Shown: piece after piece, positions 1-64,000 of the stretch
Layout: each line of letters opens with the position of its first letter
Numbering within the stretch: position 1 is the first letter of the stretch
NCBI RefSeq assembly: GCF_019879105.1
Contig: NZ_CP082248.1
Location: 744,001 to 808,000 of the forward strand
Origin: Natrinema sp. SYSU A 869
Lineage (GTDB): Archaea; Halobacteriota; Halobacteria; Halobacteriales; Natrialbaceae
DNA length: 64,000 bases
Direction of reading: 5' to 3'
Translations under genes and position numbers: made by a program
Notes under the pieces: generated by a model
The model's database searches: none
The model's input: the letters and a program-made list of their open reading frames with translations, nothing else
What the model was told of the DNA's origin: nothing

Positions 1-747
1 CGTTTTGCTCCCGTGCTGGGAGGTGCCGAAATCGCGACCGGGATCTTCGAGCCAGAGGAACCCCTGTTCGTCGCAGGCCTTCCCGACTTTGAGAACGTCA
101 CCAAAGGTTTCCAGTTGGCCGACCGGATCGTACATGAGGTCCATCTCGTCGCCCACGCGGTCGCCCACCGCGTGGATCAGGTCGACTTCGCGTTCCACGT
201 CAAGGCTCGACGCCTTCGCTCGCCATCCGTGGAGTTTGAACGCGGGAAAGCCGGCGTCGAGACACTCTTCGGCGAAGTCCGCGTACGCTGCTGGCGAATC
301 GAGACCGCCGTTATCGTCCCCGAACGCCGTCGACGCATACGTCGGGATTTCGGTCCGGTACGTTCCGAGTAGTTGGTGTATCGGAGCGTCGTGAAACTTC
401 CCGGCGATGTCCCAGAGGGCGATGTCGATCGGTCCGATTCCCATCCGATCGTACTTCCGCAGGATCAGCCTGAACTGGTTCCAGTGTTTCTCTCGTTCGA
501 GCGGATTCTTCCCGACGAGATACGGCGCGATCGAATCGATCTGTGCGAGTGCCGGTCCCGGTGGAGAGTTCAACGAGACGAACGTGCCGTCGATATCGGC
601 GTCTGTCTGGATTCGAACCGCCAATACCGTCCGCTCATACGAGCTGTCCGGGCTGTATCCCGGATAAAACGAATCCAACGGCTTCTCCATATTCTCTATC
701 GGATAGGTGAACTCGATACACTCGATGCCCGTTACTGTCGGTGACAT
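1..747 (-). CDS. Enolase-superfamily (mandelate racemase/MLE) protein, partial
   Basis: Probably a cytoplasmic dehydratase or racemase for a sugar acid or other hydroxy acid. From the ATG at 745-747 the frame stays open for 249 codons and leaves the window at base 1, so about a third of a roughly 390-residue protein is missing. Visible are DIALWDIAGK (residues 108-117), a second-strand FKLHGW with Lys171 as candidate acid/base, LMYDP with Asp207 as first metal ligand, and WLEDP with Glu234 as second metal ligand. A TATA-like stretch at about 769-779 sits 25-30 bp upstream. It is divergent from the related broken gene at 939. Family assignment is firm; the substrate cannot be told from sequence. 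Confidence 0.85.
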   Translation of the reverse strand, partial: MSPTVTGIECIEFTYPIENMEKPLDSFYPGYSPDSSYERTVLAVRIQTDADIDGTFVSLNSPPGPALAQIDSIAPYLVGKNPLEREKHWNQFRLILRKYDRMGIGPIDIALWDIAGKFHDAPIHQLLGTYRTEIPTYASTAFGDDNGGLDSPAAYADFAEECLDAGFPAFKLHGWRAKASSLDVEREVDLIHAVGDRVGDEMDLMYDPVGQLETFGDVLKVGKACDEQGFLWLEDPGRDFGTSQHGSKT

Positions 748-938
748 ACCACACGGGTTTCACACCTGACTATAATATTTGATCGGCGGTGGTCTGATCG
801 CGCGTTCTACGGCGAGACTATACGGACGGAATACGGCTACCGGCCAGGAGACCGTCTACGTAAACACTCGAGGGCCCGTTCAGGTGGGAGAACGTCCCGT
901 CTACGGGCTAGGTAAATTATTTGGTGGTTCATCTGGCA

Positions 939-2164
939 ATGAGTAGCATGGGTATCAAACGCACCCTCTCAGGAGACCGGTTAGCGTTGACAGCCGACCG
1001 CTCTCCCGAGACGCGAGATGTGGAGATAACGGACATACAGACGGCAGTGGTCGGAGAGAGCGGGGAGTACGGGAGTTTCCTCTGGACGTTCGTCCGCGTT
1101 TACACCGACGCAGGTATCGTCGGAACCGGCGAAGCGTTCCCGGCCGGCGGGGTACCTCGTGACGTCGAGCGGATGAAACCGTTGCTCGTCGGCGAGAACC
1201 CGATGGATATTGATCGGCTGTGCGAGCAACTGTACGAACGGATGACCCTCGAGGGATCGATCGGCGGAACGATCGTGTCGGCGATCTCAGGGATCGAAAT
1301 CGCGCTCCACGATATCGCTGGGAAATCCTGAACGTTCCGGCGTACCAGCTGCTGGGCGGGAAATATCGCGACGAGATCCGATGCTACTGCGACTGTGAAC
1401 ACGAGCGCGGATGGGATCCCGCCGATTTCGCTGACGAAGCCGAGCGAACCATCGACGAGCACGGATTCGACGCGGTCAAGTTCAACTTCGATCTCCACAG
1501 CGGCATCGAGAAGGATTACGCGAACCGACACCTCCGACCGCCAGAGATCGATCACCGCCGGGCCATCGCGGAGGCGGTCACCGAGCGCGTCAGTGACCGC
1601 GCCGACGTCGCCTTCGACTGCCACTGGGGATTCACTGTCGAGTCGGCCAAGCGGCTCGCGAAGGCGATCGAACCGTACGATGTCTGGTGGTTAGAAGATC
1701 CCGTTCCGCCCGAGAATACCGAGGTGCAGACCGACGTGACCGATGCGACGTCCACGACGATTGCGACTGGTGAAAATCACTCTCGGAAGGAGGGGGTCCA
1801 GCCGCTGGTGACCTCGGGGGCGGCCGATGTCCTCCACATCGACGTTCCGAAGGTCGGTGGAATGCGGGAGACGCAGAAAATTGCGAGCATGGCCGACACC
1901 TACGCGATGCCGATGGCGATGCACAACCTGAGTTCACCCGTCGGAACGATGGCAAGTGCGCACGTCGCGGCAGCGATCCCGAACTTCCTGGCGCTGGAGT
2001 TTCACTCGTACGACATTCCGGAATGGCACGACCTCGTCGAGGAACCGGTGTTGACCGATGGATCCGTCAACGTACCCGAACGTGCCGGTCTCGGTCTCAC
2101 GCTCGATCTGGATACCGTCGAGGAGCACCTGGCGTCAGGCGAATCGATGTTCGACGAGGTGTAA
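939..2164 (+). pseudogene. Enolase-superfamily dehydratase gene with one frameshift
   Basis: Mandelate racemase/MLE family protein read in two frames. The first runs to a TGA at 1329-1331, just after the conserved DIAGKS; the second continues with LNVPAYQLLGGK. Adding one C near 1328 joins them exactly, giving GKSLNVPAYQLLGG. Visible catalytic features are VKFNFD, FDCHWG (Asp metal ligand plus His), WWLEDP (Glu ligand), TGENH (Glu ligand) and MHNLSSP, where galactonate-dehydratase-like enzymes carry a catalytic His. All residues expected of an active enzyme are present. The start is ATG 939 or 948; a TATA-like box at 913-921 supports this zone over an upstream TTG. It is followed 4 bp later by a hydroxyacid dehydrogenase gene, suggesting an operon. 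It may be intact in reality if the deletion is a sequencing error. Confidence 0.75.
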
Positions 2165-2168
2165 CGCC

Positions 2169-3096
2169 ATGCGTGTTGAACGACTCGGCATCCACGAATC
2201 GGTACGAACCGTCTTTCCCCCGAGGAGCTCGCCGATCACCTCGCTGATTCGGATCCCGACGTCGAGGTCGTCGCAGACGACGAAATCGATCAGTGCGATG
2301 CGCTCGTGACCTTCGCGTACAAGGATCACTTCCTGGACTGCGGTCTCAGCTGGCTCCATTCGATTCAATCTGGCGTTGATCAGTTCCCCTTCGACGACTT
2401 GGAAACGAACGATATCGTGCTCACCAACAGCACGGGCATTCACACTGACAGCGTCGGCGAGACCGTTATCGGGTACATGCTCATGTTCGCACGACTCCTG
2501 CATCGGTACCGCTGGAGTCAACGCGACCGTGTCTGGGATCGGCCGAACTGGAACGAACCGCACACGCTTGAGGGATCGTCGCTCTGCGTCGTTGGGCTCG
2601 GCACGCTCGGCGTCGCCGTAGCTGAACGTGCATCAGCCCTCGGAATGGACGTTTCGGGCGTAAAGCGAACGGTCGAACCCGTCAGATGCGTCGATCGAGT
2701 GTATCCGCCCGATGAACTCGAAACCGCGATCGCCGATAGCCATTTCGTGGCCCTCGCTGTTCCACTCATCGACGAGACGAGGCGGTTAATCGGGAAACGC
2801 GAACTGGAGACGATGCGTCAGGGCGCCTATCTCATCAACGTCTCTCGGGGTCGCGTCGTCGATCAGGATGCGCTTGTCGAGGCACTTCGAGAGGAGGACA
2901 TCGCTGGCGCTGCGCTCGACGTCTTCGAGACCGAACCTCTCCCGTCCGAGTCGCCGCTCTGGGAGATGGAAACGTCATCGTAACCCCTCACACGGCAGCT
3001 CATACGCGCGATTACTACGTTCGAGTTGGGGAAGTACTCCGGGATAATCTCTCGCGCCTGCCGACAGAGCGGTCGTTGCGGAACAGAGTGGTCTAA
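2169..3096 (+). pseudogene. D-2-hydroxyacid dehydrogenase gene with two frameshifts
   Basis: NAD(P)-dependent D-isomer 2-hydroxyacid dehydrogenase, interconverting 2-keto and D-2-hydroxy acids. Three frames must be joined: ATG 2169 to about 2221, then to about 2970, then to TAA 3094-3096. Each join needs one extra base, in a C-run at 2216-2221 and in GGAAAC at about 2970. The joined protein has the Rossmann motif GLGTLG, catalytic Arg in NVSRGR, Glu in FETEPLP and His in TPHTAA, so the catalytic triad is complete. Length of about 309 residues is normal. It follows the enolase-family gene by 4 bp and is probably cotranscribed with it. It may be functional if the two deletions are artefacts. 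Confidence 0.75.
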
Positions 3097-3176
3097 TATC
3101 GCCACCGGTAGCTGCCCCAACATACTTTTCCTGACAAATCCGAATTGTTTTGTACCATCGTGTGTGAGTGTTTCAC

Positions 3177-4370
3177 ATGCTAGATGGTGTAAAAGTACTC
3201 AGTACCAGTGTCTACCTTGCCGGCCCATTCGCAACTCGCATGCTCGCCGACCTCGGTGCAGACGTTATCAAGGTCGAACATGTCGATAAGGGTGACCAAT
3301 ATCGCTATCTGGGGCATTCCTACGACGAGGGGACACCCGACGATCTCACATACAGATTCATGCAGTACAATCGCGGGAAAGAGAGCATCGGACTGGACCT
3401 GAAATCGGAGCGGGGCAAGGAAATATTCAAGTCGCTCTCTGAGGAGAGCGACATCCTTCTCGAGAACCTCCGGCCGAAACAGATGCAGAAGTTCGGACTC
3501 GGCTACGAGACGATCAGCGCACTGAACGAGGACATCGTGTACTGTTCGCTGTCCGGGTACGGTGAGACGGGACCGTACAGCGATCGGGGCGGAGTCGACA
3601 CGCTCATCCAAGCGATGAGCGGTGTCGTCCATCAGAACAGTGCCGACGCCGACCAACCCAGCCTGACCGGCATCTACATCGCCGACATTACGGGAAGTAT
3701 GTACGCGACGATCTCGGTCCTGGCCGGATTGGTATCGAGATACAACGGGCACGGCGGCACGCACATCGATCTCTCGCTGATGGACGGGCTCGTCTCGCTT
3801 CTCAACCACGAGGCCGCCCAGTACTCTTCCGAGGGGAGTGCACCGCCGGAGATCAAGTCGAGCCTCGTCCCACAGGGAGTCTACGAGACCGAGGACGGTG
3901 CCGTCGCGTTGAACGTCCTCGACCAGCACTGGACCGCGTTCTGTGACATCCTCGGATTCGACGACTGGATCGAGTCCGGCGAACTCGACGATCCGTGGGC
4001 TCGCCAGGAGTCGAAGGAGCGGGTCGATAGCCGAGTCCAGTCTGTGATGAAGACTCGCCCGACGGACGCGTGGCTCGATGAGTTGCTAGAAGCAGACATT
4101 CTCGCTGCCCCGGTCAAAACGGTCGACGAGGCCTTTGCGAACGAGTCGATCCAACACCGCGATATCGTCCGAGAGGTTTCCGATGAGGCGATTGGGTCCT
4201 ACACAGAACTCGACTTCCCGGCCCTCTTCTCGAACTACACGACCACTAGCGATGACGTCCCGCGGTTCGGAGAACATACGCCGTCGATTCTCGCCGAGTT
4301 GGGATACTCCGAAGACGAGATCGCAGAGCTGTACGTCGACGGCGTCGTCAGCGACTACACAGAAACCTGA
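3177..4370 (+). CDS. CaiB/BaiF (family III) CoA-transferase
   Basis: Transfers CoA between an acyl-CoA donor and a free carboxylic acid through an aspartyl-CoA intermediate. From ATG 3177 (MLDGVKVL) the product is 397 residues, the usual family length. Family features include RMLADLGADVIKVE near the N-terminus, GLDLKSERG, an Asp in the DITGSMYA stretch that is the likely catalytic residue, and SGYGETGPY. A GTG nine bases upstream is a weaker start. It lies downstream of a dehydratase and a hydroxyacid dehydrogenase and converges on a crotonase gene, so it probably activates the acid those genes make. In haloarchaea the same family includes mesaconate CoA-transferase; the actual substrate is not readable here. 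Confidence 0.88.
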   Translation: MLDGVKVLSTSVYLAGPFATRMLADLGADVIKVEHVDKGDQYRYLGHSYDEGTPDDLTYRFMQYNRGKESIGLDLKSERGKEIFKSLSEESDILLENLRPKQMQKFGLGYETISALNEDIVYCSLSGYGETGPYSDRGGVDTLIQAMSGVVHQNSADADQPSLTGIYIADITGSMYATISVLAGLVSRYNGHGGTHIDLSLMDGLVSLLNHEAAQYSSEGSAPPEIKSSLVPQGVYETEDGAVALNVLDQHWTAFCDILGFDDWIESGELDDPWARQESKERVDSRVQSVMKTRPTDAWLDELLEADILAAPVKTVDEAFANESIQHRDIVREVSDEAIGSYTELDFPALFSNYTTTSDDVPRFGEHTPSILAELGYSEDEIAELYVDGVVSDYTET

Positions 4371-4388
4371 GACCGTCGAACGCGATCG

Positions 4389-5072
4389 CTACGGGTAGTT
4401 CTCGAATTCGTCGCGCTCGATCCCGGATCGAAGCACTTCTTTCGTCTTCGCGTACGCCGACGGGTCGTAGTCGACCAGCTGGTCGAGCAGCTTCCTCGCC
4501 CGATCTTCGACGTTCGCTTCCGGGACGACGTCCGAGACGATACCCCACTCGAGGGCCCGTTCGGGCTGGATGGCGTCGCCTTTGAGCGCGATCTCTCGAG
4601 CGATGTTTCCGCCGACCGCTGTCTCTAACATCGCTGTCGAATAGCCGGACGTCACTCCGTACTTGATTTCCGGTTTGAGAAGTTTCGTCTCCTCGCCGGC
4701 GACGGTGAAATCGCACACCATCGCCAGTTGAAATCCCGCGCCGACTGCGCCGCCTTTGGCGGCCATGACCGTCGGTCTGGGGTAAGCCTCCAGCTGCTCG
4801 TATACTTCGTTTATACCCTCTATCAGCTCCCGTTTCCGTCTCTCGTCGTCTCCGCCGACAATCGCTGTATCCGCTCCGGCAGTCGTTACGGATCCGTTGC
4901 CCGTCAGCAGAATTCCGTGCTGCGGATCGTCGTTCAGTTCGGACAGGAGGTCACGCAGCGAAGTGATCAGTTCGACGTTCAGCGCATTTCGTTTGTCCGG
5001 TCTATCGAGTTCGATGACGAGGACGTCCTCGTCTTCCGTTACGGTCACTGATTCGACATCAGTCTCAACCAT
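4389..5072 (-). CDS. Enoyl-CoA hydratase/isomerase family protein
   Basis: Crotonase-fold protein of 227 residues, somewhat shorter than the common 250-260. The oxyanion-hole stretches are visible: TTAGADT (about residues 63-69) and KGGAVGAGFQLAMVCD (about 109-124). LKPEIKYGVTSG and the later GIVSDVV are also typical. Role: hydration, isomerisation or related chemistry on an acyl-CoA thioester in the cytoplasm. It converges on the CoA-transferase gene with 18 bp between stops and is divergent from the acyl-CoA dehydrogenase gene at 5166. A second crotonase of different sequence lies at 15588. The exact reaction cannot be assigned because this fold catalyses many reactions. Confidence 0.85.
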   Translation of the reverse strand: MVETDVESVTVTEDEDVLVIELDRPDKRNALNVELITSLRDLLSELNDDPQHGILLTGNGSVTTAGADTAIVGGDDERRKRELIEGINEVYEQLEAYPRPTVMAAKGGAVGAGFQLAMVCDFTVAGEETKLLKPEIKYGVTSGYSTAMLETAVGGNIAREIALKGDAIQPERALEWGIVSDVVPEANVEDRARKLLDQLVDYDPSAYAKTKEVLRSGIERDEFENYP

Positions 5073-5133
5073 ACCAGTACGGTATCACACCGGGAGTAAT
5101 AAGATTCATGTAGAAATACTGGTATCTCGGAGG

Positions 5134-5140
5134 TTTTAAT
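5134..5140 (+). promoter_or_regulatory. TATA-like box for the acyl-CoA dehydrogenase gene
   Basis: TTTTAAT centred about 29 bp before ATG 5166, the spacing expected for a leaderless haloarchaeal transcript. There is no convincing Shine-Dalgarno sequence before the ATG. Confidence 0.45.
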
Positions 5141-5165
5141 TCCTCGGGCATAGTTACCTTTTACC

Positions 5166-6458
5166 ATGATAGGGAAAGATACGACTCTCTCGGACGGTGA
5201 ACAACAGTACCTCTCGGACGCTATCGATACGCTCGAGAACGAGATCCTCGTCGGTCGGCTCGGCTCCGATCACTTCGAGGATCTCGACAATAACGAGGAG
5301 TCCCGTGGAGACTGGGCCGAGTACATGCGCCGGATGGGGGAGCACGATTTCCTCGGTATCGCAATCCCCGAATCCGAGGACGGCCCCGGCGGGACGTTCG
5401 TCGAAACGGTGCTGGCCGAACAGTCGATCGGATACGCCGGGACGATCGTCCACGCCTGTCAAGCGTCGCTGACCCAACACATCGGCCACACGCTGTACAA
5501 CCACGGGAACGAACATCTCAGGGAGGCGTACCTCGAACCGATGCTCGACGGCGAACTGATCGTTTCGCAGGCGTACACGGAACCGTCGAGCGGAACTGAT
5601 CTCGCACGCGTGGATACGACGGCTGAGAAGGTGGGCGACGAGTGGATCCTCGATGGTCAGAAGCGATTTATCGATTTCGCGAAGTACGGTGACCTCTACT
5701 TCCTGCCCGCTCGGACGAGTGGCGAAGACGGCGACCGCGAAGGGATTTCACTGTTCGTCATCGACGGCGACGCCGATGGCATCCAGCTTGTCGACGATCA
5801 GTCCGACTGGCACGGCTTCCGGGGGACGGGCGCAGCGTGGATGACGTTCGATAACGTCCACGTCCCCGAGGAGAACATAGTGGGAGAGGAAGGGAGTGCT
5901 TGGCCGTACATGACCAACGAACTCAACCTCGAACACCTTACCGTCGCCCGTTACTGTCTCGGTGCGAGTCAGAAGGCCCTCGAAGTCGCTGCGGACTACA
6001 CCAGCAACCGCGAAGTCAACGAACGCCCCATTTCGGAGTACCAGGGAGTCAACCACAAGGTCGCTGAGATGGCAACGAAGCTCGATGCCGCGTACCTACT
6101 CAATACCCGGGCAGCGCGCATGCTCGATGAAGATGGTATTTCGGCCGGACGGATGGAGGGGGCGATGGCTAAGTGGTATGGAAACGACTTGGCCCACGAA
6201 ATCGCTGACACCTGCATTCAGATCATGGGCGGGATCGCGACGACGGACAAGTATCCGATCGAACGGACCCAGCGCGACGTCCGGGCCGGCCGATTCCTCG
6301 GCGGTGCGAGTGAGGTGATGAAAAGTGTCGTCCAGCATTATGCGTACAAAGTGCTCGCGAGCGATGATTTCAACTCGGACTACGTCGGCAACGAACTCGA
6401 CGAGGTACCGTGGAGCGACGAGGATCCGCCATCGAAACTCGCGCCGACTGATAACTGA
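5166..6458 (+). CDS. Acyl-CoA dehydrogenase family protein
   Basis: FAD-dependent acyl-CoA dehydrogenase fold, 430 residues, with N-terminal helical, middle beta (SQAYTEPSSGTDLA, typical of the substrate/FAD region) and C-terminal helical domains. The family oxidises acyl-CoA to enoyl-CoA and passes electrons to electron-transfer flavoprotein. Near residue 380, where many members have YEGTSE carrying the catalytic Glu, this protein reads LGGASE, so the usual base is absent at that site; the base may lie elsewhere or the substrate may be unusual. The neighbouring CoA-transferase and crotonase genes support a role in CoA-ester catabolism. Confidence 0.87.
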   Translation: MIGKDTTLSDGEQQYLSDAIDTLENEILVGRLGSDHFEDLDNNEESRGDWAEYMRRMGEHDFLGIAIPESEDGPGGTFVETVLAEQSIGYAGTIVHACQASLTQHIGHTLYNHGNEHLREAYLEPMLDGELIVSQAYTEPSSGTDLARVDTTAEKVGDEWILDGQKRFIDFAKYGDLYFLPARTSGEDGDREGISLFVIDGDADGIQLVDDQSDWHGFRGTGAAWMTFDNVHVPEENIVGEEGSAWPYMTNELNLEHLTVARYCLGASQKALEVAADYTSNREVNERPISEYQGVNHKVAEMATKLDAAYLLNTRAARMLDEDGISAGRMEGAMAKWYGNDLAHEIADTCIQIMGGIATTDKYPIERTQRDVRAGRFLGGASEVMKSVVQHYAYKVLASDDFNSDYVGNELDEVPWSDEDPPSKLAPTDN

Positions 6459-6574
6459 CGCGCTCATCGAGCGGGCGTTCCTCGTATCCGCGGACAGGAG
6501 CAACGAACGACAAGGTCCGAAGTATTTCCACTGCTATCGAACCAAGAGGTAGAGGCGGAGAGCCCCGTCGGTGA

Positions 6575-7768
6575 TCAGTCGGTACCTTCGCGGTGAACGT
6601 ACTGATCGGGCTCCGGGCGGTACGTATTGGCGTAGGACTCGAAGGCCGACTCGTCGAGTTCGACTCCGAGTCCCGGCTTCTCCGGTGGGATCAGATCACC
6701 ATCTTCCCACTCGATACCGTCTTTCAGGATCCGGTTATGGAATCCGCCCCACGACTCGAGGCTCTCCTGCATGAGATAGTTCGGCGTACACGCACACAAC
6801 TGGATGCTTGCCGCACCCGCGATCGGGCCGGCAAACATCCATGGAGCCATCTGCGCGTAGTTGGCTTGCGCGATCGCGGCCATTTTCCGAGCTTCGAGTA
6901 TCCCCGTGAGCCCCACGTTCGGTTGCACGATTCGAACGCCGTTCTCGACAGCCTGGGACATCTGGTGGACGGTCAACAGTCGCTCGCCCGTCGCGACAGG
7001 AATGGTCGTCGACGATGCGACCTTCTGCAGTTCGCCGAAGTTTTCCGGCGGAACCGGTTCCTCGAACCACAGTGGATCGTACGGTTCGAGACGAGCAGCG
7101 AGCCGGCGGGCGATATTCGTGGGCAACTGTCCGTGTGTCCCAATCAGAATGTCCGCTTCGTCACCGATCTCTTCACGGACGGCTTCGACCGCCGACTCTG
7201 CGTACTCGAGTTCGTCGTACCGAACGTCTCTGGGGCCGTCGATCGGCCGGACGGGATCGAGCTTGATGGCAGTGAAACCCTGGTCGACGTAGTGCCGGGC
7301 TGCCTCGGCTGCCTCCTCTGGCGGCGCAGGTGGTTGCCATTTGTAGTGGATGTACGTGTATGACCGGATCCGATCGTTGACCTTCCCGCCCAGAAGATTG
7401 TATACCGGTTGTCCCGCCACTTTGCCCATGATATCCCAACAGGCCATCTCTATCGCACCAATGACCATCGCTTGAACAGGACCGGGAACGTGGAGGAAGT
7501 GGTAATCGTTGTACATACGCTGGCGTAACTTCTCTACGTGGAAGGGATTCATTCCGATGGCAAATCGCTCCAGGTCCTCTAGCGCCTGTACTGTGGTTCT
7601 GGCCCGGAATAGTGTCCAGTTGCATTCGCCCAGTCCGACGATCCCTTCGTCCGTCTCGACCTCGATAAATATCCAGTTCGTCTTGTTCCAGAAGTGTCCG
7701 TCCTCGACTACACCCTCACCGTCCGGTGGAATCGACACTATACGCGGCTCGATGCTAGTTATCTCCAT
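6575..7768 (-). CDS. Enolase-superfamily protein, galactonate/mannonate dehydratase-like
   Basis: Mandelate racemase/MLE family, 397 residues from ATG 7768 (MEITSIEP). That start is preferred over ATG 7783 because a TATA box at 7795-7804 lies about 30 bp before it. Visible: AIKLDPVRP (second strand), WFEEPVPPEN and ATGERL (two Glu metal ligands). However, where relatives have D-x-H-G-R this protein has GTHGQ, so the first metal-ligand Asp appears to be Gly. Where galactonate-dehydratase-like enzymes have a catalytic His in HCPLGP it reads PWMFAGP. It may therefore have altered chemistry. It is convergent with the acyl-CoA dehydrogenase gene and divergent from the transporter genes. Confidence 0.85.
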   Translation of the reverse strand: MEITSIEPRIVSIPPDGEGVVEDGHFWNKTNWIFIEVETDEGIVGLGECNWTLFRARTTVQALEDLERFAIGMNPFHVEKLRQRMYNDYHFLHVPGPVQAMVIGAIEMACWDIMGKVAGQPVYNLLGGKVNDRIRSYTYIHYKWQPPAPPEEAAEAARHYVDQGFTAIKLDPVRPIDGPRDVRYDELEYAESAVEAVREEIGDEADILIGTHGQLPTNIARRLAARLEPYDPLWFEEPVPPENFGELQKVASSTTIPVATGERLLTVHQMSQAVENGVRIVQPNVGLTGILEARKMAAIAQANYAQMAPWMFAGPIAGAASIQLCACTPNYLMQESLESWGGFHNRILKDGIEWEDGDLIPPEKPGLGVELDESAFESYANTYRPEPDQYVHREGTD

Positions 7769-7794
7769 GCGATGATGTGACATACTACCATGAT

Positions 7795-7804
7795 ATATAT
7801 TAAA
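7795..7804 (-). promoter_or_regulatory. TATA-like box deciding the start of the 6575-7768 gene
   Basis: On the minus strand this reads TTTAATATAT. Its centre is about 31 bp before ATG 7768 but only 16 bp before ATG 7783, which favours the shorter protein on a leaderless transcript. Confidence 0.5.
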
Positions 7805-7946
7805 CCTTTCCCGAGATGGGGTTTCGATCCACCGAAAATTACGGTGGCGTCTCGGGGCTCCCTGCGTTTGAGTCCGTAGATGTCTTCGGCGAACCCACAG
7901 CGGAATCAGCCTGAGCTAGCTCGGTGAGACTCGAATGGGGACCACC

Positions 7947-7955
7947 TTTTATTAG
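7947..7955 (+). promoter_or_regulatory. TATA-like box before the small membrane protein gene
   Basis: TTTTATTAG centred about 26 bp before ATG 7977, consistent with a leaderless transcript that could continue into the TRAP permease gene. Confidence 0.4.
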
Positions 7956-7976
7956 CTTTCATCTCGTTCTTGACGT

Positions 7977-8225
7977 ATGGACTCTGATGGACACTCAGGT
8001 TCCTCTCCTGACGGTACGGACAGCGTTGAAGCGGATCCAGCACCTATTGATAGCATTGAGGATCGCGCGTTAGATATTCCCGTCTATAACCGCGTACACG
8101 AATTCCTCAAATCGGTCAAAGAATCGAAATATCAACCGATGAAGCTGGCGTTGATTCTCGTCTGGACAGTGGGGTTCGCGTACTGGCTACTCGTCTATCT
8201 CGGCGTCCTCTCGGTATCCTTTTAG
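7977..8225 (+). CDS. Small single-span membrane protein upstream of TRAP permease
   Basis: An 82-residue protein with an acidic, Ser/Asp-rich N-terminal half and one predicted transmembrane helix near residues 60-80 (alternating Leu, Val, Trp, Tyr), ending two residues after it. I do not recognise a family. A TATA-like box at the right distance and its position ahead of the TRAP permease on the same strand suggest it is a real gene and possibly an accessory subunit of the transporter. The 363 bp to the permease ATG include a second TATA-like box, so the two may also be transcribed separately. Confidence 0.55.
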   Translation: MDSDGHSGSSPDGTDSVEADPAPIDSIEDRALDIPVYNRVHEFLKSVKESKYQPMKLALILVWTVGFAYWLLVYLGVLSVSF

Positions 8226-8526
8226 ACGCCGCCGCCCCTCCTCACTGGCGCTCAAGCGCGGCTCTTCTGCACGAGAATGAGGGGCCGGTTCCACACTGAA
8301 CTGCCGGTGCGATCAGACAGGTGCCAGAGTCCATGACGGGTAAGAGAAACGATCCCGGTGAGAGGTCGGGATGGAATTCGCCATTTGTTCGGCTGGCCGA
8401 AAGCGATAGATTCCCTTACCCCTTCAGAGAGGGAGATTCCCGGCCAGAATCGGGATTTCAACGCGACCGTTATACTCGCGCGAACACTTAATATGATCGT
8501 CATCACCAACACAAATGACAGAAACC

Positions 8527-8535
8527 TTTATATAG
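8527..8535 (+). promoter_or_regulatory. TATA-like box for the TRAP permease gene
   Basis: TTTATATAG lies 54 bp before ATG 8589, which would give a leader of about 30 nucleotides. It is the best archaeal promoter candidate in the gap after the small membrane protein gene. Confidence 0.4.
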
Positions 8536-8588
8536 TGACACAGGGATTTTCAGAGCATGCGAGCCACGGTATAACATCCCATAGAAAA

Positions 8589-10583
8589 ATGACTACGAAT
8601 TCAGCACACGAATCTCCGATGGACTGGGACAAAATTTTACAATCGATTCTCATAGCGGTCGCGATAATATACTGGGCTATCGTCATCCGCTATGCCTGGC
8701 AACAGACGATGCCGCGAGCGAAGTATTCGATCCTCTTCGTCGGCGGTTCGATTGTCATCTACGTGCTTGATGAAGCGTTGGCTGCCTACGAGGAAGAGAA
8801 TACGTTAGATTACGTCGTACTCGGGTTAATAGCGCTCATCTCCGTGGTTTTCACGTACTACCTCTACACAAACTTCGAACTCCTCTACTACGAGCGAGTC
8901 GGCTACTCGCTTCCCCACGAGTACCTGCTGGGGGTGATCATGATATCTATATTCGCGTATCTTACGTATCGATCCTACGGGCTCGCCTTCTTGGGGGTGT
9001 TGCTAGGGGCGCTTTTCTACGGGTACTACGGCCAGTACTTCCCGGGATTGCTCAACCACAGCGGGTACAGTTGGACCCGGGTCGTGAGCATTCTCATCTG
9101 GGAATGGGAGGGGTTCTACGGAAGTATTACACGAATCGTTGCCGCATGGGTGGCGTTATTCATCCTCTATGCTGGACTTCTGACCGAGTACGGAGCTTTC
9201 GATCTCATCCTCCGAATCAGCTTTAAAACTGCCTCGTACATCCGTTCAGGTATCGCTCAGTCGGCCGTGATTGCGAGTATGATCATCGGATCGATTAACG
9301 GTGCACAGACGGCAAACGCCGCGCTGACCGGATCGGTCACGATTCCGATGATGAAAGAGAGCGGCATCAAACCGAAGACGGCCGCCGGAATCGAGGCCGT
9401 CGCATCGTCTGGCGGGCAGATTATGCCCCCAATCATGGGGGCAGCCGCGTTCCTGATGGCCTCGTTCTTAGGAATATCGTATTTCGACGTGATCGTCGCA
9501 GGACTTCTCCCTGCGACCATCTTTTTCATCTCCGTTGCTATCGGCGTGCATTTCACTGCGATTAATCAGATCGGGGGGAAGAGCATGGAGATTGAGGATT
9601 ACGTCGACGAGACGCGGTCGTTTCGAGCTCTCGTTTTCGACGGACTCAAATTCGGGATCCCCTTCGTCGTCTTGATCTACCTGCTCGGCGTCGCACAGTG
9701 GACGATCATGACATCCGCGTTAGTGACGGTCGTGTCGATGGTCGCGACGGGGGTCTTCTTCCCGCTCCTGGAGAATGTCGTCGTCGACGACCGGGAACGG
9801 TTTAGTGCAGTGTTCCTCGATTCGCTCCGCAACACCGCCCAGGGAGCGAAATCGGGAGCGAATATCATGGCTCCGATCGCATTGATTATCGCGGCGATCA
9901 ACGGAATCGTGGATATCCTCGTGTCGACTGGGATGCCGGGCATCTTTTCGCTAGCCCTCATGAACGTCTCCGGCGGTTCTCTGCTCATGGCGGCTATCTT
10001 GGCGATGTTCGTTTGCATCTTGCTCGGGATGGGAATGCCGACGGTCGCGGCCTATACGATCGTGGCGATTCTCATCGCCCCAACGCTCATCGAACAGTTC
10101 GCTCTCGCCGAGATCGCTGTCCATTACTTCGTGTTCTACTCGGCGATTCTCTCCGGATTGACACCGCCAATCGCGATCGCCGTCGTGATCACGACCGGAA
10201 TCGCGGGATCCAACTTCTGGAGAACGTGCATCGAAGCGCTGAAACTGTCGTTCCCTCTGTTTATCCTGCCGTTCGTGTTCCTCTACCATCCGGAAATGGT
10301 CAGTGACGGGCTCACGCTCGTGTCGCTCGCATCCGCTGGTATCACCCTCTTCGGCGCGATGTCGATCAGCTTCGGACTGAACATCGTCAATCCCCCGTAC
10401 TTCACGGCGGTCTCAGAGCCGTTCTCTCGCAGGGCCTTTCAGCTGATATTCGTTTCGTTAGGAGTCCTCGCAATGGCCCATCCCAGCAATTTCCTTCGTC
10501 TCGCGACGTTAGCCATTAATTTCTCACTCCTGGCCGCGTACTACGGACGGATGCCATCGATCTTTGACCGGCCGGTGTCGTAG
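8589..10583 (+). CDS. TRAP transporter fused permease (4TM/12TM, DctQM type)
   Basis: Integral membrane subunit of a tripartite ATP-independent periplasmic-type transporter, normally taking up organic acids with ion symport. From ATG 8589 it has 664 residues and more than 15 hydrophobic spans. The fused small (Q) and large (M) permease architecture is typical of systems that use TAXI-type binding proteins. Signature stretches include GSINGAQTANAALTGSVTIP, SSGGQIMPPIMGAAAFLMA and LGMGMPTVAAYTIVAIL. The open frame extends upstream to 8358 but the extra residues are not family-like, and TTTATATAG at 8527-8535 would lie inside it. No binding-protein gene is visible beside it. The neighbours suggest a sugar acid or other carboxylate as cargo. 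Confidence 0.88.
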   Translation: MTTNSAHESPMDWDKILQSILIAVAIIYWAIVIRYAWQQTMPRAKYSILFVGGSIVIYVLDEALAAYEEENTLDYVVLGLIALISVVFTYYLYTNFELLYYERVGYSLPHEYLLGVIMISIFAYLTYRSYGLAFLGVLLGALFYGYYGQYFPGLLNHSGYSWTRVVSILIWEWEGFYGSITRIVAAWVALFILYAGLLTEYGAFDLILRISFKTASYIRSGIAQSAVIASMIIGSINGAQTANAALTGSVTIPMMKESGIKPKTAAGIEAVASSGGQIMPPIMGAAAFLMASFLGISYFDVIVAGLLPATIFFISVAIGVHFTAINQIGGKSMEIEDYVDETRSFRALVFDGLKFGIPFVVLIYLLGVAQWTIMTSALVTVVSMVATGVFFPLLENVVVDDRERFSAVFLDSLRNTAQGAKSGANIMAPIALIIAAINGIVDILVSTGMPGIFSLALMNVSGGSLLMAAILAMFVCILLGMGMPTVAAYTIVAILIAPTLIEQFALAEIAVHYFVFYSAILSGLTPPIAIAVVITTGIAGSNFWRTCIEALKLSFPLFILPFVFLYHPEMVSDGLTLVSLASAGITLFGAMSISFGLNIVNPPYFTAVSEPFSRRAFQLIFVSLGVLAMAHPSNFLRLATLAINFSLLAAYYGRMPSIFDRPVS

Positions 10584-10806
10584 TCAGTCTGCTTCTGCTA
10601 CTCTCTGACTCGATTCGGCCCTCAGTTGGCTGTCGGAAGCCTGCTCGTTCGGTTCGGCGCTGATCAGTATCGCACTCAATGAGCGATCGAACGCGAAACT
10701 CAGCGTGCATCGTCGGCTAGGGCTGAGCGCCTATCCTCGAGACGAGTGACGGCCCGCCCTTTTGTTAATGGATTCGCCTGCGGCGTCTCGAACCGTCCGC
10801 AAAACA

Positions 10807-10816
10807 CTGTTACCGT
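10807..10816. repeat. Target-site duplication, left copy (IS4-type element)
   Basis: CTGTTACCGT directly abuts the left end of the insertion sequence. The identical 10-mer abuts the right end at 12046-12055, as expected for ISH8-group IS4 elements. Confidence 0.9.
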
Positions 10817-12045
10817 CATCCGTCTTTAGCTAAGCGAAGAACCGCAGTACAGCAGTAGCTTATCGAGGCTTCTTTTCGAGAGGAATGAGGAGGCAATAGC
10901 TGTGTCCAACAGCCCCTCCTCATCCAAGATTATGCGTCGGCTCACTACACTGTTTCCCTCCGAGTTCTATCACCGGTTGACGCCGTCTCTTGCAGAGTAC
11001 TTCCGCGACCTCGTCGAGCACGGCCTCGACGAGGTCGCTGTCCCTGACACTGGTAACGCCGATATCGACCGATTCAGGGACGTGATGATCGCTGATGGAA
11101 CCGTCCTGCGGTTGCACGAATTTCTCTCCGAGGAATACGAAGCCCGGAAAGAGGAGCAGGCTGGAGCAAGGCTCCACCTGCTCCACAATGCCACCGAGCA
11201 GACGATAGAACGGCTCGACGTTGCTAACGAGAAAACGCACGACAGCACGTTGTTTAACACAGGATCGTGGCTCGAAGACCGGCTTGTTCTTTTCGATCGT
11301 GCCTACTTCAAGTACCGCCACTTTGCGTTGATCGATGAGAACGACGGCTACTTTGTGAGTCGGCTGAAAGAGAGTGCAAACCCGGTCGTAACGGGGGAAT
11401 TACGGGAATGGCGCGGCCGCGCCATTCCCTTAGAAGGTGAGCAGATCCACGATGTTGTGGATGATCTGCACCGCGAGTACATCGACGTGGAAGTTGAAGT
11501 AGCATTTGACCGAAGACCATACGGAGGAACGCAATCACGCGATACGAAGCGGTTCCGCGTCGTCGGCGCCCTCCTTGCGGACGCCGACGACTACCACCTA
11601 TATATCACAAATCTCCCGAGAGACGAGTTCCTACCGTCAGATCTAGCCACGATCTATCGCTGTCGGTGGGAGGTAGAGTTGTTGTTCCGTGAGTTGAAGA
11701 CGCAGTACGAACTGGACGAGTTCGACACGACGAAGAAGCATGTCGTCGAAATTCTGCTGTACGCGGCGTTGCTGTCACTGCTGGTAAGTCGGGATTTGCT
11801 CGATCTGGTCACCGAACAGGCGGACGATGAGATCGTGTTTCCGCCAGAACGCTGGGCGGCGACCTTCCGGTCGCACGCCCAGCTCATCCTTCACGAACTC
11901 GGCGAGTGTCTTGGCTACTCACCGCCACCGCTGCTCGATCGACTGATCGAAGACGCACAGAAGATCCACCAGCACCGACCAGTGTTACAAGAGACGCTCG
12001 CTACCGCCACACAACCGAGGTGTAAGTCTTAGCTAAAGACGAATG
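10817..12045 (+). mobile_element. ISH8-like IS4-family insertion sequence, internally deleted
   Basis: A 1229-bp element bounded by imperfect inverted repeats: left end CATCCGTCTTTAGCTAAGC, right end the complement of CATTCGTCTTTAGCTAAGA. Flanking 10-bp direct repeats CTGTTACCGT (10807-10816 and 12046-12055) show that it arrived by transposition. The transposase frame covers most of the element but appears to lack an N-terminal segment (see the CDS entry), so this copy is probably a shortened, non-autonomous derivative. It sits between the TRAP transporter and the MaoC gene and breaks no recognisable gene. Confidence 0.9.
10902..12032 (+). CDS. IS4-family transposase (ISH8 group), N-terminal internal deletion
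   Basis: DDE transposase of 376 residues from GTG 10902, or 366 from ATG 10932. Conserved blocks include VMIADGTVLRLHE (first catalytic Asp), LVLFDRAYFKYR (second Asp) and YRCRWEVELLFRELK (catalytic Glu in the Y-(2)-R-(3)-E-(6)-K signature of IS4 elements). Relative to remembered ISH8-group proteins, the text passes straight from LFPSEF to YHRLTPSLAEY, omitting roughly 55 residues of the N-terminal domain without breaking the frame. That deletion size is from memory and needs an alignment. The catalytic domain appears complete. Confidence 0.85.
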   Translation: MSNSPSSSKIMRRLTTLFPSEFYHRLTPSLAEYFRDLVEHGLDEVAVPDTGNADIDRFRDVMIADGTVLRLHEFLSEEYEARKEEQAGARLHLLHNATEQTIERLDVANEKTHDSTLFNTGSWLEDRLVLFDRAYFKYRHFALIDENDGYFVSRLKESANPVVTGELREWRGRAIPLEGEQIHDVVDDLHREYIDVEVEVAFDRRPYGGTQSRDTKRFRVVGALLADADDYHLYITNLPRDEFLPSDLATIYRCRWEVELLFRELKTQYELDEFDTTKKHVVEILLYAALLSLLVSRDLLDLVTEQADDEIVFPPERWAATFRSHAQLILHELGECLGYSPPPLLDRLIEDAQKIHQHRPVLQETLATATQPRCKS

Positions 12046-12055
12046 CTGTTACCGT
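12046..12055. repeat. Target-site duplication, right copy (IS4-type element)
   Basis: CTGTTACCGT, identical to 10807-10816, directly follows the right inverted repeat. Confidence 0.9.
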
Positions 12056-12348
12056 TTTCCCGGCCTTCACGGGGCGCTCTGGGTCTCGTAGATCTGTGGA
12101 GTCTATTCTTTCCGACGCAGAAACCCGGCTGCCCCTACTCACCGACCGAGGGCGGAGACCGAAGTACAGTAGAGAGCGGGGTAGTTCACTTCGTTCGACT
12201 CCGTGTGAACCCGGTCACACGTCGGTGAACTACTCTCCACGGTGGTTGCTTTCGTTGTTCACGGCAGATCTTCTTCCGGCTCGCGGAACGTCGATCGACT
12301 CGTCACCGCTACACTCGCAATAACGGCTTTCCGTTCGAGGGATGCGTG
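12056..12348. other. Non-coding stretch with a short inverted repeat
   Basis: No gene is recognised here. The only structure noticed is an inverted repeat, GTAGTTCAC at about 12181-12189 and GTGAACTAC at about 12226-12234, around a region repeating parts of the same motif. It could be a small hairpin or an old insertion-sequence end. Confidence 0.3.
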
Positions 12349-12798
12349 TCACGATTCCGACTGGGATTCCACGAGAAGGAGATACTCGCCCTTCACAGCA
12401 AGGTCGTCGTTCTGTTTGAACAAGCGCTGTTCCATGGTAATAACGCCGCCGCTGTCGCGTCGTTCTTTGTCCACGATCTCCATCTCGAGATTGACCGTAT
12501 CGTCGATGAAGACGGGGTTGATGAACCGCAAATTGTCTCGTCCGTATGCTGCAATTATCGCCGGTTCCCACTTGACCCGTTTGAACAGCCCTTCCATGAT
12601 AACGATCAGTAGCGTGTTTTGAACTAACGGCTGACCGAACTCCGTCTTTTTCATGTACTCTTTGTTCGTATGGAGTTCTCCGTAGCTTCCCGACAAGCCG
12701 GCTACTTCGTAAACGTCCGATTCGCTGATCGTTCGGGCAACTTTGGACTCCGTACTGTCACCTACTTCGAACTCTTCGAAATAGCTTTCCGGCATCAT
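12349..12798 (-). CDS. MaoC-like (R)-hydratase/dehydratase, hotdog fold
   Basis: About 149 residues starting MMPESYFEEFEVGD, a typical small MaoC-family single-hotdog protein that hydrates enoyl-CoA or dehydrates hydroxyacyl-CoA. EFEVGDSTESKVARTISESD is family-like; the usual Asp/His hydratase pair is not clear, since the later segment reads LSGSYGELHTNKEYMKKTEFG. A TATA-like TTTAAGTAAT at 12817-12826 is 24-27 bp from the two adjacent Met codons, supporting this short form. The frame is open for 48 further codons upstream, and those residues (ERMLSEEPTARGLASG and beyond) may be the relic tail of another gene. Neighbours on the same strand are a 3-hydroxyacyl-CoA dehydrogenase and a VOC protein. 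Confidence 0.78.
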   Translation of the reverse strand: MMPESYFEEFEVGDSTESKVARTISESDVYEVAGLSGSYGELHTNKEYMKKTEFGQPLVQNTLLIVIMEGLFKRVKWEPAIIAAYGRDNLRFINPVFIDDTVNLEMEIVDKERRDSGGVITMEQRLFKQNDDLAVKGEYLLLVESQSES

Positions 12799-12816
12799 CA
12801 GTCCGTTCACCGTCTT

Positions 12817-12826
12817 ATTACTTAAA
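12817..12826 (-). promoter_or_regulatory. TATA-like box deciding the MaoC start
   Basis: Reads TTTAAGTAAT on the minus strand, centred about 24 bp before Met codon 12798 and 27 bp before 12795. It lies inside the longer possible reading frame, arguing against the upstream start at 12942. Confidence 0.45.
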
Positions 12827-12942
12827 TCTACGAGGTGGTAATACCAGGATTCATATGCGAGTTCAAGTAGCACGGGGGTTCCATGGTTCGCGATCATCAG
12901 CCCCGAAGCCAATCCCCGCGCAGTGGGTTCCTCGCTTAGCAT

Positions 12943-13159
12943 CCGCTCGCAGAACTCTCCGGCCGCGCTCTGAAGTGTCGGTTAGCGTAATTCATGGCGA
13001 TCGGCTTCTTTCCCGACGTGTGGCAGTTGACGAGTGACCGCATAGACAGTTCAGTGAGTTCTGTCTACGCCGATCGCTTCCCCCAGAGCCGGTGTTCTGG
13101 ACCCTGTCTCTCCGAGGACGGTATGACGGTAGTTCCCTCTCAGAACGGTCTTGTGCCGT
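12943..13159. other. Intergenic stretch before the 3-hydroxyacyl-CoA dehydrogenase stop
   Basis: No complete gene seen. There is a short perfect inverted repeat, AGACAG and CTGTCT, around 13046-13068, which might act as a terminator or operator. The part nearest the MaoC gene may contain the relic of a crotonase C-terminus. Confidence 0.25.
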
Positions 13160-14336
13160 TCAGTAGAACGTCTCGCCGTTCTTCGCCTTTTCGACGAACA
13201 GATCGCAGGGGAGCGTCTTGGCGAGCTTGTCGGTGTCCTCGTGGCAGCTCGCCACCTCGATCAGTTTTTCGAGGGCGATGTCGGCACCGACCTCGTCGGC
13301 CTTCTCGAGGGGCCCATCGGCCAGTTACCGCCCAGCCGGGCACCGGTGTCGATATCCTCGACGCTGGCGACGTCGTTCTCGACCATCTTGGCGGCCTCGT
13401 TGACGATCGGGGCCCAGACCAACAGCGTGTCGAACTCCTGCCCGGCGTCGACTGAGATTTGCGGTTCGTCGCGCTCGTCGTATTCGTAGAACCCCGCGTC
13501 GGCTTTCCGACCGTACCGCTCCTTCTCGTAGAGCTGGTGGAGGAGCGGGCAGACCTCCGTGTCGTAGGACATCGGGCAGTCGTCCTCGAGGTGATCCTGC
13601 TCCCCCTCGACGCGGATCTGGATGCCGCCCGTGAAGTCGGCGAGTTCGAACGGTCCCATCGGGAATCCTTTCTTGTATTTCATCGCGGAGTCGATCTCTT
13701 CGAAGGAGTGTTCGCCTCGATAGGCCATCCAAGCGGGCCCCTCGCCGTAGGGCCGCATGAGCCAGTTGACGATGAACGAGGAGATGTCCATCTTACAGCG
13801 GATCGGTGTCTTCCCGAACGACTCGATGAGCGACTCCGCGGTGTCGGCCACGCTCTCTGGCGTGTGTTCGGTCATGATGACCTCGACGAGCTCCATCAGC
13901 ATCGGGGGATTGAACCAGTGCGTCCCGACGACCCGTTGGGGTCGTCGGTCGACTTGGCAAGTTCGGTGATGTTGAGCCCAGTGGTGTTCGTCGCGAGGAT
14001 GGCGTCTTCGGGCGCCGTCTCGTCGAGATCCGCGAAGATGTCCTGCGTGACCGACTGCTGTTCGACTGCCGCTTCGGTGACGAAGTCCGCGTCGACGACG
14101 GCGTCGTCGAACTCGGTGGTGAAGATGAGCCGGTCGAGCGCCGCCTCCGTCTCCGCCTCGGTGGCGTCGTCCTTCCCGTAGGACCACTCGATCTCCTCCG
14201 CCGCTTCCTCGAGTTGCGACTCGTCGATGTCGGTGATCGCCGTCTCGTAGCCGGCCAGCGCTGCGACGGCGCTGATTCCACGTCCCATCTGTCCTGCACC
14301 GATCACTGCCACGGTTTCGATGTCGTCGATACCCAC
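13160..14336 (-). pseudogene. 3-hydroxyacyl-CoA dehydrogenase gene with two frameshifts
   Basis: NAD-dependent 3-hydroxyacyl-CoA dehydrogenase, oxidising 3-hydroxyacyl-CoA to 3-ketoacyl-CoA. The Rossmann motif GAGQMGRGI lies at residues 13-21 of MGIDDIETV. The frame breaks twice, near 13934 (between DDPN and RVVGTHWFNPP) and near 13305 (between NWPMGP and LEKADEVGAD). Each break is repaired by one extra C or G in a short run. The repaired protein is about 392 residues, ending NGETFY at TGA 13160-13162. HWFNPP and the C-terminal helical domain with YGRKADAGFYEY are family signatures. It is functional if the deletions are sequencing artefacts. It is probably cotranscribed with the MaoC gene downstream on the same strand. 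Confidence 0.78.
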
Positions 14337-14569
14337 GACAATACCTACGAATATTTCGATTACCTATAAATAGGTATGGCAATGCTACCGCTCTTTGTGA
14401 CCACTCCAACGGCTCGTCTCGTTCCACTGGAGGATCGCCCCGTCAGTGATAGGTCGATGATTCCGACAGCGACCACCGGCGGCTGTCGGCAGAATACCCG
14501 CGATTGCAGGCGCTGTTCGCGTGTCTTCGGACGAATCGGATCGACCGTCCAGATCTCTCTATCGACGAC

Positions 14570-15415
14570 TCAACCGTCGACGATCCCCACTCGTCCCTCT
14601 GGGAGATCGATCGGGAGCCATCCGACTCGGCGGTCGAACCACGTAGTCGTTGTCATCGGATCGAACCAGTCGAACGCCCGCTGGTCGGCGGCGAGGAGGA
14701 CACAACATGGTAAGTCTCCGTACCGGGAGACCCGGTCGTCTAGCCATCCGCTGTCCAGTGGCGCCGCCAGGATCACCGCGCTACCCGGGAAGTAGGCGAG
14801 TTCAGCCCCGAGTCCCTCGTCTCGGTCTCGCTTCGGCTCGGAAAGTCCGAACGCGCGTCGATAGCGGTTAGAAGCCTCTCCGAGACTCTCGACTCCGATG
14901 ACGGCCGCATCGATTCCGGTGACACCGATCTGGTCCGCGCTTTGACCTGGGGTGATTCGTCGATTTCGAGGGGTGAGGTTCTCGATGACGAACGGGAGCG
15001 ACGTTCCGGGCTCGCCATCGCCGAGATACGCGAGCAGCCAGGCCGCTTGGTTCCCGTTCGGTGTTTCGCGCTCGTGACGATCGGTGACCGCTACCGGAAC
15101 CTCGCGCGCTCGCATCTGCTCGGCTAGAGATTCTATGCCGGTCGTTTCCAGTGCCCATCCGCACGGCCCTACATCATTGCGGATGAAGTCGGTACGCCTG
15201 TCGGGGCAACCGGTCTCAGTCGCTGCGATCAGTTCGATGTAGGACCCGTCCTCGAACCCGATCAGAGAGTTGTGCGTCGCGTCGTGTTCGTGTTCGCCAC
15301 CGTATTCGGGTACGAGGCCGACATCGGCAAACGCCGTCTCCAGCTCGTCCAGAACCGATCCACCGATCACTACATGATCGACGTAGTGATCACCTAAGCA
15401 TGCTCGCTCGACCAT
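14570..15415 (-). CDS. VOC-fold protein with glyoxalase-like domain
   Basis: A 281-residue protein beginning MVERACLGDHYVDHVVIGG. The pattern YVDHVVIGGSVLDELETAF followed by HNSLIGFEDGSYIELIAA is characteristic of the glyoxalase-like domain (Pfam Glyoxalase_3 type) of the vicinal oxygen chelate superfamily; His13 or so and Glu59 or so are candidate metal ligands. A second, weaker VOC-like half starts near ITGIDAAVIGVESLGEA. Such proteins isomerise, cleave or epimerise small substrates; the reaction is not known here. It lies in the CoA-ester cluster and is divergent from the crotonase gene at 15588. Confidence 0.72.
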   Translation of the reverse strand: MVERACLGDHYVDHVVIGGSVLDELETAFADVGLVPEYGGEHEHDATHNSLIGFEDGSYIELIAATETGCPDRRTDFIRNDVGPCGWALETTGIESLAEQMRAREVPVAVTDRHERETPNGNQAAWLLAYLGDGEPGTSLPFVIENLTPRNRRITPGQSADQIGVTGIDAAVIGVESLGEASNRYRRAFGLSEPKRDRDEGLGAELAYFPGSAVILAAPLDSGWLDDRVSRYGDLPCCVLLAADQRAFDWFDPMTTTTWFDRRVGWLPIDLPEGRVGIVDG

Positions 15416-15587
15416 AGCAAACCATCGACCTCAGTTATCATAAATACTGACCCGGGAACGAGCCGCTTCGTCGCAATTCCGAGCCGAAGCGACGGCTGCG
15501 GACTGAGGTTCCACGGCCCGACGGAGGAAACGCGCCGACCTAGATATGGCCCATAAAAATTAACTATCTCCTCGTCGGGAATCGCTT

Positions 15588-16304
15588 ATGACCGTTCTCG
15601 AGCGCGAACCGGATGGCGAGATCCTCCGACTGACCCTGTCCCGACCTGAGAAGCTCAACGCGTTGAACGAGAGGTTGCTCTCCGAACTCGTCGAAGCACT
15701 CCGCGAGGCGAGTGGGGAGTACACAGTTGTCGTCATCGAGGGAGCCGGTGACGCCTTCACCGCTGGCGCTGACCTCGATGAAGACTCGGTCGGAACGGAA
15801 CGCATCGGACTGTTCCAAAAAGTCACGCGCGCCGCTCGAGCGTTCGACGGCATCGTCATCGGGAAACTCCACGGATACGCTATCGGCGGCGGGTTCGAAC
15901 TCACGTTCTCGTTTGACCTGCGGTACGCCCAGGAGAGGACGACATTCCGACTCACCGAGTCAGAGATCGGCGTGACCGTCTCGAATGCGACGTCTCGCCT
16001 ACTGCCGCTACTGGTCGGCGACGGTCGGGCTCGAGAAATCGTCTTTACGGGCCGTCCGATCGAGGCCGCTGAAGCCGCAGACATCGGACTCGTTTCGGGA
16101 GTGTACTCCGAGGGACGACTCGAGGAGGCGGTCCACGATGTCGCCCACGATATCGTCGAGAACAAATCCAGAAAAGCATTGCGCTACAATAAGGATCTCT
16201 TCAATAGCGCCGTCACGGTGGACCGCGCTCTGGACTACGAAGAACTGCGAAATGCCAAGCTACGCGAGGAATCCGACGAGTTCTCACAGAGTTCGCCGGA
16301 CTAG
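15588..16304 (+). CDS. Enoyl-CoA hydratase/isomerase family protein
   Basis: Crotonase-fold protein of 238 residues. Visible are LSRPEKLNALN near the N-terminus, FTAGADLDED (first oxyanion-hole loop) and GKLHGYAIGGGFELTFSFDL (second loop, CoA-binding). TESEIGV and later GLVSGVYSEG are typical. An AT-rich TATA-like AAAATTAAC lies about 30 bp before the ATG. The last four bases overlap the end of the convergent 2-hydroxyacid dehydrogenase gene. It probably acts on an enoyl-CoA in the same catabolic route as the acyl-CoA dehydrogenase and 3-hydroxyacyl-CoA dehydrogenase genes nearby. Confidence 0.86.
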   Translation: MTVLEREPDGEILRLTLSRPEKLNALNERLLSELVEALREASGEYTVVVIEGAGDAFTAGADLDEDSVGTERIGLFQKVTRAARAFDGIVIGKLHGYAIGGGFELTFSFDLRYAQERTTFRLTESEIGVTVSNATSRLLPLLVGDGRAREIVFTGRPIEAAEAADIGLVSGVYSEGRLEEAVHDVAHDIVENKSRKALRYNKDLFNSAVTVDRALDYEELRNAKLREESDEFSQSSPD

Positions 16305-17266
16305 ATGACGCGGTTTCGCATCTCGTCGAGGCGGCCCGCTGAGTAGTGGTCGTAGTTCTTTGCAAACAGAACACCACACCCCTGGAGGAACCGGTCGGTC
16401 GTTCCACCGGCGTGAGGGGTGACGATTATGTCTTTCGTGTTCCATATCGGCGAGTCGGGCGGGAGTGGCTCTTCCTCGAACACGTCGAGCGCCGCACCAG
16501 CGATATAGCCGCGCTGGACCGCGACCGAGACGTGTTGCTCCTCCACGATCTCCCCCCGTGCGACGTTGATCAGGACGGCCGACCGTTTCATCGACTCCGA
16601 CAGTTCCTTGATCGATATCATCCCCTTCGTCTCGTCAGTCAGCGGACAGGCGATAACGACGTAGTCCGATTTGCCGAGCACAGTATGCAATTCGTCGGGC
16701 AGATAAATCTCGTCGACGGAATCGGGGACGTCGCTCAAATCGCGCTTTAGACCGACCACATCCATCCCGAACGCAGTACAGAGCTCTGCGACTCGCCGTC
16801 CGATCTGGCCCAGTCCAAGTATCCCGACGGTTTGTCCGTTAAGTTCGCCGCTGAACTGGAGCTGCCATTCCGTCCGCTCTTGGTTGCGAATCGCATGATT
16901 GAGATTGCGCTCGAACGCGAGCATGAGACTGAGGGTGTGTTCAGCGACTGCATTACTGTTGGCGCTCGACGCAGTCGTCACGACGACGTCCTCGCGCTGA
17001 AGACGATCGAGTGGAAAATGATCGACCCCGGCCGAGAGCGTGTGCATCCATTCCAAGCGCTCAGCGTTGTCGAGGTGGTCTGACGTTGGATGAAGAGCGA
17101 TGACCGCGTTTGCCGTCCTGATCTTGTCGACACCGTCTGAATAGTTGCCCGCAACTGTCACATCGATATCCGGGTGCCGGTCGACGATCGGCTCGACTAG
17201 ATCCGCTGTCGTCTCTGGTGTCTCCGAGGGCATACCTGACAGGATTAGCACGTCTATTGGTGACAT
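16301..17266 (-). CDS. D-2-hydroxyacid dehydrogenase (NAD-binding)
   Basis: An intact 321-residue D-isomer-specific 2-hydroxyacid dehydrogenase. The Rossmann motif GILGLGQIG lies near residue 145. The catalytic triad is visible as Arg in NVARGEIV, Glu in FEEEPLPPDSP and His in TPHAGG. It reduces 2-keto acids or oxidises D-2-hydroxy acids in the cytoplasm. It is a paralogue of the broken gene at 2169 (shared SAGVDHFPLDRL/SGVDQFPFDDL-type segments) and may cover that function. It overlaps the convergent crotonase gene by 4 bp. Confidence 0.9.
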   Translation of the reverse strand: MSPIDVLILSGMPSETPETTADLVEPIVDRHPDIDVTVAGNYSDGVDKIRTANAVIALHPTSDHLDNAERLEWMHTLSAGVDHFPLDRLQREDVVVTTASSANSNAVAEHTLSLMLAFERNLNHAIRNQERTEWQLQFSGELNGQTVGILGLGQIGRRVAELCTAFGMDVVGLKRDLSDVPDSVDEIYLPDELHTVLGKSDYVVIACPLTDETKGMISIKELSESMKRSAVLINVARGEIVEEQHVSVAVQRGYIAGAALDVFEEEPLPPDSPIWNTKDIIVTPHAGGTTDRFLQGCGVLFAKNYDHYSAGRLDEMRNRVI

Positions 17267-17585
17267 CCTACATTCCTTTCCACTTAGAGAGTTAAAACTC
17301 TCATGTTGCGGAAAGATAGTCGCCTCGTTTGTAATCAGTTTCCGAGGGACGGAACAGCGTCTACTCCTGGAACGCGGTTTGTCCGTCCGCGGTGAGAGAC
17401 AAGAGGCACTGTCTAGTTCTGAACCTCCTCAACTGGTGTTTTTCCATCGAGAGCTTGATGCGGTCTTTGCTGGTTGTAGTAATGTACGAACTGTTCAAGC
17501 CACTCGCGGACGCTAGCCCGACTTCCCACCCACGAGCTATGGAAGCAGTCGACACGCATTTTGAGGGTGTGAAACCACTTTTCGA

Positions 17586-18003
17586 TCTGTCCCGTTTCGA
17601 GTATTTAAACTCTACCGATGTACTCTATGTTTAATCTATCAAATAGGGGGTGTATAGAGTCGTTCAGCGACTGCAAGCTCCGTAGAATCTGTTAGAGGGG
17701 TTCTTTCCGGCGACGGATAATCAGTTCACGGACCCGTGCTTCGTGGTCTGTACCGCCACGAAAGTAGGCGGTCAGGATCGCTTCAAGATTTCTGACCGGC
17801 TAGCTTGCAGATCAACACACTGTTCGGTCAACTCATCCAGTTCGTCTACGAGTTCCTCTGTGACCGCCACCCAAACTCTGTGTTGGGCATTACCTGATGC
17901 CTCCTAAGAACGCCTTGCAGCCGCTGCAAAATAATCCCAGCGCCTCAACCGGTTGACAGACTTGCTGTACGACACTACCATATATATACTCGAAACGGGA
18001 CAG
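17586..18003. mobile_element. 418-bp MITE-like element nested in the IS6 transposase
   Basis: Bounded by a perfect 17-bp inverted repeat: CTGTCCCGTTTCGAGTA at 17587-17603 and TACTCGAAACGGGACAG at 17987-18003. It is flanked by a 7-bp target duplication TTTTCGA at 17579-17585 and 18004-18010. It carries the relic of a small ribbon-helix-helix-type gene and no transposase, so it moved in trans. No other copy is seen in this window. Confidence 0.82.
17692..17890 (-). pseudogene. CopG/ribbon-helix-helix-like small protein relic inside the 418-bp element
   Basis: On the minus strand the readable text is RVWVAVTEELVDELDELTEQ, then QASRSEIL, then after a one-base slip EAILTAYFRGGTDHEARVRE and LIIRRRKEPL before TAA 17692-17694. 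A short beta strand followed by two helices with SRSEI.EAIL is typical of ribbon-helix-helix DNA-binding proteins. An AGGAGG and ATG 17890 (MPNT) lie in a third frame, so a second slip is needed near 17878. Both breaks are consistent with lost bases. The intact ancestor was perhaps a repressor or accessory gene of the element. Confidence 0.55.
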
Positions 18004-18826
18004 TTTTCGACGTGGTTTCGGTCGGTATAGTTGATCCAACCGCTCAGCCCTAACCGAGAGAGCAGTCCGATAGACGAATTGATCGACGAGAAACTCAGCC
18101 TTGGAGAGATCGTGTTTCTCGGTCAATTTATGCAGGAATGCAGCGGCTGGATCGGTTCCCCGCCGTCCAAACACTGCAACATCAAGAATAAGCCGTGAGT
18201 CTAGGTCGATTGCAGCGTACACCCAATACCAGTCGCCGTTACTCTTGACAGCGGTTTCATCAATAGCGACCCGCGACGGCGAAGCCAACGGCGGGTCTGG
18301 GACGCTGTCAGCCAGCCGATGCACCCAGTACCAGATTGCTTGATGAGTGCGTTCTACGCCAATCAAGCGAAGAATTGCTTGTGTCTCTCGAAGCGAACAA
18401 CCGGTCGCGTGGAGTCGGACGGCGAACACCCTGACGGGCGTCGCCGTCCGCTCACGCTCTCAAGATCCATCAAATTCCGCTGCGTAGCACTCGCTGAGCA
18501 GGTCTGCGAGCATCATTCCAAACTAACTCCACGACCTGCTCGTTCCTCAAACTGGCCTAACTAGACACTGCCGTTATACGCTATATTTTGTTCTGAATAA
18601 AGATTTTTGCGCCACATAATACACAAAACAATTAAATCGAGAGTGTTCCAAGCACGTTCTTCAGAAATAGTACAAAAAATGCAATGTCAACAATACCTCA
18701 TTTTCCGCCAGTGATAGAATATTATTAAACTATAGTTGTCGTCGAACGAACTTGAGCTCAGAAACCAACGGCATGGAAGTCGAGACACCATCGAACACAT
18801 CTGGAAGAAAATAAGAAGCGAAATAG

Positions 18827-18834
18827 CTTCATTC
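18827..18834. repeat. Target-site duplication, left copy (IS5 element)
   Basis: CTTCATTC adjoins the left inverted repeat; the identical 8-mer follows the right end at 19774-19781. Confidence 0.9.
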
Positions 18835-19773
18835 GGCTGTGTTGAATCACTAGACAGCGGCGGAATGGTTCGCTAAATCGAAGGTCTTGAAGCGGGAGAC
18901 TTCAGTTGTTCATGACCCAAATCTCCCGCTTCATTGGGGCAGTTGTGCCGATTGCTCAAACGTTACTGGCGATGGAGACGAATCCGCCGCCCCGAAAGGT
19001 GGCGGCGGATTCACCGACTATGCCCTCGTTTCCCTGCATTGTCTGCGGATTTACCTCGATACGTCCTATCGAATGACGATCGATCTGCTGAAGGAAATGC
19101 CGCAAATAACAGGGGAGATCGGCCTTGATACGGCCGATCTCCCCGCACCATCTACGCTGTGTAAGGCGTTTGATCGGATCGAGATGAGCGTTTGTCGAGT
19201 GTTGCTGTGCCAGTCGGCGCAGCTACACGACCTCTCTGAGCACGCTGCGATCGACGCTACGTTCTATGAGCGAGATCGTGCAAGCCGTCACTACTGTCAA
19301 CGAACGAATTATCGCGTTCAGACGCTCAAAGTAACCAAACTCGTCGATACAGCAACGCAAGCTGTGCTTGATCTTCACTGCTCGACGACGTTAGAAGGCA
19401 GCGACGCAGATCTCTGTGAGCAGATCGCCCGCCGGAACGCGGGCGATCTGCGGTCTCTAGCCGCTGATAAGGGCTATGACAAGCAACAACTCCGCGAACG
19501 ACTCCGTGAACTCGACATTCGCCCGCTGATCAAACACCGGATCTTCGCTCCGTACGATCACGCACACAACGCCCGTATTGATGAAGATCGGTACGCTCAG
19601 CGGTCAATGGCCGAAACCGTCAACTCAGCCGTCAAGCGCTCGCTCGGCTACGCCGTGCGAGCGCGTAGCTGGTATCGAGAGTTCCGTGAAATTTCTCTGA
19701 TGTGTGTCGTCTACAACATCAAACGTGCCGTCAAACAGTGAAATCTACCGCCTTACAGCGATTCAACAGAGCC
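18835..19773 (+). mobile_element. IS5-family insertion sequence
   Basis: A 939-bp element with terminal inverted repeats GGCTGTGTTGAATC (18835-18848) and the complement of GGCTCTGTTGAATC (19760-19773), differing at one position. It is flanked by 8-bp direct repeats CTTCATTC. It encodes one DDE transposase. The host sequence it entered looks like the tail of another transposase, so this is an insertion into mobile DNA. Confidence 0.9.
18912..19741 (+). pseudogene. IS5-family transposase with one frameshift near its N-terminus
   Basis: The expected N-terminus MTQISRFIGAVVPIAQ starts at ATG 18912, but the frame then shifts; the body reads NVTGDGDESAAPKGGGG, FTDYALVSLHCLRIYLD and onward to AVKQ. 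One extra A in CAAAC near 18957-18961 joins them. A reading from TTG 18887 in the body frame avoids the shift but gives a foreign N-terminus. Catalytic residues are visible: Asp in AAIDATFYERD, Asp in AADKGYDKQQ and Glu in SMAETVNSAVKR. It is probably active if the lost base is a sequencing artefact. Confidence 0.75.
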
Positions 19774-19781
19774 CTTCATTC
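19774..19781. repeat. Target-site duplication, right copy (IS5 element)
   Basis: CTTCATTC, identical to 18827-18834. Confidence 0.9.
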
Positions 19782-19986
19782 ACAAACTACATTGATGACG
19801 CTCATACAGAAACTGATGACTAGTGGCTCCGTCCTCACGGTCAGCTAACGGAGTGCTGGCAGTGATTGCGTCGGATAAGATAGATACGAATCGGACAAGA
19901 AGAGGTTGAGGACTGCGACGACGGTACCGGCAACTACCATCCAGACGTCGACGACGATCTAGTTCTATCTGTGGAATAACTTTGGT

Positions 19987-20079
19987 GAACCACCTCGGGG
20001 TTACGTGGTTCGAGAGATCAAAGGTCTCTCGTCATCACGAGATGGTTTCGCCGTCTCGGACGACCCCGAGGCACTCGGC
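19987..20079. ncRNA. Run of four hairpins, possible end/omega-RNA relic of an IS200/IS605-type element
   Basis: Four consecutive perfect short stems: GAACCAC/GTGGTTC (19987-20011), CGAGAGA/TCTCTCG (20011-20031), CTCGT/ACGAG (20028-20041, mutually exclusive with part of the second), and CTCGG/CCGAG (20055-20070) nested within GCCG/CGGC (20050-20079). Such dense structure without a protein gene resembles the right ends of haloarchaeal IS1341/IS605-type elements, where the guide (omega) RNA is encoded. No tnpB is adjacent. The direction of transcription and whether it is transcribed at all are unknown. Confidence 0.4.
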
Positions 20080-20328
20080 TTGTTCCGCCTGTAGAGAAAG
20101 ACCGGAAGATCAATCTGGGGAACCTCAAGTAGCAGTCATCCACGGTCCTGGCGGCTTCGAGTCTGCTAGCGGAGCAGGGCGAGTGCCCCAGATGGTCCGA
20201 GAATCAGAGATTTTCGGGATCTTCAAAAAGAGCACACCGTGTTCGTTTGGATCTCGCGAATCTCTGGTTCGCTTAGTGACGAGATACCAGAGATGTCTCG
20301 AATCACGTGACCCGGAAGCGGTTCACTG
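20080..20328. other. Stretch with no recognised gene
   Basis: Between the hairpin cluster and the malate synthase stop codon I see no coding sequence with family-like features on either strand. Confidence 0.3.
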
Positions 20329-21633
20329 CTATCCGACGATCATCGCACGGTCGACGATGTCCTCACCGTACATCTCTTCGAGATCCTCGTGCTGGTCAGG
20401 ACGGTTTTCGTAGACGTCCTGGAACAGGTTGATCGGCGTTTGAGCCGCCTGGTAGGTCGCTTCGTCCCACATGCGGTCGTTACTGATGCTGACCTCGATC
20501 CCGTCGATGAGCAGCGTCGCCGACTGCTCCATCGCGATGGCACCCCGGCCAGCCTCTTTGGCTGCCTCGAACTCCTCCATCGAGTCGACGATGTCGATCA
20601 TGCTCGGGATGTAGTCGGCCAAGTCGAGCAGCTCCTGCTCCAGTTCGTCTGCATCGAGTTCGCGCTCGTCGCCATTGATACGGAGTCGGTACTGGTCGTC
20701 ACCAGTCTCCTCGAGTTCGATATCGTCGCCGTGGTACACGTAGCGGCCGTCTTCCTCGTCGAGTTCGACCTCGCGGCCATCAACATCGAGGAGCCAGCTA
20801 CCGGTTTTCGGCGGTAGCGGTGACTTGTTCGCTTCTTCGACCTGCCCGGGGGTCAGCGACCAGATGCCGAGCATCCCCTTCGCCTGATTGTCTATCATCC
20901 GCTCGTGGTAGCCCTCGACATCCCTGATGTCGTCGTATGGACCGTCGACCGCGATGAGACCGTTCGCACTCGCACCTCGAGAGGTGTTGTGGCGGAGCTC
21001 CGGCCACGGCGGCAGCTTACCGGTCGGTGTCATCGCACGCATGTCCTTCGTATAGTCGACTTCCCCGTCTACGAGGAGGAACATACGCTCAAGGTTGTTC
21101 GCGGGCTTGCCCATCTCGTCGCGGAGATCGCCCATCGCCAGCTCGGCCTCTCCGCTCTCGACGATGACCGACATGGCCAGAGTTCCCTCCTCGAGGCCAT
21201 GTTCGTTCTCGACGATGGTCAGGAACTCGTCGGCCTTCTTCCAGTCGTCGATGTCACCGACTTCGGGAATGACGAAGCCGTCGATGTGTTCGACCGCTCC
21301 GTTCTCGGGGTCGGCGATTTCCAGAATGCGCTGGAAGCTCTGATATCGGGTACTGGGGCTTTCTCTGTGCCAGACGACGCGGGGATGAATCTCGCCCGGG
21401 AAATCGGCCCCGTGTTCCGAGACCACGTCGATGATGTTCTGGGCACCTTCGCCGCGCATCGACGGAGCCGTCGCGTCCTCGTTGTCAGGCACCCACACGT
21501 CAGGTGCCTGTATTCCGCGGAGCTGGACTGCACGCTCCAGCATCTTGGCCGAATTGTCTTCTCCTTCTACGGCAGTCGGAGTAGTAAAGAAGGTTCGCAC
21601 GAACTCTCGATCATGCTGTCGTTGCATATTCAT
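20329..21633 (-). CDS. aceB: Malate synthase, haloarchaeal type
   Basis: Condenses glyoxylate with acetyl-CoA to malate. The 434-residue protein matches the haloarchaeal malate synthase isoform, which belongs to the HpcH/CitE-related TIM-barrel group and is much smaller than bacterial malate synthases A and G. Recognisable stretches: DREFVRTFFTTPTAVEGED, VPDNEDATAP, HPRVVWHR, HIDGFVIPEVGDIDDWKKAD, MSVIVESGEAELAMGDL, ERMFLLVDGEVDYTKDMRAM and a C-terminal QTPINLFQDVYENRPDQHED. No isocitrate lyase is in the window, but a glycolate/lactate-type oxidase lies at 26.1 kb and could supply glyoxylate. The IclR regulator encoded upstream on the same strand is a plausible controller. Confidence 0.93.
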   Translation of the reverse strand: MNMQRQHDREFVRTFFTTPTAVEGEDNSAKMLERAVQLRGIQAPDVWVPDNEDATAPSMRGEGAQNIIDVVSEHGADFPGEIHPRVVWHRESPSTRYQSFQRILEIADPENGAVEHIDGFVIPEVGDIDDWKKADEFLTIVENEHGLEEGTLAMSVIVESGEAELAMGDLRDEMGKPANNLERMFLLVDGEVDYTKDMRAMTPTGKLPPWPELRHNTSRGASANGLIAVDGPYDDIRDVEGYHERMIDNQAKGMLGIWSLTPGQVEEANKSPLPPKTGSWLLDVDGREVELDEEDGRYVYHGDDIELEETGDDQYRLRINGDERELDADELEQELLDLADYIPSMIDIVDSMEEFEAAKEAGRGAIAMEQSATLLIDGIEVSISNDRMWDEATYQAAQTPINLFQDVYENRPDQHEDLEEMYGEDIVDRAMIVG

Positions 21634-21802
21634 AAGTCCATCCGAGTATATTCATTTCCGATATTAAAGTGTTTGGTGAGGGGCTCGGCTACCGGCAAAC
21701 CAGAACACGAACGGGGACAGCAAGAAGATGAGTGGAATCTCGCACAGGACCTCGAATGCGACACCACCTAAAGCGGTCAGCGGCCATTCCTGTGGTAACG
21801 AA

Positions 21803-22570
21803 TCAGAGATTGTACTTGTTGAGTTCGATTACATTCGCTACTCGACAGAGCTGATCGACGAACTCGTTCGATTCCCAAGCATCGTCGATTCGAGCGGTCG
21901 GGCCCGAGATGCTGATCGCTCCAATGACATCGGAATCGAATCTGATCGGCGCGGCGATACAGCGAAGCCCCTCGAGGCGCTCTTCGTCGTCGACCGCGAA
22001 GCCACGGTCACGTGTTCGCTCTAATTCCTCGAAGAGTTCGTCGCGGGACGTTATCGTCTGCGGGGTAACCTCCGGCAATCCCTGCTGATCGATGATTTCC
22101 TCGACCCGGTCCGACGGAAGGTGAGAAAGAATCGCTTTGCCGAACGCCGTACTGTGCATATGGTGTCTACACCCTACGTACGTATCCAGTTCGACCGCGC
22201 GCTCACCCTTCGCCCGACAGAGATAGACCCCCTTCCCGTCCTCTTCGACGACGAGGTGCACTAACTCTCCCGAGACGTCCGCCAGTTCCTGGATCTTCGG
22301 TTCGGCAACTTTGTAGACGTCTATCTCGCTCCGTATCTGACCGCCGATGTCGAGGAATTTGAGACCGAGACGGTAGGCTTTGGTTTCGGAGTTCTTGACC
22401 ACGTATCCGTGCTCCTCGAGCGTGGTCAGATGGTTGTGGATAGCACTCTTCCCCATCTCGAGTTCGCTGGCTAACGTCGTGACCCGTGCCTCGCCCAACC
22501 GATTGAGCTCACTAATAAGTCGCAACGATTTCTCGGTCGTCCGAACGGGGTTTTTGGCCCGATTTTCCAT
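21803..22570 (-). CDS. IclR-family transcriptional regulator
   Basis: A 255-residue regulator from ATG 22570 (MENRAKNPVRTTEKSLRLIS); an ATG 27 bases earlier is possible. The N-terminal winged helix (about residues 10-70) includes SELEMGKSAIHNHLTTLEEH. The C-terminal effector domain (about 80-250) includes HMHSTAFGKAILSHLPSDRV and AAPIRFDSDVIGAISISGP. IclR proteins typically bind small carboxylic acids and control adjacent catabolic genes. It lies about 170 bp upstream of aceB on the same strand, so aceB or the acid-catabolism genes are likely targets. Confidence 0.9.
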   Translation of the reverse strand: MENRAKNPVRTTEKSLRLISELNRLGEARVTTLASELEMGKSAIHNHLTTLEEHGYVVKNSETKAYRLGLKFLDIGGQIRSEIDVYKVAEPKIQELADVSGELVHLVVEEDGKGVYLCRAKGERAVELDTYVGCRHHMHSTAFGKAILSHLPSDRVEEIIDQQGLPEVTPQTITSRDELFEELERTRDRGFAVDDEERLEGLRCIAAPIRFDSDVIGAISISGPTARIDDAWESNEFVDQLCRVANVIELNKYNL

Positions 22571-22712
22571 ACACGATCGTATTCTAGCCGAATTCATAAG
22601 TCTTGTTCCCTCATAGAAAACGAAATCCGGGGAGGCAAGGATTCGTCTCCTAGGTGAGACGACCTGATACTATCAGCTGAAAATTTTTCAAAGAGGCGTA
22701 CATTGTTCTGAT

Positions 22713-23448
22713 ATGGCCTCTCTCGACAACATCTCTACCGAAGACTCCGCCAAGTCTTGGCGGAAGTCGAGGAAAAGAAGCTGTCACAGCGGCTGATGGC
22801 GGCAATCAACTACATCGAAGAAGACGGTGCGACGCTAGAAGAGGTCGCTGAACGCTATGGATATACTGCTGGCTGGCTCTCGCGGTAGCTTGATCGACTC
22901 GAACGGCTCGTTGGTGAGCCGTTCGAGGAGGGCGTCTACGACGAACACCGTTCAGGAAGGCCCTCAGAACTCTCCGACGAAGAGTACGAACGGTTCGTTG
23001 AAGCACTCCACAAGTCTCCAGAAGAGGTTGGATTTGACGCGCCTGCATGGTCTGTTCCACTAGCTCGTCACTATCTCTCCGAGGAATTCGACGTTGACTA
23101 CTGCGAGCGTCATGTTCGACGAGTGATGACCGAGGCCGGGCTGTCCTGGAAGACAGCTCGGCCGGAGTTTCACAAATCCGATGAGCGAGCACAGGAAGCG
23201 TGGCAGGACCATCCTTTTACTCAGCGAACGAGTGGATGAAGCCTTCATGAGGCGATCCAGTGCTTAACCGAACACCGATTCTTCCGCGGGGTTCAGCTCC
23301 GGTGAGCCCCGCGGAAGAGTGCTGGCGGCAACTCGATCAATCACTCGACAACCGCCTATTCGAAACGCTTGACGAACTTCGTGATGCTGCTCTCTGCGCA
23401 CTCGATGACATCAACGTTCCAGATATCTTTACGTACTTATGTCCGTGA
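22713..23448 (+). pseudogene. IS630-family transposase relic
   Basis: Degraded relative of the IS630 transposase at 38.5-39.5 kb. Recognisable parts: ATG 22713 with MASLDNISTEDSAK, then after a slip QRLMAAINYIEEDGATLEEV, AERYGYTAGWLSR, a TAG near 22886, LDRLERLVGEPFEEGVYDEH, KSPEEVGFDAPAW, and a C-terminal SPAEECWRQLDQSLDNRLFE ending at TGA 23446-23448. The central part with the first two catalytic Asp residues is deleted around 23240-23280. Frameshift, nonsense codon and deletion make it dead. Confidence 0.75.
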
Positions 23449-23818
23449 GTATGAGTACAGGTGGTTCCACATCGACCACAGTGCGAGTGCTACTTGGAAT
23501 AGAGACCAGCTTATTCTGATATAGAGAACAGTAGCCCCCGTGCCGACTTTTCTTTTTCCGTTCACTGGTGAAAACCGCTCCAAGAATTACGTACATATGA
23601 GTGTAAAATTCGGGAGAGTATCCGGTGAGGTGAGGCTCGTTCTAACATAGAGAACAAATGTGTGGGTGAAAGTACCAACCTGACCGGATAGTGGATACCC
23701 GAGTCAACTTCGTCGGAAGAGTGGCGATCAAGCAGAACCCACGTTACAGCTGCTCGGTTTCCGCTGTCAGGCGAAATAGGCAGCGTTTCGAAAACCCGCG
23801 ATTCGTGGTGGACCGGAT
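23449..23818. other. Stretch with no recognised gene
   Basis: About 370 bp between the IS630 relic and the VOC gene. Two similar short motifs, GATATAGAGAACA near 23519 and AACATAGAGAACA near 23644, are the only repetition I see; they may be remains of insertion-sequence ends. Confidence 0.25.
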
Positions 23819-24187
23819 CTACTCTAACAGTTCGACCAGTTCAACCTTCCGTCCGTCCGGATCGTAGACGAACGCCGTCCGGGCACCCGCTTCGGGCTGA
23901 TCGCCCGGTTCCTCTATGACGCCGTAGTGGTCGATCGATTCGAAGACGTCATCGACGTCGTCAACGCCGATAGCGAGATGGTCCCACGCCGTCCCCTGCT
24001 CGAACTCCGCATCGTCCGTGGTATCCGAGAGCTGGAGTTCGGTCCCGGTTTCGTCCGCAATGTACCGGTTTTGCGTTTCCCCGTCCAGAGTTTCGAACTC
24101 CCAGCTCTCCTCAAAGCCAAATTGTTCGTAAAATTCGATGGTCTCGTCAGCATCGGCGACATTGATATTGATATGGATAAGCTCCAT
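23819..24187 (-). CDS. VOC-family (glyoxalase I-like) protein
   Basis: A single-domain vicinal oxygen chelate protein of 122 residues with the two beta-alpha-beta-beta-beta halves. Candidate metal ligands are His5 in LIHININ, Glu55 or so in TELQL, a His in WDHLAIGVDD and a Glu in KVELVELL, the pattern of glyoxalase I-type proteins. It could detoxify methylglyoxal or another alpha-oxoaldehyde, or act on a ring compound. It is flanked by a dead insertion sequence and a dead DUF296 gene, so its operon context is lost. Confidence 0.82.
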   Translation of the reverse strand: MELIHININVADADETIEFYEQFGFEESWEFETLDGETQNRYIADETGTELQLSDTTDDAEFEQGTAWDHLAIGVDDVDDVFESIDHYGVIEEPGDQPEAGARTAFVYDPDGRKVELVELLE

Positions 24188-24300
24188 GTCCTACGTCCTG
24201 ATACTCAACCTATTAAGTTCATTGGGTATCGGCCGTCCAAAGACCGGTCGGAGCAGTCGCCGGGCGACGAGTTCGAATCGGTAGTTCGGCTCTTCCGGCA

Positions 24301-24726
24301 CTACTCATTGAGCCAGAGGTCCAGGCCCGTCGGTTCGTGCGGTGTCTGGACCAACGGCTCCTCGAACGCTCGGAGGTAGAGTTCGCCGGCGAAGACGGTC
24401 GCCGAATCGAGGTAGCCCACGAGCGTTTCGCCATCCCGCCGCGAAAGGACGACGTGAGTGTGCGCAAACACGTCGTCATTGAGTATCGATACGTTACCGA
24501 CGCAGGCCGCAACTTCCAGCGGTTCGTCGAATGTTACTGGCCCGTACTCCTGTTAGTCCTGATCGTAGAACCAGATCTCGGCGTCTTGAACCGCACCCAT
24601 CGCATTGAATCAGCCCGCTTCGATGTTCTCCTCGCGTGCCAAGTCCTCGATTTCGGTTCGCCAGTCGCTTCCTGTTTCGAGTCGTGCCATGTACTCTCGT
24701 ATCGAATCGACTTGCTGGTACTCCAT
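24301..24726 (-). pseudogene. DUF296/PCC-domain protein gene with two stop codons
   Basis: Read on the minus strand from ATG 24724-24726, a 142-codon frame gives MEYQQVDSIREYMARLETG, SDWRTEIEDLAREENIEAG, stop, FNAMGAVQDAEIWFYDQD, stop, QEYGPVTFDEPLEVAACVGN, then HTHVVLSRRDGETLVGYLDS and ATVFAGELYLRAFEE, to TAG 24301-24303. This is the plants-and-prokaryotes conserved (DUF296) domain, including the HTH motif that usually supplies metal or ligand contacts. The two in-frame stops are TGA at codon 39 (24610-24612, probably from TGG) and TAA at codon 58 (24553-24555). No base loss is needed, so this is true decay. Confidence 0.72.
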
Positions 24727-24793
24727 ACCGTACTTCGTAGACAGTTCCGCAAAAAGATTGGGGTCGAACCGTTTCTAAAAACCGATTCTTCGA

Positions 24794-25922
24794 TCAGGTC
24801 TCCGTTCGCTGGGCGTCCACGACGGCGACCGCAGCGAGATTGACGATATCTTTCACCTCGTCGCCGCGCTGCACGACGTGAACCGGCTTATCCATACCGA
24901 CGAGAATCGGACCGATCGCTTCGGCTCCGCCCAGGCGCTGCAAGAGCTTGTAGCCGATGTTGCCGGATTCGAGATTCGGGAAGACGAGGACGTTCGCCAG
25001 TTTTTCGAGTTCGGAGAAGCCGTAGGCCCCGTTCAGCATCTCCTCGACGACGGCGGTGTCCGCCTGCAACTCGCCATCGCGAAAATGATTGGCTCCTCCG
25101 CCATCGATCGGACCATCTCTCGGGAAACGATTCCACCAGCCGAGAGCCCGACGAACACGTCTGCCCCTTCCATCGCATCGGCGAGCCCTCCTTCTGGAAG
25201 GTCGCGTGCGAACTGGCGCTTGTACTCGTTCACTTCGGCCCCACGAGATTCGGTGATGATCCCCGTAGAGTCACACATCGTGATGTTTTCCGGATCGACA
25301 CCAAGCGAGACGTAAAATCGGGCCGTCGCGATAGCGCTTGCCTCCGCCCCCGAGAACACGACATCTAGCTCCTCGAAACTCTTTTCAGCGATCTCGACTG
25401 CGTTCAACAGTGCGACCCCGCTAATGATCGCGGTGCCGTGTTGGTCGTCGTGAAACACCGGAATCGACATCTCCTGCCGGAGTCGTTCCTCGATCTCGAA
25501 GCACTCCGGCGCTTTGATATCCTCGAGGTTGATACCGCCGAAGGTCGGTTCCATCGCTTTCGTCGAACTGATTATCGCCTCCAGATCATCGAGATCAAGT
25601 TCAATGTCGAAAACGTCGATATCAGCGAATCGCTTGAAAAGGACACCTTTTCCTTCCATGACCGGCTTCGAGGCCTGTGCACCGATATCACCGAGTCTGA
25701 GCACGGCCGAGCCGTCCGAAATTACGCCGACGAGATTCCCTTTTGCTGTGTAGGTGTAGGCATCGGTCGAATTCTCGTCGATCGCACGACACGGGCTGGC
25801 AACGCCGGGAGAGTACGCCAATGAAAGGTCTCACTGCGTATTGGTCGGTTTGGTAGTCGTGATCTCGGTTTTCCCGGTGGTTCCGACTCGTGGTAGTCGA
25901 ATAATCCGTCTTCTAACGACAT
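24794..25922 (-). pseudogene. NAD(P)-malic enzyme (MaeB type), internally deleted
   Basis: Relic of a two-domain malic enzyme (oxidative decarboxylation of malate to pyruvate) with a C-terminal phosphotransacetylase-like domain. The N-terminus MSLEDGLFDYHESEPPGK starts at ATG 25922; a T4 run near 25869 has lost a base, and TGA 25831-25833 interrupts before [11 protein letters not shown]. The malic domain ([36 protein letters not shown]) then stops at EEPIIFAMA and jumps to [18 protein letters not shown], the last part of the phosphotransacetylase-like domain. About 350 residues are missing. With a nonsense codon, a frameshift and a large deletion it cannot be functional. Confidence 0.82.
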
Positions 25923-26074
25923 ATTAATGTTTTTAACAAACACTATTTTAAAGATATTGTCGCCCGAGAATAGGTTGACTAGTGGTACTGAGTGAAGCGG
26001 ATACCGACCAGAGCGTTTCGTTCGTCAAATTCTAATCTTTTACCATTAATACTAAATAGAGAATATAACGAGAG

Positions 26075-26084
26075 TATTTATAAT
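26075..26084 (+). promoter_or_regulatory. TATA-like box for the GlcD-type oxidase gene
   Basis: TATTTATAAT centred 28 bp before ATG 26108, the spacing for leaderless transcription. It favours MAVEKPLDD over the ATG three codons upstream. The surrounding 180 bp are AT-rich and divergent to the dead malic-enzyme gene. Confidence 0.5.
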
Positions 26085-26107
26085 GATCGATGTTGTAAAT
26101 GTATACA

Positions 26108-29098
26108 ATGGCCGTTGAAAAGCCGCTAGATGACCTGAGTAGTTACGAGGAGTTCCGAAACACGCTCGATCACGACTACAGCGACGTAAGCGAGTACACA
26201 GAACTCGCGGCGGATCTTCGGTCAGCCGTCGAGGGGGAGGTGCGCTTCAACGAATACGCACAGGTGTTGTATGCAACCGATGGCAGTATTTATCAAGCTC
26301 GACCTGCGGGCGCCGTTCTCCCTCGCAACGCTGAAGACGTACAGAACGCCGCTCGTGTTGCGGCCGAACACAACGTTCCGATCATGGCACGCGGGGCCGG
26401 TTCGTCGCTGGGCGGACAGACGGTCGGACCTGGCTGTGTCGTCCTCGACATGACCACGTATATGGACGATATTCTCGAGGTCGACGTCGACCGGCAACGT
26501 GCGCGCGTCCAACCGGGAGTCGTCCAAGACGACTTCGACGACCACGCCGAACAGTACGGGCTCAAGTTCGCCCCCGATCCCGCGTCGTCGAATCGCGCGA
26601 CGATCGGAGGTGGAATCGGGAACAACTCGACCGGAGCCCACTCGGTTCGGTACGGCATCACCGACGCCTACACGGAGGAGCTAGAAGTCGTCCTCGCCGA
26701 CGGCTCGCACATTCGTACTCGCGAGGTCGTACTCGACTCCGAGGAGTGGGACGAGATCGTCTCGACGGAGGATCAAGAGGCCGCGATTTACCGAACCGTT
26801 CGCTCGCTGGTCGAGGAGAACGCCGACGAAATCGAGGAGCGATACTCGGATCTCAAGCGTAACGTCTCGGGATACAATCTCGACAGGGTGATCTACGAAA
26901 ACGAGGATGGCGAGGAGGTCATCAACCTCTCGAAGCTGTTCGTCGGCGCCGAATCCACCCTCGGCGTCGTCGTCGAAGCCGAGATCAGTCTCGTGTCGCT
27001 TCCCGAGGAGACGGCGCTCGTCCTCTACTGTTTCGAGGATCTCATCGACGCGCTCGAGGCGGTCCCCGAAGCCCTCGAGTTCGATCCCAGTGCGGTCGAG
27101 CTGATGGACAGCGAAGTGTTCAGGCTCGCACGGGGATCGGAGCAGTTCTCCCGCTACGAGGAGCCGATCCCCGACGGGACGAACGCGGCGCTGATGCTCG
27201 AGTTCGATTCCGAACTCTTCGACGACCTCGAGGAGCCGATCGGTCGGACGAACGCCCACTTCGTCGACGAGGGCGACGCCTTCGAAGCCCTCGAGGCGTA
27301 CACAGAAGAGGATCAAACGAAGCTCTGGAAGCTCCGCAAGGCAGCCATTCCGCTGTTGATGAGCCTCGAAGGCGATCCGAAACCGTACCCGTTCATCGAG
27401 GACGCCACCGTTCCGCCGGAGGAGCTCGCCGAGTACGTCCAGAAGTTCATGGACGTCCTCGAGGACCACGATACCTCCGCCGCCTACTTCGCTCACGCGG
27501 GTAGCGGGACCCTGCACATCCGGCCCATCCTCAACCTGAAAGACGACGAGGGGATTCAGAAGATGCAGTCGATCACCGAGGACGTGACCGACCTCGTCCT
27601 CGAACACAACGGATCGTTCTCCGGCGAACACGGCGACGGGCTCGCGCGGACGGCGTTCAATCCGAAGATGTACGGCGACGACCTCTGGGAGGCGTTCAAG
27701 GAGGTCAAGTCCGTCTTCGACCCCGACTGGCGTATGAATCCGGGGAAGGTCGTCTACACCGACGAGAACCCGACAGATATGCGCGACAACCTGCGGTACG
27801 GGGACAGCTACTCGTCAATCGAGCCCCAGACGAAACTCGACTTCTCCGACGAGGGCGGGTTCTCGCAGTTGGTGGAACTGTGTAACGGCTGTGGGACCTG
27901 CCGACAGACCGACGACGTGATGTGCCCGACCTACCGCGGGATGAAAGACGAAATCGCGACGACACGCGGCCGTGCGAACATGCTCCGTGCGGCTATCTCG
28001 GGCGAGATCCCCGAGGAAGAGATGTACTCCGAGCGCTTCCAGGAGGAAGTGCTCGATCTCTGCGTCGGTTGCAAGGGGTGCAAGAGCGACTGTCCAACCG
28101 GCGTCGACCTGGCGAAGCTCAAAGCGGAAACCAAGCACCAGTACCACGACCGCGAGGGAATCGGGCTGCGAGAGCGACTGTTCGGCAACATCGATACCGT
28201 CTCGAAGATCGGGAGCAAACTCGCACCGCTCGCGAACGCTGGACAGAAGCTGCCGGGAAGCCGCGTCGTGATGGAAAAAGTCGCCGGCATCGCCCCCGAG
28301 CGGACGCTTCCCTCGTTCGAGAGCGAATCGCTTCAGGAGTGGTTCGCCCAGCGCGGATCGCGGGTGAGTCCGGAGGAGGCAGATCGGAAGGTGCTGCTGT
28401 TCCCCGACACCTACACGAACTACAACCACACTCGCCCTGGAAAAGCCGCCGTGCGCGTACTCGAGTCGGCGGGCGTCCACGTCGAGATCCCCGACGACGT
28501 CGCCCCGAGCGGCCGCGCAGCGTTCTCAGTGGGAATGCTCGACGAGGCTGAAGAGCGCGCGCAACGGAACATCGAGCTGTTCACCGAATACATCGAAGAC
28601 GGCTACGAGATCATCGCCGTCGAACCGTCCGACGCGGTGGTGTTCCAGGACGAGTATCTCGACTTGGTGAACACGCCGGCGGCGGAAACGGTGGCAGCTC
28701 ACGCCTATGGCGTCAGCGAGTACATGGACGCGTACCGACTCGTCGAACAGCTTCCCCTCGACGAGACGGACGAAACCCTCGCGTACCACGGCCACTGCCA
28801 CCAGAAATCGACCGGCAAGGACCACCACGCCGTCGGCGTGCTCCGTCGCGCCGGCTACGCGGTCGACCCCATCGAGTCCACCTGCTGCGGGATGGCCGGC
28901 TCGTTCGGCTACGAGGCCGAGCACTACGATCTCTCGAAGTCGATCGGCGAGCGCCTTTACGAGAAGCTCGACGAGAGCGACGGGACGCCGGTCGCGCCCG
29001 GCGCGTCCTGCCGGAGTCAGATCAACGATCGCGAGACGCGAGACGAGAAGCCGCCGCACCTGATCGAGAAGGTGAACGAGCTGCTCACGTCCTCGTAG
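26108..29098 (+). CDS. FAD-binding oxidase fused to iron-sulfur/CCG domain (D-lactate/glycolate dehydrogenase type)
   Basis: A 996-residue protein combining a GlcD-like flavoprotein with a GlpC/LutA-like electron-transfer module. It probably oxidises D-lactate, glycolate or a similar 2-hydroxy acid and passes electrons to the respiratory chain. Domains: PCMH FAD-binding (about 40-290, with RGAGSSLGGQTVG and GGGIGNNSTG), FAD-oxidase C-terminal (about 300-550, ending GEHGDGLARTAFNPKMYG), two 4Fe-4S motifs CNGCGTCRQTDDVMC and CVGCKGCKSDCPTG (about 590-670), and a CCG domain with CCGMAGSFGYEAEHY (about 925). It converges with lutB and precedes a lactate permease. A truncated paralogue is at 36977. 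Confidence 0.9.
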   Translation: MAVEKPLDDLSSYEEFRNTLDHDYSDVSEYTELAADLRSAVEGEVRFNEYAQVLYATDGSIYQARPAGAVLPRNAEDVQNAARVAAEHNVPIMARGAGSSLGGQTVGPGCVVLDMTTYMDDILEVDVDRQRARVQPGVVQDDFDDHAEQYGLKFAPDPASSNRATIGGGIGNNSTGAHSVRYGITDAYTEELEVVLADGSHIRTREVVLDSEEWDEIVSTEDQEAAIYRTVRSLVEENADEIEERYSDLKRNVSGYNLDRVIYENEDGEEVINLSKLFVGAESTLGVVVEAEISLVSLPEETALVLYCFEDLIDALEAVPEALEFDPSAVELMDSEVFRLARGSEQFSRYEEPIPDGTNAALMLEFDSELFDDLEEPIGRTNAHFVDEGDAFEALEAYTEEDQTKLWKLRKAAIPLLMSLEGDPKPYPFIEDATVPPEELAEYVQKFMDVLEDHDTSAAYFAHAGSGTLHIRPILNLKDDEGIQKMQSITEDVTDLVLEHNGSFSGEHGDGLARTAFNPKMYGDDLWEAFKEVKSVFDPDWRMNPGKVVYTDENPTDMRDNLRYGDSYSSIEPQTKLDFSDEGGFSQLVELCNGCGTCRQTDDVMCPTYRGMKDEIATTRGRANMLRAAISGEIPEEEMYSERFQEEVLDLCVGCKGCKSDCPTGVDLAKLKAETKHQYHDREGIGLRERLFGNIDTVSKIGSKLAPLANAGQKLPGSRVVMEKVAGIAPERTLPSFESESLQEWFAQRGSRVSPEEADRKVLLFPDTYTNYNHTRPGKAAVRVLESAGVHVEIPDDVAPSGRAAFSVGMLDEAEERAQRNIELFTEYIEDGYEIIAVEPSDAVVFQDEYLDLVNTPAAETVAAHAYGVSEYMDAYRLVEQLPLDETDETLAYHGHCHQKSTGKDHHAVGVLRRAGYAVDPIESTCCGMAGSFGYEAEHYDLSKSIGERLYEKLDESDGTPVAPGASCRSQINDRETRDEKPPHLIEKVNELLTSS

Positions 29099-29203
29099 TC
29101 GCGTTCCCGATTCCGGAATCGATTCGGGTGATTGGGGTTTGGATGCGTGGTGGCGGAATTTTTCGGTAGAAAGCGTCGAAACCCGGAACGGCACTAGTCC
29201 TCG

Positions 29204-31429
29204 TTAGCGGTCGATCCGTCGCCGTGGGTCGAGTAGCTCCACCGGGTGAACCGCATCGCGGTCGAGCAGTGAACCGAGCTGGTCCTCACAGGAGGTCCCG
29301 CTGGCGACGACGATCCGGTCCTGCGCCTCGGGCTCGGTGAATTGCTCGCGGAGGCGGTCACCGACGTCCATGCTTAGCTCGTAGTATTCGGACTTGTACC
29401 CGAAGCTCCCGGCCATTCCACAGCACTCGACGTCGCTCTCGAGGACGTCGTATCCCACTTCCTCGAGCACGGTCGTCGTGTACGGTTCGAGTCCGAGGGT
29501 CCGCTGCTGGCAGTGGGAGTGATAGGCGATTTCTGCGTCGCCGGTCGGGAGCGTGTCCGCGTCTGCCCCGTTTTCGAGGCAGCCGTAGACGTACTCGAGT
29601 ATCTCGTAGCTACCGTCGCGCAGGCGTTCGAACGACGCCTCCGGCAACAACTTCTCGTACTCCCGGTGGAACATCGCGAGGTCCGACGGCTCGATGACAA
29701 CCACGTCGCGGTCCGCATCGAGGTGTTCGACGAAGGAAGCGTAGACCCGACTGGCTCGCTCGTCTGCAGTGTCGATCATCCCCTGTGAGAGCGGGGCTCG
29801 ACCGCTCTCGGCCACGTCAGGGATACGAACGTGAACGTTCAGGCGCTCAAGGACGCGAACGGTTGCTTTGCCGCGGTCGACATCGATGTGGTTGGTGTAG
29901 GTGTCGGGGTAGAGGACAACCTCCCGATCCGCGTCGGCCGCGTCGATCCGCGGACCCCGCTCTTCGTACCAGTCTCGAAGCGTCTCGCGCTGGAACGTCG
30001 GAAGTTCGCGCCGGCCGTCGACGCCGGCGATTCGCTCGAGCATCTTTCTGGCTGGTCGAGAGGAGGCGAGCCAGTTGGAGACGGGTGCGGTGGCGCTCCC
30101 GAGTTTCGCGAGCGTCTCGTAGTTGCCGAACAGCCGTTTTTGGAGATCGATCCCGCCCGACTCTTCGTCCGGGACGAGTTCCTCATAGAGGAAATTGAAC
30201 TGCCCTTCCTCGGCTTCGCCGTTGAGCCGGTCTCGAACGACGGTGTTGATCCAGGGAATGTCGATCTCGACTGGGCATGCATCGACACAGCGCGAACAGC
30301 CCGTACAGAAATCGTTGAATTCGGCTGCGCTGTCGTAGCCGTGGACGCCGGCTTCCCACCCCGTCGCGATGCCGCCGGAATAGGTTTCGCCGCCGAACGC
30401 GTGGCCCCCGACTGACTGGAAGTTTGCACACGAGTTCGCACACGCCGAACACCGGATGCAGTACAGCGTCTCCCGGAGCTGGTCGTCCTCGCGCATCTCC
30501 ATCCGACCGTTATCGATCAACACGAGGTGGAACTCGCGGTCGTCGTCGCGGTCCGCGAAGGCGACGTCCGGTTCCTCGAAGTCCACGACGGGCGACTCGA
30601 CGGGCGGTGTCAGCAGCGAAATGTAGGACGTGATGTCTTGGCCCGTTCCCGAGCGACCGATCAGTTCGATGAACGGCGAGAGATCCTCGACGCTAGGAAC
30701 GATCTTCTCGACGCCCGCAACGGCGACGTGCGTGTCCGGGACGACGGCGGTCTTCCGGGCGTTGCCCTCGCTCGTGACGAGTGCCATCGTCCCCGAGTCC
30801 GCAGTGATGAAGTTCGCGCCTGTCATCCCAATGTCCGCCTCCCGGATGAGCCCACCTAACTCCTCGCGGGCGAACGCCGTCAGCTCCTCGGCGGTCTCGA
30901 GCGGTTCGTCCGGGTCGAACTGCTCGTTGAACAGCCGGGCGATGTCCGCCTCTGACCTGTGGATCGCGGGCGCGACGATGTGTGACGGTGCTTCGTCGGC
31001 TACCTGCAGTACCCACTCGCCGAGATCGGTCTCGACGACGTCGACGCCGTCCCCTTCGAGCGCCTCGTTGACCTCCAGTTCCTCGCTGGTCATCGACTTC
31101 GATTTGACGAGCCGGTTGGCGTCCCGCTCGCGCGCGACCTCCCTGATATACCGGTTGGCGTCGGCGGCATCGTCGGCGAGGTAGACCGTTCCCCCGTTCC
31201 CCTCGACAGTCGCGGTCAGTTCGTCGATCAGGTCCGGCAATCGCTCGATGGCTGTTTTCTTGATCGCGCGCGCCTCGGATTTGAGCGACTCGTAGTCCTC
31301 GAGGTCGGCCACCGACTCGTATCGTCCCTGATTGAATCCCAGCGTGTTCTCCTCGACTGCCTCCCCCTCCGTCTCGAGTAGATGACGAATGTGGGCTGCT
31401 TTCGAACGGCGAGTGTCTGAGTCACTCAT
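29204..31429 (-). CDS. lutB: LutB-like iron-sulfur L-lactate oxidation protein with CCG domain
   Basis: A 741-residue protein from ATG 31429 (MSDSDTRRSKAAHIRHLL). The N-terminal LUD domain (about 60-300) includes NFITADSGTMALVTSEGNAR. Two cysteine clusters, CIRCSACANSCANF and CTGCSRCVDACPVEID (about 360-430), bind 4Fe-4S centres. A C-terminal CCG-type domain carries CCGMAGSFGYKSEYYELS. It is longer than bacterial LutB because a LutA-like cysteine-rich domain is fused at the end. Function: electron transfer in lactate oxidation to pyruvate, with LutC. Its start overlaps the lutC stop by 8 bases, indicating translational coupling. A continuous 928-codon frame joining lutC to lutB exists only because of a one-base deletion in lutC. 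Confidence 0.88.
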   Translation of the reverse strand: MSDSDTRRSKAAHIRHLLETEGEAVEENTLGFNQGRYESVADLEDYESLKSEARAIKKTAIERLPDLIDELTATVEGNGGTVYLADDAADANRYIREVARERDANRLVKSKSMTSEELEVNEALEGDGVDVVETDLGEWVLQVADEAPSHIVAPAIHRSEADIARLFNEQFDPDEPLETAEELTAFAREELGGLIREADIGMTGANFITADSGTMALVTSEGNARKTAVVPDTHVAVAGVEKIVPSVEDLSPFIELIGRSGTGQDITSYISLLTPPVESPVVDFEEPDVAFADRDDDREFHLVLIDNGRMEMREDDQLRETLYCIRCSACANSCANFQSVGGHAFGGETYSGGIATGWEAGVHGYDSAAEFNDFCTGCSRCVDACPVEIDIPWINTVVRDRLNGEAEEGQFNFLYEELVPDEESGGIDLQKRLFGNYETLAKLGSATAPVSNWLASSRPARKMLERIAGVDGRRELPTFQRETLRDWYEERGPRIDAADADREVVLYPDTYTNHIDVDRGKATVRVLERLNVHVRIPDVAESGRAPLSQGMIDTADERASRVYASFVEHLDADRDVVVIEPSDLAMFHREYEKLLPEASFERLRDGSYEILEYVYGCLENGADADTLPTGDAEIAYHSHCQQRTLGLEPYTTTVLEEVGYDVLESDVECCGMAGSFGYKSEYYELSMDVGDRLREQFTEPEAQDRIVVASGTSCEDQLGSLLDRDAVHPVELLDPRRRIDR

Positions 31430-31990
31430 CGGACTCACCGTCCGCGAGCAGGACGACGTGGACCGCTTTCGGACCGTGAGCGCCCCGAACGAGCGACCCA
31501 TGTCGGCGGTGGCACTCGGTCCCGTCGCGACGATTGCACTTCCTCCGTCGCGCAACGCCGGGCCGAGTCGATTGATCGCCGTCGGCATATCCGAGACGAG
31601 ATCCGATTCTCGAAGGATCGGAACGTGTAGATCCGGAAAGAGGCTGACCTGTTCGCTCCCGTCCGGCTTCGCGGGCAAGACGACGCTGCCGTACTCCGCG
31701 ATACCGAGCGAGGCCGCCGTAACGCTCGTACTCGCCGCCTCGAGCGTTGCCGGCGTCGGCGAGTCATCGATCCAGTCGGGGAGGGACGCCTCCTCGAAGG
31801 GAAGCGACGTCCCGATGACCGGCTCGCTAACGATCGACTCGAGCGTGGACTCGAGGCCATCTGAGTCGCTGTGAGTCACAGGCACGTCGAGATCAGCGAG
31901 TGATACCTCGAATCGATCCCGGTTGATCACTGTGTCGGCGGTCATATTCGATGCTTCGAGGCCGGCCATTTCACTGTTCTGTTCGTTCAC
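31422..31990 (-). pseudogene. lutC: LutC-like LUD-domain protein gene with one frameshift
   Basis: LutC partner of LutB. From ATG 31990 (or ATG 31945, MTADTVINRDRF) the text runs RFEVSLADLDVPV, TAASLGIAEYGSVVLPA and GGSAIVATGPSATADMG. It then needs one extra G in the GGG near 31500 to continue as SLVRGAHGPKAVHVVLLADG ESDE and stop at TGA 31422-31424. Without it the ribosome would stay in a frame that enters lutB. The repaired length is about 190 residues, normal for LutC. The clean family ending in the second frame makes a sequencing or recent single-base error the likely explanation. Confidence 0.78.
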
Positions 31991-32132
31991 ACGTCGTCCC
32001 GAGCGAACGTCGATGCTGCAATCAGGTCCGATCGGACTTCACCGGTACTGTATTGCACTGCCGATGGTCACCCTCCAATCAAACGCCCAGTGTACACGAA
32101 TGAAAAAGGCCAATTCATACGTGTGTATTCGA

Positions 32133-32150
32133 AGTACAAACCGGTGTACT
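32133..32150. promoter_or_regulatory. Perfect palindrome, possible operator between lutC and the lactate permease gene
   Basis: AGTACA, six-base spacer AACCGG, TGTACT. It lies 143 bp upstream of ATG 31990 of lutC and 383 bp upstream of lctP, in the divergent 540-bp intergenic region. Dyads of this size are typical of dimeric winged-helix regulators; the HTH protein at 34406 or the IclR protein at 21803 are candidates. This is inference. Confidence 0.35.
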
Positions 32151-32429
32151 GCTGTCGATTGATACCGATATCGCCAGAATTCGGGCACTTTCTAGACACG
32201 ATCCGACCGTGTGGAGGGACGGGCAACAGTGGGCACGATAGACGGCTGTTTTGTCTGCCAGAAGTGTCTACTAGTCAGACAGTGGAGAGAATTATGGGAT
32301 TTATGTTTATTTTAGACCATTATCGCCATATCTGACCACTTAATAGCCATGAAGATAGAATTTTCCAATAATATCTAATCCCATCGGTGTCAATTGGCGA
32401 GCGATGTGTGTTAACGGTCGACAATTATA

Positions 32430-32479
32430 ATACCAAATGATTGATTTCTTACCATGCCAGATTCGGTCCAATATGGCAT
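32430..32479 (+). promoter_or_regulatory. Two-box promoter/operator element shared with the second permease gene
   Basis: ATACCAAAT at 32430-32438 and AATATGGCAT at 32470-32479. The same two sequences occur at 35151-35159 and 35197-35206 before the paralogous permease, 40 and 46 bp apart respectively, with AATTATA just upstream of the first box in both. Conservation of both boxes suggests a basal promoter plus regulator site. Confidence 0.45.
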
Positions 32480-32519
32480 CGGGATAGTGATCGGGTTGTC
32501 AACAATAGAACGTCACGCG

Positions 32520-32529
32520 GGAGGTGATC
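32520..32529 (+). promoter_or_regulatory. Strong Shine-Dalgarno sequence of lctP
   Basis: GGAGGTGATC is a full match to the haloarchaeal 16S anti-Shine-Dalgarno and ends 3 bases before ATG 32533. It rules out GTG 32524, which lies inside it, as the start. Confidence 0.75.
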
Positions 32530-32532
32530 GGA

Positions 32533-34269
32533 ATGGCGACTGCCGTTGAGCTCTTGTTCGCTGCGACACCACTCCTGCTCGCGGGTGTACTTCTCGTCGG
32601 GTTGTTATGGCCGGCAACACGAGCGATGCCGATCGCGTACGTTGCCGCGCTGGCCGTCGGCTATTTCGTCTGGGGCATGCCAACAGACTACCTTATCGCC
32701 GCATCGGCAGCCGGTGCGATGACGGCGATCCAGATCCTCTGGATCGTCTTCGGCGCGTTGCTCCTCCTGTATACACTAATGCAGGCCGGCGCGTTCGATC
32801 GGATCAACCAAGGGTTCGCGACGATCAGCGACGATCGCCGAGTACAGATCATCCTGCTCGGGTTCTTCCTCGCAGCGTTCATCGAGGGAGCGGCTGGCTT
32901 CGGAACGCCAGCTGCAGTCGTCGCACCGCTCCTGTTAGCACTCGGATTCCCGGCTCTTGCCGCCGTGATCGCTGGACTAGTCGGTCACGTCCTCGCCGTC
33001 ACGTACGGTGCGGTCGGGACGCCGATCGTTATCGGCATCCAAGATCCACTCGGATCGACTGAGGCGACGAGTACGGCAATCACCGAGGGCGGATTCACCA
33101 TCGAACAGTATTCCCTCGAGGTCGCGATCTGGGCGGCGACCTACCACACCCTTATCGGATTCGTCATGCCGCTGTTCGCGGTCGGGATGGTCGTCTACTT
33201 CTTCGGCGATACGGAAGAGCGAAGCCTCGAGCCGGCGTGGGAGGTCGCACCGCTGTGCCTGTTCTCCGGGATCTCGTTCGTCATCCCTTACTGGTTATCG
33301 GCACAGATTAGCGCCGAGTTCCCCAGCTTGATAGGCGCGATGGTCGGCGGTGCAATCGTCGTCACCGCGCTGAAGGCCGGATACTTCGTGCCGGACGAAG
33401 AATGGGACTTCCCGGACCGCGAGGAATGGCCCGCACACTGGGTCGGAACGATCGAGCCCGGTCAGGCCAACGCACCCGGCGTTGGCGGCAGCACTGGCGA
33501 CCCAGCCGCGGCCGATGGCGGTGTCGCTTCGGAGAACATGTCCCTTCTCCGCGCCTGGGCGCCGTACATTTTGCTCGTCGTCTTGCTCGTCATCACGCGG
33601 GTCGTCGATCCGCTTCCCTCGGTCCTACAGCAGTTCGGTACTCAGTGGACCAATATCCTCGGAACAGGCCTTAGCGGAGGTGTCGACTGGCTGTACGTTC
33701 CGGGCTTCTGGCTGTTCGTCTGCGCGCTGATCGCGATTCCGCTGTACAACATGTCCGGTCAAGAGATCAAATCCGCGTGGTCGGAAGCGGGGCAGAAGCT
33801 CGTCGCCCCCCTGATCGCGCTCCTGTTCGTCATTGCGATGGTGCAGGTGATGCTCCAGTCCGGTGCTCACGCGGATGGCACTGAGAGTATGATCTTCGTA
33901 TTGGCGCAGGCGACGGCTGACATCGTCGGCCCCGCTTACCCGTTCATCGCTCCGCTCATCGGTGCACTCGGCGCCGCTATGGCCGGCTCGAACACAGTGT
34001 CGAACATTACCTTCGGCGGGTTCCAGTTCGAGGCTGCATCACAGCTCGGACTGCCGACCCAACTCATCGTCGGCGCCCAAGCCGTGGGTGGTGCCATCGG
34101 AAACCTCGTGGCCATCCACAACGTGGTAGCCGCGCTGGCGACGGTCGGCCTCGTCGGCAGCGAGGGGCGAGTCATGCGGTTGAACCTGATCCCGCTCATC
34201 TACTACGCTGTCGGGGTCGGTCTCGTCGCAACCATCTTCAGCTACCTGGTCTTCCCGGGACTCTTCTAA
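32533..34269 (+). CDS. lctP: L-lactate permease
   Basis: Lactate/glycolate transporter of the LctP family, about 578 residues from ATG 32533 with 12 or more transmembrane spans, placed in the cell membrane as a proton or sodium symporter. Family signatures: [20 protein letters not shown] (about 117-136), [26 protein letters not shown], and the C-terminal [18 protein letters not shown] and [18 protein letters not shown] long soluble loop near residues 305-335 contains Gly/Asp-rich sequence. Divergent lutC-lutB and the GlcD-type oxidase make this a lactate or glycolate uptake gene. A decayed paralogue lies at 35254. Confidence 0.93.
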
Positions 34270-34405
34270 TCTAGTCTGAGCCGGGTTTTCCGTTCTCGAG
34301 TCGAGAATGGTTATTTCCGCGCGGATAGATCTGTTCTCACCCGAATGAGTCAACCGTTCCTCCGATCTCCCGTCGCAGGATTGGACTACGATGCTGCAGC
34401 TTGGC

Positions 34406-34999
34406 TCAGCCGAGGGTTGGTTTGAATCGATCGCTACCGAGGAAGGTCCAGATGTTACCCCGCTCTTCCAGTGGATCCACTCCCGGGAGGTCTTTCAGCG
34501 CAGGCTGGATCGCGTTCCACCATCCCTCTTCCGTCTCGAATTCGGCGGGGTAATCCGGGTACACGTTCTCGAGGAAGTCGGACTTGCGCGCACTGGGATT
34601 GGTGATGAGATAGTCGTACGCTGCGAGCAGTGCATCTCGCCTCGCTTCGAGAGTCGAACCCGATCCGGGCAGATCGATCTCATCCATCGCATCCTGTATC
34701 GGGTGCGGTGAAGCCTCCAGATCGCTTCTGCTCGACGCGGGTTCGGTTCCCGTTTCGATCGGCACCCACCAGACCCGTCCGCTCGCACCGATCTTTCGCG
34801 TCTCGAGGATTCCCTCGTCAACGAGTGTATTCAGCTTGTTGTGTGCCGTTCGGCGGGAACAGTCCAACGATTCTATGATGTCGTCTGCGGTGAGAGGGCG
34901 GCCGAAATCGTCCCGTTCTTCGAATACTTCTCGAGCGGCTTTCGCTGGGATACGATCGGCGTACTGACCGTGGCTGTTTCGCTCTCGGTCGTTCCCCAT
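34406..34999 (-). CDS. Winged-helix transcriptional regulator
   Basis: About 197 residues from ATG 34999 (MGNDRERNSHGQYADRIPAK); an ATG 39 bases upstream is possible. The N-terminal winged helix (about residues 20-85) reads VFEERDDFGRPLTADDIIES, then CSRRTAHNKLNTLVDEGILE and RKIGASGRVWWVP. The C-terminal half, with EARRDALLAAYDYLITNPSA and FLENVYPDYPAEFETEEGWW, has no domain I recognise. It lies between the two lactate permease genes and is divergent from the second, so it probably regulates one or both, perhaps at the shared promoter boxes. Confidence 0.75.
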   Translation of the reverse strand: MGNDRERNSHGQYADRIPAKAAREVFEERDDFGRPLTADDIIESLDCSRRTAHNKLNTLVDEGILETRKIGASGRVWWVPIETGTEPASSRSDLEASPHPIQDAMDEIDLPGSGSTLEARRDALLAAYDYLITNPSARKSDFLENVYPDYPAEFETEEGWWNAIQPALKDLPGVDPLEERGNIWTFLGSDRFKPTLG

Positions 35000-35159
35000 A
35001 TGACATACCATTACACACAACTGCAAATACCTTTGCACTTGACTGTCTCCACTCCCGACGTAACCCTCTCGTTCTGAAAACGAATCTCCGAGCAGAACTC
35101 CGCCGAGCCTTCTGACGCAACAAAGCGTGTTAATTTCCAGAAATTATATTATACCAAAT

Positions 35160-35182
35160 TAACCCAAATTATATCTGGGTTA
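35160..35182. promoter_or_regulatory. Perfect palindrome upstream of the second permease gene
   Basis: TAACCCA, nine-base spacer AATTATATC, TGGGTTA. It sits between the ATACCAAAT box (35151-35159) and the AATATGGCAT box (35197-35206), and 161 bp upstream of the divergent regulator start. It is a good candidate operator for that winged-helix protein. The equivalent spot before lctP lacks it. Confidence 0.45.
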
Positions 35183-35253
35183 TTTTCCCAAGGTATAATA
35201 TGGCATGATCGCACCAAGGGAGGAACAATGCGGAGGTCCCCGGGGAACAGTCA

Positions 35254-36931
35254 ATGGCTGACACGATGCCGATCGCGTGGCTCTCCGCGCTGATCGTCGG
35301 ATTCTTCGTCTGGGACATGCCGGTCGCGTGGCTGGTCGCTGTGACTATCGAAGGTGCGATCACGGCCATACAGATCCTGTTTATCGTCTTCGGTGCACTC
35401 GTACTGCTGTACACGATGTCGCGTTTAGGGACGTTCGACGCTCTCAATACCGGAGTCGCGGCGATCAGTGACGACCGACGCGTCCAGATCGTACTCATCG
35501 GATTTTTCCTCTCGACGTTCCTCGAGGGAGCAGCCGGGTTCGGAACGCCTGCCGCGGTCGTCGCACCGCTGTTGCTCGGGCTCGGGTTTCCCGCGCTGAT
35601 CGGCCACATCATCGCCGTCACCTACGGTGCGGTTGGGACGCCGATCATCGTCGGGATCAGAGAGCCGATGGCGGGCGTCGCCAGTATCCAAAGCGTACTC
35701 GACGCAGAGAGGATGACTGCGACGGAGTTCGCCGTCAACGTCGCTGCGTGGGCTGCGCGACGTACCATCTGCTGGTCGGGTTTCTGATGCCGCTGGTCGC
35801 CGTCGGAATGGTCGTCTACTTTTTCGGCGATCCCGACGATCGGTCGCTCGAACCGGCACTCGAAGTGTGGCCGCTGTGTCTCTTCGCTGGGTTCGCTTTC
35901 GCGATTCCCTACTGGCTGTCAGCGTGATTTATCAGTGCGGAGTTCCCGGCGCTAGCTGGCTCGATAATTGGCGGCGTGATCGTTATTAGCGTCCTTCGGG
36001 CTGGCTACCTTCTTCCGGACGAAGAGTGGGAGTTCCCCGAGCAATCGAAGTGGCCGGATCACTGGCTCGGTTCGATCGAGCCCGGAAACGCGAGACCCGT
36101 ACTGAACAGTAACCACGACATCCCGCTGCTGCGGGCGTGGTCTCCGTATCTGCTGTTGCTGTCGATGTTGTTCCTGACTCGCGTCGTCGACCCGATCCGA
36201 AAAGTACTCCTGGGGGAACAAGTATCGCTGTTCGGTACTCAGGTTTCGATGACGGTCGGAACGATCGGAACACCGATGGGAGAATTCACCGTCGGTTTCC
36301 TCCTGTTCGAGTGGTCGAACATCCTCGGAACGACCCTCGGTAACGGCATCAATTTCGCCTACATTCCCGGTGCGTGGTTACTGTCAGCTCGATCATCGCG
36401 ATCCCGACGTTCGACATGTCACGCGATCAGGTCTCCGAGGCCTGGCTCGAGGCGACGACGAAACTAATCTCGCCGTTGGTGGCGCTCGTGTTCGTCCTCG
36501 CGATGGCACATATCATGCTACAGTCGAGCGCCCATACGGACATCGACAGCATGATCCTGGTACTGGCGACCGCAGCGGCGGACCTGTTCGGTCCGGCCTA
36601 CCCGACAGTCGCCGCCCTCATCGGTGCACTCGGCGCGGCGCTCGTCGGGTCGAACACCGTGAGCAATATCACGTTCGGTCCGTTCCAATTCTTCGCAGCC
36701 GAAGGGCTCAGGTTCTCGCGAGAACTCATCGTCGGGGCACAGGCTGTCGGCGGTGCCATCGGGAACCTCGTGGCGATTCACAACGTCGTCGCAGCGCTCG
36801 CGACCGTCGGCCTGATCGGGCAGGAAGGGCGCGTAATCCGATTGAATAGCATTCCGCTCCTCTATTACACCCTTTTCGTCGGCTTCTGGGTCGCTCTGTT
36901 CACGTATTTCCTCTTTCCAGAGACGTTTTGA
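35254..36931 (+). pseudogene. L-lactate permease paralogue, decayed
   Basis: Homologous to lctP along its length but broken in several ways. The first 30 or so residues (first membrane span) are absent, the text starting MADTMPIAWLSALIVGFFVW. Seven residues are missing at LGFPAL-IGHIIAVTYG. A CG dinucleotide duplication near 35757 shifts the frame at AAWAA-TYHLLVGF. TGA 35925-35927 replaces a sense codon in YWLSA-FISAEFPAL. One base is missing near 36371 before VSSIIAIPTFDMSRD. The C-terminus [20 protein letters not shown] to FPETF is intact. Multiple independent lesions mean true decay of a former transporter gene. Confidence 0.85.
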
Positions 36932-36976
36932 TAGCGGCAGGTAGGGCGTTTCAACAGAAATCAACAGTTACGAAAC

Positions 36977-38481
36977 ATGAAAATCGAACCTATGGCAAGC
37001 AACTCACCAGATCCGAGCAAACTCGATCCGTCGGCCGACCCGCGCGCCAACTACGACTACGCTAGCGACAGCGTCGATCGTCCCGCACTCGTCGGTGATC
37101 TCGAAGAGTTCGTCGACTGCGAGATCCGAGCCGATTCCTACTCCCGCGAGCTGTACGCGACCGACGCGAGTCCCTACGAGACGACGCCGATCGCCGTCGC
37201 GTTCCCCGAATCGACGGCGGACGTCGCCGATCTTCTCGAGTACTGTGGTGAACGCGAGATCTCGGTTCTCCCGCGAGGCGGCGGGACGAGTCTCGCCGGA
37301 CAAACGGTCAACCGGGCCGTCGTACTGGATTTCACGCGGCACATGGGCGAGATCCTTGAGATCGATCCCGAGGGCCGCGCTGCAACAGTCCAGCCCGGAA
37401 CGATCCTCGGGACGCTGAACGAAGCCCTCGAGCCCCACGACCTCAAGTTCTCCCCTGACCCCGCGTGGGGCGACAAGAGCGCCATCGGCGGCGCGATCGG
37501 GAACAACTCCAACGGCGACCTCGAGGGCCGGATTTACGCCGAGATCGAACGGATTCTCGCGGAAGACGCGGATCGCATCGATCAAGCCTATCCCGATCTC
37601 AAGCGTAACGTCTCGGGCTACAATCTCGACCGGCTGGTTGCCGAAGCTCGTGGTGACGAGTTGCCGGGCGGTGAGGAAACCGGTGAACCAGGCACCGTCA
37701 ACATCGCCCGATTGCTGGCCGGCAGCGAAGGGACCCTCGCGGTCGTCACCGAGTCGACCGTCTCACTCGAGACGGTTCCGGAAACGAAGGCTGTCTCCTT
37801 GCTCTGTTATCCCGGTCTCCACGAGGCCATGCGAGACGTCGTTCCGATTCTCGAACACGATCCCGCGGCGGTAGAAGTCCTCGACGATGTCTTGATCGAT
37901 CTGGCGAGCGACACCGCGGAGTTCGGTCCGGTCATCGAAACACTACCCGAGGGAACAAACGCCGTCCTCCTGGTCGAGTTTTACGCCGAGAACGTCGATT
38001 ACGGTAAAGAACAGATCTCCGGCCTGCTCGCCGACCGTGTGCCGTCGGCGACACCTGTCGGAAAGCCCGCCGATAGTGCACCGATGAGCGATTCCGAGAC
38101 GTTCGCGATCGAAGCCCTCGAGGCCTACGACGACGCCGAGCGGGCCAAGCTCTGGAAGCTCCGCAAGTCCGGACTGCCGATCCTGCTCTCGCGGACGACC
38201 GACGAAAAGCACATCTCCTTCATCGAGGACACCGCGATCCCGCCGGCGCGACTCCCCAAGTTCGTCGAGGGGTTCGAAGAAATCCTCGAGAAACACGACA
38301 CGTACGCCAGCTTCTACGCCCACGCCGGTCCCGGCGTGCTCCATGTCCGGCCGCTCGTGAATACGAAGACCGAGATCGGACTGGAACAACTCCACGGGAT
38401 CGCGGACGACATGACGGATCTCGTCGTCGACCTCGGCGGCTCGGTCTCGGGCGAACACGGCGACGGCCGCGTCCGGACCTA
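36977..38481 (+). pseudogene. GlcD-type FAD oxidase paralogue, deleted and truncated by IS630
   Basis: Paralogue of the 26108 oxidase. It keeps the start of the PCMH domain (LPRGGGTSLAGQTVN, GGAIGNNSNG), but about 45 residues are missing after GNNSNG, where the intact paralogue has SVRYGITDAYTEELEVVLAD, removing part of the FAD site. It continues through the oxidase C-terminal domain to GEHGDGRVRT, where the IS630 element cuts it. No continuation, and none of the iron-sulfur part, is found on the far side, so the insertion was accompanied by or followed by a deletion. The start is ATG 36977 or 36992. It was probably in an operon with the dead permease 45 bp upstream. Confidence 0.85.
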
Positions 38482-39536
38482 TAGTAGCCATTAGAACTTT
38501 CTACTCAGAAGTTGTTGCTAAACGTAGTGGATCATCTCGACAAGATCTCTGTCAAGGAATTGCAAGATGCCCTCGACAACGTGGAGGGAAAGAAGCCGAC
38601 GCAACGACTCTTAGCGGCAATAGCGTACAAAAATGGCGTCACACAGACTGAACTAGCCGAGTGGTACGACGTTCAGCGACGGACAATCTATAGCTGGCTC
38701 AAGCGACTCGACACCGACGAGTCGCTTGAGCGTGCCGTAACTGATGCTCATCGATCTGGGAGAAAACGGAAACTCTCAGAAGAAGAGCAAGAGACGTTCG
38801 AAGAAACTGTCCATGAATCGCCCGAAGAAGTTGGTATCGACGCGCCGGCATGGACGCCGGCGCTCGTCCAGCAGTATCTCGACGAAACGTACGATGTCGA
38901 ATACTCACTCCCGAGTTGCCGGCGGTTGCTCAAAGAAGCGGGATTGAGCTATCAAAAACCACGCCGCACAGCCGCTGAAGCTGAGGCTGACGAACAAGAG
39001 ACGTTCCACGAAGAACTGAAAAAAAGCGGCGGGAGATGGACGCCACAGTAGTCTGTCTCGATCAAACCAAGAAATCCGTGCAAGTTGAGCCGCGTGCCGC
39101 GTGGTTTCCGCGCGGCACGCGGCCGGCCGTCGAATTGTCCGGACAACGTGACTGGACGTGTCTCTTGGGCGCGATCACCGAGGACGGTGATCGCTTTTTC
39201 TCTCGATTCGAAGAGTACGTAACCGCCGCACATGCGAAAAATTTCATTCTCGCGTTATGCAACGAATTCCAAGATAACTTGATCGTCGTGTTGGATGGAG
39301 CGCCGTATTTCCAGGCGTCGGCCGTCACGGACCTGGCGGCCCGTGACGACCTCGCCTTCGTCACGTTACCAGCGTATTCACCGGAACTCAATCCAGTCGA
39401 AGAGTGCTGGAGACAGCTGAAATCAGCTCTTAGCAACCGGTTCTTTGACTCACTTTCTGAGCTCACAACAGCGATCGATACCGCTCTTGATCAACTCTCC
39501 ATTCCCAAAGTGAGCAATTATTTCTAACTTCTACTA
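38482..39536 (+). mobile_element. IS630-family insertion sequence
   Basis: About 1055 bp, with related ends TAGTAGCCATTAGAA (38482 onward) and the complement of TAGTAGAAGTTAGAA (to 39536), flanked by the TA dinucleotide typical of IS630/Tc1 insertion at 38480-38481 and 39537-39538. It encodes a transposase in two overlapping frames. It interrupts the second GlcD-type gene. Confidence 0.85.
38527..39527 (+). CDS. IS630-family transposase expressed by -1 frameshifting
   Basis: Frame one (GTG 38527, or TTG 38512, to TAG 39049-39051) carries the helix-turn-helix part: GVTQTELAEWYDVQRRTIYS and SPEEVGIDAPAWTPALVQQY. Frame two, to TAA 39525-39527, carries the DDE catalytic part: MDATVVCLDQTKKSV (first Asp), LIVVLDGAPYF (second Asp) and NPVEECWRQL (Glu). 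They overlap around 39018-39025, where CTG AAA AAA AGC contains seven A residues; slipping back one base gives EELKKKRREMDATVVCL. This A-AAA-AAG arrangement is the classic slippery site used by IS630 elements. The element looks intact and possibly active. Confidence 0.82.
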
Positions 39537-39550
39537 TAGATAGTGCCGAA

Positions 39551-40311
39551 TCACTCCTCTTCTCGCACTGCTAAGTTGATATACGGAAGAACGAACTCGA
39601 CAAGCTGTTGCTCTACCTTTCGCAAGTGATTCGATGCGGTCGTCTTTGTAATATCCATCTTTTCTGCGATCTCTTCGAGCGTTACCTGCCGGGGGATCTC
39701 GAAGTATCCGTGTTCGACGGCCGTGTTCAGGAACTCACGCTGTCGGGGGGGATCGACGAAAGCAACTCCTGCCACTCGGAGCGACTGGGGATAATCTCGC
39801 GTCTGAAATCCTGTGTGATCCGTTCGACCGTCACGTTGCCGAACTCCGAGAGCAAGTCGATAGCCTCTGACAGTTCGCTCCGGTCGTTCAACAGCAGGTC
39901 AAAGCATTCACGGCCATTGACCAACTGGGTTGGGCCGAGTGGGAGATAGCCGTCGTACATCAGTGCCTGCAGTGGTGTGACTTCGGTCAGTCGCCCACGA
40001 AGCAACATCGTCGCAGCACATCGCCCTTCGCTCGTCTCGTACTGTTCGACGAGATCAACGGTCTCCACTGTCTCGTGTGCACGGATGATTTCGTGGATAG
40101 CATCGCAGTCGCGGGACTCAACTGCGAGCATCCCAATATAGCGATTGTTCCGGAACGTGGACGCGACGAACTCGCCGAACACGTCATGCTTCGCGAGTTC
40201 TGCCGTCCAGTCACCGTCGTACTGCACGCATACCTTCGCCGTGAGCATGGGTAGCAAGTAGAAGTGGCGGATGGATAACCCCTCTGTGTCGTGATGAACG
40301 ACTCGACTCAC
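39551..40311 (-). pseudogene. Bat-type HTH_10 transcriptional regulator gene with one frameshift
   Basis: Bacterio-opsin-activator-like regulator. The N-terminal two thirds, from ATG 40309-40311 (MSRVVHHDTEGLSIRHFYLL), resemble the ligand/sensor part of haloarchaeal Bat paralogues. After QELLSSIPP the frame slips in a run of seven C near 39743-39750; an eighth C gives PPRQREFLNTAVEHGYFEIP, RQVTLEEIAEKMDITKTTAS and NHLRKVEQQLVEFVL, the HTH_10 domain. The repaired length is about 253 residues. The start overlaps the upstream MmgE/PrpD gene by 4 bp (ATGA), so it is the last gene of that operon and probably its regulator. Confidence 0.78.
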
Positions 40312-41603
40312 TGCCAGGGCGCAAGCAACCTCGTCACTGACGCGGATTCACGCTCAAGAGTGTCGGCAAGGCGCTCGACTACAGCCTCCGAGAATGTCGG
40401 CGAAATGAGGCGGCGTGCCTTCTGCAGTCGCACGTCGACAGAGAGTGGTGCGTCCCGCGCACCGCGGCTCCGCGTCACGTCGGATCGGTACGTCTCCTCG
40501 GACGTTTCCACAGTCACGCGAGCAAGACACTCACCTGGGAACTGCTCGTCCAACGCGTCGTCGACGACGAACTCAACCCGCTCGGTAGCTGCCAGAATCT
40601 CCGGGTCTGTCCGTGCCGATTCGGCGTGTTCGGCCTGTGTGAAGCGTTCTCGAGTGAGCGCAGCGGCGACCGGATACGCATAAGAATACTGGGCGTCCTC
40701 CGGCGTTGCTGGCTGGCGAGTCTGCAGATGGGTCGCCTTCTCGAAAGTTGCGATCCGCACTGACTCGACACTCTCCGGGTCGATGTCGTATCGAGAGACC
40801 AACGTCAAGACGGCTTCGACACCGGGTTGTGCCCACCGACAGCACGGGTATGGTTTGAGATACCCCTTCGTCACGTGGAACACCTCACCCAGCGTATCGC
40901 CTACCGATGCCTCATCGAAGACAGTCCCTGATCCCGTGAACCCAGCCCCAGCGAGTTGGGCGGAGACGACGCCGGTGTACGCACCCCAGCCGATGCCGTC
41001 TTTCGTCATCCCTGGGTTCTCGACACCGCGCATGATTGGTGTCCGGGGCGCGTGATATTCGGCGACACCGAGAGCGTGTGCCATCTGCTCTGGCGAGAAC
41101 GCAAACAGCCGCGCCGTTGCGGCGGCGGCACCGAGTGCGCCCCATGATCCAGTGCCCGTGTAGATGTCGTCGACCGCGTGAATCGCCAACCCAATGCGGA
41201 CGGCGAGTTCGTAGCCGACGAAGACAGCATTGAGGAACTCCTGTATCGATGCATCGACGTTCTCGGCGGCCGCCAACGCGGGTGGGACGACCACTGCAGC
41301 CGGGTGGCCTTTGACCTCGCGGTGCCCATCGTCGATATCGAGTGCGTTCGCAGCGACTCCGTTGGCAAGTGCCGCCCCTTCAACAGCCACTGTGTCGCCC
41401 GACGCATCAAGCAGCGTCGTCTTACCCCCGTCGAGATGAGCCCGCGCGTACTGACGAACGATATCGACACCCGCCTGCCGATAGCCGGCGGTGATGGCTG
41501 CGAGCGTATCGAGCACGCGCGCTTTCACGTGAGCTTCGACGTCGTCCGGCGCGTCTGCGATCGTCGCCGACTGCGCGAATTCAACGGCTCGACCTGTATT
41601 CAT
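40308..41603 (-). CDS. MmgE/PrpD family protein
   Basis: A 431-residue member of the MmgE/PrpD family, which includes 2-methylcitrate dehydratase, cis-aconitate decarboxylase and iminodisuccinate epimerase. It starts MNTGRAVEFAQSATIADAPD. Family-typical stretches: ALANGVAANALDIDDGHREV, KGHPAAVVVPPALAAAE, GVAEYHAPRTP and KGYLKPYPCCRWAQPGVEAV. It probably acts cytoplasmically on a small dicarboxylic or tricarboxylic intermediate. It overlaps the Rieske gene by one base and the regulator by four, so it is firmly part of the four-gene operon 39551-43196. The substrate is unknown. Confidence 0.88.
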   Translation of the reverse strand: MNTGRAVEFAQSATIADAPDDVEAHVKARVLDTLAAITAGYRQAGVDIVRQYARAHLDGGKTTLLDASGDTVAVEGAALANGVAANALDIDDGHREVKGHPAAVVVPPALAAAENVDASIQEFLNAVFVGYELAVRIGLAIHAVDDIYTGTGSWGALGAAAATARLFAFSPEQMAHALGVAEYHAPRTPIMRGVENPGMTKDGIGWGAYTGVVSAQLAGAGFTGSGTVFDEASVGDTLGEVFHVTKGYLKPYPCCRWAQPGVEAVLTLVSRYDIDPESVESVRIATFEKATHLQTRQPATPEDAQYSYAYPVAAALTRERFTQAEHAESARTDPEILAATERVEFVVDDALDEQFPGECLARVTVETSEETYRSDVTRSRGARDAPLSVDVRLQKARRLISPTFSEAVVERLADTLERESASVTRLLAPWQ

Positions 41604-42073
41604 CAGAGGTAGACAACGATCTGCTTGTCTTCGACATCCACCGCATACGTGTCGACTGGCGACTGCTCACCCTCGAGGTTAGCGCCACAGTCACAGCCAC
41701 CATCGGGAGCACTCTCTTCGGCGGGCTCGCCATCGGCGGATTCCACAGCAGTATCGAACGACCGTGCGCGAACCTTGTGGGGGTTGAAGACGGACTCGCC
41801 CGTCGCGATGTCGAACTCCCAGCCGTGCCACGGACAGCGCAAGATCTGACCGTCGTCTTTCCACTCTACGTTCTCGGGGTCCGTCGCCGACGTCGTCCCT
41901 GTCACCTTTCCCATACAGAGCGGGGCTCGCTGATGCGGACAGTCGTTCTTGAGTGCGTAGTACTCGCCGTCGACGTTGAACACGCCGATCGAATGGCCGT
42001 TCAGTTCGACAATCGTGCGGTCACCTGGCGGCAGTTCGTCAGTTGAACAGATCTCGAAGCGTTTCTCCATCAA
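41603..42073 (-). CDS. Rieske [2Fe-2S] protein
   Basis: A 156-residue soluble Rieske protein. The cluster ligands are visible as CPHQRAP (about residues 45-51) and CPWHGWEFD (about 80-88), matching C-x-H and C-x-x-H. About 30 acidic, Cys-containing residues (GGCDCG near 130) follow the fold. It lacks any catalytic non-heme iron domain, so it is a ferredoxin-type electron carrier or the small partner of an oxygenase not seen here. The gap to the amidohydrolase stop is one base, and the stop overlaps the start of the MmgE/PrpD gene. Confidence 0.88.
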   Translation of the reverse strand: MMEKRFEICSTDELPPGDRTIVELNGHSIGVFNVDGEYYALKNDCPHQRAPLCMGKVTGTTSATDPENVEWKDDGQILRCPWHGWEFDIATGESVFNPHKVRARSFDTAVESADGEPAEESAPDGGCDCGANLEGEQSPVDTYAVDVEDKQIVVYL

Positions 42074-42074
42074 A

Positions 42075-43196
42075 TCACTCTCCGTTAGTTGGAAGACTCG
42101 TCGGGTCGTTTGGAAGTCCGTACAGCTCCTGTGCGTTGCCTGCCATCACGGCGTGCTCCATCTCATCGGGCATTGGTGGGAGCGCGTATAGCGGTGAGTC
42201 CGTATCCCAGTGGGGGTAGTCACTGGCAAACATCACTGTCTCTTCGGCGTGCATCATTTCCAGAATTTGGAGGAGATGTTCGGGATTAGCCGGCTCTTCG
42301 ATGGGCTGAGTGGTGAAACGCACTTGGTCACGAACGTATTCACTCGGTGGCTTCTGAAGATACGGGACCTGCGCGCGGAGCGCTTTCCAGTTTTTATCCA
42401 TCCGCCAGAGGAAATGTGGCACCCAGCTCAGTCCGCCCTCAATAACGACAAAGCTGAGATCGGGGAACTTCGCGAGGACGCCCTCGGCGACGAGACTCAC
42501 GAGTTGTCCCATCGCGTATGTCCCGAGGAGCGTATGCCACTCGAAGTAGGTGTTTGGATGCCCCGCACCCGTCGGCGGCTGCGTCACACCGTGGCCCTCC
42601 GTGTAGGGATGCATAGCGATGGGCAGCCCCATCTCCTCGGCGGCTTCGTACATCGGCCAGTAGTACTCGTGACCGTAGGGGAGCTGTGAGGCCATCGGCA
42701 TCACCACCTGGACGACACGCGGATGGTCGCCAAGTTCGCGAATCATCTCGGCCATCCGGTCGGGTTTCTGTGGTGCGGCAAGCAGCGACCCAACAAACGG
42801 ACCGCCCTCCACAAGCCAGTTGTCGATGACCCACTTGTTGTTCGCGACCGCGAGTTCGGCAGCGTAGTCCCGGTTCGGAAGAGCCGTGAGGTTGAGATAA
42901 GAGTTCCCCGTCAGAACCGCATAGTCGACGCCGAATTCGTCGAAGTGGTGGTCTTTCATCTTCTCGATGCTGGACCCCGCAGGACCGCCATCATCCGGTA
43001 CCGCGTCGCGACGAGAGAATTCCGCGACGTTCTCATAGAGGATACGTGGTGACTGCACACCACGGTCTTTGTACTGGTCAGGGAGGTAGGCGATGACCGC
43101 TTCGGGATCCGTCCATTTTTGGTGGATATCACAATCAATGAGCGTCGGCGCCCCCTGCTGTGACCCGGTCGATTGTTCGGGGTGTCGTCCTGTCAT
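42075..43196 (-). CDS. Amidohydrolase family 2 (ACMSD-like) metal-dependent hydrolase/decarboxylase
   Basis: A 373-residue TIM-barrel protein of the amidohydrolase-2 group, which includes aminocarboxymuconate-semialdehyde decarboxylase and related ring-cleavage-product decarboxylases or hydrolases. Visible metal-site candidates: DCDIHQKW near residue 23, MHPYTEGHG near 205 and SDYPHWDTD near 335. HFLWRMDKNW and LPDQYKDRG are typical of haloarchaeal and bacterial members. It is the first gene of the operon, with a TATA-like ATATATATAC about 60 bp upstream at 43253-43262. Suggested role: decarboxylation or hydrolysis of a carboxylated intermediate. The substrate is not known. Confidence 0.85.
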   Translation of the reverse strand: MTGRHPEQSTGSQQGAPTLIDCDIHQKWTDPEAVIAYLPDQYKDRGVQSPRILYENVAEFSRRDAVPDDGGPAGSSIEKMKDHHFDEFGVDYAVLTGNSYLNLTALPNRDYAAELAVANNKWVIDNWLVEGGPFVGSLLAAPQKPDRMAEMIRELGDHPRVVQVVMPMASQLPYGHEYYWPMYEAAEEMGLPIAMHPYTEGHGVTQPPTGAGHPNTYFEWHTLLGTYAMGQLVSLVAEGVLAKFPDLSFVVIEGGLSWVPHFLWRMDKNWKALRAQVPYLQKPPSEYVRDQVRFTTQPIEEPANPEHLLQILEMMHAEETVMFASDYPHWDTDSPLYALPPMPDEMEHAVMAGNAQELYGLPNDPTSLPTNGE

Positions 43197-43611
43197 CGTA
43201 TGAGAGAACCAAACAGAGAGATCACCCTAAGCCACAGGGCAAACTTGTAGCAGATATATATACTAGTCGTGACAGGCGCCTGGTTTCGGGCTACTGTTCG
43301 TCCGTCGTCTCTGAACCGCGGCCCCACAGTGGCAACAGAATCCTCACTGGTGGTTTCATCGCGGTCATTGGGACCCTCCCCCAGACGACCGAACCCGTAG
43401 GACCTCGTCGTGAGAGACAGGCTGGTCCTGAGTTCCTCGAGGCAGCCTACTTGCGCCTATGCGGGTCTCAGCTGTGGGCTTTGCGCTGTGTGTCGGGACG
43501 CCAGATCCGGGTGGAAGTCATTTAAGTAGTGGAGATGTAGGTGTCAAGGATTACGCCACTCACGACTCGAGTCATCTGCATGCGGTATCAACCGAGGCAA
43601 TTCAGTCAGTC
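43197..43611. other. Divergent region between the amidohydrolase operon and the nitrilase gene
   Basis: No gene. ATATATATAC at 43253-43262 is a TATA candidate for the minus-strand operon. CATTTAAGTAG near 43519 could serve the plus-strand nitrilase gene with a leader of about 60 bases. The open frame from 43459 ahead of the nitrilase is not family-like. Confidence 0.35.
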
Positions 43612-44394
43612 ATGAGCAACGCACGTATCGCTGCTTGCCAGTTCGAACCACATATCGGTGACGTCGACGCCAATCTCGACCGTATCGAACGGCTCACCGA
43701 ACGACTACCGCCGGCGACGGTGTTCGCCGTCTTCCCAGAACTCTGTGTCACCGGCTACGACCTCGACAGCGCCCTGCCGGCGCAAACAGCGGTACCCGGG
43801 CCCGTGACGGACCGCATACAGACGATTGCCCAGAAGACCGGTGTCGACCTACTGATTGGACTGCCCGAAGCTGCCGGCGACGACGTTTACAACTCGCTCG
43901 TGTACGTCTCCGACCACGGTGTCAAGGCAATTTACCGGAAACAACAGCTGTGGGGAGACGAAGCAGCGCCGGTTACGGCCGGAACTGAACCAACGGTCGT
44001 CGAGACGCCGGCTGGACGGGTCGGAATGCTGCTCTGTTACGACCTGAACTTCCCTGAGCTCGCGCTCGAGTATGCCAAGGCTGGGTGTGACCTCCTTGCC
44101 GTCAGTGCAGCGTGGCGCCAGTCATTTGACCATGATTGGCGACTTCTCTGTTGTGCCCGTGCGCTCGACCAGACCTGCTATATCGTTGGCTCGAACCACT
44201 CCGGCACCCAATCCGGACGGCATCACGCAGGCGAGAGCCTGATCGCCGGGCCACGCGGTGAGATCATCACGAAAGCCACGGACAACAGGCCGACGATCTC
44301 GGCCGAAATCGACCCTGATGCGATCGAAACTGCTCGTCGCAAGAACCCGGTCCAGAAGTCCCGTCGCAATGAGGGCGACTCGGCTCGGCGGTAG
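43612..44394 (+). CDS. Carbon-nitrogen hydrolase (nitrilase superfamily)
   Basis: A 260-residue member of the nitrilase superfamily starting MSNARIAACQFEPHIGDVDA at ATG 43612. The catalytic triad is visible: Glu in VFPELCVTGYD (about residue 43), Lys in IYRKQQLWGDE (about 106) and Cys in MLLCYDLNFPELALEY (about 141). Such enzymes hydrolyse amides, N-carbamoyl groups or omega-amides to acid plus ammonia. Divergence from the amidohydrolase-Rieske-PrpD operon and proximity to an Opu-type transporter suggest that it releases ammonia from a nitrogen-containing substrate. Confidence 0.88.
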   Translation: MSNARIAACQFEPHIGDVDANLDRIERLTERLPPATVFAVFPELCVTGYDLDSALPAQTAVPGPVTDRIQTIAQKTGVDLLIGLPEAAGDDVYNSLVYVSDHGVKAIYRKQQLWGDEAAPVTAGTEPTVVETPAGRVGMLLCYDLNFPELALEYAKAGCDLLAVSAAWRQSFDHDWRLLCCARALDQTCYIVGSNHSGTQSGRHHAGESLIAGPRGEIITKATDNRPTISAEIDPDAIETARRKNPVQKSRRNEGDSARR

Positions 44395-44456
44395 CGCCTG
44401 TCGTTTACGAGCGCAAGTTGGGGTATCCTTTCTGTCGAGCGAACACACTTAGGACG

Positions 44457-44664
44457 TCACAAAGCAGTGAGTGAGGACGTCTGCTTGCGGTGAACCGCGC
44501 AAGCAACAGGATCGGGTCCACCGCTCACACGGTCCGCGTTCGCCGTCCTGACCGGTGGCAACGCCATCGCAATCGGCGGCAGCTCGCCGCCGACCGACGG
44601 CTTCCCGTCTCTTGTCGGTGTGACTGACCCGCGGAGTACGAGTTCGGCTCTGGTTCGTCGCCAA
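44457..44664 (-). pseudogene. Possible C-terminal TnpB (IS1341-type) relic
   Basis: One minus-strand frame reads RTRAELVLRGSVTPTRDGKP, SVGGELPPIAMALPPVRTAN and ends at TGA 44457-44459. LVLRGSVTPTRDGK resembles the tail of haloarchaeal TnpB proteins; the full-length TnpB at 48590 has LALKSGTVTPSGG at the same place. The rest of the gene is absent. A perfect hairpin TGCTTGCG/CGCAAGCA lies within it at about 44481-44504. Inference from a short match. Confidence 0.35.
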
Positions 44665-44802
44665 AGTCACGCGTCAGTGGCAGTTTACCGGGGAGATTTT
44701 GTGACGTCCAGGCACGATTTTCGGTACTATCATGTACTTTTCTTATAAAGGATTGATTAGTATGGGTCAATACTTAGGGTTTTTATCCCAGAAAGATCTA
44801 GC
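44665..44802. promoter_or_regulatory. AT-rich promoter region of the Opu transporter operon
   Basis: Contains CTTATAAAGG at about 44743-44752, a good TATA candidate with BRE-like purines before it, about 50 bp ahead of GTG 44803. Confidence 0.35.
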
Positions 44803-45753
44803 GTGCCAATTCAAAACACACGGCGTGGCCTACTCAGGATGGGAGGTGGGCTCGCCGTCACAGCGACTAGCGGGGTGACAGCCGGGTGTCTCACCCTCGC
44901 GTCAGAGTTCCGGAATGATTCGATCAAGGTTGGTTCGAAGCGGTTCACTGAGCAAGAAGTTCTCGGCTATCTCGCGTACGAGGCACTCGCTGCGAACACT
45001 GATCTCAATATCGGCGATCAGGTCGGTCTTGGCGGCACCACGACGAACTTTCGGGCAGTAGACTCCAGTGAGATCCAGTTGTACTGGGAATATACCGGGA
45101 CGGCTTGGCAAACCCTTCCACCGAAACACGAGGAGGTCATTTCCGACCCCAAGGAGCTCTACGAGATGATAAAACAGGAGTTTGAAACGGAACACGATCT
45201 CACGTTCTTGCAACGGGCACCGCTCGACAACACCTACGTTCTCATGGCGAATCCCGAGTGGGCGAAACAGACCGGTGTGAAGTCGCTATCGGGACTCGCG
45301 TCGCATCTTACCGACACGGACACGCAGCTTACAGTCGCGTTGAACGCAGAGTTCCAAGATCGGGCAGATGGCTGGCCGGGGCTCATCGAGCACTATGGGT
45401 TTGCCGACAACACGCAACTGGAGATCAAGAACATTGACTCCGGACTCTTATACCAAGTCGTCGGTGAGGGGGAAGCCGATATCGGTGTTGGATTCAACAC
45501 CGACCCGCGCATCCTGCAGTTCGACTTACAGGTGCTCGAGGACGATAAGCAGTTCTTCCCGAGCTATCACGCGGTGCCTATGGTACGCGTGTCGACGCTC
45601 GAGTCCAATCCATCGATTCGCGAACCACTGAACGCGACGAGCAAGAACCTCACCACTGACCAGATTCGAAAGCTCAACAAGCGGGTCGCGCTCGACAGGG
45701 TAAATCCACAGACGGTAGCCAAGGAGTATCTACGCGAGACGGGGGTGCTGTAA
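44803..45753 (+). CDS. Osmoprotectant/glycine-betaine-type ABC transporter, substrate-binding lipoprotein
   Basis: A 316-residue OpuC/ProX-like binding protein from GTG 44803. The signal region RRGLLRMGGGLAVTATSGVT followed by the lipobox TAGC gives a Tat-type lipoprotein anchored outside the membrane. The mature part has IKVGSKRFTEQEVLGYLAYE, ALAANTDLNIGD, IQLYWEYTGTAWQTL and LEDDKQFFPSYHAVPMVR, all typical of the OpuAC group. Ligands of the family are glycine betaine, carnitine, choline and other quaternary amines. First gene of a four-gene operon; its TAA overlaps the next ATG by one base. Confidence 0.9.
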   Translation: MPIQNTRRGLLRMGGGLAVTATSGVTAGCLTLASEFRNDSIKVGSKRFTEQEVLGYLAYEALAANTDLNIGDQVGLGGTTTNFRAVDSSEIQLYWEYTGTAWQTLPPKHEEVISDPKELYEMIKQEFETEHDLTFLQRAPLDNTYVLMANPEWAKQTGVKSLSGLASHLTDTDTQLTVALNAEFQDRADGWPGLIEHYGFADNTQLEIKNIDSGLLYQVVGEGEADIGVGFNTDPRILQFDLQVLEDDKQFFPSYHAVPMVRVSTLESNPSIREPLNATSKNLTTDQIRKLNKRVALDRVNPQTVAKEYLRETGVL

Positions 45754-46472
45754 TGTCCGCTCTCGTCGATTCGCTACCGCTGTTCGCGGATGGGTACATC
45801 GAGTACTTCCTCAACAATAAGACACTCCTGTGGGAGCTGCTTGTCAATCACATCATTGTCGTCATTGACTCGGTATGGCTCGCACTCGTCTTCGGTGTCC
45901 CGCTCGGCGTGCTCGCCACCTATAACGACCGCCTTGGAAAGGGCATCCTCTGGAGTGCAAGTATGCTGATGACGGTTCCGAGTATCGCCCTCTTCGGGCT
46001 GTTGATTCCGCTCGTCGGGATTGGAGAAATTCCAGTTATCATTGCACTTGTACTCTACGCCCAGTTGCCCATCATCAGAAATACCTACTTGGGTCTCACG
46101 CAGGTTGACCAGGCGACTATCGAGGCCGGGCGTGGAATGGGGATGACGAAGACACAGCGGCTCTGGCGACTCCAACTCCCCCAGGCGATTCCAGTTATCA
46201 TGGCGGGCGTGCGCAACGCCGTCGTCATCCTTGTCGGCATCGCGGCCATCGGAGCGTTCATCGGAGCGAATAACCTCGGTGACCCCATCTTCAACGGCAT
46301 CAGCGAGGCCTATCCAGCGGCCATCGTTGTCTCGACGATTCTGGTGTCGCTGCTTGCGCTGGCCTTCGACTACACCTTTCGCGTCCTCGAACAGGTGTTC
46401 AGACTCCGGAACGGCGAAGACGTCGAACTGACGATTGGAACACGGCTCATCCAGAGGTCAATACATGACTGA
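45753..46472 (+). CDS. Opu-type ABC transporter permease (first)
   Basis: A 239-residue inner-membrane permease with five or six spans and the EAA-loop signature TIEAGRGMGMTKTQRLWRLQ that docks to the ATPase. It forms the channel with the second permease at 47520. The start ATG overlaps the binding-protein stop, and its 3' end overlaps the ATPase start by 8 bases, so the genes are translationally coupled. Confidence 0.9.
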   Translation: MSALVDSLPLFADGYIEYFLNNKTLLWELLVNHIIVVIDSVWLALVFGVPLGVLATYNDRLGKGILWSASMLMTVPSIALFGLLIPLVGIGEIPVIIALVLYAQLPIIRNTYLGLTQVDQATIEAGRGMGMTKTQRLWRLQLPQAIPVIMAGVRNAVVILVGIAAIGAFIGANNLGDPIFNGISEAYPAAIVVSTILVSLLALAFDYTFRVLEQVFRLRNGEDVELTIGTRLIQRSIHD

Positions 46473-47523
46473 GACGAACCCGAGAGACACGACAGAAACA
46501 TCGGACACGATGATCGAATTCGATAGCGTCACCAAGATCTACTCGGACCAGACCGTCGCTATCGAAGATATCAGCTTCGAGGTCGAACGGGGGACGACAA
46601 CGGTCTTCGTCGGTCCCTCCGGCTGTGGCAAGACTACGTCGATGACGCTCGTCAACCGAATGCAAGATTCAACGGAGGGGACGGTCTACTACGACGGCAC
46701 TGACGTGCAGGACCTCGACAAGGTCGACCTCCGCAGAGAGATTGGCTACGTAATTCAGGAGATCGGTCTCTTCGAGCATATGACGGTCAGCGAAAACATC
46801 GCAACGGTCCCCGAACTCAAGGGCTGGGCCCAGTCGCGTATCGACGACCGCGTCGACGAACTGCTCGAGTTGATGGACCTCCCACCGGCGACTTATCGCG
46901 ACCAGTATCCCACCGCTCTCTCCGGCGGCCAACAACAGCGAGTCGGGGTCGCTCGCGCACTCGCTGCGGATCCCGATGTCCTCTTGATGGACGAACCGTT
47001 CGGTGCGCTGGACCCCCTCACCCGTGAGGAACTGCAAAACGAATTCCTCGAGATCCAAGAACGAATTGACACAACGATCCTCTTTGTCACACATGACATC
47101 AATGAGGCGTTGAAAATGGGTGATAAGATTGCGATCTTCGATGTCGGTGAGCTCGTGCAGTACGGCTCGCCACAGGAAATCCTTCATAACCCGGCCAACA
47201 CCTTCGTGAAGGAGTTCATCGGTGCCGACCGAACACTCAAAGAACTTCAGATCACCCCCGTCCGAGATGTCATGTCGGAGCAGGAACCTACGGCCGAGCA
47301 GACAGCGCCCCCATCTGTCACCGACACCGAAGGCGAGTCGACTGCGGCGCTCGCTGATGGAACCGGGTACCAGTACATCGCCCCGACTGATACGGTCGAC
47401 ATCGCACTCTCGCGGATGATCGAAGTCGACACACAATCGCTCCCGGTCGTCAAAGACGACGATGTCGTGGGCGTCATCACGGAATCAGCGATTCGCGCGC
47501 ATCAATCGAACGGAGGCGTGTGA
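46465..47523 (+). CDS. Opu-type ABC transporter ATP-binding protein with CBS domains
   Basis: A 352-residue ATPase from ATG 46465 (MTETNPRDTTETSDTMIEFD). Walker A GPSGCGKTT, signature LSGGQQQRVG, Walker B VLLMDEPFGALD and H-loop FVTHDINEA are all present. The C-terminal region (about 265-350), with PTDTVDIALSRMIEVDTQSL and VVGVITESAIR, is a CBS-type regulatory module as in OpuA/OpuC, which senses ionic strength or nucleotides. An in-frame ATG 30 bases upstream is less likely because it lies deep in the permease gene. Confidence 0.92.
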   Translation: MTETNPRDTTETSDTMIEFDSVTKIYSDQTVAIEDISFEVERGTTTVFVGPSGCGKTTSMTLVNRMQDSTEGTVYYDGTDVQDLDKVDLRREIGYVIQEIGLFEHMTVSENIATVPELKGWAQSRIDDRVDELLELMDLPPATYRDQYPTALSGGQQQRVGVARALAADPDVLLMDEPFGALDPLTREELQNEFLEIQERIDTTILFVTHDINEALKMGDKIAIFDVGELVQYGSPQEILHNPANTFVKEFIGADRTLKELQITPVRDVMSEQEPTAEQTAPPSVTDTEGESTAALADGTGYQYIAPTDTVDIALSRMIEVDTQSLPVVKDDDVVGVITESAIRAHQSNGGV

Positions 47524-48203
47524 CGATCATGGGATTGATTGCCGAACTCGCAGCAGCGTACACCTACCTCGTGACGAACTTTGACGAGTTCCTCAAACTC
47601 TTAGCGGAGCATCTCACGCTCGTCCTCGTGTCGGTCGCGTTAGCGATCGTCGTCGCCGTCCCGATGGGTATCCTCGCGACACGAAACGAGCGCGCGCGAG
47701 CTATCGTCATGAGTTTCGGAAACGTCTCGCAGACGATACCAACACTCGCGATCATTGCGTTGGTCTTCCCCCTGCTCGGTCTGGGCTTCCTCCCTGCACT
47801 GGTCGGGCTGTTTACCTATGCACTTCTGCCCATCTTGACCAATACCGTCGCCGGCCTCGAAAACGTCGATGAGAGTTCTGTTGAGGCAGCACGTGGAATG
47901 GGAATGACGGAGAATCAGATCCTGCGGAGGATCAAACTCCCGCTGGCTGTCCCCGTTATCTTCGCCGGCATCCGGACGAGTGCCGTCCTTAACGTGGGTA
48001 CTGCTTATCTCGCGTTCTTCATCGGTGGCGGCGGCCTCGGTGTTTGGGTCATTACCGGCATCTCACTGTTCGATACCTCTCAACTGCTCGCAGGTGCGAT
48101 TCCTGGATCGCTACTGGCGATTGGCCTCGACTCGCTGTTTGCACACGTCGAAGGACGGCTCAGCGGTGAGAACGAGGCTGAACAGTCGCCGGCGGCTGGA
48201 TGA
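47520..48203 (+). CDS. Opu-type ABC transporter permease (second)
   Basis: About 227 residues from GTG 47520, or 224 from ATG 47529 (MGLIAELAAAYTY), with five or six membrane spans and the EAA signature SVEAARGMGMTENQILRRIK. It pairs with the first permease. The start overlaps the ATPase stop by 4 bases, closing the operon. The C-terminal tail is acidic and soluble. Confidence 0.9.
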   Translation: MTIMGLIAELAAAYTYLVTNFDEFLKLLAEHLTLVLVSVALAIVVAVPMGILATRNERARAIVMSFGNVSQTIPTLAIIALVFPLLGLGFLPALVGLFTYALLPILTNTVAGLENVDESSVEAARGMGMTENQILRRIKLPLAVPVIFAGIRTSAVLNVGTAYLAFFIGGGGLGVWVITGISLFDTSQLLAGAIPGSLLAIGLDSLFAHVEGRLSGENEAEQSPAAG

Positions 48204-48319
48204 GTGGTGCTGTTTCGTTACGCGTGAAACGTGAGGCGACACGATTCCCGTGAGTATGCCTTGTTGCTCAACTTGAGAGCGGGCGTATCCGAGGTGCCAG
48301 ATAGCAGCCAGTACGACGA

Positions 48320-48541
48320 ATGCCGCTGCCAACTCGGGATGTGGCCAATCTCGCCAGCGATCACGCCCGCTTCATGGCTCGGAACTCCAACTACGCTAAC
48401 GAACTTACCGAAGCAACTGCTGGGGCCGCAGAGGAGTGTGCCGAGGAGTGTCGGCGTCACGACCACGACCACTGTCAGGTCTGTGCCGACGTCGTCGAGG
48501 AGTGCGCCGAGTCCTGCCGCGTGATGTTGCAAGCGTCGTAA
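48320..48541 (+). pseudogene. Four-helix-bundle Cys-rich (DUF326-like) protein, N-terminally truncated
   Basis: About 73 codons reading RDVANLASDHARFMARNSNY, then EECAEECRRHDHDHCQVCAD and VVEECAESCRVMLQAS. The Cys spacing and HDHDHCQVC motif match the C-terminal half of DUF326-type four-helix-bundle proteins, which bind copper or other metals; full-length relatives are about 110-130 residues with similar Cys-rich helices before RDVA. Upstream, another frame shows DECRCQ directly before the join, so a frameshift near 48330 or loss of the first two helices is likely. It is not part of the transporter operon in any obvious way. Confidence 0.55.
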
Positions 48542-48640
48542 TACGCTCGTTCGGTTTTATCCACTGTCAACTATCCCACCCTACTTCGCTCACCCTGACG
48601 GGTTCGCTTGTTGAGGGTGGGGCTTGTCCATGAACTCGGC
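48540..48640 (-). ncRNA. Predicted omega-RNA/right-end region of the TnpB element
   Basis: Established knowledge: TnpB guide RNAs overlap the 3' end of tnpB and extend past the element boundary. Here the tnpB stop at 48590-48592 is followed on the minus strand by GAGCGAAGTAGGGTGGGATA, and the same GGGTGGG motif recurs within the gene end near 48620. The exact right end and guide are not determined; bases around 48540-48565 would be the guide if the element ends near the GGGATAG. Confidence 0.3.
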
Positions 48641-49873
48641 CTCGAACCCATCCGGGTGGGCGGTAAATCCGCCGCTCGGCGTCACCGTTCCAGACTTTAG
48701 GGCAAGCTGACTATTGCCCGTCCGCCGAGACGACTGTTGGCCCCGACGGACATACCGCATTCCGATGTTCTTCGCTGCATTATAGTCCGCGTTCGCTTCC
48801 GACTCACATTTCTGACACCGGAAGCCGTTACGAGTCGGGCGATTCTCGTCTGCCGTGAACCCACACTCGGCGCACCGCTTCGATGTGTACGCCGATCCGA
48901 CTTGCTTCACCGAGATGCCGACTGCTTCGGCTTTGTATTCCACCTGTTCATATAGCGTTCTGAACGCCCATTTGTGCCCCCACGACGCACCTGTTCGGTC
49001 GCGGATGTGTGTCAAGTCCTCGAACGCGATGACGTCGCACTCATACCGGAGTGTTTCCGCAACGATGGCGTTCGACACCCGGTGAAGAACATCGCGGACG
49101 TAGCGAAGTTCGCGGCCACTCGACTGGTCAAGCGTTCGGTGAGCGCTTCGCGTCCCGGTCTGTTGGAGTCCGGCGCGTATCTTCTCAAACTCGCGGAGGT
49201 CGTGGGTTAACTCCCGCCCGCTGAAGAAGTAGGCGGTACTTGTGACGGCGAGGTTTTCGATGCCGAGGTCAACCCCGAGGACCGTTCCGTCCTCAGCGGT
49301 GTTCCTCTCAGCATCGTTCTTGGGTCGGCGGAAGCCGATATGCAAGAAGTAGTCGCCGTCACGGGCGGTGAGCGTACTTTCCGTGACGCTCCATATGTCT
49401 AAATCGAGGTACTGCCGTTGGTAGCCATCGTCGGCGTCGGGCAGAGCAAGTTCACATCGGACGCGACTTTCCGTTGTGGTGAGCGACACCGTATCGTCGT
49501 CAAACAACGTCATCGTCCGGGTGTCGTACTTCACCGTGGGTGCGGTAAAGGTCGGCTTGCTCTCCTTCTTGCCTTTGGACCGGCGTTCGATACAGCCGGT
49601 GATGTCTTGGGCGGCCTGGTGGGTGGCGAGAATCGCGTGCTGACTACCGAGGTCAGTCTGTTCGCGTACGTCGTCGTAGGCGAGGGGCTGTATGTCACTT
49701 TTGGTGTTACACTTGCCCCACGCCATGTCGGTGGCGATTTGGCAACCACACTTCCACTCGGAGATAGTATCTTCGAGAAGGCCGTGTTGCTCGTCCGTGA
49801 CTTCGAGACGAGTGATTGCCGTCCGACGCACGTAGTCGTCTGCCACAGGTACCGGTGGAAAAGTGGATGTCAA
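48590..49873 (-). CDS. tnpB: TnpB, RNA-guided nuclease of an IS1341/IS605-type element
   Basis: A 427-residue OrfB/TnpB protein. RuvC-like residues are visible: Asp in VLGVDLGIENLAV, Glu in VIAFEDLTHIRDR and Asp in ANADYNAAKNIGMR. A zinc finger has CAECGF and CQKCES. TnpB proteins of this family are programmable DNA nucleases guided by an omega RNA from the element's right end. No tnpA (Y1 transposase) is adjacent, so this is a stand-alone IS1341-type copy. The start could also be GTG at codon 10 (VADDYVRRT). All catalytic positions look intact. Confidence 0.9.
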   Translation of the reverse strand: MTSTFPPVPVADDYVRRTAITRLEVTDEQHGLLEDTISEWKCGCQIATDMAWGKCNTKSDIQPLAYDDVREQTDLGSQHAILATHQAAQDITGCIERRSKGKKESKPTFTAPTVKYDTRTMTLFDDDTVSLTTTESRVRCELALPDADDGYQRQYLDLDIWSVTESTLTARDGDYFLHIGFRRPKNDAERNTAEDGTVLGVDLGIENLAVTSTAYFFSGRELTHDLREFEKIRAGLQQTGTRSAHRTLDQSSGRELRYVRDVLHRVSNAIVAETLRYECDVIAFEDLTHIRDRTGASWGHKWAFRTLYEQVEYKAEAVGISVKQVGSAYTSKRCAECGFTADENRPTRNGFRCQKCESEANADYNAAKNIGMRYVRRGQQSSRRTGNSQLALKSGTVTPSGGFTAHPDGFEAEFMDKPHPQQANPSG

Positions 49874-50095
49874 AATTTCGATAGCGCCGCCATCTTGCGT
49901 TCAACACTGCAAGAATTGTAAAGCGTGTTCGGGGTTGGCGAAGAGATGGCTGGACTGTGTTAGGGAAGATGCACGGTTAACTGACCACATCTGTCGTGAT
50001 GTGAACGAGGCAACCAATTGGTTGGTCAACGTCTGTGTTTATATTCCCAGAACGAATTATATATGGTGATTTGATGAATCAGACATCGAAATGGC

Positions 50096-51211
50096 TCACT
50101 CCCCGTTGAACACTTCCGTATTGTCTTCGGCCAGCTCACTCGCTTCGATGTGCGAGTACATTTCTGAGGTCATCTGTGGGTCGGCGTGGCGCAACGTTCG
50201 TTGTGCAGCGGCGGCCCCTCGCTCACGATAGAGTTTTTCGCCGACGCCGCGGCGTGCTCCGTGTAGCGTAAGGTAGTCATCCTGGTCGAGGCTTGGTACG
50301 TCAGCCTCGTCCGATAGTCTCTTCAACAGCGTGCGAGCACCGGACGTGCTCATTGATGGCGGTTCGATTCCTGTCTCAAGGACGTATCCCCACGGGTTGC
50401 CGTCGGGTTTGTCGTGTCCGGCGTCGTCGATCGCCGCGTACAGCGACGGCGGGTGCCGGGACGGAAAGACCGGCCAGCCGTCGGCGGGTGGGTCGAGTAG
50501 CGTCTTGAGCCGTCGAAGTGGTTCGACCGCCTGTTCGGGAAGTGCCGTCTCCTCTTTCTGCTGGCTCTTCCCGAGGACGGTTATCACACCGTTCTCGAGG
50601 TCAACGCTGTGCCACCGAAGGCCATTGCGGCGATCGTCACGAGAGTCCGCGAGCACTTCGGCCCCACGGACGCCGGAGTAGGCAAGCATCGTCACGAGCG
50701 CTCGATCACGGACTTCCTCGAATGCATCCATGCCGTCAGCGTCGATCGCCTCGCGTGCTCGCTCGTCGACGTAGGTCACGATCGCCCGGCGCTGTTCGGG
50801 CTGCCAGAACTGTTGCTCACCGCTGGTACTTGAGGAGCGATCGGGGAGTTCGTCTTTCGCGGCAGCTTTCTCCGCAGGATTCTCTGCGAGATAGTCCCAC
50901 TTGACGGCCCACGAGAGGAACGCCGAGACTTGATTGTAATATGTCCATGCGGTCGACGCGGCGATCCCGCCGTCGACGTCGTCGGACTGGCCGGCGTCGA
51001 CGCGCCGTGAGAGGTGGGCGGCGTACTGTCCCATCGTTCGTTTCGATACGTCCTCGAGCGTGCGTACGTCCCGATCGGCATAGTAGGAGATCCACTGGCC
51101 GACGACGCGCTCTAAGTTCTCGGCGTAGTTGCCTGACTTTGACTCGAGGCATTCCGCGAGGGCGTTTTCGAGGGCTTTTCCCCCTGAAGCGCCGGAATTG
51201 CTGGTTTCCAT
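50096..51211 (-). CDS. Tyrosine recombinase (phage/XerC-type integrase)
   Basis: A 371-residue integrase. The N-terminal SAM-like core-binding domain covers about residues 15-120, with YYNQVSAFLSWAVKWDYLAENP. The catalytic domain (about 140-365) shows Arg in SGVRGAEVL, Lys in LGKSQQKEE, the H-x-x-R box LHGARRGVGEKL, a His in LRHADP and the Tyr nucleophile in TSEMYSHIEASE. It is intact. It could integrate a virus, plasmid or integrative element; no tRNA attachment site was found near it. A second integrase is dead at 52.2-52.7 kb. Confidence 0.9.
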   Translation of the reverse strand: METSNSGASGGKALENALAECLESKSGNYAENLERVVGQWISYYADRDVRTLEDVSKRTMGQYAAHLSRRVDAGQSDDVDGGIAASTAWTYYNQVSAFLSWAVKWDYLAENPAEKAAAKDELPDRSSSTSGEQQFWQPEQRRAIVTYVDERAREAIDADGMDAFEEVRDRALVTMLAYSGVRGAEVLADSRDDRRNGLRWHSVDLENGVITVLGKSQQKEETALPEQAVEPLRRLKTLLDPPADGWPVFPSRHPPSLYAAIDDAGHDKPDGNPWGYVLETGIEPPSMSTSGARTLLKRLSDEADVPSLDQDDYLTLHGARRGVGEKLYRERGAAAAQRTLRHADPQMTSEMYSHIEASELAEDNTEVFNGE

Positions 51212-51491
51212 CGACTTGTCTTACCAGAGGGAGCGGACCCTAGTAAATCCACCGTACATTATTAGTCTAATGTACTGTGGACTATTGTGGTTGCTTCGAT
51301 TGTAGTTTCAGACTATGTGAGTGCAGATATCAGGAGAATAGTGCGTTACGAGAGTGTCGTGAACTGAATAACGCTATACAGAATATCGGCGGTCCGCTAG
51401 AAACGAATCAGCCGAAAATAAACGTCAGACACACTCTAGAGCGCGTACAGGAAAAGGTGGTGAGTAGATGGACATCAACGCCGCCACTGTG
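51212..51491. other. Intergenic stretch without recognised gene
   Basis: AT-richer than its neighbours, with TACATTATTAGTC near 51254-51266 as a possible promoter for the minus-strand integrase gene. Nothing else is recognised. Confidence 0.25.
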
Positions 51492-52028
51492 CTATCGTCT
51501 CCAAGGCCTTTGGGCGAGATTCGATAGTTTATCTCGGAATTGAATTATTAGCGTCGGTCGTGGATTCTCATTAGCAACTTCGTCAAGTTTCTTGGCGGCT
51601 GAGACAACGCCACTTGCATCTCTCCGAGCAGCCACAGGACTGTTTATAATTTCTGCATCAGGATGGTACTCTTTCCGATGATCGAATAATAACTCTAGTG
51701 CGTCAAAAACTGCCGTAGGGCAATCATCAGGTGCATCGGCAATATGGTCTTCCAATAGTGGGTATATCTCAAGATATCGTCGAGAATGGTCATCTATTTT
51801 GGAGATGTCTTCCCCACATCTCTGTTTCAATTTGTCATCGGTTGGTACCTCAATGATGAGTCGGTTAGCAAGTCGGCCCAGACGATCATACCACGCTCGT
51901 TTCGCATAGTGGTGTTTGACTGTCGTGATATATTCTTGAGTAACTATCCCTGTAATACCAGCTACGAGCGCCCCTACGGTCACACCAGCCCCCGGCTCTA
52001 GAAGCTCTATAATATCCGCAATATCCAT
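51492..52028 (-). CDS. Hypothetical membrane-anchored protein
   Basis: About 178 residues from ATG 52028 (MDIADIIELLEPGAG). One hydrophobic span at about residues 14-32 (VTVGALVAGITGIVTQEY) is followed by a basic, charged soluble domain with KHHYAKRAWYDRLGRLANRL and FDALELLFDHRKEYH. No family recognised. An in-frame ATG 51 bases upstream exists. It lies between two integrase genes and may be cargo of an integrated element. Confidence 0.5.
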   Translation of the reverse strand: MDIADIIELLEPGAGVTVGALVAGITGIVTQEYITTVKHHYAKRAWYDRLGRLANRLIIEVPTDDKLKQRCGEDISKIDDHSRRYLEIYPLLEDHIADAPDDCPTAVFDALELLFDHRKEYHPDAEIINSPVAARRDASGVVSAAKKLDEVANENPRPTLIIQFRDKLSNLAQRPWRR

Positions 52029-52206
52029 ACTCGGCGAAGGAAACCGAGTAAGAAGAATCACTTGGTTTTGCTTATGCAAACGCCTCGAGTCCCGGCTAAT
52101 ACTCGATTCGGCAATTCGTCGTCGCTCGTAGGCTAGAGTTCTTTACGCTCATCAGCGGAACTCTCCTCACTATTGCGGTTATTGTCCAGAGCCTCGTTCG
52201 CCAAAG

Positions 52207-52746
52207 CGGTCACCGTGGAATCCTCGTCAAATATATGATCGATTTGTTAATTGATCGCAGAATCGATCGGGATTTGGAGACCTTCTGTAACAGAGTTCGG
52301 CTGATTAGTGCGCACACGTACTTAACTCCTGACGATGTCGTCGACACTGATGCCGGGACGATGCTCTGAGTCTGGCACGGGAAAGGCGACAAGTTCCGCG
52401 AGACGCCAGTCCCACGAGATCTTGCAACGACTATCGACACGATCGACGACTATCGCGACGCGAGAGCGAGGTCGCCGCTCGTCGAGATCACAAGCACACG
52501 CTCGCTTCGACGCTGGGTTCGATCGGTAGCTGACGAGTTGTACAAAGAGACCGGCGACGCTGGCTGGGACCACCTCGGGTTCCACGATCTCCGCCGGACC
52601 TGGGCAACTGCGCTCGCTTCGGAGGATGTGGACCGCTCCTGGTATGTGACTGGGGCGGGTGGAACGACCTCGAGACGTTCCTCGAGCACTACCGAGGGAC
52701 GTTCAGTCCGGAAGCTCAGCAGCGAGAACGTGGGAAGATGAACTAG
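52207..52746 (+). pseudogene. Tyrosine recombinase, degraded
   Basis: Catalytic-domain relic. Text: LETFCNRVRLISAHTYLTPD, VVDTDAGTML, TGA at about 52369, VWHGKGDKFRETPVPRDLAT (with the Lys region), ELYKETGDAGWDHLGFHDLR and RTWATALASEDVD (H-x-x-R box). A one-base slip near 52633 is repaired by a C, giving PLLVCDWGGWNDLETFLEHY with the nucleophile Tyr, to TAG 52744-52746. The N-terminal domain is missing or unrecognisable. One nonsense codon and one frameshift. Confidence 0.7.
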
Positions 52747-52769
52747 CCATAACTGATATAGAACCGTTG

Positions 52770-52910
52770 AGCCTTGTTTAGACGCTTCCGGATGAGCAGG
52801 TCAGGAGTCATTTTGACTGAACAGAATCCGGTGGTAAGCACCTCACAGTATGGTTCCATACTTTGAGAACGAAGCGTTAGCGCCGATCTCAGTTGCGTCT
52901 AAACAAGGCC
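52770..52910. mobile_element. 141-bp MITE-like element
   Basis: Perfect 15-bp inverted repeats GCCTTGTTTAGACGC (52771-52785) and GCGTCTAAACAAGGC (52895-52909), flanked by a perfect 9-bp direct repeat GAACCGTTG (52761-52769 and 52911-52919). The interior has no gene. It is too short for a transposase and was moved in trans. Confidence 0.85.
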
Positions 52911-53042
52911 GAACCGTTGTAGATGCAGCAGACCGTCACTACATATGTGATGAAATAATATTCCTTGAGATCACTATCGAGACAGAAGCAGCATCCCACT
53001 GTTTATCGAATTTAATGCCATCGAAGAAGGATGGATGCACGA

Positions 53043-53272
53043 GCACTGTCTAGTTACGAAATTCTGGCATAGAGCGGCGTTTTAGCGGCTGTTATGGCTT
53101 CAGTGCTGATCCCAGTAATTGTTTCACCTCGTGAGATATGTGCTGAGGTAGCCGAATTTCGGCCGTTTGTAGAACAGAGTCTCGTTGTATCAGGTTCTCT
53201 ATGGTGGTTTTACAGTCGACATCGAAACGTCACCGTCTTCGAGCCTTGCGGTTTTTCGTATCTAGACAGTGC
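53043..53272. mobile_element. 230-bp inverted-repeat element with IS6-like termini
   Basis: Ends GCACTGTCTAGTTACGAAA (53043-53061) and TTTCGTATCTAGACAGTGC (53254-53272) are inverted copies with one mismatch in 19. The first 13 bases equal the terminal repeat of the IS6-type element at 17406. The interior is non-coding. The element directly abuts the IS6 transposase fragment, replacing that gene's N-terminal half. No target duplication seen. Confidence 0.6.
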
Positions 53273-53655
53273 CCGGCGTTGCATTGTTTAGTCGACATGT
53301 AACTAATCCGGCGGCTGCGTTTCTGCAGAAATTCCGCGAGAAACACGATCTCTCCGAGGCTGAGTTTCTCGTTGATCAATTTGGCTATCGGACTGCCCTC
53401 TCCCGAGTCGGACTGAGCGGTCGGGTCACCTATGCCGATCGAAACCTCATCGAAAAGTGGTTTTATACACTCAAAATGCATATCGACCGCTTCCATAATT
53501 CATGGGTGGGCAGTCGGGCGAGCATCCGAGAATGGATTGAACAGATTGTGCATTACTACAACCACCAAAGACCGCATCACGCTCTCGACGGAAACGCGCC
53601 AGTCGAGGAGGTGCAGAACTCTCCAGTAGATGTCAGCAGTTGCATGTGGATATAG
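53273..53655 (+). pseudogene. IS6-family transposase, C-terminal half
   Basis: Starts mid-gene at VALFSRHVTNPAAAFLQKFR and continues EAEFLVDQFGYRTALSRVGL (second Asp), YADRNLIEKWFYTLKMHIDR (catalytic Glu), SWVGSRASIREWIEQIVHYY and PVEEVQN, close to the transposase at 17413-18516. The N-terminal half with the first catalytic Asp is absent. The frame is open from 53269 but has no proper start. Confidence 0.78.
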
Positions 53656-53788
53656 AAGATATATTTAATAGCTAGAATGGGTTCTTAATTCATTCACTTA
53701 TATGTCCAAATGTCTACATGGATAATGTACTGATGTAGACGTTTTAATGAATAAAATATTTACCACTCCTCGACACGGTCTGTAAGGC

Positions 53789-54616
53789 ATGACATCAGCC
53801 AGTGCAACCAGTCCTGAATCGAAACTTCGTGCTCTTTTTCAGCACCATCTCAATCATACTGAAACAACTGCATTCATCGATATCCATCTCAATGACATAC
53901 ATGTCTTCCAATTTGCCGTAGATATTGATGAGCCTAGTAGAGAACGGTTTACTGTTACGCAAGACGGTCTTGACCTCCGGAACGAAGATATTGAGCTTAA
54001 CCAGCATGAGACTGGTGTGCCGCCAAACCAGCCAAAAGACTGGACGGTCGATAGCGTTATTAATTACCTTGAAACCGAACTCAAAGCGTTTAATGCCACG
54101 ATTGGCGATGTAACCTACGCTGTTGAGCAAGAATGTCCCAACAAAGGCATTCAGCACGTTGAATGGGACGACCGCACCGATGAAGCAGATATGCCAACAG
54201 ACACTAGTGAAGAGATTGATCCCCGCGAACGACTACTTTCCGCCTACGAATACCTCCAAAAGCTATCCGATGAAGCAGAGGGCGCTGTCCCCGAACCCTT
54301 CCCCCTTGTTGAATTATACGTTGATGGCGATAAGCTCCCGTACGTAGTGGGCCCGAATGTTCATTCCCTTGACTACCATACTGATGATGAGCGTGCTACG
54401 TTCGATGCCTACTGTGACGATCATCCGAATATTGAGAGTACCGCTGCAGAAGATGATTCAATAAGCGTTACCCATTATACATGGGCCCCTGAGACGGCTC
54501 TTGATGTGACTGAGGACTTACTTGACGAACTCTATAACTACTCTCTTGACGACATCACGCACGCCAAAATCACCTCAGCAGGCCCAGATAGTGATCTATC
54601 TTGGACGGAAGTGTGA
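53789..54616 (+). CDS. Hypothetical protein, AT-rich region
   Basis: A 275-residue acidic protein, MTSASATSPESKLRALFQHH onward. No family recognised. Two predicted alpha/beta parts flank an acidic linker (DEADMPTDTSEEIDPRERLL near 130-150). No signal peptide, no membrane span, no cysteine motif. The base composition is clearly lower in GC than the metabolic genes, suggesting recent transfer. A TATA-like AATAAAATATT about 28-40 bp upstream supports the start. Confidence 0.6.
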   Translation: MTSASATSPESKLRALFQHHLNHTETTAFIDIHLNDIHVFQFAVDIDEPSRERFTVTQDGLDLRNEDIELNQHETGVPPNQPKDWTVDSVINYLETELKAFNATIGDVTYAVEQECPNKGIQHVEWDDRTDEADMPTDTSEEIDPRERLLSAYEYLQKLSDEAEGAVPEPFPLVELYVDGDKLPYVVGPNVHSLDYHTDDERATFDAYCDDHPNIESTAAEDDSISVTHYTWAPETALDVTEDLLDELYNYSLDDITHAKITSAGPDSDLSWTEV

Positions 54617-54773
54617 CAATAGCATCAGCAGTTCTTCAATCAAACCAATGCCGTACATTCATTGTAGTACTAATGTGAGGAGCGACCCCGATGGCGAGTG
54701 ACGACTATGAGAGTACTCTCACGGAGTCACGGAATTGGAAACCTATTATGACACCATAGACATTAATATAAGT

Positions 54774-55202
54774 ATGAAACGTCGTCAAGTGCTTCTCACA
54801 GTTGGCTCTGTGAATATCCTCTGTAGTTCCGGATGTATGACCCTTTTCAACAATGAGGCAGAAGAAATCGATATTGAATTATTGAATTTCACGAATTATG
54901 ATATAGGGTTAAAAGTGGTTGTTTCTGAGGATAATGAAACTATAATGGATGAAACGTATGATATTAATGGAAGATCTAGTAGTCAGAGATCAATACCAAA
55001 TATCAAAGTAGAAGGATTTACAGAAGCAACTAATGGAGATGAGTTTGATGTTCATGTTGAAATTGTGGGAACAAACCGAGAAGAAACGGGTGTGTTTAGA
55101 ATAAATTGTATTGGAGAAAAAGACACTAGGTCTGTATTCTTTATAGAAATTCGACAAAGGGGTGAATCAAAGTATATCGAATTTAATCAATCAACCTGCT
55201 AA
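54774..55202 (+). CDS. Hypothetical lipoprotein
   Basis: A 142-residue protein from ATG 54774, MKRRQVLLTVGSVNILCSSG followed by a lipobox-like SSGC, consistent with a twin-arginine or Sec lipoprotein. The mature part (NNEAEEIDIELLNFTNYDIG, ETGVFRINCIGEKDTRSVFF) looks like a beta-sandwich of the kind common in haloarchaeal surface proteins. No specific family. Very AT-rich and with codon use unlike the window average. The open frame starts 13 codons earlier, without a signal peptide. Confidence 0.55.
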   Translation: MKRRQVLLTVGSVNILCSSGCMTLFNNEAEEIDIELLNFTNYDIGLKVVVSEDNETIMDETYDINGRSSSQRSIPNIKVEGFTEATNGDEFDVHVEIVGTNREETGVFRINCIGEKDTRSVFFIEIRQRGESKYIEFNQSTC

Positions 55203-55624
55203 TCAGAGAATCTAACTCCCTGTATTACTTATTAGGATAGAAAATAATATTTTATAATATATAATCAATACACTGTTTGTGATATCTGTATTGTCAGTCC
55301 CACTCAAGACTACGTAGGTCCTCACTGTCGTGGCCGGCAATTCGTACTTCTTGGTGCCGAGTGAGGTCCCCGAAACGCCTTGAATCGCTGTGATTGAGCC
55401 GCGAACGCCAGCAAGCGCCTCCTTATAACACAGAGATCAAATGCCCTTCCATATCGTTACTCAGAATTAGAATCACTGTTTAAATTTCTTCTTGGGAACG
55501 TTCGGAATTTATATGTCTGTTTTACACTTCCCTTGCCAATGATTCCATATAGCTATTAATTTATAAACGTATGAATTTCCTCATCCATTAATTATATGCA
55601 GTTTGGATCATAATCAATGGTTGT
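55203..55624. other. Intergenic stretch, AT-rich with a GC-rich patch
   Basis: The patch at about 55290-55430 stands out in composition. One minus-strand frame in it reads ACWRSRLNHSDSRRFGDLTR, HQEVRIAGHDSEDLRSLEWD then TGA, possibly the tail of a lost gene, but no family is recognised. AAATTTATATG near 55508 and similar AT-rich motifs may hold the promoter of the secreted-protein pair. Confidence 0.25.
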
Positions 55625-56227
55625 ATGCCTTGGAATGGTAATCGCCGAAGGCTGTTGCAGTCAGTTGCAGTTGGATCGGCAGCAACTATCGGAGTAGGTC
55701 CAGCGAACGCTACTTTCAATAAAAATCAAGCACACAAATATGAAGGTATCGTGTATGACCCGGTGACGAGAGAGGTTACAGGAAATGCAAAAATGACTCG
55801 AGATCGTGGAAAAGATGGTTTGAAGGGCACTCTCAAAATTTCTGGTACAGAGATTGCGTCTGACACTGTCAATATCAAACTTGATGAACCTAATCCGAGC
55901 TCGGTAAAGTCCAACAAGGGCGTGGCAAAGGCCAATAATGGTGTCAGACACAATGAGTATCTAATAGAAGAGCACGAGAATGATCTAGATAGAAAAGGTG
56001 GTATTACAGTAAATGAGGCAGGTAATATTAATATAGACAAGGATGACCGATTAAAGATGGATATAACATCAACAACGGATATTAGTCTAAGTGGAATGAT
56101 TAAATCAAAGTGGGGTTCTAAAAAAGATGCATTTATTCTAAGTCCTAGGAATTCTGACCTAGAACTTGATAAAGATGCGTCAAAATTGAGTGAGGCTATG
56201 AAATTCGGCAACAGAGGTGATGAATAA
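55625..56227 (+). CDS. Tat-secreted hypothetical protein, first of an overlapping pair
   Basis: A 200-residue protein. The N-terminus MPWNGNRRRLLQSVAVGSAA with the following TIGVGPANA is a clear twin-arginine signal with a cleavage site. The mature part is rich in Lys, Asp and Asn (NKNQAHKYEGIVYDPVTREV, GNAKMTRDRGKDGLKGTLKI) and looks beta-rich. No family recognised. The last 8 bases overlap the next gene's start. AT-rich codon use indicates acquisition from elsewhere. Confidence 0.6.
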   Translation: MPWNGNRRRLLQSVAVGSAATIGVGPANATFNKNQAHKYEGIVYDPVTREVTGNAKMTRDRGKDGLKGTLKISGTEIASDTVNIKLDEPNPSSVKSNKGVAKANNGVRHNEYLIEEHENDLDRKGGITVNEAGNINIDKDDRLKMDITSTTDISLSGMIKSKWGSKKDAFILSPRNSDLELDKDASKLSEAMKFGNRGDE

Positions 56228-56918
56228 TATGCCTGTATGGGATGTTGGTGAAGCTACGTATGATCCGGTTGATTTCACTTATCAAGATCCGAATCCAAAT
56301 TCACTAAATGAGATTGAAAACGAATACACTGTTTCAATATTAGGATTTGATGAAGAAGAGGGCTATAATGTCGAGCCTCATGAGGTCCATCGAGACTATG
56401 ATAACAGGTTTATTGGTGTGTCACATTTTGAACACAGTAATGAATATGAGTGTGAATACTCTGGGATAACATATACAGGGACACCAAACCCACGTGAGGT
56501 ACATTACGACTTTGTTGTAGAAGAAGACAACCAACGTCACACCACTTTCAGTCAGTACCATCCTAATGACACTGATAAAGAATCTCTAGAACAAGATTAT
56601 AATGTTACGTTCGGTGCATCGATCGGGTACGAGGGGTTCTCTATTGGGGTTAGTATTTCCAATAATGACGATAATGTTAATTTCACTCCCTACGATTCAT
56701 TGAATTACGCGTTGCCAGCAAATGATAAGGGGAATCTCCCTACCGGAAGTGACAAACTATATGGATTCGAAACCGATATTGACAGTGATCTATCTGGAGG
56801 AGAAAGTGTTCAGGTCTCATTATCATCAGAATTTGACTATTCAGTTGGGTGTCATTCAAGAACTTACCTTACGACTCCTGAGGCTACTGCGTACGTGACC
56901 TTATCGGTAGTCGAATGA
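56220..56918 (+). CDS. Hypothetical beta-rich protein, second of the overlapping pair
   Basis: About 232 residues from ATG 56220 (MNNMPVWDVGEATYDPVDFT); ATG 56229 is an alternative. No signal peptide or membrane span. Acidic with many Tyr, Asp and Asn; segments such as YNVTFGASIGYEGFSIGVSI and SVQVSLSSEFDYSVGCHSRT have alternating polar and hydrophobic residues as in beta-sheet proteins. No family recognised. It starts inside the end of the Tat-secreted gene, implying coupled translation and a joint function. Confidence 0.55.
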   Translation: MNNMPVWDVGEATYDPVDFTYQDPNPNSLNEIENEYTVSILGFDEEEGYNVEPHEVHRDYDNRFIGVSHFEHSNEYECEYSGITYTGTPNPREVHYDFVVEEDNQRHTTFSQYHPNDTDKESLEQDYNVTFGASIGYEGFSIGVSISNNDDNVNFTPYDSLNYALPANDKGNLPTGSDKLYGFETDIDSDLSGGESVQVSLSSEFDYSVGCHSRTYLTTPEATAYVTLSVVE

Positions 56919-57443
56919 AGAAGATAATAGATCTAAGTTTGCTACTCAGACTGGTCATTTTTAGACCAATTCGTTGAAATAACACAGCGACTCGAAAACA
57001 ACCCGAACGCGGCTACGGTATCGTCATGCTCTTGAGCGGGATTGACTGCTACCAAGACCGCCGTACCGCCCGATCACTCGTGGTCAGAACCTGAGAGCAG
57101 CGACGATCGTGACGTCGACGACCTCGATAGCGTGGGCGATCTCGTGCTAGCGGTCGAGTACCTCAAGGCGATCGGCAAGCACGACCAGTTCCGGCTTGAG
57201 CTACGTTTGCGAATGAACGTCGTGATTTGGCCTGAAGTAGGACGTTAAACAAAAGGAGTAACACAATGGACTAGTGTATAGACTCATTCGCCTCTAGCCA
57301 AATCTTAGCTACCAGTATTGATCTACGTTGAAGACGGTCGCCCACTATGACTTCGTGTACCTACGGTACTCTTCTACATATACCCTCCAGTTGGCTCTCA
57401 TATGAGCCACAGCGTCATCAAAACCGTCGACGCTAGGGAGGTA
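56919..57443. other. Stretch with no convincing gene
   Basis: A 68-codon open frame at 57042-57248 (containing SVGDLVLAVEYLKAIGKHDQ) has haloarchaeal-like composition but no recognised family and no promoter; it may be a relic. The rest is non-coding. Confidence 0.25.
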
Positions 57444-58850
57444 GATTCAGTACCTCACAAAGCATCCTCAGCAAATTGACGCTGGAACGTGAGTTACCAG
57501 CGAACCAGAGCTCGGAATTGTGCTCTGAAGATCTACTCCACGACGAGAGATGGGAAGTCGTCGCAGTCGGCGGCGTTCAGCCGCCGACGCGACAGCGTTG
57601 CCACTGATCGGCAGGACGGGCTCGGTCACCAGTTACCGGTGGAACCGGTCATCCGGTGGCCGATTCGCGGGGACGGCCCGACGCACCGCGAGGGCCGTCC
57701 ACGCTGCCCGAGTTACCATGTCGAGAACTCCTCGAAGGGCCACCACCAGAGGCGACGCCCGCCACGGCGGGGCGTCGCCACATACTCCCAGTGCAGGAAC
57801 CGCCAAACGTTCTGGAGCAAGAGACTCAACACAACGAACAACAGCCGTCTCGTGGGATCTTGCGTCGTCGTCGAGATGATCGTTGACTCGGAGAGACGGT
57901 AGCTTGCTTCGATCCCGAAGCGTTTGCTGTAGTGGGATCGAGTCTGTCGAGGTTCATCGATGAACGGCGCGTCGACGGCGTAGCCGTGACGCGCCACCCC
58001 GTGCTCATCGTACCGCCTGTTCTTGTAGGTACAATCGATCATCACCGGGAATTCGACGGTCCACTCGTGCTCGCCGTAGGACGTCGTGAGATCGTGAGAG
58101 ATCTCACGACTCCAGCCCTGACTGAGTTCGGTCTTAATCTTGTTTCCCCACTTGATAACCGGGACGATGTACGCGAAATTGTGCGCCTGAAGCAACGTAA
58201 GGCACTTGCCGTCGTAGAAGCCGCTGTCAAGATAGACCGCTTTGACGCCGAACTCGAAGTTGTCGAGGAGTCCAAGGAACGCAGCAAGGACGTCGCTGGC
58301 GGTGTCGCCGTCGGTGAGACGGCGCACCGCCAAGGTGTACCGCTTGTTGTTCACGCGTGCGTAGAGCGTGGCGTAGGCGTGGAACGCAGTCGTTCCTGCT
58401 TTGGCCTCGTTGTAGTAGAGGCCATCTGTCTCGTCTTCGTCACCGTAGTAGGGGCGCAGGTGGAGGTCTGTGACGACCTCCACCTGCTCAGGGAGGGTTT
58501 CGAGAACATCCTGTTGGAGGAGCGTGTTCCCGGTAGATTCGACGGTTTCGGGGTCAAACTTGGTCCGGAGATGATGAAGAACGCCGTTGCCAGAGGGAGC
58601 GTCTTCACTCTTCTCGCAGAGGGTGGATATCGAGGTCCCGTCGGCGGTCGCGCCGACGAGGACCTCGAAGATGTCCTCTGGGTCGATTTCTGCGTTCTCA
58701 CCAAGGTCTAGCGTGAATGCGCCGGTGAGAACGTTGACGAGAAAGTTAAGGAGCTGGTCTTCGTGGATTTCACTGTCCGCTTGTTGCTGATTGTTGGACA
58801 CAACTCAGCAAGCGGACTTCTCAACTAACGGCTTTGTGAAGTACTGAGTC
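57444..58850 (-). mobile_element. ISH3-family insertion sequence
   Basis: About 1407 bp, bounded by GATTCAGTACCTCACAAAG (57444-57462) and CTTTGTGAAGTACTGAGTC (58832-58850), inverted copies with two mismatches. It contains one transposase gene on the minus strand. A clear 5-bp target duplication is not visible. Size and transposase both fit ISH3. Confidence 0.85.
57633..58801 (-). pseudogene. ISH3-family transposase with a C-terminal frameshift
   Basis: From ATG 58801 (MSNNQQQADSEIHEDQLLNF) the frame runs to WWWPFEEFSTW and stops at 57713. Adding one C at about 57733 restores the usual family end DMVTRAAWTALAVRRAVPAN and RPPDDRFHR, to TAA 57633-57635; total about 389 residues. DDE residues: Asp in VVTDLHLRPYYGDED, Asp in VYLDSGFYDGK and Glu in KRFGIEASYRLSE. 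It is probably an active element if the lost C is a sequencing artefact. Confidence 0.82.
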
Positions 58851-59074
58851 TGCATAGTGGTGTATGGAATATAATGTGCGAATGTGGTGTGATATTCTAT
58901 AGTAGTATCATAGCGCTCAGTTCGCAGACCCACATATCGTCTTATTCACCGACGTAATGGGTGAAAAAATCCTTGGGAAGAGTTCTATGACACCTGTAGA
59001 GTGGCAGGGAAGACGTCAGGCTAGACGATCGTGACAGCGGTGTTGTTCGCCCACCTGAGAGGGGTGAGCGGGAT

Positions 59075-59635
59075 ATGAGCTGGACAGATCAACACCAGAC
59101 GGAAGACACAGAGAACGACGACCAGATCCTGAGCGAGGAATTCGACGACTGGGTTCAAGAAGGAACAGCGCAAGGCGAGGAAGACGCAGAAGACGGCGGC
59201 CAGGCTGATACCACAGCAGCGGACGAAGCCGAGAGTTCAGCCGAGGATGGTGAGGAGAGCAGTGAGGATGAGCAGGCCAGGGTTGTATCGACGAGTTCGG
59301 GTACTGTCTCGAGGCAAGGGGCAGACAAGCCGTTGATGATGGACCGGTGTCCGCAGTGTGACGGTCGCGAGTTCGTCTCGAAGAAGCTCGTGTACGAGGA
59401 GTTCCACTACAGCGAAGCGGGTGAACTCGAGGGGCACCAGAACAGAGTGCGGGCAGAGTTCGAGTACACATGCCTCGAGTGTCAGGAACGGTTCCACGAA
59501 TTGCCGAGGGGTGCGCGATCGTACTACTCGGAAGTGGCGGTGCTGGGGCAGGATCTGCGGCGAGCGATCCGAGTACAGCTGCGAGCATGGGGGAGTTCGA
59601 TGAAGTCGTGGATGCGGAAGCCGTACAGAAGGTAG
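59075..59635 (+). CDS. Zinc-ribbon protein with acidic N-terminal extension
   Basis: A 186-residue protein. Residues 1-75 are very acidic and low in complexity (many Glu, Asp, Ala, Ser), probably disordered. The C-terminal part has CPQC (about 92-95) and CLEC (about 133-136) about 40 residues apart, forming a zinc ribbon, with a Glu/Gln-rich segment between. This resembles transcription-elongation or RNA-polymerase-type zinc ribbons, but no specific family is recognised. A nucleic-acid or protein-binding role is inferred only. Confidence 0.55.
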   Translation: MSWTDQHQTEDTENDDQILSEEFDDWVQEGTAQGEEDAEDGGQADTTAADEAESSAEDGEESSEDEQARVVSTSSGTVSRQGADKPLMMDRCPQCDGREFVSKKLVYEEFHYSEAGELEGHQNRVRAEFEYTCLECQERFHELPRGARSYYSEVAVLGQDLRRAIRVQLRAWGSSMKSWMRKPYRR

Positions 59636-60034
59636 GGAATCGGTGCGGTTTGAGTGAGTGGGAGGACGGGAGTGGTGAGATGAGGTAGGTGAGTATGGAG
59701 AGCGGGACGACAGGCGGACCGCATAGTACCGCCCTCCCACGATCACCCGCCCACCTCCAGGTTCCGGGCTGCTCGCTCGCTCTCCTCGAGCTCGCTGTGC
59801 TGTCGGGCTTTCCCCAGTGCAGGGTGTCAGAGGTTCTTCTCAAAAATGGATTTCATCTCATACCCCAGTAAATCAGCTTATATGTACGTAGGATTCCATT
59901 TCGAGCAATAACAGACTACCTGAAAGAATCCAATTAAGGCAGATAATTCCTCTCGAGTGGACTGTGCAGAACAACAGACTACTATATATTTGTCATATCA
60001 AGATTAACATAAATGAATTACAATCGGCTATTTG
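59636..60034. promoter_or_regulatory. Intergenic region with the PhoX-gene promoter
   Basis: No gene seen on either strand. The 3' part is AT-rich: CTATATATTTG at about 59981-59991 is the best TATA candidate, 44-54 bp before ATG 60035. Confidence 0.35.
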
Positions 60035-61849
60035 ATGGCGACATACTATAGCCGGCGTGGTGCACTGTCACTTCTTACCGCACTCGGTCTCGGAGCTGGG
60101 GCTTCGGCAGGGAGTGCCAGCGCTACGTCCGATAGCCACACCGAAGAAGGGCCGACCTTAAACCGGTTTGCGACAACCGTCCGCGGTGCGGAGATCACCG
60201 GAATGTTCTTGACTGACAATGGTCGCTTCTTCTTCAATATCCAACACCCGAGCGGATCGAACGAGGAGCCGTTTGACAAGGGGACCCTGGGTGCGCTCAC
60301 GGGCGTTGATCTCCACGATCTTCCAAGCGACTTTGGGAGCGTCCCGGTTCCCGATGACGGCGAGATGACGACAGTTCACACAGCAGCGGGAGAGTACCAG
60401 CCGCTCGCAAACGGCGGCGACGAGACCGACGACGGGGAGGAACTCGGGGTCCCCTATAGCCCGGACGGCAACCCGCTGACGAGCGCGAATAACCCGGATT
60501 TCAATGGGTTCGTCCCAGCTGAGCATCCGAACGAGGGATATCTATTCAGCAACTGGGAAGCTCGGCCAGGAATGGTGAGTCGGCTCCACCTCCGGATGAA
60601 GGGCCAACGTGGAAACAGTCAGAACCACCAATGGGAGGTCCTCGGGAGCGAGAACGTCGACTTCCGGGATGTCGAAGGGACGTGGACCAATTGTTTCGGT
60701 ACTGTAAGTCCGTGGGGCGCACCCCTCACTTCCGAGGAGTATGAACCCAATGCGAGAAACTGGTTCCGCAGCGGGAGCGGCGCAGGTACGATGACGTCGT
60801 ATCTCGGGCGGTTCGCAAACGCCTACCGGTACGGTTATATTGTTGAGATCGAAGAGCCAACCGGCGACCCCGAGCCAGTGAAACACTTTGCGATGGGTCG
60901 GTTCTCCCACGAGAATGCCGTCGTGATGCCCGACGAGAAAACCGCCTACATGAGCGACGATGGGACCGGCACCGTCTTCTTCAAGTTCGTCGCCGACGAG
61001 GCAGGCGACCTCTCGGCAGGGACGCTGTATGCAGCACAAGCGACACAGGACGACAGTACCGACGTGGCCGCAGCAGGGTTCGATCTTGAATGGATCGAAC
61101 TCGCCCACGGTACTGATGAGCAGATCGAAAGCTGGATCGCCGAATACGACGATCAGAAGCCGGGTCCGAATGCCGACTACGTCACCGACGCCGAGATCGA
61201 AGCGTGGGCGAATGGGAATGCCGAGGACGACCGCGCAGCGTTTCTTGAATCCCGTGCGGCCGCGGCAGCCGTCGGTGCAACCGATGAATTCCGCAAAATG
61301 GAGGGCGTCAACATCCGTCGGGATGCGGTCCCGGGCGATTACCTCTATATGGCTATGTCGAACACGAATGCGACGATGGCCGATGGGAAGGGCGATATCG
61401 CCATCGAGGGTGACAGTTGGGGTGCGATCTATCGCATGGAACTCGACGAGGACTTCGGTGTCAGTCGCATGGAACCAGTGATCACGGGCGGGCCCGACGC
61501 GAACATTTGTGGGGGTTGTCCCTATGATGCACGTCCGGACTCTGCGAGTACAGTCTGCCAAGACTGTGCGTTTAATCCTACCCCGGATGATGAGGACGAG
61601 GAGAAGAGTACCGTCGGCCGTGGCCTCGAGCGAATGAGTGAGTCGTTCGCCTCTGCACAGCCGTTCGACCCTGAGAAGACGATCTCGGAACCAGACAACA
61701 TCGTTATCATGGACGACGGGCGTGTCGTGATCGGTGAGGATACAGGCAACGAAGGGCACGACCCACCGAACATGATTTGGATTTACGATCCTGGCGACGG
61801 CGAGCGGGGGCCGGCGAAGAACCCTGGTCGCGGTCGTGGTCAGTCATAA
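60035..61849 (+). CDS. PhoX/DUF839 family secreted protein
   Basis: A 604-residue protein. A Tat signal SRRGALSLLTALGLGAGASA with cleavage near SASA exports it. The mature part is a PhoX-type (DUF839) beta-propeller, with SNWEARPGMVSRLHLRMKGQ, NCFGTVSPWGAPLTSEEYEP and FAMGRFSHENAVVMPDEKTA, signatures of calcium- and iron-dependent alkaline phosphatases. Near the C-terminus GPDANICGGCPYDARPDSAS and EPDNIVIMDDGRVVIGEDTG are also family-like. It probably releases phosphate from organic esters outside the cell. The start is ATG 60035, not the preceding ATG-like triplet at 60032. Confidence 0.88.
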   Translation: MATYYSRRGALSLLTALGLGAGASAGSASATSDSHTEEGPTLNRFATTVRGAEITGMFLTDNGRFFFNIQHPSGSNEEPFDKGTLGALTGVDLHDLPSDFGSVPVPDDGEMTTVHTAAGEYQPLANGGDETDDGEELGVPYSPDGNPLTSANNPDFNGFVPAEHPNEGYLFSNWEARPGMVSRLHLRMKGQRGNSQNHQWEVLGSENVDFRDVEGTWTNCFGTVSPWGAPLTSEEYEPNARNWFRSGSGAGTMTSYLGRFANAYRYGYIVEIEEPTGDPEPVKHFAMGRFSHENAVVMPDEKTAYMSDDGTGTVFFKFVADEAGDLSAGTLYAAQATQDDSTDVAAAGFDLEWIELAHGTDEQIESWIAEYDDQKPGPNADYVTDAEIEAWANGNAEDDRAAFLESRAAAAAVGATDEFRKMEGVNIRRDAVPGDYLYMAMSNTNATMADGKGDIAIEGDSWGAIYRMELDEDFGVSRMEPVITGGPDANICGGCPYDARPDSASTVCQDCAFNPTPDDEDEEKSTVGRGLERMSESFASAQPFDPEKTISEPDNIVIMDDGRVVIGEDTGNEGHDPPNMIWIYDPGDGERGPAKNPGRGRGQS

Positions 61850-62219
61850 TCGGAGACTCGTCGCTCCTAATCTCCTTACGATTGGATCAGATGGCGAGAT
61901 CGATCCGAGTGGTGGGCAGCTAGACTGGCCAATGGTTGTGGGTCTCGATCGAGACGGAGACCAGGTGGTGGACGGAATACTTGTCGACGGGAGCCCGAAT
62001 GTTGGACAGTGGACGATTCTGATAGAGGAAGCGGTGTGGACGTTCAACGGGTTCGATTTTGGAGGTGAACGAACCACTCGAGAAGGCAGTACATGTGGGA
62101 TCACGAGTGTCATAGAAAAGTTCCACACTCTCTGTAACTATCCGACAAACGGTAAGTACAGGTGTGCCACACATCATTCGATACAGAACATTCTGGTAGC
62201 GGTATCGAAAACTGAATGA
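61836..62219 (+). CDS. Doubtful open frame after the PhoX gene
   Basis: A 127-codon frame overlapping the end of the PhoX-type gene by 14 bases. It has an acidic, haloarchaeal-looking middle (GSDGEIDPSGGQLDWPMVVG, DRDGDQVVDGILVDG), but no family is recognised and no promoter is seen. It may be a relic of a lost gene. Confidence 0.22.
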   Translation: MVSHNRRLVAPNLLTIGSDGEIDPSGGQLDWPMVVGLDRDGDQVVDGILVDGSPNVGQWTILIEEAVWTFNGFDFGGERTTREGSTCGITSVIEKFHTLCNYPTNGKYRCATHHSIQNILVAVSKTE

Positions 62220-62337
62220 TACTGCTAGTGTTTTCGTCGAATGAAACGTTCAACAGAAACCAAATACGGTTACGTCCTATCATATAGAGCTCCCTCGGGG
62301 TGAATCCGTAACCAAAATTTGGCACCGAAGCGATAGA

Positions 62338-62346
62338 TTTATACTA
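62338..62346 (+). promoter_or_regulatory. TATA-like box for tupA
   Basis: TTTATACTA centred 29 bp before ATG 62371, the expected spacing for a leaderless haloarchaeal promoter. Confidence 0.5.
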
Positions 62347-62370
62347 CCACTTTCCATCGTTGTTCTTTGT

Positions 62371-63294
62371 ATGGAATATCGACGTCGAGAGGTACTCGGA
62401 GCGAGTGCGGCCGGGATCGCCGCAGCAGTCGCAGGGTGTCTTGGACAGGGTGGCGACGATAGCGGGGGGTCGATCGAGGGTGAAGAGCTCGCGCTCGCGA
62501 CAACGACGAGCACGTACGATACGGGACTGCTCGACGAGATCAACGCAGCGTTCCAGGAGCGGTTCGGCACGCCCGTTGCGGCCAACGCCCAAGGGACGGG
62601 CGCCGCGATCGAGTCCGCTCGCAACGGCAACGCAGACGTTATTCTGGTCCACGCGCGCTCGCTCGAGGACGAATTCATGCGAGAGGGACACGGGGTCAAC
62701 CGGCGGAGCCTGATGTTCAACGACTTCGTGATCGTCGGGCCGAGCGACGACCCAGCGGGCGTCGGCGACACCGAGCAGGCGATTGCGGCCTTCGAGGCCA
62801 TCGCGAGCGCGCAAGCGCAGTTTGTTTCGCGCGGCGACGACTCGGGCACGCACACGAAAGAGTTAGCTATCTGGGACGAATCGGGTGCCGAGCCCGGCGG
62901 CGAGTGGTACCAGGAGCTCGGGAGCGGCATGGGAGAGACGCTGAACAACGCGAGCGAGTCGGGCTCGTACACGCTCGCCGATCGGGGGACGTTCCTCTCG
63001 ATGCAGGATAACGTCGATCTCGAGATCCTGCTGCAGGGGCCGATCGAGGGCGGACCGGAGCTGCTCGCGAACCCGTACGGAATCATGGCGGCCAATCCGG
63101 AAATCCACTCGAACGTGAACTACGACCTCGCGATGGCCTACATCGGCTTTTTCACGAGTCCGGAGGGGCAGGAACTCGTCGGGGACTACACGGCGAACGG
63201 CGAACAGCTGTTCTACCCCGAGGCCCTGTCGGAGGACCCAAACTTCCAACAGTACGTTCCGGAGGGATGGCAACCGGACTCGAGCGAGGAGTGA
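62371..63294 (+). CDS. tupA: Tungstate/molybdate ABC transporter, substrate-binding lipoprotein
   Basis: A 307-residue TupA-type binding protein. The N-terminus [20 protein letters not shown] with the lipobox VAGC is a Tat lipoprotein signal. The mature protein has [20 protein letters not shown], the signature TTSTYDTG of the tungstate group, [36 protein letters not shown] and [18 protein letters not shown], all typical of TupA. It captures tungstate or molybdate for cofactor synthesis. It is followed 39 bp later by the permease gene on the same strand. Confidence 0.92.
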
Positions 63295-63333
63295 TCGGCA
63301 GGTCCACTACTCAGACGAAACGACCCACTACTG

Positions 63334-64000
63334 ATGCCATTCGAGTCCCTCGCCGAACCGAACTATCTCCGGAGCATCATCCAGGTCTCGCTGACGGTCA
63401 GTCTGACCGCCATCCTGTTGAGTACCCTCCTCAGTCTGCCGATCGCCTTCATCGTCGGCTTCGCGGACTTCCGCGGGAAGCGGCTGATCACGGCCGTCAT
63501 CAACACGGGGATGGGCTTTCCGAGCGTCGTCGTCGGACTGCTCGTCCTGATGGCCCTCTCGAACAGCGCCCCGCTCGGCGCGCTCGAACTCGTTTACACG
63601 CCCGAAGCCATGATCATCTCCCAGTGTGTCCTCGCTGCTCCAGTGATCACCGGCGTCGCCCTGTCGGCCATCGAGAGCGTCGACAACTCCGTCCGGGACG
63701 CGGCTTACGGTGTCGGCGGGACTCGAGCCGACGTTGCGCTGATCACTCTCAAGGAGGCGCGCTACGGCGTCGTGACCGGAATTCTCGCCGGCTTCGGCCG
63801 CGCGATCAGCGAGGTCGGCTCGGTCCTGATCGTCGGCGGCAACATCGCCTACGCCGACGGGACGTCGAAAACGCGGACGATCACAACCGCGATCACGCTC
63901 GAGACGCGCCGCGGCGAGTTCGAGACGGCGCTGGTGCTCGGTGCCGTGTTGCTGGTGCTCGTCTTGCTCGTCAACGGAATCGTCCTGCGGCTCGGAGGTC
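63334..64000 (+). CDS. tupB: Tungstate ABC transporter permease, partial
   Basis: Membrane permease partner of TupA, 222 codons visible from ATG 63334 ([20 protein letters not shown]), open to the window's end and so missing perhaps 10-20 residues. At least five membrane spans. [15 protein letters not shown] and the EAA-like loop [20 protein letters not shown], then [15 protein letters not shown], fit the TupB family. The ATPase gene tupC is presumably beyond the window. Confidence 0.9.

What the first reader, a model, noticed from the sequence alone, without database searches (positions are those of the whole stretch)
55625..56918. Overlapping secreted/partner protein pair of unknown function
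The first gene has a strong Tat signal; the second starts inside its last codons, has no signal and is beta-rich. Translational coupling of a secreted protein with a non-secreted partner recalls toxin or halocin plus immunity pairs, or a protein exported together with its partner. No sequence family supports a specific choice.
Basis: inference. Interest (0 to 1): 0.55.

Follow-up and report, generated by a model that had tools for sequence, protein, structure and literature searches.

The report
Two-part secreted toxin with lipoprotein guard
Salt-loving archaea carry a previously unnamed gene set that makes a secreted two-part protein, often fused into one, next to a small membrane-anchored protein; it looks like a weapon against related cells with its own antidote, which is still unproven.

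Summary
The gene pair is real. A (55625-56227, Tat signal) is followed by signal-less B, whose likeliest start is ATG 56229, just after A's stop. No Pfam, NCBIfam, PHROGs or PDB sequence match explains either protein. Profile searches gave 45 loci in 35 haloarchaeal genomes. A and B are paired in all but five loci: as coupled neighbours (24 pairs) or fused in one ORF behind A's Tat signal (16 ORFs). So B is most likely exported with A, and the "B = immunity" option is disfavoured. A third gene was missed: a small lipoprotein C (window 54774-55202). A generic lipoprotein signature occurs within 1.2 kb of 25 of 44 loci (25 hits against 1.7 expected). Four other loci carry an unrelated two-TM protein D there instead. 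C stays intact where A/B is broken or gone, and orphan C copies exist. Relatives of halocin H4, a proven archaeal toxin, also sit beside a small lipoprotein (6 of 7 loci), but B and H4 are not detectably homologous. Best explanation: a secreted A+B halocin-like toxin with C or D as membrane-anchored immunity (confidence 0.5). No activity was tested, and structure prediction failed for B.

The parts
55625..56227 (+). Gene A, 200 aa, Tat-exported; signal peptide about 55625-55711 (cut after ...PANA, judged by eye)
   Evidence: 43 homologous ORFs, 40 of 43 with a twin-Arg motif; found independently by a profile of the other A subfamily that does not contain it, E 1.9e-11
56214..56220 (+). Shine-Dalgarno-like GAGGTGA for B, inside the last codons of A
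   Evidence: a similar GGTG/GGAG/GAGG stretch is at the end of A in 21 of 24 split pairs (counted by eye)
56229..56918 (+). Gene B, 229 aa from the likely start ATG 56229 (ORF open from GTG 56217), no signal peptide
   Evidence: 43 homologous ORFs
56604..56660 (+). Glycine/serine-rich amphipathic hairpin-like segment of B (VTFGASIGYEGFSIGVSIS), candidate membrane-contact element
   Evidence: the most hydrophobic windows of subfamily-1 B fall here; beta moment 0.40 against a mean of 0.28, but not the highest in the protein
54774..55202 (+). Gene C, small Tat-type lipoprotein (ORF from TTG 54735; likely start ATG 54774; lipobox Cys 54834-54836), candidate immunity protein
   Evidence: lipobox Cys; two cysteines of the mature part nearly invariant
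55560..55567 (+). TATA-like TTTATAAA about 58-65 bases before the A start, possible promoter of A-B
   Evidence: Sequence read directly; inference
53269..53655 (+). Integrase-core transposase fragment flanking the cassette (context, not part of the system)
   Evidence: Pfam rve_3
57713..58801 (-). Transposase-like ORF flanking the cassette (context)
   Evidence: Weak Pfam DDE_Tnp_1, E 0.014, below the gathering score

Best explanation
A and B are the two halves of one secreted protein toxin of the halocin type, and C is its membrane-anchored immunity protein. B is translated directly after A from a ribosome-binding site inside A, folds on A in the cytoplasm, and the folded A-B complex leaves the cell through the Tat pathway on A's signal (in some relatives A and B are one chain). 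Outside, B acts on the envelope of related haloarchaea, perhaps through the hydrophobic hairpin in its middle. The lipoprotein C, held on the outer face of the producer's own membrane, binds A-B or blocks its insertion. Some lineages use the unrelated two-TM protein D in place of C. Shown here: pairing, fusion behind one Tat signal, coupling, the linked lipoprotein, persistence of C without A/B, orphan C and D copies, low-GC context. Inferred: co-export, toxicity, target and the immunity function.
For: 1. A and B occur together: 43 A ORFs and 43 B ORFs in 45 loci; five loci show one without the other (B only: L123, L146, L147; A only: L122, L131), and L122/L123 are contig ends of one genome. 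2. 16 ORFs carry both domains. Fused and split forms are interleaved on the B tree: 9-10 changes on the best tree, at least 3-4 forced by well-supported branches. 3. Coupling: 24 of 24 split pairs are co-oriented and 22 of 24 have a B start codon between -10 and +13 of A's last base (L113 has a transposase between, L110 is frameshifted). 4. Lipoprotein: a generic signature that uses no C profile finds exactly one within 1.2 kb in 25 of 44 loci, against 1.7 hits expected from distal flanks (6 hits in 357.7 kb). Hold-out C profiles find C in 9 of 22 and 13 of 23 unseen loci and in none of 191 kb of other sequence. 5. C persists without A/B: in L147 A is gone and only the last 94 residues of B remain, while C is complete at 84% identity to that of Haloferax elongans; A/B is frameshifted in L110 and interrupted in L142, with C readable in both. 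Orphan C: L152 is 89% identical to the C of L113 with no A/B profile match in its 10 kb. dN/dS of these two pairs is 0.51-0.53. 6. D replaces C in 4 loci, none with both, and D also has orphans, one 86% identical to the D of L112. 7. Six of seven halocin-H4-like loci carry a small lipoprotein 45-240 bp away. 8. A/B is lower in GC than its flanks in 45 of 45 loci (mean 0.47 against 0.63).
Against: No activity is known for any member, and no toxin fold or motif was found. By profile, C lies within 1.2 kb in 26 of 45 loci (22 rows of the model come from these loci) and D in 4, so 15 loci have neither. The C fold is a broad lipoprotein superfamily: at least weak matches occur in all 68 genomes searched, so some C-like neighbours and orphans may do something else. 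Of 31 C matches with E of 1.2e-14 or better, 7 are not beside A/B (none of the 17 loci fetched has an A/B match). Profile comparison of B with the H4 family is not significant (0.5%, 4.6% and 0.1% probability). The H4-linked lipoproteins are mostly not one family with C. The hairpin's beta moment is above average but not the highest. AlphaFold2 failed for B (pLDDT 30.2).
Confidence: 0.5

Rival explanations
1. A-B is a secreted or cell-surface binding or structural protein (adhesion, scavenging, S-layer accessory), and C or D is its membrane anchor or receptor partner. No killing is involved.
For: Same gene layout; no toxin motif; C belongs to a broad lipoprotein superfamily.
Against: Orphan C and D copies and C kept beside decayed A/B suit immunity better than a receptor; the membrane partner is exchanged between unrelated families; sporadic, low-GC distribution.
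Confidence: 0.22
2. A-B works like the halocin C8 precursor ProC8: one half (A) is the immunity or chaperone part and B the toxin, and C has another role such as anchoring or maturation.
For: Fused members have the ProC8 layout: Tat signal, N-terminal domain, C-terminal domain (ProC8 as described in PMC11509114).
Against: No stand-alone intact A was seen apart from contig-end L122 and L131, whereas orphan C and D exist; no C8 family match.
Confidence: 0.13
3. B stays in the cytoplasm as the immunity protein of secreted toxin A.
For: B lacks a signal in the split form; genes coupled.
Against: 16 ORFs fuse B to A; in L147 B is the part that decayed while C stayed whole; cysteine content of split B equals fused B.
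Confidence: 0.05
4. The cassette belongs to a mobile element or provirus and serves it, for example by surface exclusion of competing elements.
For: Integrase, transposase fragments and low GC around the window copy; two relatives lie on plasmids.
Against: Three viral-contig scans found no relative; PHROGs give nothing convincing.
Confidence: 0.1

Closest known systems
Halocin H4 (halH4, HFX_5264) and its homologues
   Same: Tat-type haloarchaeal precursor of similar size, hydrophobic segment in the second half, small lipoprotein gene beside it in 6 of 7 homologue loci
   Different: No significant sequence or profile similarity; the unbroken H4 relatives are one ORF; their lipoproteins are mostly of another family
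Halocin C8 / HalI precursor ProC8
   Same: Tat-exported two-part precursor, as in the fused A-B members (PMC11509114, passages)
   Different: ProC8 releases a 76-aa peptide; A/B are larger, have no C8 family match and carry a separate lipoprotein gene
Two-component CDC-like toxins of Bacteroidota with a surface-lipoprotein immunity protein
   Same: Two adjacent secreted partners plus an immunity surface lipoprotein encoded beside them (PMC11169675, abstract start and passages)
   Different: CDCLs are MACPF/CDC-type proteins with lipoprotein signals; A/B have no such Pfam match and use one Tat signal for two proteins; archaeal
HapP (HFX_0892) protease-activated precursor
   Same: Secreted haloarchaeal antagonism precursor (PMC12893001, abstract and Results parts 1-2 of 3)
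   Different: Single gene, activity in a 45-residue helical N-terminal peptide, no partner or lipoprotein described in the parts read
Tat hitchhiker complexes such as PaoABC
   Same: One signal peptide may carry signal-less partners (PMC4273604, abstract start in the listing)
   Different: That is an oxidoreductase complex; A/B show no enzyme motif

Membership tests
Halocin H4 family | Detectable sequence similarity to HalH4 | tested here: not met
   B profile against the recalled H4 sequence and an H4-homologue profile: best 4.6% probability, P 0.0087
Halocin H4 family | Tat-exported precursor | tested here: met
   Twin-Arg motif in 40 of 43 A ORFs, the window's included
Halocin (functional class) | Supernatant inhibits other haloarchaea | not testable with these tools
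   Needs culture work
Halocin C8 / HalI | Sequence match to a known family model, 76-aa C-terminal peptide | tested here: not met
   No matching Pfam or NCBIfam model
Two-component CDC-like toxins | MACPF/CDC domain | tested here: not met
   No Pfam match in A, B or fused members; the fold itself could not be modelled
Toxin-immunity cassette (general) | Linked candidate immunity gene | tested here: met
   25 lipoprotein hits in 44 loci against 1.7 expected; hold-out profiles 9 of 22 and 13 of 23 loci
Toxin-immunity cassette (general) | Immunity gene persists without the toxin | tested here: met
   L147, L110, L142, L152; D orphan 86% identical to a cognate D
Toxin-immunity cassette (general) | Immunity gene protects against the toxin | not testable with these tools
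   Needs expression and deletion experiments
Tat hitchhiker complex | Signal on one of two partners made together | tested here: met
   A has it, split B does not; coupled genes
Tat hitchhiker complex | Physical A-B complex exported as a unit | not testable with these tools
   Fusion ORFs make it likely; no complex model possible

The most novel reading that the evidence does not exclude
Haloarchaea hold a broad class of large secreted protein toxins guarded by small membrane-anchored proteins. The A/B family is one branch and halocin H4 another, so the lipoprotein beside halH4 homologues would be the unknown H4 immunity gene. Within A/B one scaffold carries an exchangeable membrane-piercing hairpin, beta-type in subfamily 1 and apparently helical in subfamily 2, and the toxin switches repeatedly between one chain and two chains exported on a single Tat signal.
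Probability: 0.28. Interest if true: 0.82.

Novelty: new variant of a known kind. Interest (0 to 1): 0.62.

Why it matters
If right, this is a new, fairly widespread family of archaeal protein toxins (45 loci in 35 genomes were examined) with a directly testable immunity gene. Few halocins are known at sequence level (recalled), and in the library searched no paper joins 'halocin', 'immunity protein' and 'lipoprotein' (0 papers). The two papers holding both 'halocin H4' and 'immunity gene' were seen only in the listing; by title one is a general bacteriocin review and one is about killer yeast. The same reasoning points to a candidate immunity gene beside halocin H4 homologues, which can be tested by one expression experiment. 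The split/fused pairs are also a natural test case for Tat export of a signal-less partner in archaea.

Tried and rejected
Family libraries: Pfam, NCBIfam, PHROGs and PDB sequences gave no usable match. Plasmids: tblastn with the window's A, with L150 and with L171 found the two Halorussus plasmid relatives (weak for A); window B found nothing meaningful. Viral contigs: nothing. AlphaFold2 with the few permitted rows: B failed (4 rows, pLDDT 30.2); C gave an all-beta model of low confidence (3 rows, pLDDT 46.3), so no fold search was run. Direct homology of B with halocin H4: rejected as unproven. The HapP protease-precursor system was considered and set aside as a different architecture. Weak A matches that cover only the Tat signal (most of the 114 of 392 genomes) were dropped. 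37 of the 38 matches with E of 1.1e-5 or better were fetched (G248 dropped, signal only), plus loci. In the tree L146, L147 and L151 were left out. In one search the near-copy L151 was left out.

Full report
What is there. The window lies on an 881-kb contig of a 5.67-Mb haloarchaeal genome. A (55625-56227, 200 aa) has a twin-arginine signal. The B ORF runs on from 56217 to 56918. The region is low in GC (0.40 for A/B against 0.58 in the first 50 kb of the window) and flanked by an integrase and transposase-like ORFs. A profile of the second A subfamily finds only this one convincing copy in its genome; its other 13 matches there are weak and lie at the Tat-signal end of the profile.

Where B starts. 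In 24 split pairs B lies on the same strand as A; 22 have a start codon between -10 and +13 of A's last base, and 12 of these have one exactly at offset 0, in a TAATG- or TGATG-type overlap. The exceptions are L113 (transposase between A and B) and L110 (frameshifted fused gene). A Shine-Dalgarno-like stretch closes A in 21 of 24 (counted by eye). In the window it covers 56214-56220, so the GTG 56217 and ATG 56220 fall in or on it and ATG 56229 is the conserved start position.

Relatives. The window's B found homologues in 2 other genomes of 125 in its family at E below 1e-17 (45% and 34% identity), each directly preceded by an A homologue. Profiles of six rows searched 392 genomes drawn from the order: B matched in 21 genomes at E 0.01 or better. 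A matched in 114, but most of those cover only the Tat signal; 38 matches have E of 1.1e-5 or better. I fetched 44 stretches, which with the window make 45 loci in 35 genomes. Iterated profiles find 43 A and 43 B ORFs in them. Five loci show only one of the two: L122 and L123 (contig ends of one genome), L146, L147 (decayed) and L131 (a 486-aa ORF whose C-terminal part is not recognised). Iteration can drift, but the two B subfamilies align over full length at 99.3% probability, E 1.6e-20, and an A profile built without the window finds the window's A at E 1.9e-11.

Fusion. In 16 ORFs A and B are one chain; two are near-copies (L150, L151) and one is interrupted (L142). On a 40-row B tree the fused/split state needs 10 changes, or 9 if L110 is counted as fused; well-supported branches alone force 4 or 3. 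Long branches make some placements unsure. Since B follows A and its Tat signal in the fused forms, co-export of split B is the economical reading. Split B has the same cysteine share as fused B (1.32% and 1.25%; split A 0.36%; reference ORFs 0.75%).

The third gene. A small lipoprotein (C; window ORF 54735-55202, likely start 54774) was noticed beside the first relative and then beside many. Tests that do not use the chosen rows: profiles trained on the window's family find C in 9 of 22 loci of other families, the reverse finds 13 of 23, and neither has a hit in 191 kb of other sequence. A generic lipoprotein signature finds exactly one within 1.2 kb in 25 of 44 loci, against 1.7 hits expected from 6 in 357.7 kb of distal flanks. 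With the full profile, C lies within 1.2 kb in 26 of 45 loci. Four others (L108, L112, L130, L149) have the unrelated two-TM protein D within 75 bp, and none has both; 15 have neither. C lies before or after A/B, on either strand, so operon polarity does not explain the link.

Persistence. In Haloferax sp. L147, A is gone and B is reduced to its last 94 residues, while C is complete at 84% identity to that of H. elongans, which has intact A/B. A/B is frameshifted in L110 and interrupted by about 0.8 kb of inserted DNA in L142, both with C readable. L152 is a stand-alone C, 89% identical to the C of L113, with no A/B profile match in its 10 kb. dN/dS of the two pairs with missing A/B is 0.53 and 0.51 on few changes. 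D also occurs alone, once at 86% identity to the D of L112. This is the pattern expected of immunity genes. It is weakened by the fact that the C superfamily is broad: all 68 genomes searched had at least a weak match.

Comparison with halocins. The halocin H4 sequence was recalled from memory and used only as a probe; it found clear homologues (54-55% in G054 and G042, 31-33% in three more, one broken, one weak). In 6 of these 7 loci a 135-176 aa lipoprotein lies 45-240 bp away; the seventh is broken and at a contig end (judged by eye). Five of these lipoproteins resemble each other by eye and one resembles C weakly. B and H4 share no significant similarity, although the best alignment more than once falls on the same stretch after the hydrophobic segment. 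A/B is therefore not filed as an H4 member. It is said to work like one.

Mechanism. The most hydrophobic segment of subfamily-1 B is a glycine/serine-rich hairpin-like stretch at about the same place in most members (56604-56660 in the window); subfamily 2 has a longer, apparently helical segment there. A membrane-acting B is therefore plausible but unproven, and the beta moment of the stretch is not the highest in the protein. Two secreted partners with an immunity surface lipoprotein are known from Bacteroidota (PMC11169675, passages). The Tat-exported two-part precursor is known from halocin C8 (PMC11509114, passages).

Limits. No structure of A or B could be predicted: permitted rows were few, B pLDDT was 30.2, A was not tried, and C gave an all-beta model at 46.3. 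No activity data exist. H. mediterranei itself was not found: the H4F primer matched in 0 of 146 and 0 of 15 genomes.

Noticed in passing
L187:6096-6515, L188:4531-4938, L190:6195-6638, L191:6036-6443, L192:6194-6667, L193:2936-3466: Small lipoprotein genes beside halocin-H4-like genes: a candidate immunity gene for halocin H4.
   Followed up: partly
L152:4929-5300, L153:4986-5399, L155:4932-5345, L157:4989-5435, L158:4986-5444, L160:4995-5423: Stand-alone C-like lipoproteins without A/B within about 5 kb.
   Followed up: partly
L112:7256-7930, L108:7293-7931, L149:4303-4962, L130:5193-5810: Two-TM protein family D taking the place of C; matches in 21 of 68 genomes searched, mostly not at these A/B loci. 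The window genome has a broken orphan copy (G000:C3:2799823).
   Followed up: partly
window 53789-54616: Acidic 275-aa ORF upstream of C with no family match.
   Followed up: no
window 55290-55450: A GC-rich stretch in the otherwise AT-rich gap between C and A, present once in the genome; perhaps a rearrangement scar.
   Followed up: partly
window 60032-61849: Tat-type PhoX alkaline phosphatase (Pfam E 6.9e-38).
   Followed up: no
B subfamily 2, e.g. L150:5980-7377 and L135:5017-6510: At the place of the glycine-rich hairpin of subfamily 1 these carry a longer hydrophobic, helix-like segment: possibly an exchangeable membrane element.
   Followed up: partly
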